NCBI RefSeq assembly: GCF_002906575.1
Contig: NZ_CP026309.1
Location: 3,596,001-3,660,000, forward strand
Direction: 5' to 3'
DNA: 64,000 bases
From: Salinigranum rubrum
GTDB taxonomy: Archaea; Halobacteriota; Halobacteria; Halobacteriales; Haloferacaceae
Every line of letters begins with the position of its first letter. The stretch's first letter is position 1. Shown piece by piece: positions 1 to 64,000 of this stretch. The notes under the pieces were generated by a model. That model had not been told where the DNA came from, did no database searches, and saw only the letters and a program-made list of their open reading frames with translations. The translations under genes and the position numbers were made by a program.

Positions 1-100
1 GCCGCAGCGACCCGCCGCTGTTCAGCAGGTAGCGGTAGACGAGCAACTGGAGGAGCGTCAGCCCGACCGCGTAGACGGCGATCCATCCCCACACGTCCAT
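1..100 (-). CDS. N-terminus of a small membrane protein, cut by the window edge
   Basis: Reading the minus strand from an ATG at position 100 gives 33 codons that run off the window. The visible part starts MDVWGWIAVYAVGL and forms one hydrophobic helix (about residues 4-26) followed by a short Arg/Tyr turn and a Ser/Gly stretch. That is the beginning of a haloarchaeal inner-membrane protein with one N-terminal anchor. The body of the protein lies outside the window, so no function can be given. It is divergent from nothing nearby; the next gene on the same strand ends at 332. Confidence 0.55.
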   Translation of the reverse strand, partial: MDVWGWIAVYAVGLTLLQLLVYRYLLNSGGSLR

Positions 101-331
101 TGGTGTGGTATACGGTGTCAAGCCATTTGATTCTTCGGACGGAAGGGGTGTGGCGGCCGGGACAGGGACCGTGCGTGGCAACTGGGCGCGGGAGATGCAC
201 GTCCGGGCACGAGAGCGTAGACGATACACGAGCGCGGTGGCGCGTGACGGCTATCCACACACCGCGGATCGACACGAGACCATCCACCATACCATCATCA
301 TACGAGAAGCACCACGGCCGACACGAACGCG

Positions 332-1260
332 CTACTGCGAGTTCCGCGCCGACGTCGACTCCGAAGACGGCGGCCGGACGTCGCGGCCGAACTCGTCGAA
401 GACGTCGAGGTCGTCGGGGAGGTCGTACTCGATTTTGCGCTCTTCCTTCCGGTTCTCGCCGCCGGCTTCGAGCGGTTCGGCGACGTCCTCCCAGCCGGGT
501 TTCACCTTCACGCTCTTCGCCGGAGAGCCGACGGCGATGTGGTGGTCGGGGACGTCGCCGCGGACGATGGCTTTCGCGCCGACGACGCTGTTCTTTCCCA
601 CTCTGGCCCCGGCGGTGACCATCGCGTCGTACGTCACGCGGGCGTCGTCGTCGACGACGGTGTGGTAGTTCTCCACGGCGGTCTGGTCGACGATGTCGTG
701 GTCGTGGCTGTAGAGGTGGGCGCTGTCGGAGATGGAGACGCGGTCGCCGATGGTGAGTCTCCCGCGGTCGTCGAGGTGGACGTCGTCGTGGATGACGGTG
801 TTGTCGCCGACCGTGATGTTGTGGCCGTACGTGAAGCTGATGCCCTTGAAGAAGCGGCAGTTCTCCCCGACCGATTCGAAGAGGTGTTCGGCGAGCATCG
901 CCCGGAAGCGGAGCGCGAACGCCACGTTGTCGGCCATCGGGGTCGCGTCGAACTGCCGCCAGAGCCACTGGAGGTGTTTCGAGCGCGTGAACGCCTCCTC
1001 GTCCTTCTCGGCGTAGTACTCCGATTCGAGCGTCGCGTTGCACGGGTCGTACCCCTGGAGGCGGACGCGGGTCGCGGCCGACACCGGCTTGCCCGACTGC
1101 CACCGTTCGTACGCCTCACGGTCGCCGAAGAGGTCGATGAGGACGTCCTGGACGACGCTGCAGGTGTCCTCGTCCGAAGAGAGCCGCTGGTCGACTTCGG
1201 CGATGAACGCGTTGACTCCCTCTTCGGCCTCGGGGGGAGAGACACGTGGCGCTTTGTCAT
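332..1260 (-). CDS. Hexapeptide-repeat (LbH) acyltransferase, frame interrupted near the 5' end
   Basis: About 309 residues once one base is restored. The middle (about 120-235) has the left-handed beta-helix pattern of maltose/galactoside O-acetyltransferases: repeated I/V-G-x-x triplets such as ITVGDNTVI and LTIGDRVSI, plus a catalytic-type His in YSHDHD. Such enzymes transfer an acyl group from acyl-CoA to a sugar or similar acceptor in the cytoplasm. The C-terminal tail is charged. The ATG at 1260 opens in a different frame from the body. The frames join at the six-G run at 1232-1237, where a seventh G gives continuous MTKRHVSLPPEAEEG and then GDREAYERWQSG. Without the repair the only start is a GTG at 1084, which would lose about 59 conserved-looking residues. 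The acceptor is unknown. Confidence 0.75.
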
Positions 1261-1369
1261 TGACAGCCTTTAGCCGTCAGCGATAAAATGGATTTGGATG
1301 TGCGAAGGCTCCGTCAGAGCGCGTCGAAGTACCGCCCGAAGCCGGGACCGTGCCGTCCGAAGTAGTGGG

Positions 1370-1377
1370 CTATTTTT
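1370..1377 (+). promoter_or_regulatory. TATA box of the GH68 gene
   Basis: The AT-rich octamer ctattttt lies in GC-rich surroundings, about 27 bases before the ATG at 1402. Transcription would then start at or next to the ATG, giving a leaderless mRNA, as is common in haloarchaea. This favours ATG 1402 over the in-frame GTG at 1396. Confidence 0.5.
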
Positions 1378-1401
1378 GCACGCGACGTCGACGGTGTGCC
1401 A

Positions 1402-2721
1402 ATGAGCGACCCCGCAGACGGAACGGGCGGACGGACGTCCGCCTGGACCCGCGAGCACGCCCGCCGGCTCGAACGAACGGCCGAAAACACCGCTCCGGTC
1501 ATCTACCCACCGGAGTCGAAGACCGACCCCGACAACCACATCTGGGACACCTGGCTGCTTCGGACGCCGGAGGGTGCGGTCGCGGACGTCGGCGGCTACC
1601 GCGTCATCGTCGCGCTGACGGCGTCGAACGACCTCCTCCCGGGGAAACGCCACGACGTCGCGACCCACCGCTTCTACTACTCCGCCGATGGACGGCACTG
1701 GACGCCCGGCGGGGAGGTCTTCGACGACGCCGACCCCCTCGGCTCCCGGCAGTGGGCCGGCTCAGCCGTCTACGACCCCGAGACCGGCGACGTCAGGCTG
1801 TACTACACGGCGGCGGGAGTCCGCGCGGAGGGCGCGCTCTCGTACACCCAGCACCTCGCCGTCGCCCACGGCGGATCGATCGAGACGGACGCCGAGGACG
1901 GCGTTCGCTTCGAGGGGCCGTGGCACCACGAGTCGCTGGCCCATCCGGACGGGGAGTGGTACGAGCGCCAGGAGCAGTCCCGGGGGATGATATACACGTT
2001 CCGCGACCCGTGGTACTTCGAGGACCCCGAGACGGGGGAGGCGTACGTCCTCTTCGAGGCGAACACGCCCGTCCCCGAGGGCTCGGACGCGTGCGGCGGC
2101 GACGCCGCGCGACAGGAGTTCAACGGCTCGGTCGGCATCGCCCGAACCTCGAAAACCGACCCGACCGAGTGCGAACTCCTGCCGCCGCTCGTCGACGCGG
2201 TCTGTGTCAACCAGGAACTCGAACGGCCGCACGTCGTCTACCGCGAGGGGACGTACTACCTGTTCGTCGCCAGCCACAGGCACACGTTCGCACCGGGGAT
2301 AGAGGGGTACGACGCGCTGTACGGCTTCGCCGCCGACTCCCTATTCGAGCGATACGAACCGCTGAACGGGTCGGGCCTCGTCGCCACCAATCCAAGCAAC
2401 GCCCCGTTTCAGGCGTACTCGTGGCTCGCCTACGGCCACAGAGACGAAGTCCTCGTCACCTCCTTTCTCAACTACTACGACTACGACCGGCCCACGCTCG
2501 ACGACGTCGCGTACCTCCCCGAGTCGGAGCAGTTCAGGCGCTTCGGCGGGACGCTGGCGCCGACGCTCAGACTCGGCGTCGACGGGAGGGAGACGTGGAT
2601 TCGCGGGGCACTCGACCACGGCCACCTGCCGACCGAAGAGGAGGACCTGCCCGAGACCGAAGACGAACGAATCGCCCGCCTGCGAGCGGAGCGGGACGAT
2701 GGCGGCGGAGACGGGTACTGA
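1402..2721 (+). CDS. Glycoside hydrolase family 68 fructosyltransferase (levansucrase/inulosucrase type)
   Basis: The protein has 439 residues and covers the GH68 five-bladed beta-propeller. All three catalytic signatures are visible: WDTW with the nucleophile Asp49, FRDPW with the transition-state stabiliser near Asp202, and QELERPH with the acid/base Glu274. The family cleaves sucrose and transfers fructose to a growing levan or inulin chain, or to water. No signal peptide is seen at the N-terminus (MSDPADGTGG), so the protein is either cytoplasmic or exported by an unrecognised route. That is unusual for a levan-making enzyme. It is followed by a small membrane protein and then, convergently, by a GH32 fructan/sucrose hydrolase, so the locus appears devoted to sucrose and fructan. 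Levan synthesis versus plain hydrolysis cannot be told from sequence. Confidence 0.9.
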   Translation: MSDPADGTGGRTSAWTREHARRLERTAENTAPVIYPPESKTDPDNHIWDTWLLRTPEGAVADVGGYRVIVALTASNDLLPGKRHDVATHRFYYSADGRHWTPGGEVFDDADPLGSRQWAGSAVYDPETGDVRLYYTAAGVRAEGALSYTQHLAVAHGGSIETDAEDGVRFEGPWHHESLAHPDGEWYERQEQSRGMIYTFRDPWYFEDPETGEAYVLFEANTPVPEGSDACGGDAARQEFNGSVGIARTSKTDPTECELLPPLVDAVCVNQELERPHVVYREGTYYLFVASHRHTFAPGIEGYDALYGFAADSLFERYEPLNGSGLVATNPSNAPFQAYSWLAYGHRDEVLVTSFLNYYDYDRPTLDDVAYLPESEQFRRFGGTLAPTLRLGVDGRETWIRGALDHGHLPTEEEDLPETEDERIARLRAERDDGGGDGY

Positions 2722-2771
2722 CCCCGTCGGGGGAAGATAACCCTCAAGCGAGCGCGTCGACTAGCCCCGGT

Positions 2772-3152
2772 GTGACCGGCTACCAGCCCGGATACTGCAA
2801 CATCGGTCGACGACAGCGGCGACGACGGCTCCGCCGCGGTGCTGTCGCGTTCGGTGCCGCGGCGGCGTACGTGGTCGCGCATCTGTTCGGCGTCGTTCCA
2901 TCCGCGCTCCTCGTCGGCGTCTTCGTCCCGCTCAGCTTCGGCTTCGAGTGGGTGATTCAGGCGTACACCGGCTTCTGCGTGCGGCTGGCGCTGCTCAGCC
3001 GCTACGACTTCACCGGCTCCGGCGGGAGCGCGGGGAGCGTCACGGACGCGACCGACCGGCGCGAGGACCAACTCCAGGCGGCGAAGATAACCGCCGTCGC
3101 CGTCGTCGTCGCGGCCGCCACGACTGCCGCGCTCGTCTTCCTCTTCGGGTGA
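2772..3152 (+). CDS. Small conserved haloarchaeal membrane protein
   Basis: A GTG at 2772 opens a 126-residue protein. It begins VTGYQPGYCNIGRRQRRRRL, has two closely spaced hydrophobic helices (about 26-62), a conserved-looking segment FCVRLALLSRYDF, and a third hydrophobic helix at the C-terminus (about 103-125). The YCNIGRRQ motif and a Cys in the loop are distinctive, and I have the impression of a widespread haloarchaeal family of unknown function. It starts 50 bases after the GH68 stop and ends convergently with the GH32 gene. The GTG start is chosen because the frame upstream is antisense-like Arg-rich sequence over the GH68 gene. Confidence 0.7.
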   Translation: MTGYQPGYCNIGRRQRRRRLRRGAVAFGAAAAYVVAHLFGVVPSALLVGVFVPLSFGFEWVIQAYTGFCVRLALLSRYDFTGSGGSAGSVTDATDRREDQLQAAKITAVAVVVAAATTAALVFLFG

Positions 3153-3181
3153 GCACTCGAACGGCCGACGCGGTCAGCCGA

Positions 3182-5379
3182 TCAGACGGCGGAAGCGAGT
3201 TTCCACGCGTCGACGGAGACGGAGACGACCCCGTCGCGGGCGACGAACGAGACCCCCTCGGCGTCCTTCCGGGAGGGGTACACGCGCGAGGTGAGACACC
3301 GCGACCCGTTCGCGAACAGTTCGACGACGGAGCCGTCGACGAACACCCGCAGCGAGAGGTCGTTGTTTCCCCCCGACCGCCGTCGGTGACGTGAGCGTGT
3401 TCGTCGATGGGTGCGCCGTCCGTCTCGACCGGGCCGAGCGGGAGTCGCTGTTCGCCCGCTTCGGCGGCGTGACCGTGGCTGCTCCGCGAGCGGTCGACGA
3501 CGAGTTCGTCGCCCTCCCACCGGACGACGGTGCGTTCGGTGCGCGCCGGCGACTCGAACAGGACGAGTTCGAACGTCGCGCCCGGGTCCCGCTCGACGGA
3601 GAGGTCGAGTTCGTACGCGTTGCCCGAGAGGGAGAGCGTCGTCCGCTCCTCGGGAGCGAGTTCGTATCCGTCGGATAGCCGCTCGCCACGGAGCGATTCG
3701 AGTTCGGGGGCGGGACGCTGCCGGAGGCGGCCGTTTTCGTCGAGGTCGACGACGCGCGGGAGCGTCATGAGCCCCGACCAGCCGGCCTCCCACTGCGGTT
3801 CGACCCCGCGCGCCTCGGGCACCCACGCCCACATGAGCCGCCGACCCGTCGCGTCGGTCATGGTCTGGGGCGCGTAGAAGTCGCCGTAGTCGAGGCGGCC
3901 CTGTGCCTCGACTTCGAACCCCGGCGTCGAGAGGTCCGCCTCGCCGAGGAAGTAGCGGACCTCGGCGTAGTTCGAGACGTGCAGGAGTTGCGTGGAGCCG
4001 AAGTCAAGCAGTTCGGGGCACTCCCACACCGGGCCCGCACCCTCCCAGTCCCCGGTGAGGAGGGGGCCGACGTACTCCCACTCGTCGAGCGTCTCTCCCC
4101 TGTAGAGGAGCGCGGTTCCGCCGACGTCGGCCACCCCGGAGCCGATGAGGTGGTACCACGTCTCACCCTCGCGCCAGACGCAGTGGTCGCGGAACTCCGC
4201 CTCCCAGTGCTCCGTGCCGAGAATCGGGAGGTCGTCGGGGACCGTCTCGATGACGGGGTTCTCGGCGTGTTTTACCCACTCGCCGAGGTCGTCGCTCGCG
4301 GCCGTCGCCAGACACGGGAGCTGTCTTCGGTCTCGCCCGCCGGTGTAGAGGAGCGTTGGCGTCCCGTCGTCGTCGACGGCACACCCCGACCAGCAGCCGT
4401 CGCGGTCGGGGCCGTCGGGGTCGGGCGACAGCGCCACTGGCTCGTCCTCCCAGTGGACGAGGTCCTCGCTCGTGGCGTGGCCCCAGTGGATAGTACCGTG
4501 AGAGGGACCGCCGGGGTTGTACTGGTAGAACAGGTGGTAGACGCCGTCGTGGTGGACGAGGCCGTTGGGGTCGTTCAGCCAGTTGGCGGGCGGGGCGAAG
4601 TGATACCGGGGGCGGTGGTGGTCGTCCGCGAGCGCGTCCCGGAGCCGCTCGAACCCCTCGGTCGTCGTCGGACGGTCGGTGAAGTCGGGGCATCGGCGGG
4701 TGCCGAGGGCGACGAGGAGGTTCCCGACGAGTCGCTCCTGGGCGGCGGCGCACTCGAAGTCGCGGGCGTTCGCGAACGAGAAGCCGACGCCGGCGCCGAC
4801 GACTCGACCGGGGCCGACCTGCCACTCGACGAGCGGCTTCCGGTCGACGAGGAGGTCCTCTCCCCGTACCTCGGCCGCGAGGACGGTCCCCCGTTCGGGG
4901 AGGACGCGCTCGTAGCGGGCGAAGGCGGTGTCGGCGTCCGCCGCGCGAGTGTGGACGCGGAGGCCGTCGAACGTCTCGAATGCGGGGTGGTCGCGGTGGA
5001 CCGTCTTCGCGAGGTAGCCCGTCTGCGCCGGGGCGCTCTCGTGGCCCGTCGCGTCGGGGGGGACGGAGTCGATGCCGAGTTCGGAGACGGCCGAGAGCGC
5101 GTGCAGCGTCAGGAGGAGGCCACAGCCCTCCCGGAGGGCGTCGTCGACCGGGTCGGCACAGCCAGCGAGCGTCGCCCCGCCGTCGTCGACCCAATCGAGC
5201 GGACGGTCACGGTGCCACCAGCAGACGTCGTAGTCGGCGAGTCGTGCGTCGCCGGCGGCGACGGCCGTCAGATCGAGATGGTCGACGGCGGCCCCCCCGA
5301 TGGAGTCGTACGCCGCCTCCTGCTCCGGCGTGTGCTCCCCGAGCGAGAGGGTCGCCACGCGGAGCCCGGACAGATCCAT
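3182..5379 (-). CDS. GH32 beta-fructosidase (sucrose/fructan hydrolase) with an N-terminal GATase-like domain; frame interrupted
   Basis: About 732 residues after restoring one base. Residues 1-240 form an alpha/beta domain that resembles class I glutamine-amidotransferase/trimerisation folds. GH32 follows: WLNDPNGL holds the nucleophile Asp270, FRDH is near residue 398, and WECPELL holds the acid/base Glu453. A beta-sandwich domain closes the protein. GH32 enzymes release fructose from sucrose, inulin or levan. The frame breaks at the six-C run 3369-3374 (six G on the coding strand). One extra G joins the DGGRG end of one frame to [18 protein letters not shown], the normal GH32 C-terminal sandwich. 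Without the repair the protein runs about 47 codons into unrelated sequence. No signal peptide is seen, so it probably works on imported sucrose or fructooligosaccharide. Confidence 0.88.
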
Positions 5380-5399
5380 AGCCCGTCTCGGTCGGGCGG

Positions 5400-5693
5400 A
5401 TGGAAAAACGCTTGCTTCGCGCCGTTTTTCTGCGTCGGTTCCCGAGCTTCGACGTGGTCAGTTCGCGAACCCTCACGGCGCTCGCCGGACTCGTCGTCAG
5501 CCTGCTCGTGAGCGTCGTCCTCTGGTGGCAGTTCGACACGCTCGCCTTTTTCCTCTTCGTGCCGTTCGTGCCGTTCCTGTTTCGAGGGCGCGGCGGGAGC
5601 GAGGAGTCGGTGCGGACGTGTCCCGCCTGCGGCTTTCGGACGGAAGCCGAGGAGTACGACTACTGCCCGCGGGACGGGACGCGGCTGGAGTGA
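5400..5693 (+). CDS. Small membrane protein with C-terminal zinc ribbon
   Basis: The protein has 97 residues, with two adjacent hydrophobic helices (about 24-43 and 46-61) and a cytoplasmic tail carrying CPACGF and CPRDG. These four ligands form a classical zinc ribbon (three Cys seen plus spacing C-x2-C, C-x2-D/G; the last ligand is not a clear Cys). Membrane-anchored ribbons of this size are common in haloarchaea and mostly uncharacterised. It is divergent from the GH32 gene with a 20-base gap, so the two promoters would overlap. Confidence 0.7.
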   Translation: MEKRLLRAVFLRRFPSFDVVSSRTLTALAGLVVSLLVSVVLWWQFDTLAFFLFVPFVPFLFRGRGGSEESVRTCPACGFRTEAEEYDYCPRDGTRLE

Positions 5694-5813
5694 CCGACCG
5701 GCCGGCTGAGCCGACCGGGAGAGGGGGTCGGTGTCGAGTTCACGTGCGCGGCGACTGAACCGTCGGACGATGACGGAGGACGGACGGGCACGACAGAGAA
5801 CGGGCGGACGCGA

Positions 5814-6024
5814 CAGGACGATTCGTGGGAGGGCGACCGCCGCTCGGTGCTGGCGCTCCTCGACGAACTCCGCGTCATCGCCCGGAACGGGGGTCGCGTA
5901 CGGCGACGACCCGCACGACGCGTACGGCGAGGAGCGGTACGCGCGACTGCTCGCCCCGACGAGCGAGTGGTACGGGGTCGCGCTCGACTGTCCCCCGGAG
6001 GCCGCGCGCGAGCGACTGGCGGTG
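5814..6024 (+). pseudogene. Remnant of a NUDIX hydrolase N-terminal domain
   Basis: This is a broken copy of the helical domain that precedes the NUDIX fold in many haloarchaeal and bacterial proteins. One frame reads RRSVLALLDELRVIARNG up to about position 5893. After a five-G run the sequence continues one frame over as VAYGDDPHDAYGEERYARLL and then EWYGVALDCPPEAARERLAV. Removing one G joins them. Beyond 6024 nothing resembles the NUDIX box or the catalytic domain, so the gene is also truncated. The break here has the opposite sign from the seven other frame interruptions in the window, and the loss of the catalytic part indicates true decay. The remaining bases from 5694 to 6157 hold no other recognisable gene. 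Confidence 0.6.
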
Positions 6025-6157
6025 CCGGGGAGGGAGTGTGCGGTGTCGTGGGCACGGGACTGGAGGCGAACGCGCGAGAGGAGATGGATACGGCGACCGA
6101 ACCCACACGCTGGGAGACAGCAGTCAGTATAAGTCGCCGCAAGCCCGACGGGAGGAC

Positions 6158-7210
6158 ATGAAGCACCGCGAACTCGGTGACTCCGGCGTCGAGGTGAGCG
6201 AGGTCGGTTTCGGCGCGTGGGTCGTCGGCACGGACTGGTGGGGTGATCGTACAGAAGAGCAGGCGGTCGAGTTGGTCCACCACGCCCTCGACTGCGGCGT
6301 CACCTACATCGACACCGGCGACGTGTACGGCCACGGCGACTCGGAGCGACTCGTCGGGCAGGCCATCGAGGGCCGCCGCGACGAGGTGACGCTCGCGACG
6401 AAAATCGGCTACGACTTCTACAACAACCCGCAGGCCGGCCACGGCGAACTCCCGAAGAAGGTGACGCCCGAGTGGATTCGGACGGCGGTCGACCGCTCGC
6501 TGGACAGACTCGGCACCGACCACGTCGACTTCCTCCAGCTGCACAACGCGAACGTCGACGAGGTGACGCCCGACGTGATGGAGACGCTCGAAACCCTCCA
6601 GGAAGAGGGGAAAGTGGAGGCGCTCGGGTGGGCGCTCGGCCCCTCCATCGGCTGGCTCGCCGAGGGCGACAGGGCGGTCGAACTCGACTTCGACGCGGTC
6701 CAGACCGTGTTCAACGTCTTCGAGCAGACGCCCGGACGGCACTTCATCGAGACCATCCGCGCGAGCGACGCCGACACCTCCGTCGTGGCGCGCGTCCCCC
6801 ACTCGTCTGGGCTCTTGAACGAGCAGGTGACGCCCGACACGGAGTTGGGGAAGGGCGACCACCGCGCGCACCGTCCGAGCGAGTGGTACGAGACGGGGTG
6901 GGAGAAGCTCGAATCGCTGCGGTTCCTCGAACGAGAGGGGGAACGAACGATGGCACAGGCGTCGATCCAGTGGCTCCTCGCACACGACGAGGTGGCCGCC
7001 GTCACGCCGACGTTCCGCACGAAGGAGGACGTCACGGCGTGGTCGCGGGCGCCAGAGACGCCGCCGCTGTCCGACGAGGAGTTCGACCGCGTCGAGCAGC
7101 TCTACCGGAACAACTTCGGCGTCGACCGTTTCGACGGGATGGACTCGCTCCGCTCCTCCGTGGGTGGCGCGGACCTCGAAGGCGTCGACAAGCAGGCGGC
7201 GGGTGACTGA
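6158..7210 (+). CDS. Aldo/keto reductase
   Basis: The protein has 350 residues and is a full-length NAD(P)H-dependent oxidoreductase with a TIM-barrel fold. The catalytic tetrad is visible: Asp52 and Tyr57 in IDTGDVYGHGD, Lys82 in LATKIGYD, and His128 in FLQLHN. It most resembles the bacterial/archaeal subfamily close to YajO and related general stress proteins, which reduce aldehydes and ketones in the cytoplasm. The substrate cannot be inferred. The ATG at 6158 directly follows a GGAGG-like stretch (ggaggac) that may serve as ribosome binding site, unlike many leaderless genes in this window. A 72-residue membrane protein begins two bases after its stop and is probably cotranscribed. Confidence 0.88.
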   Translation: MKHRELGDSGVEVSEVGFGAWVVGTDWWGDRTEEQAVELVHHALDCGVTYIDTGDVYGHGDSERLVGQAIEGRRDEVTLATKIGYDFYNNPQAGHGELPKKVTPEWIRTAVDRSLDRLGTDHVDFLQLHNANVDEVTPDVMETLETLQEEGKVEALGWALGPSIGWLAEGDRAVELDFDAVQTVFNVFEQTPGRHFIETIRASDADTSVVARVPHSSGLLNEQVTPDTELGKGDHRAHRPSEWYETGWEKLESLRFLEREGERTMAQASIQWLLAHDEVAAVTPTFRTKEDVTAWSRAPETPPLSDEEFDRVEQLYRNNFGVDRFDGMDSLRSSVGGADLEGVDKQAAGD

Positions 7211-7212
7211 CC

Positions 7213-7431
7213 GTGTCGAAGACGACGCTCCTGAAGGTCACGCTCGCCGTCCACGCCGTCCTCGCGGCGCTCGTCGCCGCCGACGCGCGAAAACGGGACC
7301 GACCGGTCGGGAAGTGGGTCGCCGCGACGCTCCTGACCGGAGTCGTCGCCGTCCTCGTCTACGTCCTGTCGGGCGGTGACGACGAGGCAGTCCCGCTGGA
7401 CGAACTCGTCGACCAGATCGAGTTAGAGTAG
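7213..7431 (+). CDS. Small membrane protein, 72 residues
   Basis: A GTG at 7213 opens two hydrophobic helices (about 5-24 and 33-54) joined by a short basic loop ADARKRDRPVGKW, with an acidic cytoplasmic tail. It follows the aldo/keto reductase by two bases and converges with the histidine kinase. Function is unknown. Size and topology match small haloarchaeal proteins often annotated as hypothetical. Confidence 0.65.
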   Translation: MSKTTLLKVTLAVHAVLAALVAADARKRDRPVGKWVAATLLTGVVAVLVYVLSGGDDEAVPLDELVDQIELE

Positions 7432-7434
7432 CGG

Positions 7435-9386
7435 TCAGAACAGAATTTCGAACCGCGCACCGCCGTCGCTTCCTTCCGTCACCTCGACGTCCCAGCCGTG
7501 CGCGTCGGCGACGGCGCGCACGATGGCGAGTCCGAAGCCGGTCCCGTCGGCGTCGGTCGAGTAGCCGTGTTCGAACACCTGCTCGCGGTCGTCTTCGGGA
7601 ATCCCGGGCCCGTCGTCCTCGACGTAGAAGCCGACCGGGTCGTCGGGAGCGCCGAGCGCGCCGAGTCGGACGGTCGGGTCGGGGCCGGCGTGTTCGACCG
7701 CGTTGCGAAGGAGGTTCTCGACGAGTTCGCGCAGGCGACTCCGGTCGGCCTCGACGGTCAGGTCGTCGACGACGGCGAGTTCAACCGCCTCGAACGCCTG
7801 GCGGCACGTCAGGGCGAGTTCGGTCAGGGCGACGCGTTCGGTGTCGTCGAGGCCGCGGCCCTGCCGGGCGAGGGTGAGCAGGTCGTCGATGAGTTCCGCC
7901 ATCCGGTCGTGACTCTGAGCGACGGCGTCGAGATGCTCGCTCTCGCACTCCTCGCGGGCGAGTTCGAGGCGCCCCTGTGCGACGTTCAGCGGGTTGCGGA
8001 GGTCGTGGCTCACGACGGACGCGAACTCGTCGAGGCGGCCGTTCCGCTCTTCGAGTTCCGCCCGCTGCTCTCTGAAGGCCGTCTCCCGCTCGGCGCGTTC
8101 GAGCGCCGCCTCCACGTTCGCACAGAGCACCTTCGCCAGTGAGACGTCGGTCTCGTCGAAGTGTCCGGGGAGGACCGACCCCGCGAGGAAGACGCCGCGG
8201 TCGCCGAGCGGGACGAGGAGTTCGCTCCGGATCTCCGTCGTGGGATCCATCACCCCGTCCACCTCGTTGACGCGGTCGTACACGCGCGTCTCCCCGGTCT
8301 CGAACGCGTCGAACGCGAGGCTGTCGCCGCGTTCTAACGTCGGTAGCTCCCCGTCGGTGCCGACGAACTCCCGCGTCCGCTCGCTCGCGGCGACAGGGAG
8401 GAGCACGTCGCGGTCGGCGTCGTAGAGATGGAGCCCACAGAGGTCGTGCTGCAGCACGTCCTGAGCGGTGTCGATGGCGACCTCGGCGATCTCCGACTCC
8501 GTCTCGGCGACCATGAGGCCGCGGGTCGCCTCGTGGAGGCGTTCGAGCCGCCGTTCGCGACGGACGCGGCCGAGCGCCGCCCCCACGTTCGTCGCCAGGA
8601 GGTCGACCAGTTCGGCTGCCGTGTCGAGTCGGCGGTCGGGCACAGCGGCGGCGACGAGGAGTTCGGCGTCGCCGAGCGGAACGACGAGCAGGTCGGCGTC
8701 GGACTCCAGCCCACACTCCTCGCCGGGGACGACGCGGCTGTCGCCGGAGAGGAACGCCAGCCAGACGGCACCCTCGGTCGGGAGTTCGGCCGGAAGCGTC
8801 GCCCCCGACGTGGTCGACGCCACGGTCGAGAGCGTGCCGGAGTCGTCGAGCGCGTAGGCGGCGACGGCCTCGAAGCCGAGTATCTCCGACGCCGCCGCGA
8901 CGGCGACGGAACACACGTCGTGGCGGTCCGTCGCGCGGACGAGGTCGGCCGTCGCCCGTTCGAGCACCGACCCGGCGTCGGTTCGAGCCGACGCGGACGG
9001 GACGACGACTGCCAGCGTCGCCGGTGCGCCGTCGTACTCGATGCGCGTGACCCGAACCGTCGCTTCGAGCGGCGGCCGATTCCGTCTGCGAATCGTCACC
9101 CGCTGGTCGAGTTCCGTGTCGGGGGGAGACGCTGACCGGCGAGGAACGGACGGACGTCGTCGCCGTCGTCCGCGTCTCCACCGCCCTCGTGGCCGTCCGC
9201 GTCGTCGTCTTCCCCAGGTTCGTCCCCGTCGACCACGAACACGTCGCGCGGGTCGCGTCCGACGAGGTCGTCGGCGTCGAACCCGGTGAGTGCGGCGAAC
9301 CGCGCGTTGACGTAGACGACGGCGGCGTCGCGGACGACACATCGCCCCACGGGGTCCTGCTCGGCGAGCGCACGGTAGTCCGCCAT
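7435..9386 (-). CDS. PAS-GAF-GAF sensor histidine kinase, frame interrupted
   Basis: About 650 residues after one base is restored. An N-terminal PAS segment (YVNARFAALTGFDADDL) is followed by an Asp/Gly-rich linker, two GAF-like sensor domains (about 145-300 and 300-430), a HisKA dimerisation helix with phospho-acceptor His461 in VVSHDLRNPLN, and a HATPase_c domain with N box ENLLRNAVEH, G1 box DDGPGIP and G2 box GTGFGLAI. No membrane helix is seen, so it senses in the cytoplasm. No response regulator lies nearby, which is common for haloarchaeal kinases. The frame breaks at the six-G run 9121-9126. A seventh G joins GQRLPP to DTELDQRVTIRRRN. The signal is unknown; GAF domains often bind small ligands or haem. 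Confidence 0.88.
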
Positions 9387-9485
9387 TGTCGTGGTCTCGG
9401 GTGGAACGAATAAGAAACCGGCGTCGGGAGTCGGTGCGAGAGAGACGGTCGAAACGCGTTCGGACGGCGTGTCAGGCGGAGCGCC

Positions 9486-11011
9486 TCAGGCGAGGAACAC
9501 GTGCCGCGGGCGGTCGGCGAGCACGTCCCGGCCCCACTGGACCGTCTCGCGGAAGTCGTCGGAGCGGAAGAAGCCCATCGCGTCCTCCTGCGAGCGCCAC
9601 TGGCTGGAGATGAACATGTCGTTCTCGTCCTCGCGGTTGACCATCAGCGCCGTCTCGTGGTGGCCCTCCATCTCGCCGAGCAGGCCACCGACGACGTCGA
9701 ACTTCTCGACGAACTCCTCGCGGTACTCGGGCTTCACCGTGTAGAACATCCCCATCGTCCCGAAGCCGCTCTCCTCGCCCGCGCGGGAGACGATGTCGGG
9801 GAGTTCCGAGAGGAAACCCGCAGCAGTTTCGGCGGCGGAACCGGTCTCCCAGATGCTCACCACGGCCGTCCTGTCGACCGTCTCGGCCTCGTAGACGGCG
9901 GTCTTGACGTGCGTGCCGTAGTGGTCGAAGTTCTTCCGGAGACCGTCGACCTCCTCGAACAGTTCGTCGGGGTCGGCCTCGGAGTAGAGGACGGTCGCGT
10001 AGACGTCCTCGCCGTGGGGCTTGCCGGCGTAGATGTTCAGGTCGTCGAGTTCGCCGCGGATGTCCGCGTCGTCGTCGCTCTCACCCCCGTGGTCGTGTCC
10101 ACCGCCCTCGCCGCCGTGGGCGTGGTCGGAGCCGTGCGGGTGGTCGCCGGACCCGCCGTGGGCGTGGTCGGAGCCGTGTGGGTGGTCGCCCGCGGCCGCG
10201 TGAGCGTGGGGGTGACCCTCGTCGGCCCCACCCGTCGGCACGGACTCGCCCGCGAGGTACGCGCCGAGGTCGCTCGGCGGGAACCGCCGGCCGACGTAGA
10301 ACCGGCCGAACTCGCCGTATCTGGCCGACACCTCGTCGAAGCGCATCTCGTAGACGATGTCCTTGATGTCCGTCGGGTCCGCGCCGAAGAGGGTGACGCC
10401 CCACTCGTAGTCGTCGAAGCCCACCGAGGAGGAGATGATCTGTTTGATCCGCCCGGCGTACTCCCGGCCGGTGTCGCCGTGGGTCGACATCATCTCGCGG
10501 CGTTCGTCGAACGGGAGCATGTACCAGTTGTCCTCGCCCTCGCGGCGCTTCGACATCGGGTAGAAGGAGACGTACTCGTCGTCGGGGAGGTCGGGCGTCA
10601 TCTTCCCCTCGATGTACCGCCTGAGACCCTCGTCGATGTCCTCCTCGTCCCGGTGAAGTAGTCGTCCGAGACGTAGCCCGACACCTCGGTGACCGAGACG
10701 TACGACGTCGCCTGGTCGGTGAAACCGGCGAGCGCCGTCGTTTCGAACTGGCGCTCGGCGCGCGAGAGGTGGTCGAGGGAAGGGCGGAGATGCATGACGA
10801 GCAGGTCCGCCTTGTGCCCGAGGACGCTGAAGACGGCGCTCGCTCCCTCGTCGGCGTCCTCGACGGCCTCGTGGGCGGAGAGATAGGCGACGCCCTCCTC
10901 GACGGCGCGACGCCGTTCTCGCTCCGGCGCGTCGCGCCAGGCGTCCCAGTCGACGGTTCTGAAGTCGTGGAGCACGAACCAGCCCTCGTCAGTCGGTGGT
11001 GCTTCTGGCAT
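9486..11011 (-). CDS. pitA: PitA: chlorite-dismutase-like/ABM fusion haem protein, frame interrupted
   Basis: About 508 residues after one base is restored. The N-terminal half is a chlorite-dismutase-family domain ([14 protein letters not shown] through about residue 235). A His-rich linker follows (about 240-300, many HPHG and HAHG units). The C-terminal half is a second dimeric alpha/beta-barrel or antibiotic-biosynthesis-monooxygenase-like domain. The same fusion is known from Haloferax PitA. Related archaeal Cld-family proteins bind haem or coprohaem and can act in haem synthesis; the linker may bind metal. The frame breaks at ccc 10649-10651: an extra C joins SDDYFTG to [15 protein letters not shown] and so to [10 protein letters not shown]. 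Without it the second half would have to start at its internal ATG (10601). The gene is divergent from the dehydrogenase at 11408. Confidence 0.85.
10111..10194 (-). repeat. Tandem repeat (2 x 42 bases) coding the His-rich linker of PitA
   Basis: Two copies of a 42-base unit lie head to tail (10111-10152 and 10153-10194), differing at only a few bases. Each codes the 14-residue unit [15 protein letters not shown]. Further His/Gly-rich codons flank them. In-frame unit changes would lengthen or shorten the linker without harming the two folded domains. Confidence 0.8.
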
Positions 11012-11407
11012 GGGTGGGGGTTAGAAAGGCAGCGGTATGGGGTTTGCGTGTTCCTCCACCACACGACCGGCGACCGAAGCGGGGCGTTCCGAGAGACCGC
11101 CGGAAACGAGCGAGTCTCACGTGTCGATCGAATATAATTAATTGTACCAATGAGTCCACCACTTCACTTGTTTAGTTCTGTTTCCGACTTGTTTATCGGT
11201 TGTGGCTGTTTTTATCGATATACATCCGCGAAAATCACGCATCTAGTCTAATCGAACAGCTTTGTCGGTTCGCTCGATACAACTTATTCCATCACGAACG
11301 ACGTAACGCGAGCGAGAGGGAGCGAACGGAGTCGCGACCCGTCGGAGCGCCGCGACCGGACAAAACGTTCCGAATGTTTATGTAAGATTGCTCCGTGGAT
11401 TGGATGC
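11012..11407. other. Gene-free 396-base divergent intergenic region
   Basis: It separates pitA from the dehydrogenase and is markedly AT-rich between about 11130 and 11290 (aatataattaattg, then several tgttta and tttatcgat tracts). It holds the TATA box of the dehydrogenase and probably the pitA promoter. No RNA gene or convincing small ORF was found. It marks the left edge of the catabolic region. Confidence 0.5.
11377..11384 (+). promoter_or_regulatory. TATA box of the alcohol dehydrogenase gene
   Basis: The octamer tttatgta lies 24-31 bases before the ATG at 11408, the spacing expected for a leaderless archaeal transcript. It supports ATG 11408 over the out-of-frame ATG at 11404. Confidence 0.5.
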
Positions 11408-12520
11408 ATGCAGATAGACGCAGCGGTCGTCAGAGAGGAGGGTGGTGCGTTCGAAATCGAGTCAGTCGAGCTAGAGGAACCGCAGGCCGACGAGGTGCTC
11501 GTCCGGGTCGTCGGCGCGGGCGTGTGTCACACCGACATGATCGTCCGCGACCAGATGTATCCGACGCCGCTTCCCGCCGTCTTGGGACACGAGGGGTCGG
11601 GCGTGGTCGAACGAGTCGGCGAGGGCGTCACGGCCGTCGAACCGGGCGACCGGGTCGTACTGAGCTTCGACTTCGACCACACCTGCACGAGTTGTCGGGA
11701 CGGCCACCCCGCCTACTGCGAGGACTTCTTCGCGTACAACTTCGGCGGGTCGCGGCCGTCGGACGGCACCTCGCCGCTCTCGAAGGAGGGAGAGACCATC
11801 AGCGGGCGGTTCTTCGGCCAGTCGTCGTTCGCGACGTACGCCATCGCCACCGAGCGCAACGTGGTCCCTGTCGACGACGACGTGCCCCTCGAACTCCTGG
11901 GGCCGCTCGGCTGTGGCATCCAGACCGGTGCGGGCGGCGTCATCAACACGCTCGACCCGCAGGCGGGGTCGTCCATCGCCATCTTCGGGGCCGGCTCCGT
12001 GGGACTGTCGGCCGTGATGGCCGCGGGCATCAAGGGCTGTACCGAGATACTCTCCATCGACCTCAAGCCCAACCGACTGGAGAAGGCGGCCGAACTCGGC
12101 GCGACTCACACCGTCAACCCCGAGGAGGTCGACGACGTGGTCGAACACGTCCAGGAACTGACGGGCGGCGGCGCCGACTACGCGCTGGAGACGACCGGCG
12201 TGCCGCAGGTAGCCGAACAGGCCGTCGAAGCCCTCGCCCACCGCGGGACGCTCGGCATCATCGGCGCGCCGGCACTGGGCACCGAGGCGAGCTACGACGT
12301 GAACAACCTCATCCTGCTCGGCCGCACCATCACCGGCATCGTCGAGGGCGACTCCGACCCACAGCAGTTCATCCCGGACCTCATCGAACTCTACAGGCAA
12401 GGAAAGTTCCCGTTCGACGAACTCGTCACGTACTACGACTTCGAGGACATCGAGCAGGCCGTCGAAGACTCCGAGTCCGGTGACACCATCAAGCCCGTCC
12501 TCCGGATGAGCGAACCCTGA
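11408..12520 (+). CDS. Zinc-dependent aryl-alcohol-type dehydrogenase
   Basis: The protein has 370 residues and is a medium-chain dehydrogenase. Catalytic zinc ligands are Cys40 (GAGVCHTD), His61-Glu62 (LGHEGSG) and Cys169 (GPLGCGIQTG). The Rossmann motif GAGSVGL is near 194-200, and an acidic residue after strand 2 (SIDLKPNR) points to NAD rather than NADP. Length and the segment around CTSCRDGHPAYC resemble benzyl/aryl-alcohol dehydrogenases, which oxidise benzyl alcohols to aldehydes. The structural zinc lobe shows only three of the usual four Cys; the first position is Asp or His. It heads the catabolic region and stands alone on its strand, with the hydratase and hydroxyacyl-CoA dehydrogenase genes converging on it. 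Substrate specificity is inferred only. Confidence 0.82.
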   Translation: MQIDAAVVREEGGAFEIESVELEEPQADEVLVRVVGAGVCHTDMIVRDQMYPTPLPAVLGHEGSGVVERVGEGVTAVEPGDRVVLSFDFDHTCTSCRDGHPAYCEDFFAYNFGGSRPSDGTSPLSKEGETISGRFFGQSSFATYAIATERNVVPVDDDVPLELLGPLGCGIQTGAGGVINTLDPQAGSSIAIFGAGSVGLSAVMAAGIKGCTEILSIDLKPNRLEKAAELGATHTVNPEEVDDVVEHVQELTGGGADYALETTGVPQVAEQAVEALAHRGTLGIIGAPALGTEASYDVNNLILLGRTITGIVEGDSDPQQFIPDLIELYRQGKFPFDELVTYYDFEDIEQAVEDSESGDTIKPVLRMSEP

Positions 12521-12555
12521 CGGGGACTCGGAACGCAGCCGGGCGCTCCCGAACG

Positions 12556-13356
12556 CTATCGCCCCTTCCACTCGGGGTCGCGCTCTTCGAAGAACGCGTC
12601 GATGCCCTCGTTCTTGTCGTGGGACGAAAAGAGCTGAACGAACAGGTTCGCCTCGTAGTCGAGGCCGTCTTCGAGGCCGAGACGACTGCTCGCCTTGATG
12701 GCTTCCTTCCCGAGTTCGAGCGCGAGTGGTGACTTGTCGGCCATCGAGCGGGCGATGTCGTCGACGCGAGCGTCGAACTCCTCGTCCGAACAGACGACGT
12801 CCACCAGCCCGAGTTCCCGCGCCTCTTCGGCCGACACCAGTTCGCCGGTGAGGACGAGCCGCATCGCCTGTCCCTCTCCCACGAGCCGGGGGAGACGCTG
12901 CGTGCCGCCACCGCCGGGGATGAGCCCGAGGTTGATTTCGGGCTGACCGATCTTCGCCCGCTCGTGGGCGACGCGGACGTCACAGGCGAGCGCGAGTTCG
13001 CAGCCGCCGCCGAGCGCGTGGCCGTTGAGGCGGGCGATAACGGGTTGCGGCAGGTCCGCGACGGCCTCGTACACCCGGGGGCGTCGGCTCGCCTCGCGCT
13101 GTTCGAACGTGTCGCGCTCGCGGAGTTCCGAGACGTCCGCGCCGGCGACGAACGCCTTCGCCTCGTCCGCGCCGGTCAGGACGACCACGCGGACGTCGCT
13201 CTCGGCGATGCGGCCGACGACCCGTTTCAACTCGGTCCGGACCTGGCCGTTGAGCGCGTTCCGAGCGTCGGGTCGGTCGATGGTGACCCGGGCGACGTCG
13301 TCGTCGACCGAGCACCGAACGAGGTCGCAGTCGTCGGCGTGCGGCAGGTCGGTCAC
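12556..13356 (-). CDS. Enoyl-CoA hydratase/isomerase family protein (paralogue 1)
   Basis: The protein has 266 residues with the full crotonase fold. It has the oxyanion-hole segments AFVAGADVSEL and NGHALGGGCELALACDV, a Glu at about 142 in KIGQPEINLGLIPGGGGTQRL, and the C-terminal EGIDAFFEERDPEW. Such enzymes hydrate trans-2-enoyl-CoA or isomerise double bonds during beta-oxidation. The gene starts with GTG at 13356, which overlaps the stop of the 3-hydroxyacyl-CoA dehydrogenase (GTGA). The two are translationally coupled and probably catalyse consecutive steps. The Glu pair needed for hydratase activity is only partly evident, so isomerase or hydrolase activity remains possible. Confidence 0.88.
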   Translation of the reverse strand: MTDLPHADDCDLVRCSVDDDVARVTIDRPDARNALNGQVRTELKRVVGRIAESDVRVVVLTGADEAKAFVAGADVSELRERDTFEQREASRRPRVYEAVADLPQPVIARLNGHALGGGCELALACDVRVAHERAKIGQPEINLGLIPGGGGTQRLPRLVGEGQAMRLVLTGELVSAEEARELGLVDVVCSDEEFDARVDDIARSMADKSPLALELGKEAIKASSRLGLEDGLDYEANLFVQLFSSHDKNEGIDAFFEERDPEWKGR

Positions 13357-14246
13357 GCGCCGTCCCCTCCCGTGTCGCCGTCGGCGGGCCGCACCGCCTC
13401 GCCGTCCTCCCAGACGTAGAACCCCTCGCCGCTCTTCTTGCCCAGGTTGCCGGCGCGGACCTTCCGCTTGAGCACCTGCGGGGGCCGGAAGCGCTCGCCG
13501 AGTTCCTCCCGCAGGTATTCGAGGATGTCGAGGCGGACGTCGAGGCCGACGACGTCGGTCAGTTCGAGGGGCCCCATCGGGTGTCGGTAGCCGAGTTCCA
13601 TCGCAGCGTCGATGTCGTCCGCGGAGGCGACCCCCTCCTCGACCATCCGCATGGCCTCACAGCCGAGGGCGACGCCCAGTCGGGAGGACGCGAAGCCCGG
13701 CGCGTCTCTGACCTCGACCGCGGTCTTGTCGATGTCGTCGACGAACGACAGCGCGAACGCGCGGGTGTCGGCGTCGGTCTGTTCGGCGAGGACGACCTCG
13801 ACGAGGCCCATGATGTGGACCGGGTTGAAGAAGTGGAGGCCGACGGCTCTGGCAGGCGAATCGAGGACGCTCGCGATCTCCGTGACCGACAGCGACGAGG
13901 TGTTGGTGGCGATGACCGTCTCCTCGTCGGCGCACCCTTCGACGTCGCGGAACGTCTCCTGCTTGAGGTCGATGTCTTCGGGGACGGCCTCGACGACGAG
14001 CGACGCGCCCGACACCGCGGCTTCGAGGTCGGTGACCCCCTCGATGCGGTCGAACGCCGCGTCGGCCTCGTCGGCCGAGAGTTTGTCGCGTTCGACCCCG
14101 CCGTCGAGGTTCGAGCGGATGGCGTCGAGTCCGTCGTTCACGTACGACCGTTCGATGTCGCGGAGGCGGACGTCGTGGCCGGCCATCGCGGCGACCTGCG
14201 CGATGCCGTGGCCCATGGTCCCCGCGCCGAGTACACACACTTGCAT
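13353..14246 (-). CDS. 3-hydroxyacyl-CoA dehydrogenase
   Basis: The protein has 297 residues, the normal length of the single-function short enzyme (HBDH/FadB2 type). The N-terminus carries the NAD site GAGTMGHGIAQ. The catalytic His lies in LHFFNPVHIMGLVEV with a following Glu, and the C-terminal helical domain has YRHPMGPLELTDVVGLD and GEGFYVWEDG. It oxidises (S)-3-hydroxyacyl-CoA to 3-oxoacyl-CoA with NAD in the cytoplasm. The ATG at 14246 (MQVCVLGAG) is chosen because longer frames upstream add only Arg/Ser-rich antisense-like sequence. It overlaps the enoyl-CoA hydratase downstream by four bases and belongs to the side-chain oxidation set of this region. Confidence 0.92.
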   Translation of the reverse strand: MQVCVLGAGTMGHGIAQVAAMAGHDVRLRDIERSYVNDGLDAIRSNLDGGVERDKLSADEADAAFDRIEGVTDLEAAVSGASLVVEAVPEDIDLKQETFRDVEGCADEETVIATNTSSLSVTEIASVLDSPARAVGLHFFNPVHIMGLVEVVLAEQTDADTRAFALSFVDDIDKTAVEVRDAPGFASSRLGVALGCEAMRMVEEGVASADDIDAAMELGYRHPMGPLELTDVVGLDVRLDILEYLREELGERFRPPQVLKRKVRAGNLGKKSGEGFYVWEDGEAVRPADGDTGGDGA

Positions 14247-14355
14247 CGTCGCCTTACCCACGACGCGGAGGGCATAAAACACCACACCTCGCCCGTCCGC
14301 TCCCGCCGGTGTCCGAAGCCCGCCATCGACGTTCTCCGACGGCCGACGTGCGGGC

Positions 14356-15153
14356 TCAGTGCCCCTCGAACTCGGCGTCGCGCTTGTCGAGGAACGCTTC
14401 GACACCCTCGGCGTGGTCATCGGAGTCGTAGACGAGGCCCTGGGCGACGGCCTCGTCCCTGACGGCCTGCTCGTACGGCTTCCGCGCACCCTCGTCGAGG
14501 AGGCGCTTCGCGTGTCTGAGCGCGACGGTCGGCCCCTCGGCGACGGTCTCGACCACCTCGTCGGCGCGCTCGTCGAACTCGTCGTCGTCGAAGACGTGCG
14601 TGAAGAGGCCCAGTTCTTCGGCCTCGGCCGCCGAGAGGAGTTCGCCCGTGAACACGAGGCGCTTGGCGGTGTTGACCCCGACCACCCGGGGCAGGAGGTG
14701 CGACGCGCCCGAGTCGACGCTCAGACCGACCCGTCGGAAGGAGAAGCCGACGACGCTCGACTCGGAGGCGACCTGGAGGTCGCAGGCGATGGCGAGCGTC
14801 GCGCCCGCACCGACCGCCGGACCGTCTATCCGTGCGACCGTCGGGAGCGAGCAGGCGGCGACGCTCGCGACCCCTCGGCTCACCGTCCGCTGGAGTTCGC
14901 GGACGTGGTCGTCGACCGGGGCGTCGGAGTCGGCCCGCTCGCGCATCCGCTCGATGTCGCCGCCGGCGCAGAACGCCCCGCCCGTCCCCGTGACGACGAC
15001 GCAGCGGACGTCGTCGCGGTCGTCGATGGCCGAGAAGTGGTCGGCGAGCGCGCCGGCGACCGCCGCTGACAGGGCGTTCTTCCGGTCGGGGCGGTCGATG
15101 GTCACGGTGGCGACGCCCGCGGAGACGTCGAGCGTGACAGGGTCGGAGGTCAT
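14356..15153 (-). CDS. Enoyl-CoA hydratase/isomerase family protein (paralogue 2)
   Basis: The protein has 265 residues and a crotonase fold: AFCAGGDIERM and DGPAVGAGATLAIACDL form the oxyanion hole, and EGVEAFLDKRDAEFEGH is the C-terminal signature. At the site where hydratases have the second catalytic Glu the protein reads SFRRVGLSVDSGASHLL, without an obvious Glu. It may therefore be an isomerase, a hydrolase or a ring-modifying crotonase such as PaaG relatives. The start ATG at 15153 is chosen because MTSDPVTLDVSAGVATVTI aligns with the usual N-terminus. It lies upstream of the 3-hydroxyacyl-CoA dehydrogenase on the same strand (109-base gap) and is divergent from the thioesterase. Confidence 0.87.
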   Translation of the reverse strand: MTSDPVTLDVSAGVATVTIDRPDRKNALSAAVAGALADHFSAIDDRDDVRCVVVTGTGGAFCAGGDIERMRERADSDAPVDDHVRELQRTVSRGVASVAACSLPTVARIDGPAVGAGATLAIACDLQVASESSVVGFSFRRVGLSVDSGASHLLPRVVGVNTAKRLVFTGELLSAAEAEELGLFTHVFDDDEFDERADEVVETVAEGPTVALRHAKRLLDEGARKPYEQAVRDEAVAQGLVYDSDDHAEGVEAFLDKRDAEFEGH

Positions 15154-15253
15154 GTCGTGTACGACGCGAAGCGGGCGGCAAATAGCTTCGCATCGTCGAG
15201 ACGATTCACCGTGCGGGCGAGAGGTTTTCAGCCGGGGCGGCGAACGACGCCCT

Positions 15254-15703
15254 ATGCCGACGCTGATGGACACGTACCTGGAGAACCGCTGGGAGGTCCA
15301 GCCGAACCACTCGAACAACTTCGGGAGCGCACACGGCGGCAACGTCATGAAGTGGCTCGACGGCCTCGGCGGCCTCTCGGCCATGCGCTTCGCCGGCGAG
15401 ACGTGTGTGACGGCGAAGATGGACGAGTTGAACTTCGAGCGGCCCATCCCCGTCGGGGAGACGGCGCTCGTCGAGTCGTACGTGTACGAGGCGGGTCGGA
15501 CGAGCGTCAAGGTCCGGCTCAGAGCCTTCCGGGAGGACCCACGAACCGGCGAGACCGAACTCACGACGAGTTCGTACGCGACGTACGTCGCCGTCGACGA
15601 CGCGAACACGCCGACGCCCGTCCCCGACCTCGACGTGGTGACCGACGAGGGGCGCCGCCTCCAGCGCGCGGCGCTCGACGCCCATCCCGACCGGGAGACG
15701 TGA
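15254..15703 (+). CDS. Acyl-CoA thioesterase, hotdog fold
   Basis: The protein has 149 residues and belongs to the YciA/BACH type of hotdog thioesterases. NHSNNFGSAHGGNVMKWLD carries the Asn-Gly-Gly-Asp region, with the catalytic Asp on the central helix. MDELNFERPIPVGE and TSVKVRLRAF follow in normal order. These enzymes hydrolyse acyl-CoA to the free acid and CoA. In this setting the gene may release CoA from stalled or overloaded aromatic or aliphatic intermediates. It stands alone on the plus strand between two enoyl-CoA hydratase genes. ATG 15254 begins MPTLMDTYLENR. Confidence 0.87.
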   Translation: MPTLMDTYLENRWEVQPNHSNNFGSAHGGNVMKWLDGLGGLSAMRFAGETCVTAKMDELNFERPIPVGETALVESYVYEAGRTSVKVRLRAFREDPRTGETELTTSSYATYVAVDDANTPTPVPDLDVVTDEGRRLQRAALDAHPDRET

Positions 15704-15715
15704 GAGACGCGCGAG

Positions 15716-16522
15716 TCAGGCCCAGTCGGGGTCGCGCCGGTCGAAGAACGCGTCGATGCCCTCCGCGAAGCGGTCGGTCCCGCTCGCCGCGACGACGGCC
15801 TCGCGTTCGAGCGCGAGGTGTTCGTCCAGACTCGTCTCCAGGGCGCTGTCGACGAGCGCCTTCGTCTCGCCGACCAGGGAGGGAGGATGGCGGGTGAACC
15901 GCTCGACGAACCCTGCGACCTGGTCGTCGAACGCCGCGGGCGACCCGTCGTAGACGGCCGAGACGAGGCCGAAGTCACGGGCTTCCTCCGCGGACAGCGG
16001 GTCGGGCGAGAACAGCACCTCCCGGGCGCGGTACGGCCCGAGGAGTCGCGCGAGGAAGAACGGCGTCGCGTTGTCGGGGGTCAGTCCGATGCGCGCGTAG
16101 GCCGCGTCGAACGTCGCCTCCTCGTGGGCGACGACGAGGTCGCAGGCGAGCGCGAAACCGAACCCGCCGCCGGCCGCGACACCGGTGACCGCGGCGACGA
16201 CGAGCGCGGGAACGGCGCGGATGGCGGTGACGAGTTCGTTCGACGCCGAGACGATGTCGTCGACGACCTCCGAACGCGACTCGGGCGGTTGCTCGCGGAG
16301 ATGCCGGAGGTCCGCGCCGACGGCGAATCCCCCCTCCCCACGGAGGACGACGACCCGCGCGCGCTCGGCAGCGACCGCGACACCCTCGCGCATCGCATCC
16401 ACGACGGGGGCGGTGAAGCTGTTCATCGACTCGTCGCCCGGTTCGAGCACCACCCACGCGACGCGGTCCGTCCGGTACTCGACGCGGACGCGGTCGTGCA
16501 GGCGGTCGGTTCGGGTCGTCAC
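15716..16522 (-). CDS. Enoyl-CoA hydratase/isomerase family protein (paralogue 3)
   Basis: The protein has 268 residues of crotonase fold with GFAVGADLRHL, VTGVAAGGGFGFALACDL, and C-terminal EGIDAFFDRRDPDWA. The second catalytic Glu position is in YARIGLTPDNATPFFLARL, where Asp replaces Glu. This substitution pattern is found in isomerases of the PaaG/ECI kind, so double-bond isomerisation is as likely as hydration. It starts with GTG at 16522, overlapping the stop of the HMG-CoA-synthase-like gene (GTGA), and is the last gene of a three-gene unit thiolase, HMGS-DUF35, hydratase. Confidence 0.86.
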   Translation of the reverse strand: MTTRTDRLHDRVRVEYRTDRVAWVVLEPGDESMNSFTAPVVDAMREGVAVAAERARVVVLRGEGGFAVGADLRHLREQPPESRSEVVDDIVSASNELVTAIRAVPALVVAAVTGVAAGGGFGFALACDLVVAHEEATFDAAYARIGLTPDNATPFFLARLLGPYRAREVLFSPDPLSAEEARDFGLVSAVYDGSPAAFDDQVAGFVERFTRHPPSLVGETKALVDSALETSLDEHLALEREAVVAASGTDRFAEGIDAFFDRRDPDWA

Positions 16523-17997
16523 CGACCCGTCTCCGTCGACTCCGCCGGCACGAACTTCGCCCCGTAGCGCGACACGCCCTCCTGCGTGTAGATTCGGCGG
16601 ACGGTCGTCCGGACGGCGTCACCGACCGCGACGTCACCCGGGTCGCAGTCGGTCACCTGGGCGGGGACGACGACCGACCCCCCGCCCGAGCGCGCGGCGA
16701 GTCGAACCAGTACCGCGCCGTACGCGCCCTCGCGCCGCTGGAGGTCGACGAACTCCGGCGGCGCGCCGCCGTGGCCGATGACCGTCCGCGCCTCGACGGT
16801 TCCCTCGCGTTCGAGCGGGACTCGTTCGAACTCGACGCGCTCGTGACAGGCGTCGCAGGCACCCTCGCCGGGGAACGAGAGCGCGTCACACGCGGGGCAC
16901 CGACCGGCCGTGTGTAGGTATCGGCCGTCGAGCGTGCGCCGCCAGTTCGGGAGCGAGACGTTCGCCCCGCCGCCGGCGACGTCGCCGTCGCCGAGGCGTC
17001 CGCGCTTGCGGAGCGACTCGACGTAGCTCACCCCCTCGTTCTCGCTCTCGTCCGCATCGCCGTCGACTGTCACCGCCTCGTCGCTGTCGAGACTCCCCTC
17101 GAAGGCGACGGCGACAGCGCTCGATCCGCTCCCGAAGAACGCGGCGAGCGTCACTCCGTCGGCCGGCGTCGACTCATCCACGGATTCGAGAGCGGCGGCA
17201 AGGCCGATGGGAACGGTCGCCGCGCCGGCGTCGCCGATGCGGTCGACGACGAGGCCCGCGGCGACGGCGGAAGTCGGAATCCCCTCGCCCGCAACGCGGT
17301 ACGGGAGCGACCCGTTCGGCTGGTGGACGGCAGCGCCGCCGACGTCGTCGGGGTCGACGTCGAGACCGGCGACGGCCCGGCGGACGGTCTCTCGAACGAC
17401 TCCCCGCTCGTAGCTCGTGATGTCGAGCGACGTGGTCTCTCCGCCGGGTTCGCGGAGGCGCAGCCCCGGTGCCTCGTCCGTCGCCGCCGCGCGGCCGACG
17501 ACGGTGACGGGCGCGTCCTCGCCGACGACGAACGCGGCCGCGCCGGCACCCATCGCGTGGTCGGTGCCCCCGAGGTCACCCGTCGGCGCGTCGGCGACGA
17601 CAGCCAGCGCGGGGCCGGTCGCCGAGAGCGCCGTCTCCAGCGCGTCCGCGCCGGCGGCCGTACTCTGCCCGTGGTGGAATCCGCGAACCGTCTCGGAGAG
17701 TCCCAGCGCCCGTCCCAGCCGAGGGGTGAGTCCCTCCTCGGCGAGCGGCGGGGTCGTCGTCGCGAACGCCACCGTCGTCACATCGGTGGGGTCGAGCGAC
17801 GCGTTGTCGAGAGCGCGCCGCGCGGCGGCGACGCCCATCGTCAGCGCGTCTTCGTCGCCCGCGGGGACCGCAGCGGTGTCGATGCCCTTCCCCGCGAACG
17901 TGCCCCAGGCCTCCCGGACGGCCTCGCTCGTGACGCGGGCCCGCGGGACGTACACGCCCGCGGCGACGATTCCTCTCCTGCCCTCACCAGCGGTCAC
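16519..17997 (-). CDS. HMG-CoA-synthase-like protein fused to a DUF35 zinc-ribbon/OB-fold
   Basis: The protein has 492 residues. The N-terminal 310 have the thiolase/KAS III fold of HMG-CoA synthases (GVYVPRARV at the start, AAVHQPNGSLPYR with the conserved His, and a Gly-rich FFGSGSSAVAVAFE). The nucleophilic Cys normally found after the first half is absent: the site reads HHGQSTAAGADAL. The C-terminal part has a rubredoxin-like ribbon (CPACDALSFPG...CDACHE, about 375-395) and an OB fold (about 400-480), that is DUF35. In archaea DUF35 proteins bridge thiolase and HMG-CoA synthase. In anaerobic toluene degradation BbsA (DUF35) is needed for the thiolase BbsB. I infer a non-catalytic or differently catalytic partner of the adjacent thiolase, with which it overlaps by four bases (GTGA). 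Confidence 0.8.
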   Translation of the reverse strand: MTAGEGRRGIVAAGVYVPRARVTSEAVREAWGTFAGKGIDTAAVPAGDEDALTMGVAAARRALDNASLDPTDVTTVAFATTTPPLAEEGLTPRLGRALGLSETVRGFHHGQSTAAGADALETALSATGPALAVVADAPTGDLGGTDHAMGAGAAAFVVGEDAPVTVVGRAAATDEAPGLRLREPGGETTSLDITSYERGVVRETVRRAVAGLDVDPDDVGGAAVHQPNGSLPYRVAGEGIPTSAVAAGLVVDRIGDAGAATVPIGLAAALESVDESTPADGVTLAAFFGSGSSAVAVAFEGSLDSDEAVTVDGDADESENEGVSYVESLRKRGRLGDGDVAGGGANVSLPNWRRTLDGRYLHTAGRCPACDALSFPGEGACDACHERVEFERVPLEREGTVEARTVIGHGGAPPEFVDLQRREGAYGAVLVRLAARSGGGSVVVPAQVTDCDPGDVAVGDAVRTTVRRIYTQEGVSRYGAKFVPAESTETGR

Positions 17998-19168
17998 GAC
18001 CCCACCTCCGCGGCCCGCTCGAACACGTGGACCGTGACGCCGCCTCCGGACCCGCCGACGTTGTGCGTGAGACCGTACTGCGGGTCGTCGGTCTGGACCG
18101 CCGCCTTCCCGCGGAACTGCTTGAACGCCTCGACGACCTGTCCCGTCCCCGTCGCGCCGATGGGGTGACCCTTCGACTTGAGGCCGCCGCTGGTGTTCAC
18201 CGGCAGGTCGCCGTCGGGGTCGGTGCGGCCCTCCCGGAGGAGTTCACCGGCGCCACCGGGGTCGCAGAAGCCGAGATCCTCGTACGCGAGCAGTTCCGCG
18301 ATGGCGAAGCAGTCGTGGACCTCCGCGAAGTCGAGGTCGGTCGGGGAGACCCCGGCCTCCTCGTAGGCGCGCTCGGCGGCGGTTCGCGTCGCCGGAATCG
18401 AGGTCAGCGAGGGGCGCTGAAAGAGGCCGACGCGACCGCTGGCCGCGCCGACGCCCGCGATTTTGATGGGTTCGTCCGAGAGCTTTCGAGCCAGGTCCTC
18501 GCTCGCGACGAGGACGGCGCTCGCGCCGTCGGTCGTCGGACAGCAGTGGTAGAGGTTCAGCGGGTCCGCGACCGAGGGCGCGTTCATCGCGTCCTCCAGC
18601 GTGCACTCGAAGCCGAGGTGGGCGTCGGGGTTCTGCGCGCCGTTCGAGTGGTTCTTCACGGCGACGCGCGAGAGGTCCTCCGTCGTCGTGCCGTACTCGG
18701 CCATGTGCGCGCTCGCCATCTGTGCGTACACGCCGGCGAAGGTCGTTCCCGAGAGACGCTCCCACTCGGTCTCCCCGGAGACGCCGAGCCACCACTTCGT
18801 GTGGTCGCCGCTCGTGTCGGTCATCACCTCGTACCCCCGGCGAGGACGAGGTCGGCCATCCCTGCCCGCACCGCGGCGACGGCGTTCCGGAGCGCGTAGC
18901 CGCTGGAAGCGCAGGCGTTCTCGACGCGGGTCGTCGGAATCCCGTGGAGCCCCAGGTGTTCGGTGACGGCGGGGCCGCTGAGGCCGATCTGTCGGCCGCC
19001 GACGCCGAGCGTTCCGACGAACGCCTCGGTTATCTCGCTGGGGTCGACGTCGCCGTCGACGCTCCCCAGACAGCGGTCGAACGCGGTGTCGAAGAGGGAC
19101 CGGTACGTCTCGTCCGGGAACGACCCGAACGGCGACTGCCCGGCCCCGATGAGGTACGCATCGCCCAT
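17994..19168 (-). CDS. Thiolase family protein (SCP-x/acetyl-CoA acetyltransferase-like), frame interrupted
   Basis: About 391 residues after one base is restored. The active-site Cys86 is in ENACASSGY, the second-half His in EVHDCFAIAEL, and the C-terminal Gly/His motif in KSKGHPIGATGTGQ. The family either condenses two acyl-CoAs or cleaves 3-oxoacyl-CoA with CoA. Pairing with a DUF35 partner resembles the BbsAB benzoylsuccinyl-CoA thiolase and archaeal acetoacetyl-CoA thiolase complexes. The frame breaks at the five-C run 18834-18838. A sixth base joins LVLAGG to YEVMTDTSGDH. Start ATG 19168 (MGDAYLIGAGQSPFG) is the usual N-terminus. Its downstream gene is the HMGS-DUF35 fusion, overlapping by four bases. 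Confidence 0.87.
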
Positions 19169-19567
19169 CGTGTCTCTCCCGTCGCGGTCGGTGTAGAAAA
19201 GCGTGTGGACCGGGAGCAGTAGTCGGAGAGGGGACAGTGGAGAAGTCGAACACGCCTCGAAAGCCCCCGCTCTCTCGGCTCCCGGGACTCGCTGCGCGCG
19301 CTCGCTTCGCTCGCGTGCGTGTCTCGTCCGGGTTCGCCGAGAGACCGGCCCCTTTCAGTCCCACCCGTCCCGGTTCGTTCGGCTACGTCGACTTGGGCTG
19401 AACGGTCCCGTCGAGGTGGTTCGGAACGGGAGGAACAGGAACGGTTCGGCCGAACGGTGTCGAGCCACCGTAGGACGCGCGGACGCGTCAGTCGGGAGAC
19501 ACCAGCCGGTTCCGGCACGGGTCGGCGTCGAGAAAGCGTTATAGTGCTGGCGGGGACTGTGAGTATC
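19169..19567. other. Gene-free 399-base divergent region between thiolase and livG
   Basis: It contains the TATA box of livG at 19538. The thiolase promoter should lie near 19195 on the minus strand. A short GC-rich alternating tract (gctgcgcgcgctcgcttcgctcgcg, 19289-19313 approximately) can form a hairpin. I see no small gene or RNA gene. Confidence 0.45.
19538..19545 (+). promoter_or_regulatory. TATA box of livG
   Basis: gttatagt sits 23-30 bases before ATG 19568, with AAAG just upstream as a possible BRE. A leaderless transcript is expected, and this supports ATG 19568 over longer frames. Confidence 0.45.
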
Positions 19568-20293
19568 ATGTTATCAGTGACCGACCTCCGCAAGGAGTTC
19601 GGGGGGCTGGTCGCGGTCGACGACGTCAGCTTCGACATCGGTGACGGGGAGATCGTCGGCCTCATCGGCCCCAACGGCGCCGGCAAGACGACGCTGTTCA
19701 ACACCATCACGAGCGTCCACGAACCCGAACCGGGTGCGCGAATCGAGTTCGACGGAACCGACGTCGTCGGCCTCGACACCCACCTCATCGCCCGGCGCGG
19801 ACTCGTCCGCACGTTTCAGATCGTCCGCGTGTTCGACGAGATGACCGTCCTGGAGAACGCGGCGGCCGGCGCGATGTTCGGCTCCGACGCCTCGCCCTCG
19901 ACCGAGGAGGCCAGAGAGCGCGGTCGGGAGGCGCTCGAATTCATCGGTCTCGACGACAAGGCCGACACCCTCGCCAGCAACCTCCCCATCGCCCAGAAGA
20001 AGCAACTCGAACTCGCGCGGGCGCTCGCCTCGGAGCCGCGACTGCTCCTCCTCGACGAGATCGCGAGCGGACTCACGCCGGGCGAAATCGCGGGGCTCAC
20101 GGACACGATCCGTCGACTTCGTGACGAACGCGGCGTGAGCGTCTTCTGGATCGAACACATCATGGACGCCATCATGGGCGTCGCCGACCGCATCATCGTC
20201 CTGAACTCCGGCAAGAAAATCGCGGAGGGCACCCCCGAGCAGATCCGCGCGAACGAGACGGTCATCGAGGCGTACCTGGGGGACGAAGCGTGA
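19568..20293 (+). CDS. livG: Branched-chain-amino-acid-type ABC transporter ATPase (LivG-like)
   Basis: The protein has 241 residues. It has Walker A GPNGAGKTT, a Q-loop region, an atypical signature (NLPIAQKKQLELARAL in place of LSGGQ), Walker B LLLLDEIASGL, and a switch His in WIEHIMDAI. The long segment after the Q-loop (RTFQIVRVFDEMTVLENA) and the C-terminus ETVIEAYLG are typical of LivG, which pairs with LivF on the cytoplasmic side of a LivH/LivM permease. Such transporters also import aromatic acids in several bacteria. Here the gene sits inside an aromatic/acyl-CoA gene region. It overlaps livF by four bases. Confidence 0.92.
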   Translation: MLSVTDLRKEFGGLVAVDDVSFDIGDGEIVGLIGPNGAGKTTLFNTITSVHEPEPGARIEFDGTDVVGLDTHLIARRGLVRTFQIVRVFDEMTVLENAAAGAMFGSDASPSTEEARERGREALEFIGLDDKADTLASNLPIAQKKQLELARALASEPRLLLLDEIASGLTPGEIAGLTDTIRRLRDERGVSVFWIEHIMDAIMGVADRIIVLNSGKKIAEGTPEQIRANETVIEAYLGDEA

Positions 20294-20982
20294 TCGAAGT
20301 CGACGAAATCGACGTCTCGTACGGGAACATTCAGGTGCTGTGGGACCTCTCGTTCCACATCTCCGAAGAGGACAGCGTCGTCGCCATCGTCGGGCCCAAC
20401 GGCGCGGGGAAGTCGACGCTCCTCAGAGTGATGTCCGGCCTCCACCCCGTCGACGACGGGCGCGTCACCGCCTGGGGGGAGGACGTGGCCGGGATGGACC
20501 CCTCCGAGGTCGTCAGACAGGGGTTCGTCCACGTCTCCGAGGAGCGCAACCTCTTCGGCGACATGACCGTCCGCGAGAACCTCGAAATGGGAGCGTACAC
20601 GAAGCGCGCCGAACTCCGCGAGACGATGCGAGAGGTGTTCGAACTCTTCCCCATCCTCGAAGAGCGCCAAGAGCAGCGGGCAGGCTCGATGAGCGGCGGC
20701 CAACAGCAGATGCTCGCCATCGGCCGGGGACTGATGGCTCGCCCGAAGATCCTCGCGCTCGACGAACCGTCGGAGGGCCTCGCCCCCCAGATCACGACCC
20801 GGGTGTTCGAGAAGATAGAGGAGATCAGCGACGAGGTGACCGTCCTCCTCGTCGAACAGCACGTCCACAAGGCGCTCGGACTGGCCGAGCGCGCCTACCT
20901 CTTGGAGAACGGCGAGATGGTCACCGAGGACACCGGTGCGGCGCTCCTCGAATCCGAGCACATCAAGCAAGCGTATCTCTAA
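20290..20982 (+). CDS. livF: Branched-chain-amino-acid-type ABC transporter ATPase (LivF-like)
   Basis: The protein has 230 residues with Walker A GPNGAGKST, signature MSGGQQQMLAIGR, Walker B ILALDEPSEGL and switch His in LLVEQHVHKAL. The C-terminal EHIKQAYL is typical of LivF. It forms a heterodimer with the upstream LivG, with which it overlaps (GTGA), so GTG at 20290 is the start. The permease and binding-protein genes are on the opposite strand a short distance on, so the transporter is split into two transcription units. Confidence 0.92.
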   Translation: MIEVDEIDVSYGNIQVLWDLSFHISEEDSVVAIVGPNGAGKSTLLRVMSGLHPVDDGRVTAWGEDVAGMDPSEVVRQGFVHVSEERNLFGDMTVRENLEMGAYTKRAELRETMREVFELFPILEERQEQRAGSMSGGQQQMLAIGRGLMARPKILALDEPSEGLAPQITTRVFEKIEEISDEVTVLLVEQHVHKALGLAERAYLLENGEMVTEDTGAALLESEHIKQAYL

Positions 20983-20989
20983 CTCGCGG

Positions 20990-21442
20990 TCAGCCCGAAC
21001 GTCGGCCCGACACCTCCTCCATCGCAAGCGCGACCCGCTCGACGGCCGTAATCGGCTCCGTGGGCGGGAAGAGACTGGGGAACCACGCGTTGTCGTCCAT
21101 CACCGACTCGGCGTGGTCGCGCTCGTCCTCCGGAACCGGTTCGAGCGGGCCGCGGACGACGACGCTTCGCCACTCGAACCGCGACGCCACCGAAAAACAG
21201 CACAGCGCGGCCGACGTCGTCGTCTCGGCGAACCGGAGCTTCTCGCTGTCGTCGCCGAACCGGACGAGCGAGAGGTAACACCGCTCCCGCTCGGCGTCGT
21301 AGCCGAACGAGACGGGGACGGCGTACGACCGGCCGCCGTCCGAGAGCGCGAGCGCGCCGAACCCCTGCTCGCTGAGGAAGTCGTCTATCGCCTCGTCGGT
21401 CATCCGGGTGCCGCGGGCCTCTGCCAGGTCGTCACTGGACAT
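20990..21442 (-). CDS. Pyridoxamine-5'-phosphate-oxidase-like flavin-binding protein
   Basis: The protein has 150 residues with an FMN-binding split-barrel pattern: MTDEAIDDFLSEQGFGALAL, YAVPVSFGYD, RCYLSLVRFGDDSEKL and SVVVRGPLEPV. In archaea such proteins bind FMN or F420 or act as general reductases; none has a firm role. It lies between livF (convergent, eight bases) and livM (same strand, 80 bases). A role in transport is not evident. ATG 21442 was preferred because the longer open frame upstream is an antisense shadow of livM. Confidence 0.78.
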   Translation of the reverse strand: MSSDDLAEARGTRMTDEAIDDFLSEQGFGALALSDGGRSYAVPVSFGYDAERERCYLSLVRFGDDSEKLRFAETTTSAALCCFSVASRFEWRSVVVRGPLEPVPEDERDHAESVMDDNAWFPSLFPPTEPITAVERVALAMEEVSGRRSG

Positions 21443-21522
21443 GAACGGGAGTTCGACGGCGACGAGGATAGAACGGGGGCACGGTTCCCAGCCCGCGAGA
21501 ACGGCGCGAGGTGGAGGAGCGG

Positions 21523-22560
21523 CTACCGCCCGCCGTCGGTCGTCGGTCCGCCGCCCCCGCCCTCGCGTCCCTCGTCCATCAGGCCGAAGTCGACGAGCGT
21601 CTCGCGCGCCGAGCGGACGACGCCCCGGCGGAAGTACAAGAAGAGGACGATGAGGAGCGCGCCGAAGATGGCGGTCCGCCACGACTGGAGGTTCTGTGCG
21701 GAGGAGAGGAACTCCTCGATGGCGACGACGATGGTCGCGCCGACGACCGGGCCGAGCGTGGTGCGGAGGCCGCCGACGACGAGGACGATGAGGACGATGA
21801 CGTCGACGGCGAGGAACGTGAAGCTCCCGGGGAGGATGTACGCGGACTCCCGGGCGAAAAACGCCCCGATGAGGCCGATGAGGAACGCGCCGATGAAGCC
21901 CGCGATGGTCTTGTACCGGACGACGTCGATGCCGATGGACTCGGCGGCGATTTCGTCCTCGCGGATGGCGTCGAACGCCACGCCGTACTTCGAGTGGACG
22001 AGGCGGAGGTAGAGAAACAGCGTCAGGACGAGGAGGAGCACGACGAGGTAGTAGAGGACGAGTTTCTCCCCGACGCCGACCGCGCTGGCGACGACTTCGA
22101 GCGAGAAGTACTCGTACGGGAAGCCGGTCGAGCCGCGCGTGATGTCGCGCGCGCCGACGAACACCTCGGTGAAGACGAGTTGGAGGTTCAGCGTGAGGAT
22201 GGAGATGAGCACGACGGTGAAGTTCCGCTTGGCGGCGACCCAGCTGACGGCGAGGCCGACGAGGCCGCAGAGGACGGCCGCCGGCAGGAGCGTGAGCCAC
22301 GCGGAAACGCCGAGCGCGTCGGCCGTCAGGCCCGTCGCGTACGCGCCGAGGCCGGCGAGGCCGCCGACGAACAGGAAGAGCTGGTCGGTGTGGCCGAAGA
22401 CGATGTTGAGCGCCACCGCCAGGAGGGCGATGAGGACAAGATGCGCGAGCACGCTCTCGTAGTAGCTGCTCCCGAGCACCGGGAGCGGCGCGAGGGCGAA
22501 CACCGCGGCGACGAGGAGGACGTTCCGCGCCTCGACGCCGAAGGAGGGACGGTCGCTCAT
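21523..22560 (-). CDS. livM: Branched-chain-amino-acid-type ABC transporter permease (LivM-like)
   Basis: The protein has 345 residues with eight to ten hydrophobic helices. The conserved cytoplasmic ATPase-contact loop AFDAIREDEIAAESIGIDVVRYK (about 214-236) is the LivM signature. The tail is Gly-rich and Asp-rich. It overlaps livH by four bases (livH stop and livM ATG), so the two permeases are made together. It forms the translocation channel with LivH and is energised by LivGF. Confidence 0.92.
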   Translation of the reverse strand: MSDRPSFGVEARNVLLVAAVFALAPLPVLGSSYYESVLAHLVLIALLAVALNIVFGHTDQLFLFVGGLAGLGAYATGLTADALGVSAWLTLLPAAVLCGLVGLAVSWVAAKRNFTVVLISILTLNLQLVFTEVFVGARDITRGSTGFPYEYFSLEVVASAVGVGEKLVLYYLVVLLLVLTLFLYLRLVHSKYGVAFDAIREDEIAAESIGIDVVRYKTIAGFIGAFLIGLIGAFFARESAYILPGSFTFLAVDVIVLIVLVVGGLRTTLGPVVGATIVVAIEEFLSSAQNLQSWRTAIFGALLIVLFLYFRRGVVRSARETLVDFGLMDEGREGGGGGPTTDGGR

Positions 22561-23417
22561 GAGATCGCCTCCGGGCGGACGAGGAGCACGACGATTGCGG
22601 CGGTGAAGAGGATGATCGTGGCGATGTACGAGCCGACGAAGAAGTTGGCGAACTGGTTGACGAGGCCGAGGAGGACGCCGGCGGTGATGGCGCCGACGAG
22701 GCTCCGGACGCCGCCGACGATGGAGATGATGAGCGCGAACGTGGTGAACTGGAAGCCGCTGGCGACCGACACCGCGGAGCCGACGGCGAAGACGAGGCCG
22801 CCGAGGCCCGCGACGGCCGCCGAGAGGACGAAGATGAGCGTGCGTATCTTGCGGGGGTTCACCCCCACCAGGCGGGCCCCGCGCTCGTCTTGAAACACGG
22901 TCCGGGTGGCCTTCCCGAGGAACGTGCCCCGGAGGAAGGCGAACAGGGCGCCGAGGACCACCACGCCGATGGTGATGACGGCGAGCGAACTGCCGGTGAG
23001 GACCGCGCCGCCGAGCGAGACGGTGCCGACGTCGAGCGGGAGCGTGTACCGGGAGGGGAAGAAGTTGATGAGGACGCCGTCGAGCAACACCGTGAGTCCG
23101 AGCGTGGTGAAGATGCCGAGGAGGATGCGTTCCTCCCCTTCCGAGCGGTAGACGAGCGAGAGGAGCGTCCGGTCGACCACGAGTCCGAAGGCCGTGACGG
23201 CGACGAGCGCGACGACGGCCGCGACGACGAGCCCCTGTCCCGCGTTGACGACCACGGTGGCGACGAGGACGGTGAGGACGGCGAACGCGCCGATTGCGAG
23301 GTTGAGCACCTCGCCGAGGCCGAAGACGAGCGTGATGCCGACGCCGAGCAGGGCGAGGAACACCCCGAACGCGAGGCCGTCGACCGCGACACCCAGCAGT
23401 GTGCTGACCGTTACCAT
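22557..23417 (-). CDS. livH: Branched-chain-amino-acid-type ABC transporter permease (LivH-like)
   Basis: The protein has 286 residues with about eight hydrophobic helices. The cytoplasmic loop FQDERGARLVGVNPRKIRTLIF matches the conserved contact loop of LivH permeases. It lies downstream of the binding-protein gene (163-base gap) and overlaps livM. Together with livM and livGF it makes a complete importer. Confidence 0.92.
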   Translation of the reverse strand: MVTVSTLLGVAVDGLAFGVFLALLGVGITLVFGLGEVLNLAIGAFAVLTVLVATVVVNAGQGLVVAAVVALVAVTAFGLVVDRTLLSLVYRSEGEERILLGIFTTLGLTVLLDGVLINFFPSRYTLPLDVGTVSLGGAVLTGSSLAVITIGVVVLGALFAFLRGTFLGKATRTVFQDERGARLVGVNPRKIRTLIFVLSAAVAGLGGLVFAVGSAVSVASGFQFTTFALIISIVGGVRSLVGAITAGVLLGLVNQFANFFVGSYIATIILFTAAIVVLLVRPEAIS

Positions 23418-23580
23418 GAGTTGCTCATACCAGATGCGGTGAGTGACGTATACCTTTCGGAACTCCCAACGGTCGACCGTGAGGTAAGCGACCGTCGAGG
23501 CAGTGTGACGGCTGGCGGCGACAGGGGGCGTACCGACCGGGGTTCGTCTCCCCGGCGGGGCTGTTTCGTCCCGGGTCAGC

Positions 23581-24921
23581 TCACATGTCGGGAGCGAGCG
23601 CGGGGAGCGCGTCGGTGCGGAACTGCTCTTCGAAGCCGAAATCCCCGTCCGGGTAGTACGACGGCGCCTCCGGCGTAAGCTGGCTGTAAATCTGCACCTG
23701 GTTCGCCAGTTCGCCGTTCTCGGAGTACTGGATGGGGTTGGCGAACAGCGTGTCGAACTCGATGTTCCGGGTGGCGTCGGCGATGGCGGTCGGGTCGGCC
23801 GAGCCCGCGTCCTCGATGGCCGCCGCGATCAGTTTCCCGGTGACGTAGCCGTACGCGGTGTGGGTGTCGAACTGCGCGCTCCGCTCCTCGCCGAACCGCT
23901 GAGCGACCTCGGCGAACTCGTCGGAGTAGACGTCGGTGTTGTGGACGTGCGTGAACCCGCCCTCGAACGCGAGGTCGCCGAGCGCGCCGGCGATGACGCC
24001 CGGCGGGAAGCTCGGACCGGTGATTACCTCGGGGCTGTAGCCGAGTTCGTTTAGCTGGGTCGCGATGGAGAGCGACCCCGGCGGGTGGCCGGTCGCGATC
24101 ATCATCTCGAGGTCCTGTGGGAACTGCCGGATGAACGACCGGAAGTCGCTCGCGCTGACCGGTGCGGCGCGGATGTCGACGTCGACGCCGAAGTGCTCCT
24201 GGATGCCGCTCTCGACCGAGCGCCCCCACGCGTAGTCGCCGATGATGGCGCCGACGCGCGTGTAGCCGGCGTCCTCGACGAACGCCGCCTGCGCCTGCAT
24301 CGTCGTCGCGGCCGGGAGCAGGCCGACCCGGAACGTGTATGTCGTCTCCGGAGTGATGGCCTCGTTCGACCCGGACATGTGGAGGAAGAGCGGGACCTCC
24401 AGGTCCTGTGCCGTGCGTGCGGTCCGGATACCGACGTCAGAGGAGACGGGGCCGGTCACCGCCACGGCGCTCTCCTGTTCGACGAACCGGCGGAAGCTGG
24501 AATCGGCCGCCGCGGCGTCGCTCCCGGTGTCCGTTTCGACGACCGTCAGTTCGCGCCCCATGACGCCGCCGTCGGCGTTGATCTCCTCGACGGCGAAGGA
24601 GAGCCCGGCCTTGTGTGCGTTGCCCCACGGGGTGAACGGCCCCGAGAGCGGCTGGAGCGCGCCGATGACGAGGGGGTCACCCGACCCCCCGTCGCCGCCG
24701 CTGCTGGTGCTCTCGCCCCCGTCGCCGCCACCGTTGCTGTCGCTACCGCCGTTACCATCGCCACTACCACCACCGTCGCTGCCGCCACCGCTCTCGGTTT
24801 CGCCGCCGCCACCGCTACTTTCTCCACCGTTCCCCGAGCACCCCGCCAGGAGCCCGAGGCCGGCGACGCCACCGGTCGCTTTCAGAAACTCGCGTCTCTC
24901 GAAGTACGCCCTGTCCTTCAT
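23581..24921 (-). CDS. livK: Tat-exported substrate-binding lipoprotein of the Liv-type transporter
   Basis: The protein has 446 residues. The N-terminus has a twin-arginine motif (RREFLKATGG), a hydrophobic core and lipobox LLAGC at about residues 25-29, as usual for haloarchaeal lipoproteins, then a Ser/Gly/Asp linker to about 90. The mature part is a periplasmic-binding type I (LivK/amide-binding) domain: PLVIGALQPLSGPFTPWG, MGRELTVVETDTGSDAAAAD, and YTRVGAIIGDYAWGR. These proteins capture amino acids, amides or aromatic acids outside the cell. ATG 24921 fits the TATA box at 24944 better than the in-frame GTG at 24930. The ligand is unknown; the context suggests an aromatic acid. Confidence 0.9.
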   Translation of the reverse strand: MKDRAYFERREFLKATGGVAGLGLLAGCSGNGGESSGGGGETESGGGSDGGGSGDGNGGSDSNGGGDGGESTSSGGDGGSGDPLVIGALQPLSGPFTPWGNAHKAGLSFAVEEINADGGVMGRELTVVETDTGSDAAAADSSFRRFVEQESAVAVTGPVSSDVGIRTARTAQDLEVPLFLHMSGSNEAITPETTYTFRVGLLPAATTMQAQAAFVEDAGYTRVGAIIGDYAWGRSVESGIQEHFGVDVDIRAAPVSASDFRSFIRQFPQDLEMMIATGHPPGSLSIATQLNELGYSPEVITGPSFPPGVIAGALGDLAFEGGFTHVHNTDVYSDEFAEVAQRFGEERSAQFDTHTAYGYVTGKLIAAAIEDAGSADPTAIADATRNIEFDTLFANPIQYSENGELANQVQIYSQLTPEAPSYYPDGDFGFEEQFRTDALPALAPDM

Positions 24922-24943
24922 GAGTGTCACTATTATTCCGGGG

Positions 24944-24951
24944 ATTTATAT
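24944..24951 (-). promoter_or_regulatory. TATA box of the livKHM unit
   Basis: On the minus strand the octamer atataaat lies about 23-30 bases before ATG 24921, indicating a leaderless transcript for livK, livH and livM. Confidence 0.5.
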
Positions 24952-25075
24952 CTTTGCAGGCTGGCTTCGTGGCACACGCTGGCACGTGTCCGGGGGTCGA
25001 ATCGAGAGTCGGGGCGGGGCCGGCCGCGGGCGTCGTGGGCGACGACGGTCGGGCGTCCGCTGCCGACGGGCGTGG

Positions 25076-25083
25076 ATTTATGA
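25076..25083 (+). promoter_or_regulatory. TATA box of the CoA-transferase operon
   Basis: atttatga lies 24-31 bases before ATG 25107 in otherwise GC-rich DNA. Leaderless start is expected. Confidence 0.45.
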
Positions 25084-25106
25084 GGACTGCCCGCGGCCTC
25101 TGAGCC

Positions 25107-26000
25107 ATGCCGGCAGACAAGACGACCAGCATGGCCGAGGCCATCGGCCGGATCGACCGGGGGAGCACCGTCGCCGCCGGACTGGCGCTCGAACACGCCA
25201 TCCCCTCCGCCGCCGGGCACGAACTCATCAGACAGGGGGTCGAGGACCTGACGCTCGTCGGCCCCATCAGCGACGTCCTCTTCGACCAGTTCGTGGCCGC
25301 GGACCTCGTCTCGCAGGTACGCGCCGCGTGGGTCGGGAACGTCAGCGCCGGCAGCGGCTACAACTACCGCCGGGCGGTCGAAGGCGGGGAGATAGACGTC
25401 GAGAACCACTCGAACTTCTCCATCGCGCTCTCGCTCCACGCGGCGGAACTGGGCGTGCCGTACCTCCCGACGCGCTCGTTGCTCGGGAGCGACATCGCCG
25501 CGGAGCCGCACTTGCGCGTCACCGAGGACCCCTTCGAGGGCGAGCGGGTCGTCCAGGTTCCCGCAATCGCCCCGGACTGGACGTTCGTGCACGTCCAGCG
25601 CGCCTCGCCCGCGGGAGACGCCCACCTCTGGGGGAACACCGGCGTCACGTACGAGGGCGTCCGGGCGGCCGACCGCGTCGTCGTCACCGCCGAAGAGGTC
25701 GTCGACGAGTCGGTCATCACGAGCGACCCGAGTCGGACCCGCATCACCCGCGAGCAGGTCGACGCCGTCGTCGAGGTTCCCTTCGGCGCACATCCCTCCC
25801 CGCTCGCCGGGCGGTACCACCGCGACAACGACTTCTACCTCGAATACGCCGAGTCGACCCGCGACCCCGACGACGCGGCCGCGTGGCTCGACGAGTGGGT
25901 GTACGGCGTCGACGACCGCGCCGCGTACATGGAAAAGATCGACCGCGACCTCTCGGTCGAGGAACCGACCGTCGCCGCGGAGGTGACCTATGGCCAGTGA
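25107..26000 (+). CDS. CoA-transferase, subunit A (glutaconate/3-oxoacid family I)
   Basis: The protein has 297 residues. It resembles GctA-type alpha subunits: Gly-rich ATP-like start SMAEAIGRIDRGSTVAAGLALEH, VRAAWVGNVSAGSGYNYRRAVE, and VVVTAEEVVDESVI near the end. The alpha subunit binds CoA. The catalytic Glu is supplied by the beta subunit, whose gene overlaps by 11 bases. Family I enzymes move CoA from one acid to another, for example from succinyl-CoA or acetyl-CoA to an aromatic or dicarboxylic acid. The exact substrate pair is unknown, but the surrounding genes suggest an aryl or alkyl acid. Confidence 0.85.
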   Translation: MPADKTTSMAEAIGRIDRGSTVAAGLALEHAIPSAAGHELIRQGVEDLTLVGPISDVLFDQFVAADLVSQVRAAWVGNVSAGSGYNYRRAVEGGEIDVENHSNFSIALSLHAAELGVPYLPTRSLLGSDIAAEPHLRVTEDPFEGERVVQVPAIAPDWTFVHVQRASPAGDAHLWGNTGVTYEGVRAADRVVVTAEEVVDESVITSDPSRTRITREQVDAVVEVPFGAHPSPLAGRYHRDNDFYLEYAESTRDPDDAAAWLDEWVYGVDDRAAYMEKIDRDLSVEEPTVAAEVTYGQ

Positions 26001-26790
26001 GGGTGTGGGTGGGGACCACGAGTACACGGCGCGGGAACTGATGGTGAGCGCGGCCGCCCGCGAAATCTCCGATGGAGACGTGGCGTTCGTCGGGATGCGG
26101 TTGCCGCTCATCGCCTTCCAGGTCGCGGTCAGCACGCACGCGCCGAACGCGACGTCGGTGTTCGAGAGCGGCGTCGTCCGCGGCGACGCCGCGGAGGGCT
26201 TCATCCACACGATGTGTGACCTCCCGAACCTGAACCGCGCGGTGTCGACGACGAGGATGCTCGACGTGATGGGCCGGCTCGCCCGCGGCGACATCGACGT
26301 CGGCTTCCTCGGTGGCGCGGAGATAGACCGATACGGGAACCTCAACACAACGCGCGTCCACGCGGGCGACCGGGAGATTCGACTTCCCGGAAGCGGTGGC
26401 GCCTGCGACATCGCCTGCATGGCCGACCGGACGGTCGTCCTGATGGCGCACGAGCCCCGCCGCTTCGTCGAGCGCGTCGAATACGTCACCAGTCCCGGTC
26501 ACGGCGACGGTGGCGACTGGCGCGAGCGCGAGGGCCTCCCGGGTGGGGGTCCGAGCGCACTGGTCACGACGAAAGCGTCGTTCGGCTTCGAGGACGGCGA
26601 ACTGTACGTGAAGAGCTGTCATCCCGGCGTGAGCCTCGACGAGGTGCGCGAGGACTTCCCGTGGGACCTCCGAGCGAAGTCGGACCTCACGGGCGACGCG
26701 GGCGGAGCGGTCGAGACCACGCCCGAACCCACCGCGGAGGAACTCGACCTCATCCGGACGTTCGACCCCGACGGCTTCTGGACGCGCTGA
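25990..26790 (+). CDS. CoA-transferase, subunit B (glutaconate/3-oxoacid family I)
   Basis: The protein has 266 residues. The catalytic Glu is most likely Glu59 in SVFESGVVRGD, the ESG motif of family I CoA-transferase beta subunits, which forms a covalent glutamyl-CoA. IDVGFLGGAEIDRYGNLNTT and GSGGACDIACMADRTVVLM follow in the usual order. It starts inside the alpha-subunit gene (11-base overlap), so the two are coupled and equimolar. Together they would activate the substrate without ATP, in parallel to the AMP-forming ligase encoded just downstream. Confidence 0.86.
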   Translation: MASEGVGGDHEYTARELMVSAAAREISDGDVAFVGMRLPLIAFQVAVSTHAPNATSVFESGVVRGDAAEGFIHTMCDLPNLNRAVSTTRMLDVMGRLARGDIDVGFLGGAEIDRYGNLNTTRVHAGDREIRLPGSGGACDIACMADRTVVLMAHEPRRFVERVEYVTSPGHGDGGDWREREGLPGGGPSALVTTKASFGFEDGELYVKSCHPGVSLDEVREDFPWDLRAKSDLTGDAGGAVETTPEPTAEELDLIRTFDPDGFWTR

Positions 26791-26885
26791 GCGCCCCCGT
26801 CTCCCCACTCCGAGACCGCCTCCGTCGCGTCCGCCGGTTCGGAGGAGGCGGTTCCGCGTATCTATCCCGAACGACTAGTAGGAAC

Positions 26886-26893
26886 TACTATAT
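26886..26893 (+). promoter_or_regulatory. TATA box of the acyl-CoA ligase gene
   Basis: tactatat lies 27-34 bases before ATG 26920, so the ligase probably has its own leaderless promoter and is not only part of the CoA-transferase operon. Confidence 0.5.
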
Positions 26894-26919
26894 TCCCCGC
26901 CGAAACACTCTCCCCTGTC

Positions 26920-28569
26920 ATGCAGCCACAGGTTCCGGAGGGGAAGCTCCCGGACGCGGAGTCGATGCCGGACTTGCTCTTCACGCTCCCGGAGACGCAC
27001 TACCCGAAACGAATCAACGCCGCCACCGAACTGGTCGACCGGCACGTCGAGGAGGGCCGCGGTGACGACGTCGCCATCTACTTCGAGGACGAGGAGATCA
27101 CCTACGCGGACCTGCAGTCACGGGTAAACCGGTTCGGGAACGCGCTGTCGGAGATTGGCGTCGAGGCGGGGAGCCGCGTCGTGGTCCGGTTCCCCAACAG
27201 ACCGGAGGCCGTCGTCGCGTGTCTGGCCGTCCAGAAACTCGGCGGGGTCGCGCTCCCGTCGATGAAGCTCCTGCGGGCCAAGGAGTTGGAGTACATCTTC
27301 AACGACGCGGGCGCGACCCACTGCGTCGTCTACGACGGCCTGCTCGACGAGGTGGAGGGCGCGATGCCGAACCTCGACACGCTGGAGGAGGTAATCGTCG
27401 TCGACCGCGGCGCGGGCGTCGACCACGCGTACCACGACTACGACGCGCTGCTCGAATCGGGGGGTTCGACCCTGGACGCGTACGACACCGAACGCACGGA
27501 CCTCGCGCTGATGCTGTACACCAGCGGGACGACCGGCCGGCCGAAGGGGGCGATTCACACGCACCGACAGCTCCTCGCGTCGGCTGACAGCTACGCCCGC
27601 TACTGTCTCGAACCGACGCGAGAGGACGTCTTCGGGGGGAACCCGCCGCTCCCGTTCGCGTACGGCTACGGTGACCTCGTGACCTTCCCCCTTCGGTTCG
27701 GCGCGTCGACGAGCCTCGTCGAGAACGCCACGCCCGGCGACCTGCTCGAAGCGGTCGAGGCCCACGGCATCACCGTCCTCTGCTCGATTCCGACGGCGTT
27801 CAACCAGATGCTCGCGAAACACCCCGACGCCCCCGACGAGCACGACCTCTCCTCGCTCAGAGCCGGGATGAGCGCGGGTGAGCCCCTCGCCCCCAGCACG
27901 TACGACGCCGTCGAGGACGCGTACGGCATCAAACTCCTCGACGGCATCGGCACGACCGAGATGCTGCACATCTTCGTCAGCCACCGCCACACCGACGAGG
28001 TCGACCCGTCGGCGACGGGGTTTCCGGTCCCGGGGTACGAGTGTCGGGTCGTCGACCCCGACACCCGCGAGGAGGTCGACAGGGGGGAAGCGGGGCTGCT
28101 CGCCGTCCGCGGCCCGACGGGCATCACCTACTGGGGTCGCCCCGACAAGCAGGCGGAGTCGGTCGTCGACGGCTGGAGCTACCCCGGCGACATCTTCGTC
28201 CACCGCGAGGACGGGAGGCTGGAGTACAAGTCCCGCGCGGACGACCTCATCATCTCCTCGGGGTACAACATCCCCGGCCCCGAGGTGGAGAACGTCGTCC
28301 AGGAACTCGACAGCGTCTCCGAGGTTGCCGTCGTCGGCACCCCCGACGAGGAGCGCGGCCAGGTGGTCAAGGCGTTCGTCGTCCTCGCCGAGGGCGTCGA
28401 GGAGAGCGACGACCTGATCGACGAGATACAGACGCACGTCAAGAACACCCTCGCCCCGTACAAGTACCCGCGGGCGGTCGAGTTCGTCGCGGAACTCCCG
28501 CGGACCGAAACGGGGAAGATACAGCGCGTGAAGCTCCGCGAGCGCGAACGCGAGCAGTACGAGGACTGA
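26920..28569 (+). CDS. AMP-forming acyl/aryl-CoA ligase, benzoate-CoA ligase-like
   Basis: The protein has 549 residues, the usual size of ANL-family ligases. Motifs in order: YTSGTTGRPKGAIHTH (phosphate loop and aromatic HTH, typical of benzoate-CoA and 2-aminobenzoate-CoA ligases), GIGTTEMLHIF, WSYPGDIFVHRED, RADDLIISSGYNIPGPEVE and ETGKIQRVKLRE with the catalytic Lys. It activates a carboxylic acid with ATP to an acyl-adenylate and then transfers it to CoA. The best family match is to benzoate- and anthranilate-activating enzymes, so an aromatic acid is a reasonable guess, but side-chain acids cannot be excluded. It stands after the CoA-transferase genes and before MaoC. Confidence 0.88.
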   Translation: MQPQVPEGKLPDAESMPDLLFTLPETHYPKRINAATELVDRHVEEGRGDDVAIYFEDEEITYADLQSRVNRFGNALSEIGVEAGSRVVVRFPNRPEAVVACLAVQKLGGVALPSMKLLRAKELEYIFNDAGATHCVVYDGLLDEVEGAMPNLDTLEEVIVVDRGAGVDHAYHDYDALLESGGSTLDAYDTERTDLALMLYTSGTTGRPKGAIHTHRQLLASADSYARYCLEPTREDVFGGNPPLPFAYGYGDLVTFPLRFGASTSLVENATPGDLLEAVEAHGITVLCSIPTAFNQMLAKHPDAPDEHDLSSLRAGMSAGEPLAPSTYDAVEDAYGIKLLDGIGTTEMLHIFVSHRHTDEVDPSATGFPVPGYECRVVDPDTREEVDRGEAGLLAVRGPTGITYWGRPDKQAESVVDGWSYPGDIFVHREDGRLEYKSRADDLIISSGYNIPGPEVENVVQELDSVSEVAVVGTPDEERGQVVKAFVVLAEGVEESDDLIDEIQTHVKNTLAPYKYPRAVEFVAELPRTETGKIQRVKLREREREQYED

Positions 28570-28614
28570 AACGACGCCGTCGACCGACGCGCTGCCGAGC
28601 GGGGGACACGAGCG

Positions 28615-28621
28615 TTTATCA
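28615..28621 (+). promoter_or_regulatory. TATA box of the MaoC gene
   Basis: tttatca lies about 30-36 bases before ATG 28651, with gag upstream. Weak but correctly placed. Confidence 0.35.
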
Positions 28622-28650
28622 TCCCCGAGGGAATCGGTTCGTCCGAGACG

Positions 28651-29091
28651 ATGCGTCACTACGAGGACATCGCGGTCGGCGAACGGGTCGAACTGGGCAG
28701 CTACACGGTGACGAAAGCGGAGATACGGGAGTTCGCGGAGCAGTACGACCCCCAGCCGATTCACGTCGACGAGGCGGCGGCCAGGGAGTCGGTGTACGGC
28801 GGCCTCATCGCGAGCGGGTGGCACACGGCCGCGGTCTGCATGCGTCTCCTCAGCGAGGGGTTTCTCAACGAGACGGCGAGCATGGGGTCGCCCGGCCTCG
28901 ACGAACTCCGGTGGCTCGCCCCGGTCCGTCCGGGCGACACGCTCTCGGCGTCGGTCGAGATACTCGACACGCGTCCCTCCGAGAGCAGGGAGGACCGCGG
29001 CTACGTGAAGAACCGCCTCGTGGGGCGAAACCAGGAGGGCGACGACGTCATCTCCTGGGAGGCGACGAACATCATCGGCCGGCGGCCCTGA
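28651..29091 (+). CDS. MaoC-like (R)-specific enoyl-CoA hydratase, hotdog fold
   Basis: The protein has 146 residues. The hydratase-2 motif with catalytic Asp and His is visible in QYDPQPIHVDEAAA, followed by YGGLIASGWHTAAVCMRL. It adds water to enoyl-CoA to give (R)-3-hydroxyacyl-CoA, or works on modified acids such as aryl enoyl-CoA. It sits between the ligase (81-base gap) and a convergent crotonase gene. It gives the region a second type of hydratase in addition to the crotonases. Confidence 0.86.
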   Translation: MRHYEDIAVGERVELGSYTVTKAEIREFAEQYDPQPIHVDEAAARESVYGGLIASGWHTAAVCMRLLSEGFLNETASMGSPGLDELRWLAPVRPGDTLSASVEILDTRPSESREDRGYVKNRLVGRNQEGDDVISWEATNIIGRRP

Positions 29092-29098
29092 GTCCGGT

Positions 29099-29875
29099 CT
29101 ACTCCCCCGAGAAGTCGGGGTCGCGCTTCTCGCGGAACGCCGCCAGTCCCTCCCGGTGGTCGGCCGTTTCGAGGAGCGTGCTCTGTGCGAGCGACTCCAG
29201 CAGCCCGGCGGTCGCGCGGTCGGCGTCGCGCGAGGCGTTCACGACGCGCTTTGCGAGGCCGAGCGCCTGCGGCGGCTGGTCGAGGAGGTCGCGGGCGTAG
29301 TCGGCTGCCGCCGCGTTCGGGTCGTCCGCCAGACGCTCGACCACGCCGAGGTCGTGCGCGGTCGCCCCGTCGAACAGTTCGCCGGTGAAGACGAGGTCTT
29401 TCGCCTTTCCCGGGCCGACGAGGTCGACGAACCGCGAGCAGCCACCGAGGCCGGGGATGAGGCCGATGTTGTGCTCGGGGAAGCCGAACGTCGCGTCGGG
29501 CGACGCGATTCGAACGTCACAGGCGAGCGCGAGTTCGAGGCCGCCGCCGACGCAGGTGCCCTCGACGGCCGCGACGACCGGTTTCTCCAGTTCTTCGAGG
29601 CCGTCGAACACCCGACCGAGGACGCGGGAGTTCCGTCGGAACTCCTGGGTCGTCCACTCCAGCGCCGTCTCGAACAGGGAGATGTCCGCACCGACGGAGA
29701 AGACGTCCGGTTCGCCCTCGAAGACGACGACCCGTACGTCGGGTTCGCGGAGGCGGTCGAGCAGTTCGGCGAGTTCTCCCCGCGCGGACTGGTCGATGGC
29801 GTTGACCGGCGGGTTCCGGAGGTGGACCGTCGCGATACCCTCGTCGAGCGAGAGGTCGAGCGTCTCGTAGGCCAT
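29099..29875 (-). CDS. Enoyl-CoA hydratase/isomerase family protein (paralogue 4)
   Basis: The protein has 258 residues with a complete crotonase pattern: VFSVGADISLF, VEGTCVGGGLELALACDV, FPEHNIGLIPGLGGCSRFVDL with a likely catalytic Glu, and EGLAAFREKRDPDF. It is a convincing enoyl-CoA hydratase. ATG 29875 is chosen because MAYETLDLSLDEGIATVHLR is a normal N-terminus and the longer frame is not. It is convergent with MaoC (eight bases apart) and divergent from the UbiD operon at 30082, with the repeated tgtaaac element in the shared upstream region. Confidence 0.9.
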   Translation of the reverse strand: MAYETLDLSLDEGIATVHLRNPPVNAIDQSARGELAELLDRLREPDVRVVVFEGEPDVFSVGADISLFETALEWTTQEFRRNSRVLGRVFDGLEELEKPVVAAVEGTCVGGGLELALACDVRIASPDATFGFPEHNIGLIPGLGGCSRFVDLVGPGKAKDLVFTGELFDGATAHDLGVVERLADDPNAAAADYARDLLDQPPQALGLAKRVVNASRDADRATAGLLESLAQSTLLETADHREGLAAFREKRDPDFSGE

Positions 29876-29937
29876 GCGGTGACCTCCCCCGCGTCGGTGA
29901 TGAATGTACCGTCGCCCCCGGGACTCGCTCGCGTCGA

Positions 29938-29971
29938 GTCGTAAACGAAACGCGTTGTCTGACCTGTAAAC
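29938..29971. promoter_or_regulatory. Repeated element gtcgtaaacgaaac plus tgtaaac, upstream of the UbiD operon
   Basis: gtcgtaaacgaaac occurs at 29938-29951 and tgtaaac at 29965-29971, in the divergent region between paralogue 4 and the UbiD operon. The same 14-base string followed directly by tgtaaac recurs at 34527-34547. It could be an operator, possibly for the putative ribbon-helix-helix protein that starts at 30082. Spacing between the two half elements differs between the copies (13 bases here, none there). Confidence 0.4.
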
Positions 29972-30034
29972 GAGCTGGTATTCAGCTGGGAGAAGGAGCC
30001 ACGCGCCGGTTTCGAGCGGATTCCCGTGCGAACG

Positions 30035-30043
30035 TTTATTATA
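30035..30043 (+). promoter_or_regulatory. TATA box of the UbiD operon
   Basis: tttattata lies 39-47 bases before ATG 30082, predicting a short leader of about 15-20 bases. The element at 29938-29971 is 70-100 bases further upstream. Confidence 0.45.
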
Positions 30044-30081
30044 GACCAGCGGCCATAGACGGTCGACCCAGGCCAAGACCA

Positions 30082-30621
30082 ATGTGTGCCGCCTACACCA
30101 CCTCCGAGGAGTATCTCCCCGCCGACACAGACGGCGAGGTCACGCTGCAGGTGACCGACACGGAGTCGCGCGAGATCTTTCAGACCAGAGCGCGCGTCGC
30201 TCGCACCCCCGACGACCTCACCTCGCCGGCCCCGCTGACGGTCGTCAAGGGACCCCACGAGAACATCGAAGAGCAGTGGTACATCGAGATCATCGAGAGC
30301 GAGAGCGAGGACGAGGACGCAGACGAGGACGGAGGCGACGGAGCCGCCGGTGAGGCGGTCGACGCAGACCTCCTCAGGCGGTGTATCGTGGAGGCCAGAG
30401 AGGAGTCGGACCTGCTGAACGCGCGCTCGGAGGAGTTGCGAGCCATCGTCACGTACCTCGTCCGGACCGGGGAGTTCGACTCGACGTCGGACGCGGTGCG
30501 GTCGCTGCTGTCGGCGCGGCTGAACGCGGCGTATCCGGACCTCGTCGACCGGTACGTCGACGAGCGCACCGAACTCGAACGCGAGGCCGTCGCGTCGTCG
30601 CTCCGCGGGGACGACCGATGA
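30082..30621 (+). CDS. Putative ribbon-helix-helix regulator at the head of the UbiD operon
   Basis: The protein has 179 residues. Residues 1-75 look beta-rich, then comes an acidic linker (about 75-95, many Glu/Asp). The C-terminal part reads ELRAIVTYLVRTGEFDSTSD and then AVRSLLSARL, a pattern close to ribbon-helix-helix proteins (helix, Gly-x-Phe turn, Ser-rich turn, Ala-Val-Arg-x-Leu-Leu helix). I therefore suggest a DNA-binding role, perhaps autoregulation of this operon, but this is inference from a short motif. No family is recognised for the N-terminal part. The stop overlaps the UbiD start (ATGA). Confidence 0.5.
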   Translation: MCAAYTTSEEYLPADTDGEVTLQVTDTESREIFQTRARVARTPDDLTSPAPLTVVKGPHENIEEQWYIEIIESESEDEDADEDGGDGAAGEAVDADLLRRCIVEAREESDLLNARSEELRAIVTYLVRTGEFDSTSDAVRSLLSARLNAAYPDLVDRYVDERTELEREAVASSLRGDDR

Positions 30622-32138
30622 CGGACGCGGAGACGTCACCGAGCCTGCGGGCGTTCCTCGACCGACTCGACGGGGAGGGGGAACTCGTTCGAGTCGAACA
30701 GCGGGTGTCGTGGAACCTCGAAGCCAGCGCGATATCGATGCGGGCGGCCGAGACCGACGCCGCGGTTCCGCTGTTCGAGTCCGTCGCCGACACCGGCGTC
30801 CCGGGCGCGAGGCTCGTCGGCGACCCGTACCGCGGCTCACAGCGCCGGCCGTGGGACCGCGTCGCGCGGGCGCTCGGGCTGCCGCCCGACCTCGACAGCG
30901 CGACGTTCTACGACGCCGTCATCGACCGGCTCAAACGACCCCTGGACCCGATCACCACCGACCCCGCGGACGCGCCGTGTAAGGAAGTCGTGCGTACCGG
31001 CAACGACGTCGACCTGCTCTCGTTCCCGTGGCCGTACATCCACGCCCGCGACGGCGGTCGGTACTCGAATCTCCACACGCTCGTCGCGCCGGACCCCGAC
31101 TCGTCGTGGGTCGACTGGTCCGCTCACCGAACGATGCTCCACGACTCCCGCCAGGCGAGCGTGCTCCTACTGGCCGGTGAGCAGACCCCGAACCTCTACT
31201 ACTACAAGTACGAGCGGCGCGAGGAGCCGATGCCGGTCGCCATCGTCGTCGGCGCCGAACCGGCCGTCCAGTGCACCTCGGTGATGTGGATTCCGACCGG
31301 GAGCGACGAGGCGCGGTTCGCCGGGGGGCTGAAGGGGTCGCCGATAGAACTGGTCCCGTGTGAGACGAACGACCTGCTCGTCCCCGCCAGCGCCGAGTTG
31401 GTGATCGAGGGCCGCGTCCTCCCCGGCAAGCGCCTCGACGAGGGACCGTTCGGCGACTACTTCGGGTACATCCACGGCCCCCGGCGGTCGGTACCGGCGC
31501 TCGAAGTCGACGCCGTCACCCACCGACGGAACCCTATCGTCCCGTTCTGCGTGGAGGGCATCGGCGTCGGCCACACGGAGAACACGACGAGTTCGATGGA
31601 GGTCAGCTGCGTCGGTCCCGACGCGACGCTCGGGCTCTGGGCGGCGGGGTTCGACGTCGTTCGCTGTGTCCCCTGGCGTTTCACGCCGCGAACGGTGTAC
31701 GTCGTGGCTGTCGACACCACCGAACCGGGGGCGCTGCACGAACTGGCGAACTTCATCTTCACCACGTGGGGGATGCTCCACATCGACTTCTTCGTGTTCG
31801 TCGACGCGGACGTCGACCCGCTCGACACGCGCGCCGTGCTCGAAGCCATCGCCCGCCACGCCGACCCCGACGCGGACTTCCACCAGTTCGGGACGGAGAC
31901 GATGCCCAAGGTCCCGCTGAACATCTATCAAACACCCGACGAGAAGGGCGACGTACAGACCGGCACATCGAAAGCGAAGACTGCGAAGGCGTACATCGAC
32001 GCGACGCGAGACGGGAGCGAGGCGAGTGTTCAGAACGAACTGACACGAGAGGCACGGGAGCGCGCGCAGTCGGTGCTCGCAGCGGCCGGCCTTCCGGAGG
32101 AACGGCTCACGCTCGTCGATAGTGAGGAGAGCCGATGA
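30618..32138 (+). CDS. UbiD-family decarboxylase/carboxylase
   Basis: The protein has 506 residues, normal for UbiD. The catalytic strand is clear: EGPFGDYFGY, with Glu275 and Asp280 in the position of the Glu and acidic residues that surround prenylated FMN in UbiD and Fdc1. LPGKRLDEGP, PSWP-like LSFPWPYIHA and the C-terminal GTETMPKVPLN also fit. The family reversibly decarboxylates aromatic or alpha,beta-unsaturated acids using prFMN made by UbiX; no ubiX is in the window. The gene overlaps both neighbours (ATGA upstream and downstream), so it is in an operon with a second UbiD-like gene. Its substrate may be an aromatic acid of the region, but this is inference. Confidence 0.87.
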   Translation: MTDAETSPSLRAFLDRLDGEGELVRVEQRVSWNLEASAISMRAAETDAAVPLFESVADTGVPGARLVGDPYRGSQRRPWDRVARALGLPPDLDSATFYDAVIDRLKRPLDPITTDPADAPCKEVVRTGNDVDLLSFPWPYIHARDGGRYSNLHTLVAPDPDSSWVDWSAHRTMLHDSRQASVLLLAGEQTPNLYYYKYERREEPMPVAIVVGAEPAVQCTSVMWIPTGSDEARFAGGLKGSPIELVPCETNDLLVPASAELVIEGRVLPGKRLDEGPFGDYFGYIHGPRRSVPALEVDAVTHRRNPIVPFCVEGIGVGHTENTTSSMEVSCVGPDATLGLWAAGFDVVRCVPWRFTPRTVYVVAVDTTEPGALHELANFIFTTWGMLHIDFFVFVDADVDPLDTRAVLEAIARHADPDADFHQFGTETMPKVPLNIYQTPDEKGDVQTGTSKAKTAKAYIDATRDGSEASVQNELTREARERAQSVLAAAGLPEERLTLVDSEESR

Positions 32139-33538
32139 CGGCTCCCGACCTCCGGACCACCGTCGAGCGGCTCGAAGCCGACGGCGACCTGCTCCGCATC
32201 GACGACCGATTGGGCGTCGAGGAGCCGTTCGCCGTCGCGGGCGAGGCCGCGCGCGTGAGCGGGCCGGCGCTCTGCTTCACCGACGTGCCGGGGACCGGTC
32301 GGCTGGTGAGCGGAGTCCGGGGCGGTCCCGACCAGACCGTCGAGCGGTCGCGACTCCCCTGGCGTCGGTGTGCGACGGCGCTCGGCCTCGACGCCGACGC
32401 GTCGTACGGGTCGCTGCTGCGCGTCGTGCGAAAGGCGGGAACGACGCCGTCGGCCGTCGAGGAGACGTCGCTCCGCGCCGAGCGAACGGCGCGGGACGTG
32501 ACTGCGCTCGCGCTCCCCGTGTCGACGCCGACGTCCCCGTCGCTGGTGACGGACGGCATCGTGTCGACGAGCGTCGACGGGCGGACGCGGTGGGCGCCCG
32601 TCCGCGGCGTCGTCGAGGGGCGGACCGCGCTCCGACTCAGCGTTCCCGAGCGGTTCGCCGACGCCGCGGGCGACTCACCCGTCGCCCTCGCGCTCGGCGT
32701 TCCGACGGCGGCGACGCTGGCGACACATCTCCGAGCGACCGGGGCGCGTCCCTGGCGCGACCGGGAGGCCCCAGCTATCGCGGCCGCGCTGGGTGCGTCG
32801 AACGTCGCCGCCGTCGACGGCGGTCAGGTACCGGCGGACGCGGAGGTCGTCGTCGAGGGGGCGGCCACGCGTGAGGAGTCACCGCCGCCCGACGAACCGG
32901 CCCGGTGGGAGTGTACGGTACCGACGGCGACCCTCTCGGTGTCGGCCACCCGAGTCTCGACGCGTCCGGACCCGCTGCTCCCCTGCGTCCCGCTCGGCGC
33001 ACCGCTCGCCGACGACGTCCACGTCACGAGCGTCGTCGAGTCGGTCCAGCTGTCGAGTCGGGTGAACGGCTACTGGGGCGTCTCGCCCGTCGAGTGGGTC
33101 TGGCTCCCGGTCGAGGCGGGACTCGGCCTCTGTCTCGTCGCGAGCGAACTCCTGTACGCGGGCTTCGAGTGGCAACTGGCGAACACCCTGTTCTCCTTCT
33201 CGTCGTCGTTCGACAAGATCGTCATCCTCGACGCCGACAGTTCCGTCGAGAACCTCGCCCGCGCGCTGGACGACATGTGGGTGAAAGCCCACCCCTCTCA
33301 CGACTGGCACTTCAGCGACCCGGCGGCACCGGCCGCGACGGCACCGCACTACCGAGGGGACGGGGAGACGGGGTCGCGGTTGTACGTCAACGCCGCGTGG
33401 GACCCACAGTGGGACGAGGAGTACATCGCCCCCCGGGTCGCCTTCGAGACGATGTACCCCCAAGAAATTCAAGAGGGCGTCCGCGAACGATGGGAGTCGT
33501 TCGGGTTCGAGACGGTCGAGTCGGGAGGCGGGGAGTGA
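32135..33538 (+). CDS. Divergent UbiD-like protein without the EGPFG motif
   Basis: The protein has 467 residues and clear UbiD-like traits: an N-terminal RTTVERLEADGDLLRI, an internal flavin-domain-like region, and a C-terminal half (SSRVNGYWGVSPVEW, ANTLFSFSSSFDKIVILDA, WDPQWDEEYIAP) similar to its neighbour's end. At the place where the partner has EGPFGDY, this protein has EGAATREESPPPDE. The catalytic acid motif is therefore missing. I suggest a structural or regulatory subunit of a heteromeric UbiD enzyme, as seen in phenylphosphate carboxylase, which uses two UbiD-like chains. It overlaps the catalytic gene and is followed by a metallo-hydrolase that overlaps it by four bases. Confidence 0.68.
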   Translation: MTAPDLRTTVERLEADGDLLRIDDRLGVEEPFAVAGEAARVSGPALCFTDVPGTGRLVSGVRGGPDQTVERSRLPWRRCATALGLDADASYGSLLRVVRKAGTTPSAVEETSLRAERTARDVTALALPVSTPTSPSLVTDGIVSTSVDGRTRWAPVRGVVEGRTALRLSVPERFADAAGDSPVALALGVPTAATLATHLRATGARPWRDREAPAIAAALGASNVAAVDGGQVPADAEVVVEGAATREESPPPDEPARWECTVPTATLSVSATRVSTRPDPLLPCVPLGAPLADDVHVTSVVESVQLSSRVNGYWGVSPVEWVWLPVEAGLGLCLVASELLYAGFEWQLANTLFSFSSSFDKIVILDADSSVENLARALDDMWVKAHPSHDWHFSDPAAPAATAPHYRGDGETGSRLYVNAAWDPQWDEEYIAPRVAFETMYPQEIQEGVRERWESFGFETVESGGGE

Positions 33539-34479
33539 CGCGCGTCGTCGGAATCACCGTCGGAACGGGGAGTCCGGAGGGCGCGAACAGCGCGTACCTC
33601 CTCCCCGAGCGCGGCGTCGTCGTCGACCCCGGCCCGCCGGGCGACGAGGCCTGGAGCGCGCTCGGGGAGGGAATCCGGGCGGCGGGATGCGAACTCGACG
33701 CGGTCGACCACGTCGTGGTGACACACTGGCACGCCGACCACACCGGCCTCGCGCCGCGGCTCGCACGCGCCGCCGACGCGACGATTCACATGCACGCACG
33801 CGACGCGCCGTTACTCGCGTCGTACGAGCAGGCGCGTGCCGAGCGGTTGGAGCGCGACGCGGCGGCGCTGCGGCGGTGGGGCGTCCCCGAGGCGACCGTC
33901 GAGGCCGTCATCGAGGGGGACACGCCGTCGCCGTTCCCGGCCGAGACGGCGGTCGAGAGCCACGTCGACGGGGACGAGGTCGCCGGGGGGCGACTGCTCC
34001 ACACGCCGGGGCACACGGCGGGACACGCCGCCCTCGCGTTCGACGGACACCTGTTCGTCGGCGACTGTCTCCTCCCGACTTACACCCCGAACGTCGGCGG
34101 GAGCGACACCCGCCTCGCGAACCCGTTAGGGGCGTATTTAGCGTCGGTGACGCGGCTCGAACGCCGAATCGAAGAGTGCGAATTCCACCCGGGGCACGGG
34201 GAGACGCTCGCCCTCCCGGACCGGATCGACCGGATCAGAGCGCACCACGAGGAGCGGACGCGGCGCGTCTCCGAACGGGTCGCGACCCGGGAGCGAGCGA
34301 CCCCCTGGGACGTCGCCAGCGACCTGTTCGGCGAACTCAGGGGACTACACGTGAAGTTCGGTGCCGGCGAGGCCGCAGCGCACCTCGCGTACCTGCGCGA
34401 AGAGGGGTACGTGGCCGAAGCGGACGGCGAAGTGGCGGTGTACGAACACCGACGACCGTACGAGGCGTCCGGGGAGTGA
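33535..34479 (+). CDS. Metallo-beta-lactamase-fold hydrolase
   Basis: The protein has 314 residues. It has the metal-binding motif THWHADHTG (about 66-73), a second His in TPGHTAGHAALAFDG, an Asp in FVGDCLLP and a C-terminal His in HPGHGE. The tail (about 255-314) resembles the C-terminal helical domain of glyoxalase-II/LACTB2-like hydrolases. It is the last gene of the UbiD operon (GTG at 33535 overlaps the previous stop). Possible roles are thioester hydrolysis (acyl-CoA or glutathione-like) or lactone opening, fitting the acyl-CoA context, but the substrate is unknown. Confidence 0.83.
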   Translation: MTRVVGITVGTGSPEGANSAYLLPERGVVVDPGPPGDEAWSALGEGIRAAGCELDAVDHVVVTHWHADHTGLAPRLARAADATIHMHARDAPLLASYEQARAERLERDAAALRRWGVPEATVEAVIEGDTPSPFPAETAVESHVDGDEVAGGRLLHTPGHTAGHAALAFDGHLFVGDCLLPTYTPNVGGSDTRLANPLGAYLASVTRLERRIEECEFHPGHGETLALPDRIDRIRAHHEERTRRVSERVATRERATPWDVASDLFGELRGLHVKFGAGEAAAHLAYLREEGYVAEADGEVAVYEHRRPYEASGE

Positions 34480-34828
34480 GCGGTCCCGTCCGACGGACCG
34501 AGGCCGAACCGACTCTCCCCGGTCGGGTCGTAAACGAAACTGTAAACAACGCTCCGAACGCGACGTCGAGCGAACGAATGGTCGAAAAGCGGTCGCTCGA
34601 TGTGTGGGTTCAGCTAGCATACGACGTGCCCGTTACATTGTTAGATTTGTTCGAGTTTATCGGTCGCCGCAGACGCGGCCGTTCGGACAGTATACAATTT
34701 TGTAAACAGGCTTGTGGACGCCGCGTGTCGACGGGGACGCTCGGTGGCTCCGGCGGCCGTGAGAACTGACGTACGGTCGGGGAAGAAATCACAAGAGTGC
34801 GAACGGAGTGCGAGCGAACGGCGGGGGG
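34480..34828. other. 349-base convergent intergenic region with a copy of the repeated element
   Basis: It lies between the 3' ends of the metallo-hydrolase and the ferredoxin gene, so no promoter would be expected here. Yet it contains gtcgtaaacgaaactgtaaac at 34527-34547 and another tgtaaac at 34701-34707. The only open frame that starts after the element runs from ATG 34578 to 34769 (63 codons, MVEKRSLDVWVQLAYDVP). It has AT-rich codons unlike the neighbours, and I give it low weight. No RNA gene was recognised. Confidence 0.35.
34527..34547. promoter_or_regulatory. Second copy of the gtcgtaaacgaaac-tgtaaac element
   Basis: This copy has the 14-base string immediately followed by tgtaaac; in the first copy (29938) they are separated by 13 bases. 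A further tgtaaac is at 34701-34707. The UbiD operon (30082-34479) is thus bracketed by related elements. Whether they bind protein is unknown. Confidence 0.35.
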
Positions 34829-35113
34829 TCACGGCCCCGAGTTGGACTCGAGTTCGAGGTTCGAGAGGGCGCGCGCGACGCAGGTGAGGACGTACCCCTC
34901 CTGCTTCTCGCTGTCGGAGAGGAACATCCCCTCGGTCTGGTCGACCTCGCCGTCGCCGACCTTCAGGGCGCTACAGACGCCACAGACGCCCATTCGGCAC
35001 TGGTACGGGAGGTCCATGCCGGCGTCTTCGGCCGCTTCGAGGATGGGCGTGTCGGCCGGCACCTCGATCGTTCGGTCCTCGTCGACGAACGTGACCTCGT
35101 AGCGTTCGGTCAT
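34829..35113 (-). CDS. Plant-type [2Fe-2S] ferredoxin
   Basis: The protein has 94 residues. Cys39, Cys44 and Cys47 lie in QCRMGVCGVCSA and Cys78 in LTCVA, the classical C-x4-C-x2-C...C cluster ligands. The N-terminal half is a beta-grasp fold (EVTFVDEDRTIEVPADTPIL). Haloarchaeal ferredoxins of this kind carry electrons for oxygenases and oxidoreductases. It is encoded 595 bases from paaA on the opposite strand and could replace the missing PaaE reductase as electron donor. Its ATG (35113-35111) overlaps the stop of the upstream GNAT gene, so the two are cotranscribed. Confidence 0.88.
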   Translation of the reverse strand: MTERYEVTFVDEDRTIEVPADTPILEAAEDAGMDLPYQCRMGVCGVCSALKVGDGEVDQTEGMFLSDSEKQEGYVLTCVARALSNLELESNSGP

Positions 35114-35595
35114 CACTCGACCTTGCGCTCGAAGACGTGCTCGACGGGCTCGAACCCCATCCGGCGGTACGCCGACTCCGCGCGTTCGTCGCCGTCGAGC
35201 ACGTCGACCCGGCAGAAGTCGACGTCGCGGTCGGAGGCGGCGAACCACTCGATTGCGGCCTCGACGAGATCGTCGCCGATGCCCCGCTCGCGGTAGTCGC
35301 CGACGACGAAGTGGCCGTTGATGTAGCCGTGGTCCGACAGCCGGAAGATGGGGTGGTCGCCGGTCAGACGCGCTTCGAGCACCCCGACGAGTTCGCCCTC
35401 GTGCTCGGCGACGATGACGGTTCCGTACTTCGAGTCGACGAGTTGGTTCTCGAAGTACGAGAGCCACCGTTCGTCGGCCGACTCGCGGTGGTGGTACCGC
35501 TCGTCGAACTGCGAGAGGACGTCGGTGAACTGGTGCCACAGCTCCAGGAGTCGCTCGCCGTCGTCGAGAGTCGCGTGACGGATGGTTACGTCCAT
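35113..35595 (-). CDS. GNAT-family N-acetyltransferase
   Basis: The protein has 160 residues. The acetyl-CoA-binding motif A is GHFVVGDYRERGIGDDLVEA (RERGIG), followed by FCRVDVLDGDERAESAYRRMGFEPVEH. It acetylates an amine or a protein N-terminus; the target cannot be predicted. The start MDVTIRHATLDDGERLLE at ATG 35595 fits the family better than the longer frame. It shares a transcript with the ferredoxin and is divergent from paaA. Confidence 0.86.
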   Translation of the reverse strand: MDVTIRHATLDDGERLLELWHQFTDVLSQFDERYHHRESADERWLSYFENQLVDSKYGTVIVAEHEGELVGVLEARLTGDHPIFRLSDHGYINGHFVVGDYRERGIGDDLVEAAIEWFAASDRDVDFCRVDVLDGDERAESAYRRMGFEPVEHVFERKVE

Positions 35596-35672
35596 GTGAC
35601 GGGGCACGCTCCGGGGTCAAAAAGGTGTGTCGGCTGGAGAGGGAACGAGGTGAACCCGTACCTATGCAAACA

Positions 35673-35680
35673 ATTAATAA
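35673..35680 (+). promoter_or_regulatory. TATA box of the paa operon
   Basis: attaataa is 28-35 bases before ATG 35708, predicting a very short or absent leader for paaA. The out-of-frame ATG at 35695 is ignored. Confidence 0.45.
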
Positions 35681-35707
35681 GATTCGCCCGAACCATGAAA
35701 GTAGACG

Positions 35708-36631
35708 ATGACCAGCGAAGAGCGACTCAAGCAACAGCTACAGGACGGGAAGATGATCGAAGACGAGTCCGAGATGACGGAGGGGTACAAGAAGGCCCTG
35801 ACGCAGACGCTCCTCGTCTCGGGCGACACCGAACTGATGAGCGCGCCGGCGTACTACGAGCCGTCGATGAACGCGCCGAGCGTCAACGCCCGGGCGTCGT
35901 GTGTGAGCGTCATCCAGGACGAACTCGGCCACGGCCACATCGCCTACCGACTCCTTGAGGACCTCGGCTACGACCGCGAGGAACTCATCTACGGCCGCGA
36001 GCCCCACGAGTTCCGCAACACGTACGGCTTCGACCAACCGCTGGAGAACTTCGCCGAACTCGTCACCGGTCACGGCATGTGGGACCGTGCGGGTATCGTC
36101 CTCCTGAGCGACATCCACGAGAACACGTCGTACGCGCCGTGGAAGCGCGCGCTCACGAAAGTCGGGAAGGAAGAGCAGTTCCACCTGCGCCACGGCGAGA
36201 CGTGGATGCGCCGACTCGCCAACAAGAACGAGAAGACAAAGCAGCGGGTCCAGGAGGCCGTCGACTGGATGTTCCCCATCGCCATCGAGTGGTTCGGGCT
36301 GCCCGACGACAAGAAGAAACACGACGACCAACTCGCCTACCGGATCAAGGCGATGTCGAACGACGAACTCCGCCAGGAGTGGATGAGCACGGCCGTCCCC
36401 CTGTGTGAGGAACTCGGCCTCGACGTGCCGGCGCACTACGACGAGGAGGCGGAGGAGTACGTCCTCGAGTACGACATGCCGGTCGCGTTCGAAGCCGAGA
36501 CCAAGACGTGGCACTTCGACGACCCCATCTCCTGGGACGACGTCATCGACCGCTGGCGCTCGCGCGGTCCCGCCAACGAGAAGTACGTGAACATGCTGCA
36601 GTCGGGGCGACTGGACCCCGTGTCCGCATGA
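35708..36631 (+). CDS. paaA: Phenylacetyl-CoA epoxidase catalytic subunit PaaA
   Basis: The protein has 307 residues, as in bacterial PaaA. Carboxylate-bridged di-iron ligands are visible: Glu42 (GDTELMSAP), Glu72-x2-His75 (DELGHGH) and Glu156-x2-His159 (KEEQFHLRHGE). The tail YVNMLQSGRLDPVSA is also family-like. PaaA inserts oxygen across the ring of phenylacetyl-CoA to give the 1,2-epoxide, with PaaC as structural partner and PaaB as bridge. The following genes overlap by four bases each, making one operon paaA, DUF59-PaaD, paaB, paaC. No PaaE reductase is in the operon. Confidence 0.92.
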   Translation: MTSEERLKQQLQDGKMIEDESEMTEGYKKALTQTLLVSGDTELMSAPAYYEPSMNAPSVNARASCVSVIQDELGHGHIAYRLLEDLGYDREELIYGREPHEFRNTYGFDQPLENFAELVTGHGMWDRAGIVLLSDIHENTSYAPWKRALTKVGKEEQFHLRHGETWMRRLANKNEKTKQRVQEAVDWMFPIAIEWFGLPDDKKKHDDQLAYRIKAMSNDELRQEWMSTAVPLCEELGLDVPAHYDEEAEEYVLEYDMPVAFEAETKTWHFDDPISWDDVIDRWRSRGPANEKYVNMLQSGRLDPVSA

Positions 36632-37008
36632 GCGCGGTCGAAACCCCGGAGTTCGGCGTCCCGTTCGGACCCGGCGAGGACGCGACCGAGTTCGAGGCGG
36701 AGATATGGGCGAACCTCGACGAGATTCCGGACCCCCACATCCCGGTGAGCCTCGTCGAGATGGCGATGGTCTACGACGTCCACCTCGACCGGGGACCCGA
36801 CGGGGTCGACGTGCGGGTGGAGATGACGTTCCCCTGCATGGGCTGTCCGGCGTACGACATGATCATCGACGACGTCCGGGCGTGCCTGCGGACGATGCGT
36901 GACGTCAGGGACGTCGAGGTCGACGTCGTCTGGGACCCCATCTGGGAGAAGTCGATGCTGACGCCCGAGGTCCGCGAGAAGATGCGCGAGTCGGGGATCG
37001 CACTATGA
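36628..37008 (+). CDS. paaD: DUF59 (MIP18-like) part of PaaD
   Basis: The protein has 126 residues. The DUF59 signature is clear: LDEIPDPHIPVSLVEMAMVYDV and FPCMGCPAYDMIIDDV with a C-x2-C pair. This corresponds to the N-terminal half of bacterial PaaD, a protein of the Fe-S assembly type needed for the epoxidase. The C-terminal zinc ribbon of bacterial PaaD is missing here and is encoded separately at 37992. It overlaps paaA (ATGA) and paaB by four bases, so position 2 in the operon differs from the usual A-B-C-D-E order. Confidence 0.85.
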   Translation: MSAVETPEFGVPFGPGEDATEFEAEIWANLDEIPDPHIPVSLVEMAMVYDVHLDRGPDGVDVRVEMTFPCMGCPAYDMIIDDVRACLRTMRDVRDVEVDVVWDPIWEKSMLTPEVREKMRESGIAL

Positions 37009-37214
37009 AGTACGAGGTGTTCGCGCGCATCAAGGCCGGCGACGACCTCATCAACGTCGGGACCGTCGACGCGCCGAGCGACCGACTGGCGAAGGTGTAC
37101 GCGTACCGGACGTACGACGAGGAGGACTGGGACCGACTCGCGGTCGTCCGCCGGGAGGACCTGCTCGACGCGACCGACGTGGGCCAGATGCCCGACTCGC
37201 CGGGGGCACCATGA
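37005..37214 (+). CDS. paaB: Phenylacetyl-CoA epoxidase subunit PaaB
   Basis: The protein has 69 residues, shorter than the bacterial 95. It keeps the family core: YEVFARIKAGDDLINVG at the start and KVYAYRTYDEEDWDRLAVVRREDL. PaaB links two PaaAC heterodimers in the bacterial complex. It overlaps both neighbours by four bases. The short length fits haloarchaeal homologues and does not suggest truncation, because no frame continues in either direction. Confidence 0.82.
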   Translation: MKYEVFARIKAGDDLINVGTVDAPSDRLAKVYAYRTYDEEDWDRLAVVRREDLLDATDVGQMPDSPGAP

Positions 37215-37984
37215 GCGACGGTTGGCCCCCCGAGGCGGTCGACTACGTGCAGTCCGTCGCGGACACGAAACTCCTGCTCTCACACCGCTACGCGCAGTGG
37301 ATGCTGTCGAGCCCGGTGCTGGAGGACGACATCGCCGGGGCGAGCGCCGCCCAGGACGAACTCGGGCACGTCCGCCAGTTGTTCCGCCTGCTCGGCCAGC
37401 AGGGACAAGAGGACGACTGGCTGGAGGGCGACCGCTCCCCCGCGGAGTTCGCCAACGCCGCCCCGCTCGACGAGAACCCCGAGACGTGGGTCGAGTTCGT
37501 CGTGACGCTCGGGCTGGTCGAGCGGGCCGCGTGGTATCTCATCGACGCCATCGTCCACGAGGACTTCGACGGCCTCGGGACCCGCATCGGCCAGGACGAG
37601 TTCTTCCACCTGGAGTTCCTCGACGGGCGGCTGGAGACGCTGGCGGACGAGCGCGCCGCCGACGTCGAAGCGGCGATGGCGGCGGCGCTTCCCGGCGTCC
37701 TCGCCTTCGTCGGCCCCGCCGAGTACGACGAGGGGACCGACCCGCTCGTCGCGGCCGGGTTCACCGACCGGTCCGCGTCGGTGCTCCGGTCGTCGTTCCG
37801 CGCGAAGTACGACGAACTGCTCGCAGGGACCGCCGTTTCTCTCGACGACCTCGACGTGGACTGGGACGCCCCCGCGGTCGAGTCGTGGGACGCGCGTCGC
37901 CGCCGTGTCGGCGAGGGGTCGGTGAGCGAGGAAGACGTGACCTCGCTCAGCGGCGTTCGGAACGCCGAGTTCGCCATGGACTGA
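37211..37984 (+). CDS. paaC: Phenylacetyl-CoA epoxidase subunit PaaC
   Basis: The protein has 257 residues, the family size. The four-helix bundle of the ferritin-like fold is evident: AASAAQDELGHVRQLFRLLGQ-like region near residue 45 and GQDEFFHLEFLDGRLE near 127. PaaC is the structural partner of PaaA in the hydroxylase core. It overlaps paaB by four bases and ends eight bases before the small PaaD-like ribbon gene. Confidence 0.88.
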   Translation: MSDGWPPEAVDYVQSVADTKLLLSHRYAQWMLSSPVLEDDIAGASAAQDELGHVRQLFRLLGQQGQEDDWLEGDRSPAEFANAAPLDENPETWVEFVVTLGLVERAAWYLIDAIVHEDFDGLGTRIGQDEFFHLEFLDGRLETLADERAADVEAAMAAALPGVLAFVGPAEYDEGTDPLVAAGFTDRSASVLRSSFRAKYDELLAGTAVSLDDLDVDWDAPAVESWDARRRRVGEGSVSEEDVTSLSGVRNAEFAMD

Positions 37985-37991
37985 CGACGAC

Positions 37992-38189
37992 ATGACACCG
38001 ACGACACCAATGCCACCAACCAAAACCGAAGACCTCACCCCCGAGTGCCCGTACTGCGGGTCGACCGAGACCGAACTCCACTCGGCGTTCGGCTCCGAGA
38101 TCTCGAAGAGCCAGTACTACTGTCGGGGCTGTCGGACCGTGTTCGAGCGGATCAAGTACGACGGGAACGTCCCCGACACGGGTCGCTAA
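37992..38189 (+). CDS. Separate zinc ribbon matching the C-terminus of PaaD
   Basis: The protein has 65 residues. ECPYCGSTETELHSAFG and YYCRGCRTVFERIKYDG give two C-x2-C pairs and match the zinc-binding end of bacterial PaaD. In bacteria this ribbon is fused to the DUF59 domain. Here the two halves are separate genes on either side of paaB and paaC. A longer N-terminus (ATG 37992) and a shorter one (ATG 38010) are both in frame; the former is used. The transcript probably continues from paaC (eight-base gap). Confidence 0.8.
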   Translation: MTPTTPMPPTKTEDLTPECPYCGSTETELHSAFGSEISKSQYYCRGCRTVFERIKYDGNVPDTGR

Positions 38190-38281
38190 CCGGACGATTT
38201 CCCCGCCCGATTCCGGACCCGCCCAAACGCCGGATACCGGCAGGTACAGGCCTCGAATAGCGTTTTTACGGTCGGTAATTA

Positions 38282-38289
38282 TTTATATA
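38282..38289 (+). promoter_or_regulatory. TATA box of the enoyl-CoA hydratase at 38313
   Basis: tttatata within an AT-rich tract, 24-31 bases before ATG 38313, is one of the clearest TATA boxes in the window. It predicts a leaderless transcript separate from the paa operon. Confidence 0.6.
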
Positions 38290-38312
38290 TCCCTTACGTC
38301 GGGCCGAGTGCA

Positions 38313-39143
38313 ATGGACACCTTCGACGACCTCGACTTAGAGAACTTCGAGACCGAACGCGACGGCCACGTGGGCATCGTCCGCCTCGACAAACCGCCGG
38401 CGAACGCCCACGACGTGGACATGGTGTTGCAGTTCCAGACGATGGTCGAGACCATCCGGTTCGACGAGACCATCCGCGCCGCCGTGTTGAGTTCGACGAG
38501 TGACAAGTTCTTCTCGTCGGGCTACGACATCCAGGCGCTCCAGGACGAGAGCGCCGAGCACATCGGCTACGCGAGCCAGACGAGCAAGGAGTCCATCCTC
38601 AAGATGCGGTCGACGGACACCATCTTCGTCGCCGCCATCGACGGCCACTGCATGGGCGGCGGCCTCGAGTTCGCGCTCGCGACCGACCTCCGGTACGCCG
38701 GCGACGACGACAGCTACAACCTCGGCGTCCCCGAGGTGAAACTCGGCCTCATCCCCGGCGAGGCCGGGACACAGCTCCTGCCCCGCTACGTCGGCCGCTC
38801 GAAGGCGCTGAAGATGATGCTCACGGACGAGCGGCTCACCCCGAGCGAGGCCGCCGACGCGGGCATCGTCGACGAACTCGTCGAACCCGGCACCGCCGAG
38901 GAGGAGGCAGTCGCGTTCGCCAAGGAGGTTTCGAACCTCCCGAACAAGGCGGTCGGTCACATCAAGCTCGCCGTCAACGAGGGGATGGAGATGTCGCTGT
39001 ACGACGCGCTCACTCACGAGCGCGAACTCCAGAACCAGCTGTTCGACACGCCCGGCGCCGAGGAGGGTATCGCCGCCTTCTTGGAGAAGCGCGACCCCGA
39101 CTTCGTGAAGGCCGAACTCGGCGAGGACGCGGTCGACGAGTGA
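38313..39143 (+). CDS. Enoyl-CoA hydratase/isomerase family protein (paralogue 5)
   Basis: The protein has 276 residues. The crotonase oxyanion-hole segments are KFFSSGYDIQAL and DGHCMGGGLEFALATDL. The second site reads LGVPEVKLGLIPGEAGTQLLPR, which carries the hydratase-type Glu, and the C-terminus is EGIAAFLEKRDPDFVKAEL. It follows the paa genes with its own promoter and may act on the product of the epoxidase (PaaF or PaaG type) or in general beta-oxidation. It is the most clearly hydratase-like of the five paralogues. Confidence 0.9.
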   Translation: MDTFDDLDLENFETERDGHVGIVRLDKPPANAHDVDMVLQFQTMVETIRFDETIRAAVLSSTSDKFFSSGYDIQALQDESAEHIGYASQTSKESILKMRSTDTIFVAAIDGHCMGGGLEFALATDLRYAGDDDSYNLGVPEVKLGLIPGEAGTQLLPRYVGRSKALKMMLTDERLTPSEAADAGIVDELVEPGTAEEEAVAFAKEVSNLPNKAVGHIKLAVNEGMEMSLYDALTHERELQNQLFDTPGAEEGIAAFLEKRDPDFVKAELGEDAVDE

Positions 39144-39253
39144 AGTGAAGTGAACTGACGCGTTTCGGCGTTCGATTCTCCTCCGGTTTCGTTTTCACAC
39201 CCGTCGTCCGTCGGCCCGGTCGGACGAGCGGGCACCGACAGCCCGAGAGCGGG

Positions 39254-40407
39254 TCAGAGGTCCAGCGTCTCGCGGGCGACGGTCGTTCGCTGGATTTCGG
39301 AGGTCCCCCCGATGAGGCTCAGTATCTTCGCGTCGCGGAAGTAGCGTTCGAGCGGTTCGTCCGTCCGGTAGCCCTTCCCGCCGTAGACCTGGATGGCGTT
39401 ACGCGTGACGAACTCCGCGGCCTCGCTCCCGGCGAGTTTCGCGGCGCTCGACGCGCGGGTTTCCGACGCGTCCTCGGCGATGCGGTTCGCCGACGAGTAG
39501 ACCAGATGCCGCGCGCTCTCCAACTGGGAGTACATGTCGGCGACGATGACCTGCACGGCCTGGTACTCGCCGATGGCGCTCCCGCCCTGCTCGCGGGCGG
39601 AGGCGTAGTCGACCGCCAAGTCGAACGCGCCGCGGGCGAGGCCGGTTCCGATGGCACCCAGGCCCGTCCGGGCCATGTCGATAGTGCCCATGGCGATGCG
39701 GAAGCCCTGACCCACCTCGCCGAGGAGCGCGTCGGCCGGGACGGAGACGTCGTCGAGGGTCGAATCGCCGGTGACGTGCCCGCGCATGCCCATGTACTCG
39801 ATACGCTCGAAGTCGAAACCGGGCGCCTCGTCGACGCTCGGCACGAGGAAGACGCTGACGCCGTGAGAGTCCTCCGGTTGGGGGCGTCGGCGGGCGACGA
39901 CCAGATGAACGTCCGCGACGCCGGCGTTCGTCCCGAACGCCTTCTCCCCCGAGAGCCGGTAGCCGTCGTCGGTCGCCTCCGCGACGGTCGATAGCTGCGA
40001 CGGCGAACTCCCCGCGTCCGGTTCCGTGAGGAGCATCGCGCCGACCGCCTCGCCGCTCGCCATCCGGTCGAGGTAGCGCTCGCGCTGGGCGTCCGTGCCG
40101 AACCGCGCGATGGGGAGGGCGGCGAAGGTGTGACCCTGAATCGACTCGGCGACCGCCCCGCTCTCCCGGGCGATTCGCTCGACAGCCAGGCAGTAGCCGA
40201 GGAAGTCCGAGGAGAGGGAGCCGTACTCGGGGGTAAGAGGAGGCCGAGCAGGCCCATCTCCCCCGCCGCTTCCATCACGTCGCGGGGGAACTCGTCGGTC
40301 GCTTCGATTTCGTCGGCCCGCGGGCGGACGACGTCGGTCGCGAACTCGTCCGCGCGCGCTCGAATCTCACGGTGCTCGTCGCTGAGGGCGGCCTCGATGA
40401 GGTCCAT
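39254..40407 (-). CDS. Acyl-CoA dehydrogenase, frame interrupted
   Basis: About 384 residues after one base is restored. The N-terminal helical domain has DEHREIRARADEFATD, the middle LLTEPDAGSSPSQ and SLDDVSVPADAL-like strand, and the C-terminal flavin-binding helices contain QVYGGKGYRTDEPLERYFRD. Where medium-chain enzymes have the catalytic Glu (YEGTS), this one reads LIGGTSEIQR. The base may come from a different position, as in isovaleryl-CoA-type enzymes. It oxidises an acyl-CoA to an enoyl-CoA with electrons to ETF. The frame breaks at the five-G run 40229-40233. One extra base joins LLLPP to EYGSLSSDF. It converges with paralogue 5 and is the right end of the catabolic region. Confidence 0.85.
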
Positions 40408-40991
40408 CGTCACACACCTCGCCCGGTCGAACCTTAAACGTGAGCAACGCCACCTCGGACCGCAGCCCGTGGCGCGTGAAGGTGGTCGACCGAGACGAAC
40501 GACTGCCACAGAACGCGAGAGACCAGAAGTAAATTTTCGATAGTATACTTCGAATTCATACACTTGTTTTTCGATGTTTTGTCGGTCGTTATTCCGGACG
40601 CGACTCGTCTCGTGGCGAATTATCGGGTTATAACCCTCAATTCGACCATCTCCTGCCGATTGAGCAAACCGAAGGCACCGACGAACGGGTCGAGCGCCTC
40701 GCCGAACCCAGGAAATCGACAGGTCGGGCTAGCGAACCCGTTTTTGGGGTAATTCGGGCGATAAACGCGATAATACGCCGATTTGAGAGAGTGGTTCGAT
40801 ACGAAACGAGCGGCTGTTCGGTCGACAGCCGTTTCTAAATTTTCTGGTACGAATCAGAAAATGATTGTCTTTGAATAGTTCTCGACGAGTCGGAAACGCA
40901 CCACTGACACGCGGCACTGCGCTCGTCGGTGTCGAAAAAAAGGACGGGTTGACGTGCGTCCGCGGTCCGACCTGCCTCGACTCGGCCCGAC
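40408..40991. other. Gene-free 584-base AT-rich intergenic region
   Basis: It is the longest gene-free stretch of low GC in the window, especially 40520-40640 and 40790-40880 (for example gtagtatacttcgaattcat-like tracts). The acyl-CoA dehydrogenase promoter should lie near 40430 on the minus strand. The poly-T terminator of the site-2 protease gene is at 40935-40941. I found no tRNA or other RNA gene. A 62-codon open frame at 40564 lacks haloarchaeal codon bias and was not accepted. It separates catabolic from housekeeping genes. Confidence 0.45.
40935..40941 (-). terminator. Oligo-T terminator after the site-2 protease gene
   Basis: Seven A on the plus strand give TTTTTTT on the coding strand about 50 bases after the stop at 40992, following GC-rich sequence, as expected for archaeal intrinsic termination. 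Confidence 0.5.
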
Positions 40992-42782
40992 TCAGTTCAG
41001 AAGCGTCGGACCGAAGATGAGCAGGACGAGCGAGGCGAGCATGACGAGGCCGATGCTCGTCGTTACGGTCCGAACGAGCGCGTGGGGGCTCTCGACGGGG
41101 AGCCGAGAGACGACGGCCTCGGTCCCGGTGCGGAGGATACGCCCGCCGTCGAGCGGATACCCCGGGATACAGTTGAACAGACCCAGTTGGAGGTTGATCC
41201 ACGCCGTCCAGAAGAGGAGGTTCGCGAGGACGAACACGCCGTCGCCGAGGGCCGACAGCGGCCCCTGAACGACGTAAAAGTTCGTCACCGTGGGCGTGAA
41301 GCCGGGGAAGTTGGGGATGCCGAGGATGACGGAGGCGAGCGGGAGGATGAGCGCGACGTAGACGAGGCCGAGGGGGGAGTCGACGACGTTCACCGGGGAC
41401 GCTCCGCCCTCACCGCCGAGGAGCGAGAGGTACGTTCCCGCGGGGTACGACCGCGCGCCGAAGTCGGTGAGCACTAACCCACTCGTCCCGGGGAAGATGT
41501 TCACCCCGAGGAAGCCGTTACCGTCGCGGGGGTTCTCACCGAGCGTGACCGCGTACACCTCCTCGTTGCCGTCGACTCTCGCTCTGACCTCGACTTCCTG
41601 CCCGGGGTCGGTCCCGTCGAGCAGGGTGTTGAGGTCCGTCGAGGAGGTGACGCGCTCGCCGTCGAACCCGGTGACGATGAGGGTGCCGTTCGTCGGCGCG
41701 CCGGCCTCCGCGAGCGGGCCGTCGGGAGCGACCTGCGTGATGTACGCGCCGATGGGGATGGTGACGACGCCGCGACTGGTCGAGAGGCGGGCCATCGTCG
41801 AGTCCCCGGCGGCCGCCTGGAAGCCCGCTCGCGTGAACACCTGCGTCCCGTTGACCGCGGAGACGGTGATGGGGTCGTCGTCGTTCGAGACGGTCAGGTT
41901 CGCCGGATTCCCGCCGACGGAGCCGACGACGACCAGTTGTCGGTCGACCGAGACGGTCGTCGGCCCGCCGCCACGGTCGACCCTCGCCTCGACGGTCCGG
42001 TCGTCCGTCGCCGACAGGACCGCGTCGAGTTCACCTTCGGTTGAGACGTTCTCTCCCGCCACGCTCAGGATGCGGTCGCCGCTCCCGATGCCCGCGGCGG
42101 AGGCGGGCGAACCGTCGAACGTCCCCTGGACGGCCATCCCGGGGGCGACGCCGACGGCCCCGATGACGGGACCGAACAGGAGCGCGAAGGCCACGACGGT
42201 GACGGCGAAGTTGTTGGTCACGCCGGCGGCGAACATTCGGGTCCGTCCGCCGCGGTCGGCCGCACGCTGGCTCTCCTCGTCGGGTTCGACGAACGCGCCG
42301 ACGGGGATTACCGTGAGGAAGACCAGCCCCATCGACTCGATGTCGATTCCCTCGACGCGGCAGAGGAGACCGTGACCACCCTCGTGGACGACCAGTCCCA
42401 CGAGCAGGCCGAAGACGATTTCGGGGGCGACAGAGAGCGGGAGGAAGTCGTTCACCCCCGGGATGACGAGGAAGTTTCGCGGCTGGTTCACCTGCGTCGG
42501 CGCGGGCGGATTCTGGAGGATGCTGAGCCCCTGAAAGAGGAGGAGGGCGAAGGTGCCGATCATCACGACGAGCGTGATGCCGACGCCGATGTTGCTCCAC
42601 GCGCGCCAGAACCGCTTCGGTCCAGCGAGCCAGTTGAGGAAGTCGCGCCCACGCTTCGTGTGGAGAGTGGTGAGCGGTCCCTGGACGCGAACGGAAGAGG
42701 GTAAGATTCCACGTGACTTCAGGAAGAACGCGACGAACGAGTACGCGAAGACGCCGACGAGGACCCAGACCAGCGTGTTCAT
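40992..42782 (-). CDS. Site-2 protease-family membrane metalloprotease with tandem PDZ-like domains
   Basis: The protein has 596 residues. Hydrophobic helices at the N-terminus lead to the zinc motif HEGGH (residues 133-137). The third ligand region NCIPGYPLDGG is near the C-terminus. Between them about 250 residues carry two PDZ-like stretches (SPASAAGIGSGDRIL and GPLAEAGAPTNGTLIV). S2P proteases cut transmembrane segments to release regulators or signal peptides. The start MNTLVWVLVGVFAYS at 42782 is preferred; an in-frame extension to 42845 has no hydrophobic core. The substrate is unknown. Confidence 0.85.
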   Translation of the reverse strand: MNTLVWVLVGVFAYSFVAFFLKSRGILPSSVRVQGPLTTLHTKRGRDFLNWLAGPKRFWRAWSNIGVGITLVVMIGTFALLLFQGLSILQNPPAPTQVNQPRNFLVIPGVNDFLPLSVAPEIVFGLLVGLVVHEGGHGLLCRVEGIDIESMGLVFLTVIPVGAFVEPDEESQRAADRGGRTRMFAAGVTNNFAVTVVAFALLFGPVIGAVGVAPGMAVQGTFDGSPASAAGIGSGDRILSVAGENVSTEGELDAVLSATDDRTVEARVDRGGGPTTVSVDRQLVVVGSVGGNPANLTVSNDDDPITVSAVNGTQVFTRAGFQAAAGDSTMARLSTSRGVVTIPIGAYITQVAPDGPLAEAGAPTNGTLIVTGFDGERVTSSTDLNTLLDGTDPGQEVEVRARVDGNEEVYAVTLGENPRDGNGFLGVNIFPGTSGLVLTDFGARSYPAGTYLSLLGGEGGASPVNVVDSPLGLVYVALILPLASVILGIPNFPGFTPTVTNFYVVQGPLSALGDGVFVLANLLFWTAWINLQLGLFNCIPGYPLDGGRILRTGTEAVVSRLPVESPHALVRTVTTSIGLVMLASLVLLIFGPTLLN

Positions 42783-43050
42783 CAGACGTGGGGAGGGGAG
42801 CGACGCCCAAAGACGTTCGGATTGCACGCGTGCCGCAGCGCTCACGCCCCGTCCGGCGGGAACGAGGCGGCTTGCGAAGTCACGCGGACGGCCAGCGAGG
42901 AGCGGGGGATGCCCCGGTGGTTCGCGCCGTCAACTCCCGCCTCGGGAGAGTTCGTGTGCACTCTGTAGTCACCCGTTACAGAGGCGAAGCCACCCCAATT
43001 TAGTTGTTTTTCCGATATGTATTTGTGTCTGACGCGCGCAAGACGAGACG

Positions 43051-43164
43051 ATGGTTGTCACCACGACCGTTCGGATCTGCCTCGACTGCGGTCGGGACAA
43101 CCTCGCCAGGCAGGGCGAGGAGATCGACCGCTGTCCCGACTGCGATTCGATGGCGATCTGCTAA
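43051..43164 (+). CDS. 37-residue zinc-finger microprotein
   Basis: ATG 43051 opens MVVTTTVRICLDCGRDNL and ends with CPDCDSMAIC and a stop at 43162-43164. Two C-x2-C pairs (CLDC and CPDC) about 20 residues apart can bind one zinc ion. Such tiny zinc-finger proteins are abundant in haloarchaea, and some affect biofilm or motility. The codon use is haloarchaeal (GC at third positions). No close neighbour is on the same strand, so it is probably monocistronic. Confidence 0.65.
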   Translation: MVVTTTVRICLDCGRDNLARQGEEIDRCPDCDSMAIC

Positions 43165-43492
43165 CGGCCCCCGGTCGACGTTCGCCTCCGCGGTCTGAGG
43201 GTCCCCTTGCGCGTTCTCTCGGTGAACGCCGACCCGTCCGCCATCGTCCGTTCCGCTCCGAACCCGGGGTTGCGTCGTCGACACGCTCCCGTCACACGCT
43301 CTGATGACCCGTCCGCCACGACCGCTACGCGTGCTGCGGTTTCGTGAGCGCGTCGAAAAAACGACCGACGGGCGACCGACAACCGACCGACACACGTCTC
43401 GTCGCCCGATGGCCCGGCGCGGCGCTCGTGCGCTGACCCACAGACGGAGTCACGCCGTCGGGCGGACTGGAGACGAGGCTCGGGACGTCGTG
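43165..43492. other. Gene-free 328-base stretch
   Basis: Repeated accgac units (cgaccgacgggcgaccgacaaccgaccgac near 43361-43392) and a six-A run at 43356-43361 are the only features. On the minus strand the latter is T6, 130 bases after the stop of the next gene, and might terminate it. No gene or RNA was recognised. Confidence 0.35.
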
Positions 43493-43765
43493 TTACTCCG
43501 TCGAGGCGGATTCGGACTCCGATTCCGACTCCGTCGGTTCGAGTTCGATTTCGGTGAACTCGGCCTCGCGGGCGGCGCGCTTCCGCGAGACGAGGTACGC
43601 GACGGCCACGATTGCGACGAGACCGAGGAGGACGAGCCACCGTCGGTTCCCGCCGCGTGTGTGCTCTTCGGTGTCTATCTCCTCCGCGTCGGTCGCCTCG
43701 GCGTCAGTGTCGGATGTCCGGTCGCCGTCCGTCTCGCGTCCGCGTGCGATGTCGAGAATACCCAT
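43493..43765 (-). CDS. Small single-span membrane protein
   Basis: The protein has 90 residues: an acidic N-terminus, one hydrophobic helix (about 43-60, WLVLLGLVAIVAVAYLV), a basic stretch VSRKRAAREA, and a Glu/Ser-rich tail (ELEPTESESESESAS). Type and function are unknown. It is divergent from the LURP-one-like gene. Confidence 0.55.
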   Translation of the reverse strand: MGILDIARGRETDGDRTSDTDAEATDAEEIDTEEHTRGGNRRWLVLLGLVAIVAVAYLVSRKRAAREAEFTEIELEPTESESESESASTE

Positions 43766-43823
43766 CCCCTGGGTGATGGACGGCGACCCTCTTGAGCGTG
43801 TCCCTCACGACGAGGCCCGAGGT

Positions 43824-43831
43824 TGATATAC
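43824..43831 (+). promoter_or_regulatory. TATA box of the LURP-one-like gene
   Basis: tgatatac lies 28-35 bases before ATG 43859. This supports that start over the in-frame TTG at 43823. Confidence 0.4.
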
Positions 43832-43858
43832 CGTGCCGACGCCCACTGTCCTGGTAGC

Positions 43859-44401
43859 ATGTTCGACGCCACCCACTACGAGGTCCGTCAGAAGTTCGGC
43901 ATCAGGACGTGGTACAACGTCTACGAGGGCGACGCTCCGGACCCGATCCTCACCGCGAAGAAGAAGAAACTCAAGCTGAAAGAGGACTTCCGGTTCACCA
44001 CGCCCGACGGCGAGGAGGCGTTTCGAGTCAAGGCGGACAGCGTCCTCGACATCGCCGCCGCGTACGACATCGTCGACTCCCGGTCGGGCACCAGAGTCGG
44101 GAGCGTCAAGCGCGAGATTTCCTCGATGTTCAAACACGAGTACACCCTGCTGGACGCCGACGGGACGCCCGTCGCCGTCCTCCGCGAGGACAACCACCTC
44201 ATGGCCGCGCTCAGACGGCTGGTGACGACGCTCATCCCCTTCTCGTACGACATCGTCACCCCGGACGGCGAGAAAGTGGGCGACGTGGGCGAGCAGTTCT
44301 CCCTCCGGGACAAGTACACCATCGACCTCTTCGACGACACCGTCGACCCGCGACTCGTCGTCGTCGGGACGGTCGTCGTCGACGCCATCGAGGGGAACTG
44401 A
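43859..44401 (+). CDS. LURP-one-related/phospholipid-scramblase-like protein
   Basis: The protein has 180 residues. The beta-barrel pattern of the LOR/Tubby-C family is visible: YEVRQKFGIRTWYNVYEG, a Lys-rich KKKKLKLKEDF stretch, RVKADSVLDIAAAYDI, and a C-terminal YTIDLFDDTVDPRLVVVGTV. Members in archaea and bacteria are of unknown function; some bind phospholipid or are involved in stress. It is divergent from the small membrane protein and convergent with lysS (17 bases). Confidence 0.7.
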   Translation: MFDATHYEVRQKFGIRTWYNVYEGDAPDPILTAKKKKLKLKEDFRFTTPDGEEAFRVKADSVLDIAAAYDIVDSRSGTRVGSVKREISSMFKHEYTLLDADGTPVAVLREDNHLMAALRRLVTTLIPFSYDIVTPDGEKVGDVGEQFSLRDKYTIDLFDDTVDPRLVVVGTVVVDAIEGN

Positions 44402-44418
44402 GCGTTCGAAGGGTGAGG

Positions 44419-46092
44419 TTACTCCTCTCGACGGAGTCGCCGCACCACGAACGTCCGGTCGAGTTCGCCGAGGAACTCTCCCAGTCGAGGACCGGAGTCG
44501 GCGTCGAAGAAGAGCCGGTACCCGGCGTTGAAGAAGTCGCCCGTCTCCACCCCGTAGTTGTCGGGGAGTTCGTACATCTGCCCCTGGATCTCCTCGCCGG
44601 AGTGGCCCGCGGCGACGAAGTCGGCGAGGTCGTCGAGGGCCGCTTCGACACTCGGATCGAACTCCGTCTCCGGCAGGTCGGCCTGCAGGCGGTAGTTGTA
44701 TTCGTTGTCCATGCGCTCGGCCCACGCGCGGGCCCGTTCGACCCGTGCGAGGGCCGCCTCGACCGCCCACTCGGGCGTGTCGTCGGCGAGGTGGCCCTCG
44801 TTGCGCGCCATTTGCTCTCTGAGTTCCCGGTCGTCGGTCATCCCGAGGACGGCGGCGAACGTGTAGGGGATGCGCACCCGCTCTCCCCGCACCTCGTCCA
44901 CGACGAAGGGGTAGGCGCGCTCGGCGAACTCCTGAAGCGTCGAGTCCTCGACTTCGCCGAAGTACGTCTGTTCGAAGCGGTCGAACTCGTCGACGAGTTG
45001 GTCCATCCGCGAGAGGTCGAAGTCCTTCGCCTTCTTCGGGTTGCGAGCGAAGAAGTACCGGAGGACTTCGGGTTCGAGGAGTTCGAGCACCTCGTCGACG
45101 GTGACGACGTTCCCCGACGAGGAGGAGAGCGGCTCGCCGTTGAGCGTGAACCACTCGTACGTCATCGGGACCGGCGGCTGGATTTCGAGGACGTTCTCGG
45201 CGATGTCCTCCCCCGACGGCCACGACCCCTCCGCGTGGTCCTTGCCGAAGGGTTCGAAGTCGACGCCGAGCACCTGCCACTGCGCCGGCCACTCGAACCG
45301 CCAGGGGAGTTTGCCCTCCCTGAAGGTGGCCGTTCCCTCGTGCCCACAGCCCTCGATCTGCTGGCCGCCGGCTTCCAGCCCGGAGCAGACGTAGTCGACG
45401 GTGCGGGCGTCGAGGTCGATGGCTCGAACGTCGGTCGTGAGCCGCTTACACTCCGAACACTGCGCCATGAACGGGACGTACGCGTCGTCGACGCCGTCCT
45501 GGTACGCGCTCAGGACCTCTCGGGCCCGGTCCGCGCGCGAGAGGACGTGGTGGACGACGTCGTCGAACTCGCCCGCCTCGTACATCGCGGTGTTCGAGAG
45601 CATCTCGACCGGAACGCCGATGCGCTCGGCGCTCTCGGCCAGGAGAGCGGTGAAGTGTTCGCCGTAGGAGTCGTGGTCGCAGTCGTCGAACGGGTCGGGG
45701 ATGTCGGTGTACGGCACTCCTAAATTCCGGCCGAGCGCGCCGGCGTCCACGTCGCCCAGCCCGACGAGGTTCCAGTCGGCGTCGGCGAGCGTTCTCGGAA
45801 CCTTCCTGAGGGCGTCGCGGTCGTCGGAAGTAAAGACCTGCCGGACCTCGTGGCCGCGCTCGCGGAGCACCTCGGCGACGTAGTAGCCGCGCATGATCTC
45901 GTTGAAGTGACCGAGGTGGGGGATGCCCGACGGCGACACCCCACCCTTGATTACGATGGGGTCGGTGGGGTCGCGGGCCTCGATTTCGTCGGCCACGTCG
46001 TCGGCCCAGAAGGCGTGGTGTTCGGAGGCGGCCGTGGAGTCGGGGTCGACGCCGCCTACGTCGGTGTCGGCGTTGGCGTCGGAATCGCTCAT
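44419..46092 (-). CDS. lysS: Lysyl-tRNA synthetase, class I
   Basis: The protein has 557 residues. The class I HIGH motif appears as HLGHF (SPSGIPHLGHFNEI) and the KMSKS-like loop as PLSSSSGNVVTV. An internal zinc-type segment (CSECKRLTTD ... CSGLEAGGQQIEGCG) and the helical C-terminus fit archaeal LysRS1. It charges tRNA-Lys with lysine. Its ATG overlaps the pyrH stop by four bases, so it is translated from the pyrH transcript. The N-terminus (about 25 residues) is Asp/Ser-rich and non-conserved. Confidence 0.95.
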   Translation of the reverse strand: MSDSDANADTDVGGVDPDSTAASEHHAFWADDVADEIEARDPTDPIVIKGGVSPSGIPHLGHFNEIMRGYYVAEVLRERGHEVRQVFTSDDRDALRKVPRTLADADWNLVGLGDVDAGALGRNLGVPYTDIPDPFDDCDHDSYGEHFTALLAESAERIGVPVEMLSNTAMYEAGEFDDVVHHVLSRADRAREVLSAYQDGVDDAYVPFMAQCSECKRLTTDVRAIDLDARTVDYVCSGLEAGGQQIEGCGHEGTATFREGKLPWRFEWPAQWQVLGVDFEPFGKDHAEGSWPSGEDIAENVLEIQPPVPMTYEWFTLNGEPLSSSSGNVVTVDEVLELLEPEVLRYFFARNPKKAKDFDLSRMDQLVDEFDRFEQTYFGEVEDSTLQEFAERAYPFVVDEVRGERVRIPYTFAAVLGMTDDRELREQMARNEGHLADDTPEWAVEAALARVERARAWAERMDNEYNYRLQADLPETEFDPSVEAALDDLADFVAAGHSGEEIQGQMYELPDNYGVETGDFFNAGYRLFFDADSGPRLGEFLGELDRTFVVRRLRREE

Positions 46093-46808
46093 CGCTGTGC
46101 CCAGTAGCTCGGGTCGTCGTCCGTCCCCCCGGGGACGATGTCGGTCCCCGAGTGCTCGCCGCGCAGGGCCGCAGCCTCGATTCGACTGGGGTCGGTGCCG
46201 TCGAGGACGATAGTCCGCATCTTCGAGCGCTCGATGAGCTTCGCGGCGAGGAGGTCCACCGGGGCGGAGGCGCCCGCGTTCATCTCGATGTCGCCGATGA
46301 CGTCGACCAGGTCGCTCGCGGAGAGGCTCCCGTACTTCTCGGCCGTGGATTCGACGTTAGGGTCGGTGTTGTAGACGCCGTCGACGCTCGTCGCATAGAT
46401 GAGAAGGTCGGCGTTGACGTACTCGGCGAGCGCCGCGGCCACCGCGTCGGTGGTCTGTCCGGGTGAGACGCCGCCCATCACGGAGACGTCGCCGCGCCTG
46501 ATGGAATCGCCGGCGTCCTCGTAGGTGTGTGCGGGTTTCGGGTCGACGCGCGGGCCGAGCGCCGCGATGAGGAGGCGGGCGTTGATACGCGTCACGTCGA
46601 TGCCGAGCTGGTCGAGTTGGACCTCGTTCGCCCCGAGGTCGCGTGCGGCGTTGATGTAATCACGCGCGACGCCTCCCCCGCCGACGACGATGCCGAGTTC
46701 ACAGCCCTCCGTCGCGAGGGACTCGATGACGGCTGCGTGGCGCTCGACGCGCTCGGGGTCGAGTTGCGGTGCGAGGACGCTCCCACCGATAGAAATCACG
46801 ACTCTCAT
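46089..46808 (-). CDS. pyrH: Uridylate kinase
   Basis: The protein has 239 residues. MRVVISIGGSVL with the phosphate-binding lysine-less Gly-rich motif, VVGGGGVARDYINAAR and SVDGVYNTDPN are archaeal PyrH motifs. It phosphorylates UMP to UDP with ATP. It is the first gene of an operon with lysS (ATG overlaps), a pairing often seen in haloarchaea. The promoter should be between 46810 and 46850 on the minus strand. Confidence 0.94.
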   Translation of the reverse strand: MRVVISIGGSVLAPQLDPERVERHAAVIESLATEGCELGIVVGGGGVARDYINAARDLGANEVQLDQLGIDVTRINARLLIAALGPRVDPKPAHTYEDAGDSIRRGDVSVMGGVSPGQTTDAVAAALAEYVNADLLIYATSVDGVYNTDPNVESTAEKYGSLSASDLVDVIGDIEMNAGASAPVDLLAAKLIERSKMRTIVLDGTDPSRIEAAALRGEHSGTDIVPGGTDDDPSYWAQR

Positions 46809-46955
46809 TTGCTCGGGATTGCCGAGAGCGGGGCTTAAGAGTTGCCAAGTCCGCAGGGCTCGGGGGGCACCGCCCGCGAGAGCCGAAACGAGCGACCAGC
46901 AACTCCGACCGCCGCAGGCGACACCCTAAAGCCGATTCGTCTCCGCGGAGAGAGT

Positions 46956-47750
46956 ATGCGAATATTCGGCATCGCCGGTCCCGGTGCGGACGACCTGGCT
47001 GGGCGACTCGTCCCCCGCCTCGACGGCCCCGTCGCAGCGATTCGGGCGGACGAGTCGGTCACCCACGACCCGGATGGGGCGAGCGCCGCGTACCGGCTTG
47101 ACACTGACGGCGCGTGGGAGGCACGGGGAGCCGACCGCTCGCTGGACGAACTCCTCGACGAAATCGCCCCACGATACGCGTACGCCGTCTGTCTCGGCGT
47201 CGACCGGAGTGACGTTCCGTCGGTCGTGCTGGGTGACGCGGACGCAGACGCGGACGGAGTCGAGGGAGACGTCCTCTACGCGACCCCCAACGTCGAGACG
47301 GCGGACGTCGACGCGATTCTCGACGCGCTCGACGGTGTCGAGCCGTACGTCACGCTCGGGACGCTCGTCGACCGGGTCAAGTCGTCGCCGCGGGCCGAGC
47401 GCGCGGGCGCCATCGCCACGTTCACCGGACGCGTCCGCGCGAAGGACGGTGACGACGACCCGCGAACGACGGCCCTGGAGTTCGAGAAGTACGAGGGCGT
47501 CGCAGAGGAGCGCATGGCGAGCATCTGCCGCGAACTCGAAGGTCGAACGGGGGTCCTCGACGTCGAGATGCACCACCGAACGGGACTCATCACCGACGGC
47601 GAGGACATCGTCTTCGTCGTCGTCCTGGCCGGCCACCGCGAGGAGGCGTTCCGAACCGTCGAAGACGGAATCAACCGCCTCAAGGACGAGGTGCCGCTGT
47701 TCAAGAAGGAGGTGACGGTCGAGGACACGTTCTGGCGTCACACGCGGTGA
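46956..47750 (+). CDS. moaE: MobB-like/MoaE fusion, molybdopterin synthase large subunit
   Basis: The protein has 264 residues. Residues 1-125 resemble a MobB-type GTP-binding domain, but the P-loop is degenerate: GIAGPGADDLAGRL has no GKS/T. From about 130 a complete MoaE domain follows: AIATFTGRVRAKDGDDDPRT, EKYEGVAEERMASICRELE, MHHRTGLITDGEDIVFVVV, and PLFKKEVTVEDTFW with the catalytic Lys residues. MoaE adds sulfur to precursor Z with MoaD to make molybdopterin in the cytoplasm. No MoaD gene is in the window. ATG 46956 is chosen because MRIFGIAGPG starts the domain. Confidence 0.87.
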   Translation: MRIFGIAGPGADDLAGRLVPRLDGPVAAIRADESVTHDPDGASAAYRLDTDGAWEARGADRSLDELLDEIAPRYAYAVCLGVDRSDVPSVVLGDADADADGVEGDVLYATPNVETADVDAILDALDGVEPYVTLGTLVDRVKSSPRAERAGAIATFTGRVRAKDGDDDPRTTALEFEKYEGVAEERMASICRELEGRTGVLDVEMHHRTGLITDGEDIVFVVVLAGHREEAFRTVEDGINRLKDEVPLFKKEVTVEDTFWRHTR

Positions 47751-48090
47751 CCGGAGAACGCCGACAGCCGGGACGAGCGGCCCGCCGAACCCCGCCCGAG
47801 CGCGCTCGACGGAGGCGCGTGTGCCGGCTCGAACCCCGTCCGAACGAGAAATCCTTGCCGGAAGGTTCCGGATTTCCGACCCGATACGCGTCTTTCACGC
47901 CACATTAAATTCGTATCACACCGGGTGCGATTGAAAACCTGTGCTCGTGGAATAAAACGTCTAAACGTTTCTCGAAGAGTCCTGAATCGTTCGTGAAACG
48001 TCGTGAGGGGCTGAAACCATCCGAACTGCCCCGAACGTTCCTCCGTTTATATACTATCCCAGGGCCATCCCAGTAATCGAGGTCAAGACA
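47751..48090. other. 340-base intergenic region
   Basis: It has an AT-rich core (47900-48060) with a short inverted repeat aaacgtctaaacgttt near 47957-47973, and the TATA box of the next gene at 48046. No gene or RNA was recognised. The moaE terminator is not evident. Confidence 0.4.
48046..48053 (+). promoter_or_regulatory. TATA box of the winged-helix-like gene
   Basis: tttatata lies about 38-45 bases before ATG 48091. A leader of some 15-20 bases is predicted. Confidence 0.5.
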
Positions 48091-48351
48091 ATGAGCGCAA
48101 CCGTGACCCCCTCCACCGACGGCAGCTCGAAGGAAGAACGTCTGAAGCAGTACCTGCTCGAGAAGGCGCAGGACGGCGAGATGTACTTCAAGAGTAAGTT
48201 CATCGCGGACGACGTCGGGCTGTCGCCCAAAGAGATCGGCGCCCTGATGGTCAAGCTCCGCGACTCCGCGTCCGAGCTCGAAATCGAGAAGTGGTCGTAC
48301 ACGTCCGCGACCACGTGGCGCATCGAACGCCGCGACGCACTCACGGCCTGA
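48091..48351 (+). CDS. Small winged-helix-like conserved haloarchaeal protein (DUF7123-like)
   Basis: The protein has 86 residues: an N-terminal Ser/Thr tail, then KEERLKQYLLEKAQDGEMYFKSKFIADDVGLSPKEIGALMVKL as helix, and SELEIEKWSYTSATTWRIE as wing-like strands. The pattern is of an HTH protein that may bind nucleic acid. I recognise it as a very conserved haloarchaeal family without known role. The strong TATA box suggests high expression. Confidence 0.7.
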   Translation: MSATVTPSTDGSSKEERLKQYLLEKAQDGEMYFKSKFIADDVGLSPKEIGALMVKLRDSASELEIEKWSYTSATTWRIERRDALTA

Positions 48352-48493
48352 GACGCGCCGGCGACGAGTCGAGACGGTCGTCGAACCGCCCGCACGCGTC
48401 CCCGCGGTCCCCCTTCCTACGGTTGTTTTTACCCCTGGAGAGCGGCGGCGCCGGCGGACAGGATTTATAGCCACGTCACCCCTACCGCGAGTG

Positions 48494-49627
48494 ATGGATT
48501 CGGCCGAGTCGGACGTGCCATGGGAAACCCTCCGGTCGGTCTTTCACCTCCGCGAGACGTACCGGGACGGGGATCGGATCCTCTTCTACGGCGAGACGCT
48601 CGTCCCGCGGAGCACGCTCATCGAGGAGGTCTGGCCGGCGTTCCGCGAGGCGGGATACGACGCCCGCCTCGCGACGACGCGTTCGGGACGGGAGGACGTC
48701 GTCGTCGCCGAACCGATCGCGAACGGACCGGAAGGAATCCCGTGGAAGAACCTGGGACTGTTCGTCGCGACGGTCCTCTCGACGCTGTTCGTCGGGAGCG
48801 TCGCGTGGTACTACGTCCCGCTCGAACAGCTCCAGCGGAATCCTCTGACCATGCTACAGGCGTGGCCCTTCACCGCCGCCGTCCTCGGCGTGCTCTCGGC
48901 GCACGAACTCGGCCACTACCTGCTCGGGCGGTACCACGGCGTCGACGTCTCCCTCCCCTACCTCATCCCCTTCATCTTCCCGTTCGGGACGCTCGGCGCT
49001 ATCATCCGGATGCGCGGGCAGATGCCCGACCGCCGGACGCTGTTCGACATCGGCGTCGCCGGCCCGCTCGCCGGACTCGCGGCCACGGTCGTCGTCACGG
49101 TCATCGGCCTCTCGCTCGACCCGTTGACGGTCCCCGCGAGGGTGCTCGAACAGAGCGGCGAGGTCATCGTCTTCAACAACCCGCCCCTCCTCGACCTCAT
49201 CGCGGCCGCCATCGGCCAGCCGACGAGCTACACCGACCCCTCGAAGACCGTCCACCCGGTCATCATCGGCGGGTGGGTCGGGATGTTCTTCACCGTCCTC
49301 AACCTCCTCCCGGTCGGCCAGTTGGACGGCGGACACATGCTCCGGGCGATGCTCGGCGAGCGCCAGGAGACCGTCGCCGCCGTGGTTCCGCTCGCCCTCT
49401 TCGCTCTCGCGGGGTACCTCTACTACGCGCGCGGCCTCGGTCTCAACGAGTCGGTGGGGCTGTGGGCGTTCTGGGGGCTGTTCGCCACCGTCATCGCCTA
49501 CAACGGGCCGGCGGACCCCATCGACGAGACGCCGCTCGACCGCCGCCGACAGGCCATCGGCGTCCTGACGTTCGCCCTCGGCGCGCTCTGTTTCCTCCAC
49601 GTCCCGATCCAGATCGTCAGCCTCTGA
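48494..49627 (+). CDS. Site-2 protease-family membrane metalloprotease (second)
   Basis: The protein has 377 residues. Residues 1-70 are a soluble region. Helix 2 carries HELGH (SAHELGHYLLGRYHG, about 137-141) with the third ligand in LLPVGQLDGGH (about residue 278). Six or more hydrophobic helices follow. It is the simple archaeal/plant EGY1-like type without PDZ domains. ATG 48494 (after GTG 48491) is used. It would cleave membrane proteins; the substrate is unknown. Confidence 0.88.
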   Translation: MDSAESDVPWETLRSVFHLRETYRDGDRILFYGETLVPRSTLIEEVWPAFREAGYDARLATTRSGREDVVVAEPIANGPEGIPWKNLGLFVATVLSTLFVGSVAWYYVPLEQLQRNPLTMLQAWPFTAAVLGVLSAHELGHYLLGRYHGVDVSLPYLIPFIFPFGTLGAIIRMRGQMPDRRTLFDIGVAGPLAGLAATVVVTVIGLSLDPLTVPARVLEQSGEVIVFNNPPLLDLIAAAIGQPTSYTDPSKTVHPVIIGGWVGMFFTVLNLLPVGQLDGGHMLRAMLGERQETVAAVVPLALFALAGYLYYARGLGLNESVGLWAFWGLFATVIAYNGPADPIDETPLDRRRQAIGVLTFALGALCFLHVPIQIVSL

Positions 49628-49712
49628 CGGTGTGCGGCCGTCCACGCGTCGCGCAGAGCCGAAGTATTCGGTCCACACAAAGTATTCAGGACGCCGGGAG
49701 CGGGAAACGGAC

Positions 49713-50576
49713 ATGCACCGACGAGCGGTCCTCGCTCTCTGTGGTGCCGGTCTCTCGGGCCTCGCGGGCTGTTCCTCGGAACAGCGGGGCGGAGAGCCAG
49801 CGGACGACACCAGCGCCTCGCCGACAGCGGCCTCCACGGCAACTGCGACGGCGACGCCCCCCGAGACGGAGCTGAGAGTCGAACTCGACGCCCTCCAGCC
49901 GGCGCTCGTCGAACTGGACGTCGACTACTATCGACTGGTGGCGGAGGACGACCGCCAGTACCTCGTCCTGGCCGTCGATGCGATCTCGGGACCGCCGCCC
50001 TCGCGGTCGGCCCTCGTCTTTCGGTTCGACGGAACCGACCACACGCCGAGAACGTGGGAGCGAATCCCGGCACGTCAGTCCGACAGGTCGGGGAGTGAGC
50101 AGTACTCCAGCGAGAACGGGGCCGGCTGGGTCGCCTTCGACCTGCCGGAGACCGGCGACGCGAGCGACGCCGCGCTCGTCTGGCCGGGCGGCGAGTGGCG
50201 TCCCGACGACGGGCTCCGGAGGCGACTGACGGCGCCGTTACCCTCGCTGTCGCTGGTGGAGTGGCGAGGGCCGGAGACCGTTCCGCTCGACGGCACCACG
50301 ACGTTCGAACTCACGGTCCGAAACGAGGGAGACGAGACCGGGCGGTTCGTCGGCGCGATCAACGGAGAGGGATGGTATCCGCACCGACCCGTCACGCGTC
50401 TCTCGCGACGAGTTTCCCCCGGTGAGACCGCCACGTGGGAGGTCACAGGCGAGGAGATAGACCTCCCGGAGGCGGACTGGTCCGAGCGCGTCGGCGACGA
50501 GGAGTCGGACCTCCAGTACGAACTGATCTGGCCCGGCGGCAACGAGTGGAAGTCCATCCGTATCGTCGACGAGTAG
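49713..50576 (+). CDS. Lipoprotein of unknown function
   Basis: The protein has 287 residues. The signal peptide has RRAV, a hydrophobic core and lipobox GLAGC near residue 20, typical of a haloarchaeal lipoprotein. A Ser/Thr/Ala linker leads to two beta-rich parts; the second (SLVEWRGPETVPLDGTTTFE... ETGRFVGAINGEGWYPHRPV) resembles a CARDB/Ig-like domain. It is probably exposed on the cell surface. No enzymatic motif was found and no function is proposed. It converges with thiL. Confidence 0.75.
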   Translation: MHRRAVLALCGAGLSGLAGCSSEQRGGEPADDTSASPTAASTATATATPPETELRVELDALQPALVELDVDYYRLVAEDDRQYLVLAVDAISGPPPSRSALVFRFDGTDHTPRTWERIPARQSDRSGSEQYSSENGAGWVAFDLPETGDASDAALVWPGGEWRPDDGLRRRLTAPLPSLSLVEWRGPETVPLDGTTTFELTVRNEGDETGRFVGAINGEGWYPHRPVTRLSRRVSPGETATWEVTGEEIDLPEADWSERVGDEESDLQYELIWPGGNEWKSIRIVDE

Positions 50577-50673
50577 GCGACGCTGAGCCAACCGGGGAAA
50601 GCGACTCCGCTCTGTCAGCGACCGAGCCCACCTCATCGATGCGGCCCGGTGATTCGACCGTGCCGAGACCGCT

Positions 50674-51570
50674 TCACTCGCTCCCGTGGGTGTACCCGCG
50701 GTCGGGGAGCGGGTCGTCGTCGACGGTGACGCCCGACTCGGCGTCGACGACGCGGCCCACGCGAGTGAGCGACACCTCGCAGTCCGAGAGGGCCGCGGTC
50801 GCGTCGTCGACAGCGCGCTCGGGCAGGGTACAGACGAGTTCGAAGTCCTCGCCGAAGTACACCCCCAGGTCCCACGCCTCCGCGGCGTCCACGGTCGACG
50901 TCAGCTCCTCGGTGAGCGGGACGCGGTCGGCGTCGACCGCGAACCCGCACTCGGAAGCCTCCGCGAGTTGGTGGAGCGACCGGGCGAGGCCGTCGCTGGA
51001 GTCCATCATCGCGGTCGCGTGGGCCGCGAGGCGTTCGCCGGCCCCGACCCGGGGAGTGAACCGGAAGAGGTCGTTGCCGCGGTCAGGGTCGCCCGCCTCG
51101 AAGGCGCGGAGCCCGGCGGCGCTCCTCCCGAGGGAGCCGGTCACGCAGACGACGTCGCCCGGCGTCGCCCCCGACCGGAGCACCGGGTCGTGGTCGCCGC
51201 GACGACCGATGGCCGTCGTAGCGACGGTGAACTCCTCGTGGTGGTCGAGGTCGCCGCCGACGTACGCGGCGTCGACGCGCTCTGCGACGTCCTGTGCCCC
51301 CCGGACGAAGTCGACCAACTCGCCCTCGTCGAACCGCGGGGCGGCGTAGGCGGCGACGGCCGCGACGGCGGGGACGCCCATCGCGGCCACGTCCGAGAGG
51401 GAAGCGCCGACGGCGCGCCACCCGGCCGTGTAGCGCGTCGTCCCCGCCGGGAAGTCCGTCGTCTCGTGGAGCATGTCCGTGGTGACGACGAGGTCTTCGA
51501 CCACGGCCGCGTCGTCCCCGGCAGCGGGGAGCGCGTCGGCGAGCATCCGGAGGGCGGTCCGCTCGTCCAT
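50674..51570 (-). CDS. thiL: Thiamine-monophosphate kinase
   Basis: The protein has 298 residues. AGDDAAVVEDLVVTTDMLHE and SLSDVAAMGVPAVAAV match the N-terminal PurM-like ATP-binding strands, and VCVTGSLGRSAAGL and MDSSDGLARSLHQLAE the Gly-rich and Asp-containing active site. It phosphorylates thiamine monophosphate to the diphosphate cofactor, which many haloarchaeal decarboxylases need. It starts at ATG 51570, before a 355-base gene-free region. Confidence 0.92.
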   Translation of the reverse strand: MDERTALRMLADALPAAGDDAAVVEDLVVTTDMLHETTDFPAGTTRYTAGWRAVGASLSDVAAMGVPAVAAVAAYAAPRFDEGELVDFVRGAQDVAERVDAAYVGGDLDHHEEFTVATTAIGRRGDHDPVLRSGATPGDVVCVTGSLGRSAAGLRAFEAGDPDRGNDLFRFTPRVGAGERLAAHATAMMDSSDGLARSLHQLAEASECGFAVDADRVPLTEELTSTVDAAEAWDLGVYFGEDFELVCTLPERAVDDATAALSDCEVSLTRVGRVVDAESGVTVDDDPLPDRGYTHGSE

Positions 51571-51925
51571 GCTCCGTTCGGTCGTTGGCTGGTGGGGAAA
51601 AGCTTCCCTTCCGTCGCAGTGTTCGGCGAGTACGGAGCGGTCACACCGCGAGCCTGGACCGGTCGGGAGAGTCGCAGTACAGTCGGTGCGAGGGAGGGAC
51701 GTGCGGTCGTTAACGCTGCTGCTCCGACAACCGACCACCCGTCACTCACGCTGTCGGTCCTGCACCCGAGCGCCCCTCCCTCACACCGTCGCTTCTGCAG
51801 CCGAACACAGTCACTCGTTCGATACAATCAGGCCATCCGTCCACGACACGTACATCGAACCGGCCTCCGCCCCCTGGGACGCTCCCTTTCGGAGCCTTAA
51901 TGCACCCGCTCGCCCACCCGCCGAT
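51571..51925. other. 355-base gene-free region
   Basis: It lies between the divergent thiL and the lysylphosphatidylglycerol-synthase-like gene. GC-rich, with no clear gene. The plus-strand promoter is not obvious. I found no RNA gene. Confidence 0.3.
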
Positions 51926-52966
51926 ATGGGCCGCGAGAACCTCCGCGCGACACTCGTCGGATTCGCGGCGACGCTCGTGGTCTTCGCCGTCCTGTTCTAC
52001 ACCGCGGGCGTCGACGACCTCGTCGCACAGGTGACGAGTGCCGACCTCCGCTACGTCGCGCTCGTCCTCCTCGCGACGTTCGCGTGGCTCGCCGCGTGGG
52101 CGGGCGCCCTCCGGACGGTGCTTGGCGTCCTCGGGGTGGAGCTCTCGTGGCTCCGCTCCTTTCTCGTGTTCTGCGGCGCGATGTTCTCGAACAACATCAC
52201 GCCGTTCGGTCAGGCGGGCGGCGAGCCCGTGACGGCGCTGCTCATCAACCGCTCGACCGACGCGGAGTACGAGACGGGGCTCGCCGCCATCGCCAGCGTC
52301 GACACGCTCAACTTCGTCCCCTCGATCACCATCGCGCTCATCGGCGCGGGCTACTACGCGACCGAGGTGACGCTCGGTCGCCGGCTCGAAGTCGCCATCG
52401 CCGCGGTCGGCGTGCTCGCCATCACCGTTCCGTCGCTCGTCTACGTGGGCTGGACCCGCCGGTACTCGCTGGAACACCGCGTCGTCGAGGCGCTCGTTCC
52501 GTTCATCCAGGCCATCGCCCGCGTCGTACCGCGCGTCTCGGTCCCCACGGCGGAGGGGCTCGAACGGCGCATCACCGGCTTCTTCCGCGCTATCGAGCGG
52601 GTCGCCGCCAACCCCCGGAAGCTGGCGATCGCGCTCGCGCTCTCGTCGTTCGGGTGGGGGTTTCAGATGATCGCGCTCTGGCTCGCGTTCGTCGCCATCG
52701 GGGAGCCCATCGCGCTCTCCATCGCGCTGTTCGTCGTCCCCATCGGCGCCATCGCGGGCGTCACACCGCTGCCCGGCGGTGCCGGCGGCATCGAGTGGAC
52801 GCTCGCCGTCCTCATCGCCGCCGCCTCGCCCGCGGTCGGGTTCAAGATAGCCACGGCGGGCGTCATCGTCTTCCGCGGCTTCGTCTACTGGACGCCCGTG
52901 ATCCTCGGGGGACGGTCCTCGGAACGACCGGCGTCGGCCGCCGGTTTTGATCGGCGAGGCGTGTGA
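51926..52966 (+). CDS. Lysylphosphatidylglycerol-synthase-TM-like (UPF0104) membrane protein
   Basis: The protein has 346 residues with about eight hydrophobic helices. The family signature around FSNNITPFGQAGGEPVTALL (about 85-104) and PIGAIAGVTPLPGGAGGIEW (about 272-291) is complete. Related bacterial proteins flip lipids across the membrane, and archaeal ones are called AglD-type or putative flippases. The ATG at 51926 begins MGRENLRATLVGF. Its exact lipid is unknown. Confidence 0.85.
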   Translation: MGRENLRATLVGFAATLVVFAVLFYTAGVDDLVAQVTSADLRYVALVLLATFAWLAAWAGALRTVLGVLGVELSWLRSFLVFCGAMFSNNITPFGQAGGEPVTALLINRSTDAEYETGLAAIASVDTLNFVPSITIALIGAGYYATEVTLGRRLEVAIAAVGVLAITVPSLVYVGWTRRYSLEHRVVEALVPFIQAIARVVPRVSVPTAEGLERRITGFFRAIERVAANPRKLAIALALSSFGWGFQMIALWLAFVAIGEPIALSIALFVVPIGAIAGVTPLPGGAGGIEWTLAVLIAAASPAVGFKIATAGVIVFRGFVYWTPVILGGRSSERPASAAGFDRRGV

Positions 52967-52998
52967 GAATCCGGCACGCAGCCGGTGTGATACGATGG

Positions 52999-53006
52999 GT
53001 TTAAAC
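52999..53006 (+). promoter_or_regulatory. TATA box of rps19e
   Basis: gtttaaac, 24-31 bases before ATG 53030, in GC-rich DNA. A leaderless mRNA is likely. Confidence 0.5.
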
Positions 53007-53029
53007 GCCGTCCTCGGGAACTATCGTCC

Positions 53030-53485
53030 ATGGTAACCCTCTATGACGTCCCGGCGGACGACCTCATCGAGGCGGTCGCCGCAGAGCTCGAAGAGCGAAT
53101 CGAGCAACCGGCCTGGGCAGAGTTCGTGAAGACCGGCTCCGGTCGCGAACTGCCGCCCCAACAGGACGACTTCTGGTACGTCCGTGCCGCCTCGCTGCTC
53201 CGGAAGCTAGCTATCGACGGCCCGAGAGGCATCGACCGCCTCTCGACGGAGTACGGCGGCAAGAAGCGCGGCTCCACGCGCTACCGAGTCGCGAAGGCCG
53301 GCAAGTCGAGCGGGTCGAAGAAGGTCATCCGCACCATCCTCCAGCAACTCGAAGAGGAGGAGCTGGTGACGACGGTCAAGGGCGAGGGGCGCCGCATCAC
53401 GCCCGAAGGACATAGCTTCCTCGACTCCGTCGCGGGCGACGTCCTCGAATCGCTGGACCGCCCCGAGCTAGAGCGCTACGCCTGA
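53030..53485 (+). CDS. rps19e: 30S ribosomal protein S19e
   Basis: The protein has 151 residues with all conserved blocks: VTLYDVPADDLI, WAEFVKTGSGRELPPQ, DDFWYVRAASLLRKLAID, and GKSSGSKKVIRTILQQLEEEELV. It is an essential archaeal/eukaryotic small-subunit protein. It is followed by the PDCD5 homologue after 173 bases, a conserved archaeal order. Confidence 0.97.
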   Translation: MVTLYDVPADDLIEAVAAELEERIEQPAWAEFVKTGSGRELPPQQDDFWYVRAASLLRKLAIDGPRGIDRLSTEYGGKKRGSTRYRVAKAGKSSGSKKVIRTILQQLEEEELVTTVKGEGRRITPEGHSFLDSVAGDVLESLDRPELERYA

Positions 53486-53658
53486 GACGGTTCGCGGTCA
53501 GCACCCGGCCGTCACCGCGAGGCGACGACACCCGGGAACGACCGACAACGGGCCGTACGAACGCCACGTCCGCTGGTCTCGCCGACGCGTTGGTGAATCC
53601 TCACGTCTTCGTCTGAGGGTCCGTAACCGTTTTTTGTCGTAACCGCGAAGACTCGCGT

Positions 53659-54024
53659 ATGAGTGGTACTCCGGACGACGACAGGCTCGAAGAGCTCCGC
53701 GAGAAGAAGATGCAGGAACTCCGAGAGCAACAGCAGCAAGGCGGCGGCGCGAGTGCTGCCGACGAGGAGGCCCAGCAGGCCGCACAGGAGCAGGCGGAGG
53801 CGCAGAAACAGGCGCTGCTCAAACAGCACCTCACCGACGGGGCACGCCAGCGGCTCAACGCCGTGCAGATGTCGAAACCCGACTTCGCCGACCAGGTCGA
53901 GCGACAACTGGTGGCGCTCGCACAGAGCGGCCGGCTCCAGAGCCGCATCGACGAAGAGCAGATGAAGAGCCTGCTGAAGGAGATGCAGCCCGACTCGAAG
54001 AGCTTCGACATCCGTCGCCGGTGA
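53659..54024 (+). CDS. PDCD5-family DNA-binding protein
   Basis: The protein has 121 residues. The N-terminal part has a Glu/Gln-rich coiled coil ([15 protein letters not shown]), and the C-terminal three-helix bundle ends in [20 protein letters not shown] and SFDIRRR. PDCD5 homologues in archaea bind DNA and are encoded next to S19e. Its stop overlaps the next gene (GTGATGG). Confidence 0.92.
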
Positions 54025-54617
54025 TGGAGCTGGCGCTGTTGTACAGCGGCGGGAAGGACTCCACGTTGGCGGCGCTGCTTCTCGATTCCTTCTACGACGT
54101 GACGCTCGTGACCGGCTGGTTCGGCGTGACCGACGACTGGCGGCACGCCCGCGAGGCGGCGGAGACGCTCGGCTACGGCTTCGAGCGCGTCGAACTCGAC
54201 CGGAGCGTGGCACAGGAGGCCGTCGACCGGATGCAGAGCGACGGCTTCCCCCGACACGGCATCCAGCAGGTCCACACCCACGCGCTCGAACGCGTCGCGG
54301 AGCTGAACGTGACCGCCATCGCCGACGGGACCCGCCGTGACGACCGCGTGCCGACGGTTTCGCGGGCACAGGCGCAGTCGCTCGAAGACCGCCACGACGT
54401 GGACTACCTCTCGCCGCTGTCTGGCTTCGGTCGCCGGGCCATCGACCGCCTCGTCGAGCGGCGACTGGAGGTCGAATCCGGTCCGAGCGCCGAAGTGAAG
54501 AAGGCCGACTACGAGTCGGAGCTCCGCGAACTTCTCACCGAGCGGCACGGTCGGAGCGCCGTGGAAGCGGTGTTCCCCGACCACACCCAGACGCGGGTCC
54601 GTGGGCTGAAGGAGTGA
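54024..54617 (+). CDS. PP-loop ATPase-like protein (asparagine-synthase-like alpha hydrolase)
   Basis: The protein has 197 residues. LLYSGGKDSTLAALLL is the SGGKDS pyrophosphate-binding loop of the adenine-nucleotide alpha hydrolase superfamily, near the N-terminus. IADGTRRDDRVPTVSRAQAQ is the second conserved region. These enzymes activate a substrate with ATP, for example in tRNA modification or diphthamide synthesis; here the substrate is unknown. The gene overlaps the PDCD5 stop, so it is translationally coupled. Archaeal homologues occupy the same place. Confidence 0.85.
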   Translation: MELALLYSGGKDSTLAALLLDSFYDVTLVTGWFGVTDDWRHAREAAETLGYGFERVELDRSVAQEAVDRMQSDGFPRHGIQQVHTHALERVAELNVTAIADGTRRDDRVPTVSRAQAQSLEDRHDVDYLSPLSGFGRRAIDRLVERRLEVESGPSAEVKKADYESELRELLTERHGRSAVEAVFPDHTQTRVRGLKE

Positions 54618-54826
54618 CGTGAACGGAGCGCAGCGAAACAGCCCGTCCGAGCGTCGTCGAAGACCGGGCGTGACGGTCGGAGGAGCGTGCGACCGACGAG
54701 TCCGCGGACGACCGAGTTCGCGGGGTCGAAGACGGCACCGTCGCCTTCGTGCCGTCGCTACACGACCGGACGGCCTCGGACCCAAATCCGAACGTCTTTC
54801 TCCGCCCCGCGGCGACGACGAGGTAG

Positions 54827-55720
54827 ATGGTCCTCGGTTCTCTCCCGCTCTCCCCCGGCATCGGTTACGCCGTCGTCGCCGCGTTCGTCTGGGGAACGTA
54901 CATCTTCGCGCTGAAGCGCTACTTCGCCGCGTACCCGGGGACGGTGCTGACCGTCGTCGTCAACACTGCCGCCATCGCGTGGTACCTCCCGGTCGCGGTG
55001 TCGGGGGTTCGAGCGGATGGTCTGCCCACGGCCGCCTCGTTCGGTGTCTGGGAGGTCGGCGTCGTCGTCGGCACCGTCGTGACGACTGCCGCCGCGTTTC
55101 TCGTGTTCCTCTACGCGCTCGATGCGGGTGAGGTGTCGTACGTCGCGCCCATCAACAAGATCGTGCCCGTGTTCGTGCTTCCCATCGAGGTGCTGTTCTT
55201 GAGCCAGCGGCTGACCCCGCTGCAGGTCGGCGGCGTCGTCGTCGCCACGCTCGCGGTGTACGTCGCGAACTACCGGCGTGGGAGCCTGCTGGACCCGCTT
55301 CGAAAGGCGGCGTCGGCCCGACCCGCGCAGCTCGCGCTTCTGAGCGCCATGTGCTACGCCGTCAGCGACGTGGGCAAGCGGCTCGCCCTGCAGGAGCTCG
55401 GTCTCCAGCCCGAGCTGTGGGTGCCGACGCTCCTCCTCGGCGTGACCGTGGTCGTCCTCCCGCTGGCGCTCCGCGAGTGGGTGTCGGTGCGGGGGGACCT
55501 GCTGAAGTTCGCCCTCGCGGGCGCGGGCGTCGCCGTCGGCGAGCACGTCACCTCGCTGGCGTTCCAGCAGGTGCCCGCGAGCATCGCCTCGCCCATCATC
55601 AACACCCAGGCAATCGTCGCCGTGTTGCTGGGTGGAATCGTCCTCCGTGAACGGGCGTTCGCGACGCGGCTGGTGGCCGCGGGGCTCGCGGTCTGTGGTG
55701 TCAGTCTCATCGCGCTGTAG
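54827..55720 (+). CDS. DMT-superfamily (EamA) transporter
   Basis: The protein has 297 residues with ten hydrophobic helices and the two EamA halves: VVAAFVWGTYIFALKRYFAAYPGTVL and LALLSAMCYAVSDVGKRLALQE. The pattern P-hydrophobic-E (PIEVLFLSQRL) at the end of each half is normal. It would export or import a small metabolite; the substrate is unknown. The stretch before it (54618-54826) has an open codon-biased run ending in TAG immediately before the ATG, but without a start codon. Confidence 0.87.
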   Translation: MVLGSLPLSPGIGYAVVAAFVWGTYIFALKRYFAAYPGTVLTVVVNTAAIAWYLPVAVSGVRADGLPTAASFGVWEVGVVVGTVVTTAAAFLVFLYALDAGEVSYVAPINKIVPVFVLPIEVLFLSQRLTPLQVGGVVVATLAVYVANYRRGSLLDPLRKAASARPAQLALLSAMCYAVSDVGKRLALQELGLQPELWVPTLLLGVTVVVLPLALREWVSVRGDLLKFALAGAGVAVGEHVTSLAFQQVPASIASPIINTQAIVAVLLGGIVLRERAFATRLVAAGLAVCGVSLIAL

Positions 55721-56387
55721 GTGCTGTTCGGAGAGAGACGCCAGGAGTCGCACGGCGTGTTCGTCGATTCGGCGGGGTTGATAGGCTGGGCGGTGAGAAG
55801 AGGTGCAGGACGCGTGACGAGTGGGGCAGGCAGCACCGAGACCGCGCAGAACGGATACTGGACGTCACGAGCGGAACCGACAGCACCGAGACCGCGCGGT
55901 CGTCAGGGCGGTGTGACCGCAGCCTCGCCCTCCCCAGCCGATTCGTTCAGTCACTCGCGTTGCTCGTTCCCTCACTCATCCCTCGCGCGTGAGTCACGCG
56001 GCGAGCCCGCGTGACGTCACGCGCCACCGCGTCGTTGCGGTCGGCGCGTGAGAGCGAGCGACCCCTGGGAGCGAGCGAACGCGCGAGGGACGCGGCCGAG
56101 TGCCGTCTCGGCCGCACCGGTTGGGGAGGAACGAGGCTGCGGTCCACCGCGCCCGTGCACCGCGCGACCATCGTGGTCGAACCGACATCATCGAATCGAA
56201 CCGACATCACCGAAATCGAAGCGCCCCCGCACCTGTTCGCACCGACGTTACTCGTATCGAACCGCCCTCACACCGCCACCACCGACTCGTCCCGCACCAA
56301 TGCATCGAACCGAGACGTCCACCGCTCCACCGAGCATCGAAAGGCGGGATGTGAAAGCTTTCAAGCCCGCCTCGCAAACCGACGCGC
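55721..56387. other. 667-base gene-free region with short repeats upstream of hisS
   Basis: This is the longest stretch without a gene in the window. It has a direct repeat cagcaccgagaccgcgc at 55831-55847 and 55881-55897. The string tcgaaccg recurs at about 56177, 56196, 56257 and 56305, twice within tcgaaccgacatca. No RNA gene was recognised by sequence motifs. Frames through it are Arg/Thr-rich and lack haloarchaeal bias. Confidence 0.45.
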
Positions 56388-57710
56388 ATGTACGACCGAC
56401 TGAAGGGGTTCCGCGACTTCTACCCCGAGGAGATGACCGCCCGGCGGGAGGTGCTCGACACCGTCGAGGCGACGGCGGGGAGGTACGGCTTCCGCGAGGT
56501 GGGAACCCCCGCTCTCGAACGGACCCGGATGTACGTCGACAAGAGCGGCGAGGAGATCGTCGACGAACTGTACACCTTCGAGGACAAAGGGGGCAGAGAC
56601 GTCGCGCTGACGCCCGAGCTCACGCCGACGGTGGCGCGAATGGTCGTCGCGAAGGGCCAGGAACTCTCGAAACCCATCAAGTGGGTGTCGACGCGGCCGT
56701 TCTGGCGGTACGAGCAGGTCCAACAGGGGAGGTTCCGCGAGTTCTACCAGACGAACGTCGACGTCTTCGGCTCCGCCGAACCCGAAGCCGACGCGGAGAT
56801 ACTCGCCTTCGCGGCCGACGCGCTCACGAACCTCGGTCTCTCGGAGGGGGAGTTCGAGTTCCGCGTCTCCCACCGCGACATCCTCGGCGGTCTCCTGGAG
56901 TCGATGGCCGGCGACGGGGGGAGCGAGACCGACGTCGATATCGACGTCCGCGACGCCATCCGGGCGGTCGACAAGTCCGCGAAGGTCGAACGGAACGAAT
57001 ACTACGACCTCCTGCACGACGCGGGCCTCTCGTACGACCAGGCCCGCGAGTTCGACGACCTCCTTTCGAGCCAAGACCTCGACGCCCTCGTCGAGTTCGC
57101 CGGCACCGACCGGGTCGAGTCGGCGGTTTCGAACCTCCGGCGAGTGCTCGACGCGACCGAGGACTTCGGCGTCCGCGAGCACTGTACCCTCTCGCTGGAG
57201 ACGGCCCGTGGACTGGACTACTACACCGGCGTCGTCTTCGAGTGTTTCGACACCACCGGGGAGGTCTCCCGCGCCGTCTTCGGCGGCGGCCGCTACGACG
57301 ACCTCATCGAGTCGTTCGGCGGTCAGTCGACGCCCGCGGTGGGCGTGGCGCTCGGCGACGCCACCCTCCAGTTACTCTGTGAGCGCGCGGGCGCCTGGCC
57401 GGACGAGGAACTCGCGACCGACTACTACGTCCTCACCGTCGGCGACACGCGCGACGTCGCCGCCCGAATCGCTCGCGACCTCCGGTCGCGCGGGCACGTC
57501 GTCGAGACCGACCTCTCCGACCGGGGCTTCGGCTCACAGCTATCGTACGCCGACACGGTCAACGCGGAGACGGTCGTCATCGTCGGGGAGCAGGACCTCG
57601 CGAACGGCGAGGTAACGGTAAAAGAGATGGCGTCGGGCGAGCAGACGACGGTCCCCGTCGACGAGTTCCCCGGCGAGCACGACGAACCGCGGTACGGCGA
57701 CTTCGTCTGA
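56388..57710 (+). CDS. hisS: Histidyl-tRNA synthetase
   Basis: The protein has 440 residues. Motif 1 region is GFRDFYPEEMTARREVLD, motif 2 WRYEQVQQGRFREFYQ, histidine-A region ARGLDYYTG and motif 3 FGGGRYDDLIESFGG. The C-terminal anticodon-binding domain follows (YYVLTVGDTRDVAARIARDL). It charges tRNA-His. It starts at ATG 56388 after the long gene-free region and is followed by a universal stress gene. Confidence 0.95.
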   Translation: MYDRLKGFRDFYPEEMTARREVLDTVEATAGRYGFREVGTPALERTRMYVDKSGEEIVDELYTFEDKGGRDVALTPELTPTVARMVVAKGQELSKPIKWVSTRPFWRYEQVQQGRFREFYQTNVDVFGSAEPEADAEILAFAADALTNLGLSEGEFEFRVSHRDILGGLLESMAGDGGSETDVDIDVRDAIRAVDKSAKVERNEYYDLLHDAGLSYDQAREFDDLLSSQDLDALVEFAGTDRVESAVSNLRRVLDATEDFGVREHCTLSLETARGLDYYTGVVFECFDTTGEVSRAVFGGGRYDDLIESFGGQSTPAVGVALGDATLQLLCERAGAWPDEELATDYYVLTVGDTRDVAARIARDLRSRGHVVETDLSDRGFGSQLSYADTVNAETVVIVGEQDLANGEVTVKEMASGEQTTVPVDEFPGEHDEPRYGDFV

Positions 57711-57748
57711 GCGCTCGACCCCGCTCGCGGGGAGCGAGCCGTCGGGGC

Positions 57749-57755
57749 GTTTAAC
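57749..57755 (+). promoter_or_regulatory. TATA-like box of the universal stress gene
   Basis: gtttaac, 25-31 bases before ATG 57780. Leaderless transcription is likely. Confidence 0.4.
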
Positions 57756-57779
57756 ATCCCCGGCGGCGTTTTCGGTCAC

Positions 57780-58238
57780 ATGTACGACAGGATACTCCTC
57801 CCGACTGACGGGAGCGGCCCGAGCGAGGCCGCGCGTGACCACGCCATCGGCCTCGCGGCGGCGTACGACGCGACCCTCCACGCCATCTACGTCGTCGACG
57901 ACGACGCGCTCCGCGCGGCGCGTATCGACTCCGACGTGGTCGTCGAGGGGTTCGAGACGGAGGGCGAGTCGCTCCTCGACGAGGTGGCGGCGTCGGCAGC
58001 GGGCGCCAGCGTCGACTGCGAGACGGCGGTGCTGCACGGCCACCCCCACGAGGTCATCACCGAGTACGCCGCCGACAACGACGTCGACCTCATCGTGATG
58101 GGGACCCACGGCCGCCACGGCGTCTCGCGGTTCCTGCTCGGGAGCGTCACGGAGCGAGTCGTCCGGACCAGCGACGTCCCCGTTCTCACGGTCCGGAGCG
58201 AGGACGCGGACATCGAGGACGACGCCGAGGACGTCTAA
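57780..58238 (+). CDS. Universal stress protein (UspA family)
   Basis: The protein has 152 residues: YDRILLPTDGSGPSEAARDH at the start and GTHGRHGVSRFLLGSVTE with the Gly-x2-Gly-x9-Gly-Ser nucleotide-binding motif at the end. It binds ATP and may act in stress tolerance. It converges with the AI-2E-like gene (30 bases). Confidence 0.93.
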   Translation: MYDRILLPTDGSGPSEAARDHAIGLAAAYDATLHAIYVVDDDALRAARIDSDVVVEGFETEGESLLDEVAASAAGASVDCETAVLHGHPHEVITEYAADNDVDLIVMGTHGRHGVSRFLLGSVTERVVRTSDVPVLTVRSEDADIEDDAEDV

Positions 58239-58268
58239 GTCCGACGGCGGGTCGCGGCCGCTCCCGTC

Positions 58269-59366
58269 CTAGAAGTCGTCGAGTCGCATCTGGTCCGGTG
58301 AGAGGCCGTCGGGTTCGTCCGCCCCGAGGAGCCGAGGGAGCGCCGTGTTCGCGAACGTCAGCCCGATGACCAGGGCGATGGGCGCGAAGAAGAGGCCGTA
58401 GAAGCCGAGCACGACCGGGCCGAGCGTGTACGCGAGCATGAGGAGTCCGACGTGCGTGTTCTTCCCGCTCAGGAGCGGGCGGAGCACCAGGTCGGGGATG
58501 GTGTCGACGACGACCACCGCGACCACGAGCAGGACGACGACGTACAGGAGGAGCGACGAGTCGCCGCCGAGGACGACCGGCAGGGCGGTGATGGCGGTCA
58601 GCGGGAGGTAGACGACCTTCATCCCGACGACCGGGATCAGGCTCGCGGCACCGGTCAGGACGCCGGCCAGTGCCGGATACGGGACTTCCGCGGCCGCGGG
58701 GGCGACGGCGTTGTACCCCGAGAACGCGGCGATGGCGATGAGCGAGACGGCGATCACGTTCAGCAGGTTCCCGAACAGCACCGCCTCCAGTTCGTCGTCG
58801 ACGGCTTCGAGGTACTCGCGGACGATGGCGTCGTCGTCGAACCGCAGCAGCCACTCGCGGATCCGGTGCCCGTCCAGGAGGAGGTAGTAGGTGACGATGA
58901 CCGTGATGAAGAGGTTGAGGAAGAAGTTCGAGACGACCGTCGTCAACAACATCGCGTGCTGGCTGAGGAAGTCGATGACGGGCGAGAGCTGACCCGCCTG
59001 GTACGCGTCGTAGAGCCCCTGCACGGTCAGGTCGGGGATGGTTCCGATCTCTCCGAGCCAGTCGACGTGCGCGGCGGCGACGTCGATCAGCGCGTACTCT
59101 TCGACGAACTGCTGGGCCTCGACCGCGAGCAGGACGGCCGCGTAGCTCACGACGAGGAGGAGCGGGACGGCGAGCGCCGACATGACGATGACCGCGCGGA
59201 TTCGGGCCGGGAGACGAAGCCGTCGCAGCGACCCGTAGAACCGGCGCGTCGAGTAGTAGAGGAACACCGAGACGGTCAGGGGGGCGATGAACTGGAGGGC
59301 GAGCGCGCCGAGGACCACGGCGACGAGGAGGCCGAACAGGGCGACGACGAGTCGTTTCTCGTCCAT
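58269..59366 (-). CDS. AI-2E-family (UPF0118) transporter
   Basis: The protein has 365 residues with about seven hydrophobic helices. Family motifs are ALAVPLLLVVSYAAVLLAVEAQQF near the front and IPVVGMKVVYLPLTAI in the second half, followed by PLLSGKNTHVGLLML. Members include sodium/proton antiporters and exporters of autoinducer 2-like compounds; no function is assigned in haloarchaea. ATG 59366 (MDEKRLVVALFGLL) is preferred over the codon at 59378. Confidence 0.85.
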   Translation of the reverse strand: MDEKRLVVALFGLLVAVVLGALALQFIAPLTVSVFLYYSTRRFYGSLRRLRLPARIRAVIVMSALAVPLLLVVSYAAVLLAVEAQQFVEEYALIDVAAAHVDWLGEIGTIPDLTVQGLYDAYQAGQLSPVIDFLSQHAMLLTTVVSNFFLNLFITVIVTYYLLLDGHRIREWLLRFDDDAIVREYLEAVDDELEAVLFGNLLNVIAVSLIAIAAFSGYNAVAPAAAEVPYPALAGVLTGAASLIPVVGMKVVYLPLTAITALPVVLGGDSSLLLYVVVLLVVAVVVVDTIPDLVLRPLLSGKNTHVGLLMLAYTLGPVVLGFYGLFFAPIALVIGLTFANTALPRLLGADEPDGLSPDQMRLDDF

Positions 59367-59653
59367 ACGGACCCACACCCCGGTTCAGGGCATAAACCTG
59401 CGGACGCGAATACAGGAGCTGAGAATCGCCCGAGCGGGCGCGGTTCGGTGGCGCGCCGACGGCTGTCGACTCCGCTTCGTCGACCACTGTTGCCGGGACG
59501 GACGTACCGAGCGGTGGCGGGTCGCGGCAGGGGTGTGGCCGAAGCGTATCGGTCGCGGGCCGCGACGGGGTGCGGCTTGAAGTACCGACTGGATGAACAG
59601 CCACCGATGGTCGAGGACGGAACGAGCACCGCGCGACCGGGGGCGTGTCGGCG

Positions 59654-60478
59654 ATGAGCCACGGTGCCCGAGAGCGGATGCGCGCGTTCCGCGTCGCCTA
59701 CGACGGGCGGCCGTTCTACGGGTTCCAGCGCCAGCCGACGGTCCCGACCGTCGAGGATGCGCTGCTCGACGCGGTTCGCGCGCTCGGCCTCGCAGACGAG
59801 GACGGCCTCCCAGCGGGGTACGCGGCCGCCGGCCGGACCGACGCGGGCGTGTCGGCGCTGGCACAGACCGTCGGCTTCCGCTGTCCGGCGTGGTGCTCGC
59901 CCGCGGCGCTGAACAGCGAACTCCCGCCGGAGATACGGGCCTGGGCGCGTGCGAGCGCGCCCGCTGACTTCCACGCGACCCACGACGCGGTCGAGCGGGA
60001 GTACACCTACGACCTGTACGCGCCGGAAGTCGACGACGGCCGGGCCGCCGCGGCGCTCTCTCGACTCTGCGGGGAACACGACGTCCACAACCTCACCCCG
60101 GACGACGAGGGAACCGTCCGAACGCTCACGGGTTCCGTCGTCCGCGACGGCGACTTCCTCGTGTTCAGGCTCGCCGCACCCGGGTTCGTCCGTCAGCAAG
60201 TCCGAAGAACCGTCTCGCTCGTCCACGCAGTCGCGCGGGGCGCACCGCTCGCGGCGGTCGAACGCGTCCTCGCACCGGGACCGGTTCCGGGCGAGGAGGG
60301 AGTCCCACCCGCGGCGGCCGAACCGCTCGTCCTCGCGGGCGTCGAGTACCCGGACCTCGACTTCACCGTCGACCGGGAGGCCGCCGAGCGGTCGTGGGCG
60401 CTGTTCGACGAACGGGCCGTCGACGGGCGCGTCCGGGCGCGGGTGGCCGGTCGAATCCGGGACGGCCTGGGGACCTAA
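59654..60478 (+). CDS. truA: tRNA pseudouridine(38-40) synthase TruA
   Basis: The protein has 274 residues. FRVAYDGRPFYGFQRQ starts the fold and AAGRTDAGVSAL carries the catalytic Asp. A second conserved block FLVFRLAAPGFVRQQVRRTV follows. It converts uridines of the anticodon arm to pseudouridine. ATG 59654 (MSHGARERMRAFRVAYDG) is used. Its stop overlaps the convergent M28 gene by four bases. Confidence 0.92.
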   Translation: MSHGARERMRAFRVAYDGRPFYGFQRQPTVPTVEDALLDAVRALGLADEDGLPAGYAAAGRTDAGVSALAQTVGFRCPAWCSPAALNSELPPEIRAWARASAPADFHATHDAVEREYTYDLYAPEVDDGRAAAALSRLCGEHDVHNLTPDDEGTVRTLTGSVVRDGDFLVFRLAAPGFVRQQVRRTVSLVHAVARGAPLAAVERVLAPGPVPGEEGVPPAAAEPLVLAGVEYPDLDFTVDREAAERSWALFDERAVDGRVRARVAGRIRDGLGT

Positions 60479-61778
60479 TCCCACTCGTCGGGCCACAGGC
60501 CGGCCGCGCGCATCCCCGGCTCGAAGTCGGCGGCGCGGAACGCATCCGCGAGGTCGGCACGGTCGAGTCGCGGCGGGTCGCGCGCGGCGAGTTCGCGGAC
60601 GCAGAGCGCGGTCAGCATCGCGTGGTCGCGGAGGGTGCGCGGGTCGACCTTGTCGCGGGTGTCGGCGGCCGTGTGCGCCCAGCCCCGGCCGCGCTCGCCG
60701 CTGTCGGAGTGTAGTTGCAGGGCCGGCACGCCGCTTCGGACGAACGGCCACTGGTCGCTGAACGGGTGTGGCTCCGTCTTCACCTGAATCGGGTGTCCGG
60801 CGGCGTCACCGACCGCCTCGGCGACCGCTTCCGTCTCCGCGGAGGTGTGCGTCATGGCGACGAGGTCGCGGAACCGCCCCGCGCCGTCGACGTTGACCAC
60901 GGCCGCGGGGTCCAGTCGGGAGGCGAGGTGTTCGGAACCGACCAGGCCGGTCTCCTCACAGCCGACGGCGGCGACGCGTACCCGACAGTCCATCTCGGCG
61001 AGGATCCGGCAGGCGGCGACGACGACGGCCACGCCGCAGGCGTTGTCGAGTGCGCCCTCGCCCACGTCGTGGGCGTCGTAGTGGGCGACGAGGAGCAGTT
61101 CGTTCTGTTCCCCGTCGGGGCCGAGCGTCCCGACGACGTTCTGGCTCTCGCCGGCCTCGGTCGTCGCCTCGACCGAGAGCCGAACGGTGGCGGCGGTGTC
61201 GGTCAGCCACGCCCCCGTCTCCCGTGAGACGCCGACGGCGGGGATTTCTGCCTCGGCGTCGAACCGGAGGCTCCCCGTCGGCGGCAGTTGGCCGGGGACG
61301 TGGTTGACGAAGACGAACCCGACCGCCCCCGCGTCGACGGCGCAGCCGTACTTCTCCATGCGGTGGACGAACCGACTCCCGCCGGGCGTGGTGGTGGACG
61401 CGACGACGACGCGGCCGTCGACGTCCGCCGCGCTGATTTCGCGGGGCGTTCCGTAGCCGACGTCGACGAGTTCCGCCTCGACGTCGCCCGCGGGGAGTAC
61501 GGGAGGGCGACGCAGTCGAACTCCCGCCCCGAGTCGGCGAGTTCGAGTCGGCTCGTGCCGCGGGTCCACACCTGCGTCGGGAACGGCTGGAGGGAGACGT
61601 CACGGACGCCGCTCCGTTCCAGCGCGCGGGCGACAGTCGACGCCGCCTCCCGCTCTCCCGCCGAGCCACCCAGTCGCGAGCCGATGCGGGAGAGGTCCGT
61701 CACCAGCGACCAGGGTTCGTCGTCGGCCCACGCTCGGCCGAGGGCGGCGGCGGTCCGGTCAGAGAGGTCCAGGGTCAT
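60475..61778 (-). CDS. M28-family metallopeptidase, frame interrupted
   Basis: About 434 residues after one base is restored. A PA-domain-like insert (VGFVFVNHVPGQLPPTGS) precedes the catalytic domain. Zinc-ligand motifs are HYDAHDVGEGALDN (His and Asp), CEETGLVGSEHLA (catalytic Glu and zinc Glu) and VNVDGAGRF. It is an aminopeptidase- or carboxypeptidase-like enzyme and has no signal peptide, so it is likely cytoplasmic. The frame breaks at the four-G run 61492-61495. One more base joins FDCVALPYSP to AGDVEAELVDVGYG. Its 3' end overlaps truA, so both cannot be transcribed without meeting. Confidence 0.83.
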
Positions 61779-61928
61779 GGTCGGGACTGGGGGGCCGGCT
61801 GGTTATACTGTCGGGTCGACCGCAGGCCGCCGGGAACCGGCTCCTGTTTCCCGTCGCGTCCGCTTTCCGGCGGACGAGCGTCTGACGCCCCCGACACGCT
61901 TTTCGCCCGGCCACGGGTACGAGAGGGC

Positions 61929-62780
61929 ATGAACGACGACCCCGCCGACGACCCGCGCTCGCGGACGGGCGAGGGAGGCGAGACGACCACGAGCGGTGAC
62001 CGCGGCGAACACGGAGGCGGCGAGGGCGGAGGCGGTGAGAGCGGAGACGACGAACGCGGCGAGCGAGACGGCGCGACCGCCGACGAAAGAGACGGCGTGG
62101 CCGCCGGCGGGCCGGAGGCCGACGAAGAAGGGGAAGGGGGCGGGGTCGGGGCGTCGAGCGAGGCGAACGGGACGGAGGACGAGACAACGGAGCGCGAGTC
62201 GGGGAGCGACGGCGACGACGAGGAGGCATCGAGCGTCGAATCGGAGACCGCGACCGAATCGGAGACTGACCGACCCCCCGAGGACGTCCGCAAGTACGAG
62301 CGGTTCAAGAAGGTCGACGGCGCGCAGTACGACCGCGTCAACGATTTCCTGCGGGAGCGGACGTACATCACCGCCCGCGAGTGGGCCATCGCGCGGCTCT
62401 GTGCCGACTTCCGGACCGAGACGGGGGTCGAGATGACGAAGATCGGGAACAACCTCCCCGAACTGGTCCCGTTCATGACCGACACGTACTCGCCGCAGGC
62501 GGTCAACCAGGCGCGACACGCCTTCCGCGACAAGGTGAGAAAGTCGGGCGCGACCTTCCTGTACGGCGCGATGTGCGGCTTCTTCACCGCCGAGGAACTG
62601 GACGAGTTGATGTACGAGGTGTCGGAAATCGCGAAGTTCCTCCTCGAAGTCGAGGGCGTCGACCTGGCGGTCGCCGAGGAGTTGGAGGCGGAAGAACGCA
62701 TCTCCAGCGTGATGCGTGAGGTGCGCGAGGCGAGTTCCGAACTGCGGGCGGAGGACCTCGCCGAGGCGTCCGACGACTGA
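61929..62780 (+). CDS. DUF5806-family haloarchaeal protein
   Basis: The protein has 283 residues. The first 115 are Asp/Glu/Gly-rich and disordered. The conserved globular domain (about 117-245) includes KYERFKKVDGAQYDRVNDFL and TYITAREWAIARLCADF. I recognise it as a haloarchaeal conserved family of unknown function. It converges with the next gene (TGA 62780, TAG 62782). Confidence 0.75.
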   Translation: MNDDPADDPRSRTGEGGETTTSGDRGEHGGGEGGGGESGDDERGERDGATADERDGVAAGGPEADEEGEGGGVGASSEANGTEDETTERESGSDGDDEEASSVESETATESETDRPPEDVRKYERFKKVDGAQYDRVNDFLRERTYITAREWAIARLCADFRTETGVEMTKIGNNLPELVPFMTDTYSPQAVNQARHAFRDKVRKSGATFLYGAMCGFFTAEELDELMYEVSEIAKFLLEVEGVDLAVAEELEAEERISSVMREVREASSELRAEDLAEASDD

Positions 62781-62781
62781 A

Positions 62782-63303
62782 CTAGTTCTCGGGCAGAATC
62801 AGTTCGGGCGCTTCCTGGGTGAACACCACGCGGCGGTCGTCCGCGAGCGGCCGGACGAACAGATCGAGCGAGTCGCGTTCGCGCGCCCGCCGTGCCATCT
62901 CCTGTGCGTCCGCCGTGCGGTAGTACAGCGGGACCAACACGGCGAGCCCTGCGTCCGAGGCTTCGACGGCGACGACGGCGAAGACGACGCTGCCGGCCTG
63001 GGCGCGGTACGCCTCGTAGCTGTCGAACGTCGCGTCCGCCGCCGCCGACTCGACGGCCTCGAACTCGTTGTCGGGAACGAGGACGTCGAGGCCGACCCGG
63101 TCGTCGTCGACCGCCTCGCCGCCGCGGGCAGGCGGGAGCGGGGTGACGTCGCCGGGGTGGAGTTCGACGGCGTCCCACCCCGAGTCGCGGTACTCCGTCG
63201 CGGTCGCCTCCATGTCGTCGAGAACCGCCTCCCAGCGGTCGACGATGCCGGCGAGCGGGTGGTCTTCGCCACCGCCGACGTCCGTCTGTCCACGTTCGTC
63301 CAT
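62782..63303 (-). CDS. Conserved haloarchaeal protein of unknown function
   Basis: The protein has 173 residues. A helix-rich start (LAGIVDRWEAVLDDMEATAT) leads to an alpha/beta part with PGDVTPLPP, VLVPDNEFEAVES and FVRPLADDRRVVFT. No signature of a known enzyme family was seen. ATG 63303 (MDERGQTDVGGG) is preferred over the longer frame. It is divergent from the ABC ATPase gene. Confidence 0.68.
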   Translation of the reverse strand: MDERGQTDVGGGEDHPLAGIVDRWEAVLDDMEATATEYRDSGWDAVELHPGDVTPLPPARGGEAVDDDRVGLDVLVPDNEFEAVESAAADATFDSYEAYRAQAGSVVFAVVAVEASDAGLAVLVPLYYRTADAQEMARRARERDSLDLFVRPLADDRRVVFTQEAPELILPEN

Positions 63304-63389
63304 ACCCCACGGTTCGGGGCTCCGTGGGAAAAGGCCGTTCGTTTCCGCATCTCGCCGGGTCAAAAGCTATTTCCGGCGGAGGTAGGGAC

Positions 63390-64000
63390 ATGGAAGGTAT
63401 GTCCCCCGTACTCTCACTGTCGGACCTCCGAACGCAGTTCTCGACGGAGCGGGGCCAGGTCAAGGCGGTCGACGGCGTCTCGCTCGACATCGGGGAGGGC
63501 GAGACCGTCGGACTGGTCGGCGAATCGGGGAGCGGCAAGAGCGTGACCGCCCTCTCCGCGATGGGACTCGTCGACGACCCCGGCCGCATCGTCGGCGGCG
63601 AGGTGACGCTGCGCTCGCCGTCGCTCGCGGAGACGTTCCGTGAACAGTACGCGAGTCCGAGATTCGTCGACGGCGACCACATCGACCTCACGGCCGCTCC
63701 CGAGGAGGCCCTTCGGTCCGTCCGCGGCGGAGAGATGAGCATGATCTTCCAGGACCCGATGACCTCGCTGAACCCGGCGCTCACCGTCGGCGAGCAGGTC
63801 GCCGAGTCCCTCCGCCTCCACCAGTACGGCGGCCGCAAGAAGGACTCCTGGCTCAACGCCGTCCGCGAAATCCTCCCGCGACTCGGCTCCGACATCGACC
63901 AGGAGGTCGTCGACCGCACCGTGGACGTCCTCTCGGAGGTTGGTATCCCCGAACCGACCTCCCGCGTCGACGAGTACCCCCACGAGTTCTCCGGCGGGAT
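63390..64000 (+). CDS. dppD: Oligopeptide/dipeptide ABC transporter ATPase, 3' end beyond the window
   Basis: The 203 visible codons give Walker A GESGSGKS, Q-loop MIFQDPMTSLNPALT and the beginning of the signature EFSGG just at the window end. This is the DppD/OppD type, which powers uptake of peptides or other oligomers with a second ATPase and a DppBC permease encoded downstream. An insertion of about 40 residues lies before the Q-loop (AETFREQYASPRFVDGDHID), as in other haloarchaeal DppD. ATG 63390 or 63399 may be the start. Confidence 0.88.
   Translation, partial: MEGMSPVLSLSDLRTQFSTERGQVKAVDGVSLDIGEGETVGLVGESGSGKSVTALSAMGLVDDPGRIVGGEVTLRSPSLAETFREQYASPRFVDGDHIDLTAAPEEALRSVRGGEMSMIFQDPMTSLNPALTVGEQVAESLRLHQYGGRKKDSWLNAVREILPRLGSDIDQEVVDRTVDVLSEVGIPEPTSRVDEYPHEFSGG

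Follow-up and report, generated by a model that had tools for sequence, protein, structure and literature searches.

Based on a comparative analysis of a 64,000-nucleotide stretch of the Salinigranum rubrum genome (the window), we found that a UbiD-family protein with its catalytic network in place (P2) is encoded together with a motif-less UbiD-fold partner (P3) and a small protein (P1), and that these three genes recur as one unit in haloarchaea in which no UbiX was detected. We consider it rather probable that P1, P2 and P3 form a single UbiX-independent (de)carboxylase in which P2 and P3 make an obligate heteromer; here we infer the complex, its reaction, the role of P1 and the cofactor. 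To our knowledge, the supply of prenylated FMN to UbiD enzymes is attributed to UbiX alone, and in 85 sampled haloarchaeal species a highly conserved UbiD, always with a motif-less twin, occurs without UbiX, whereas relatives from the same genera with an ordinary UbiD do have UbiX. The unit is a clear example of the conversion of a UbiD enzyme into a pair of one catalytic and one non-catalytic chain, and gives a handle on the unstudied catabolism of aromatic and branched acids at high salt. Additionally, UbiD chemistry without UbiX is directly testable in cultivable Haloferax, Haloarcula and Natrinema species.

Gene organization and recurrence of the unit

An earlier note on this DNA described positions 30082-34479 as a four-gene operon with overlapping genes. 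The run itself was borne out: four plus-strand genes, P1 to P4, follow each other with 4 bp overlaps (ATGA, ATGA and GTGA), and all four open frames are backed by the codon-position GC pattern. As a recurrent unit, however, only P1-P2-P3 held up. These genes were collinear on one strand in all 66 haloarchaeal loci, from many genera, that were found by scanning named genomes; most of the neighbouring genes overlapped by 1-11 bp, and the others were separated by short gaps. Since the same order was also seen in 20-kb neighbourhoods from further haloarchaeal genomes, the observation is not due to chance. P4, which the note had included as a metallo-hydrolase, is a metallo-beta-lactamase-fold protein according to its HxHxDH motif (THWHADH) and its match to Lactamase_B (PF00753, E 3.2e-20), but it was located directly after or close to the unit in only 26 of the 66 loci. 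P1-P2-P3 is a real unit, to which P4 is optional. Among the 40 neighbourhoods first taken, P1 was initially missed in two copies of the unit from one genome; a P1 profile search recovered it in one of them, and in the other copy (L062, genome G213) P1 was absent by this search as well.

With P3 as query, strong matches were obtained in 85 of 391 haloarchaeal genomes. Matches to P3 in 72,556 plasmid records were confined to haloarchaea, except for the ppcA of Azoarcus at 21% identity. Full-length P1 was found in Halobacteria only in a phylum-wide search, and elsewhere its C-terminal part matched small proteins (E about 1e-4).

Table 1. Features of the P1-P2-P3 locus and its surroundings, in positions of the window.
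Feature	Position	Strand	Remark
Two CoA-transferase subunits	25107..26790	+	
Aryl/acyl-CoA ligase, benzoate-CoA-ligase-like	26920..28569	+	
MaoC hydratase	28651..29091	+	
P1, small protein, 179 aa: N-terminal five-strand domain, acidic linker, C-terminal ribbon-helix-helix-like part	30082..30621	+	No family
P1 Gly-Pro-His-Glu (GPHE), residues 57-60	30250..30261	+	Invariant in 49 sequences
P1 ribbon-helix-helix-like stretch, residues 109-150	30406..30531	+	Weak profile matches, modelled helices
P2, UbiD-family, with catalytic set, 506 aa	30618..32138	+	
P2 Arg171, equivalent of Fdc1 Arg173	31128..31130	+	
P2 Gln189, at the place of Fdc1 His191	31182..31184	+	Invariant Gln in the P2 group
P2 Glu275 to Asp280 (EGPFGD), equivalents of Fdc1 Glu277 and Glu282	31440..31457	+	
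P3, UbiD-fold partner without catalytic motif, 467 aa	32135..33538	+	
P3 invariant Trp258-Glu259, near the expected site of the lost EGPFGE loop	32906..32911	+	
P3 residues 380-435, candidate subunit-contact segment	33272..33439	+	Conserved, low model confidence
P4, metallo-beta-lactamase-fold hydrolase, THWHADH motif	33535..34479	+	In the PaaABCD-type cluster only
2Fe-2S ferredoxin adjoining the Paa genes	34829..35107	-	
PaaA, PaaD-like, PaaB-like, PaaC and PaaD zinc-ribbon (phenylacetyl-CoA-epoxidase-type)	35708..38189	+	PaaB by position in H. turkmenica

The catalytic chain P2 and its partner P3

P2 gave strong matches to all three UbiD domains of Pfam (UbiD_N, Rift-related and UbiD_C; PF01977 E 1.2e-65), and its closest solved relatives were Fdc1 and PA0254/HudA. 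Residues were compared using the numbering of A. niger Fdc1. The RXnEX4(E/D) network, which is the conserved catalytic network of the UbiD family (PMC5818171), was present in every aligned P2 sequence as R171, E275 and D280, with Asp in place of Fdc1 E282; the glutamate of the EGPFGDY motif was indeed found at residue 275, as had been noted earlier. E231, the equivalent of Fdc1 E233, was likewise kept in all aligned P2 sequences. At Fdc1 positions Q190, H191 and P226 the 47 aligned P2 sequences invariantly carry Glu, Gln and Trp, respectively, and position 168 is variable among them. The altered metal-site residues are suggestive only: they do not prove a different cofactor, because prFMN, Mn and K are bound by PA0254 (PMC7976604), although it too has no Asn at the place of Fdc1 168. 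Position 191 is not constant among other haloarchaeal UbiD proteins, and on these two grounds the argument for a different cofactor from the metal-site residues alone was rejected. Separately, all P2 proteins end in a near-invariant tail after the UbiD C-terminal domain (PLNIYQTP.EKG....GTSK.KT.K.Y..A; window 31902-32003).

The neighbouring P3 had been described as UbiD-like with loss of the motif, and both parts of this description agree with our results. P3 gave weak but above-cut-off matches to all three UbiD Pfam domains, and the Glu/Asp of RXnEX4(E/D) were missing in all rows examined. In the residue alignment no P3 counterpart was found for Fdc1 H191, E233, E277 or E282, and with these positions a complete prFMN site, which the earlier note had set against the idea of a heteromer, was absent. 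P3 keeps the cofactor-loop Trp (Fdc1 169), and most rows have Arg or His where Fdc1 has Arg173; together with the kept W258-E259, these residues mean that P3 may have some activity. Around 50 columns were invariant across 48 P3 sequences, with a mean column identity of 48%, and judged from this conservation P3 is old and constrained rather than a dying copy. The single-chain model of P3 showed a complete UbiD fold (pLDDT 82, pTM 0.80) and matched PA0254/HudA in Foldseek with an E value of 3e-25. Residues 380-435 contain many invariant residues, yet they were modelled with low confidence in the lone chain, as would be expected if this region folded against a partner.

A tree built from 47 proteins resolved P2 and P3 as one clade each (100/100 for both); a branch with support 98/91 had both clades on the same side, and P3 was a long branch. 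This supports an origin of P2 and P3 by duplication of one UbiD gene, to be read with caution in view of the long P3 branch. A heteromer of the two chains had been put forward earlier as possible; the catalytic and the motif-less UbiD were always found together, which makes a P2-P3 heteromer likely.

The small protein P1

No match to P1 was found in Pfam or NCBIfam, and its model gave no significant fold match in the PDB. P1 as a member of a known accessory family, including helpers of the LpdD/VdcD type, was rejected on these searches. The model contains a five-strand N-terminal domain, followed by helices 114-128 and 135-150 in a ribbon-helix-helix layout. The earlier description of P1 as ribbon-helix-helix-like may hold for the C-terminal half, where the evidence consists of weak matches to a ParD profile (E 0.24) and to 59-aa proteins of ribbon-helix-helix size (E about 1e-4), and does not extend to the whole protein.

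Distribution of UbiX

A UbiX gene elsewhere in the genome, which the earlier note had suggested looking for, was found by profile search neither in the host genome (4.97 Mb, 98% complete) nor in any of the 85 sampled genomes with the unit. A standard prFMN enzyme can therefore not be assumed; absence of UbiX here means absence of a detectable homologue, and says nothing on the absence of prFMN itself. UbiD was present in 117 of the 391 haloarchaeal genomes, of which 85 carried the P3 unit but lacked UbiX and 32 carried UbiX but lacked the unit, with zero overlap and zero left over (Fisher p 2e-29, relatedness ignored). The split was repeated inside three genera, and all 32 haloarchaea with UbiX carry another, stand-alone UbiD.

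The only protein of the Flavoprotein family (PF02441) in the host genome was CoaBC (TIGR00521). Exactly one PF02441 protein was present in each of the 56 tested unit genomes, in frames of at least 383 aa and thus CoaBC-sized; of these, the host copy is the one that was typed as CoaBC. A UbiX hidden as a divergent paralogue of this family was rejected on these counts. Elsewhere in the phylum, UbiX scored above the cut-off in 175 of 180 UbiD-bearing genomes. All five exceptions were fragmented, with about 190 to 250 contigs and a completeness of 70 to 92%; in four of them, weaker or partial matches to the UbiX profile were seen. All nine control genomes with UbiD also had UbiX, and the control genome of Haloferax volcanii gave hits to neither. 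As an observation apart, two genomes of the same phylum (G565 and G573) gave eight UbiD matches each, far above their relatives.

Catabolic gene neighbourhoods

The unit was found in two types of gene cluster. Type A, to which the host cluster belongs, contains P4, ring-epoxidase genes of the PaaA/PaaB/PaaC/PaaD-like kind, a 2Fe-2S ferredoxin and an acetyltransferase, as well as a benzoate-CoA-ligase-like enzyme, a two-subunit CoA transferase, MaoC and enoyl-CoA hydratases. Several type A loci add a thiolase, an aldehyde dehydrogenase and an acyl-CoA dehydrogenase. Type B, found for example in Haloarcula, Natrinema, Natrialba and Natronorubrum, encodes a different CoA ligase, an acyl-CoA dehydrogenase, a biotin carboxylase, a carboxyltransferase and a RipB-like hydratase, often with a RipC-like CoA ester lyase. 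CoA ligase and acyl-CoA enzymes are common to both types, i.e. catabolism through CoA thioesters. Judged from these neighbours, the unit may act on an aromatic acid in type A, and its substrate in type B may be a branched or unsaturated acid.

Some further features of these clusters were observed. Type B (L123:11554-20240 and similar loci) appears to be an uncharacterised catabolic route that includes P1-P2-P3. The acetyltransferase of type A is of the GNAT family (window 35113-35607) and lies between the ferredoxin and PaaA in nearly all type A clusters. An acyl-CoA dehydrogenase gene on the minus strand (window 39254 to about 40410) has an apparent frameshift near 40237-40258, with its first 50 residues in another frame; the frame is intact in its relatives, and either inactivation or a sequencing error may account for this. 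An amidohydrolase-family gene was seen near the unit on two Haloarcula plasmids (L193 and L192), and in both cluster types.

Proposed function and alternative explanations

We propose that P2 and P3, derived from a duplicated UbiD gene, form an obligate heteromer that would replace the homo-oligomers of known UbiD enzymes. P2 would carry the catalytic network Arg171-Glu275-Asp280, and P3, having given up catalysis, may serve as a structural or regulatory partner whose conserved C-terminal stretch probably folds on P2. P1 could be a small third subunit or a maturation factor. The predicted reaction of the complex is the (de)carboxylation of an acid, either aromatic or alpha,beta-unsaturated, at the point where CoA-dependent catabolic pathways begin. 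UbiX would not be needed if a non-homologous enzyme supplies prenylated FMN or if a different cofactor is used. For the full proposal of a UbiX-independent heteromeric UbiD-type (de)carboxylase, served by a second, non-homologous route to prenylated FMN or by another cofactor, and with P1 or P3 replacing what UbiX and the lost metal-site His provide, we see the chances as even.

It is possible, and we hold this tentatively, that P2 is an ordinary prFMN-dependent UbiD (de)carboxylase served by an unrecognised flavin prenyltransferase, with P3 and P1 aiding folding or cofactor loading in the manner of LpdD and VdcD. The full R-E-D network and the E233 equivalent of P2 are consistent with this, its closest solved relatives are both prFMN enzymes, and small UbiD helper proteins are known and diverse, with LpdD and VdcD as examples (PMC10865409). 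However, no recurring candidate for a prenyltransferase or synthase was found beside the operon in the neighbourhoods compared, one highly conserved enzyme, UbiX, is the only prenyltransferase named in the literature (PMC10865409), and the P2 group is fixed for Gln, Glu and Trp in place of His191, Gln190 and Pro226. A role of P1 outside the enzyme, as a ribbon-helix-helix protein that binds DNA and regulates the operon, would agree with the weak profile matches of its C-terminal half and with the layout of its modelled helices, but appears somewhat unlikely: 12 of the 18 invariant P1 residues, GPHE among them, lie within the N-terminal domain, no shared inverted repeat or operator was found upstream of P1 (a weak test), and P1 accompanies P2-P3 across both cluster types.

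Loss of the catalytic motif and the long branch of P3 could also be explained if P2 worked as a homo-oligomer and P3 either had a binding or regulatory role of its own or was a copy in slow decay. This is improbable given that P3 is present in every locus found, in fixed order beside P2 and with its set of invariant residues. Phenylphosphate carboxylase was the parallel drawn by the earlier note for its two UbiD-like chains. If the unit were a system of this kind, P1 would correspond to a small subunit, and the likeness is that two different UbiD chains and small proteins are encoded in one cluster; the best NCBIfam match of P3 was the alpha subunit of this enzyme (E 7.6e-10), and the only plasmid match outside haloarchaea was the Azoarcus ppcA mentioned above. 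The analogy is nevertheless weak, because the motif is intact in both UbiD chains of that enzyme: in Azoarcus KH32C, PpcA and PpcB each retain the Arg and EGPF(G/A)E, the latter being the motif that P3 has lost. The Azoarcus cluster also has its own UbiX encoded alongside, and P1 matches no curated family. On the motifs of PpcA and PpcB versus P3 we rejected phenylphosphate carboxylase as a direct parallel, and regard such a system as very improbable here.

Comparison with known systems

The open-access literature that could be searched, to which subscription papers did not belong, contained no relevant work on haloarchaeal or UbiX-less UbiD enzymes or on this unit, and no precedent for a motif-less UbiD partner combined with absence of UbiX. 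Nevertheless, parts of the proposed heteromeric enzyme resemble systems described before. The three-domain fold of PA0254/HudA and Fdc1 is common to P2 and P3, and the equivalents of Fdc1 R173, E233, E277 and E282 (the last as Asp) are present in P2, which unlike Fdc1 has Gln at the place of His191. PA0254/HudA and Fdc1 are homo-oligomers served by UbiX, whereas here a catalytic and a motif-less chain occur together in genomes with no UbiX detected. VdcCD and LpdC/LpdD are similar in that a small accessory protein goes with the UbiD enzyme, but they rely on UbiX, and no curated family was found to resemble P1. A multi-subunit precedent is given by the naphthalene carboxylase of culture N47, in which several UbiD-like subunits are encoded in one gene cluster and form a large complex (PMC12016498). 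That enzyme is from anaerobic bacteria and has more UbiD subunits than the haloarchaeal unit described here.
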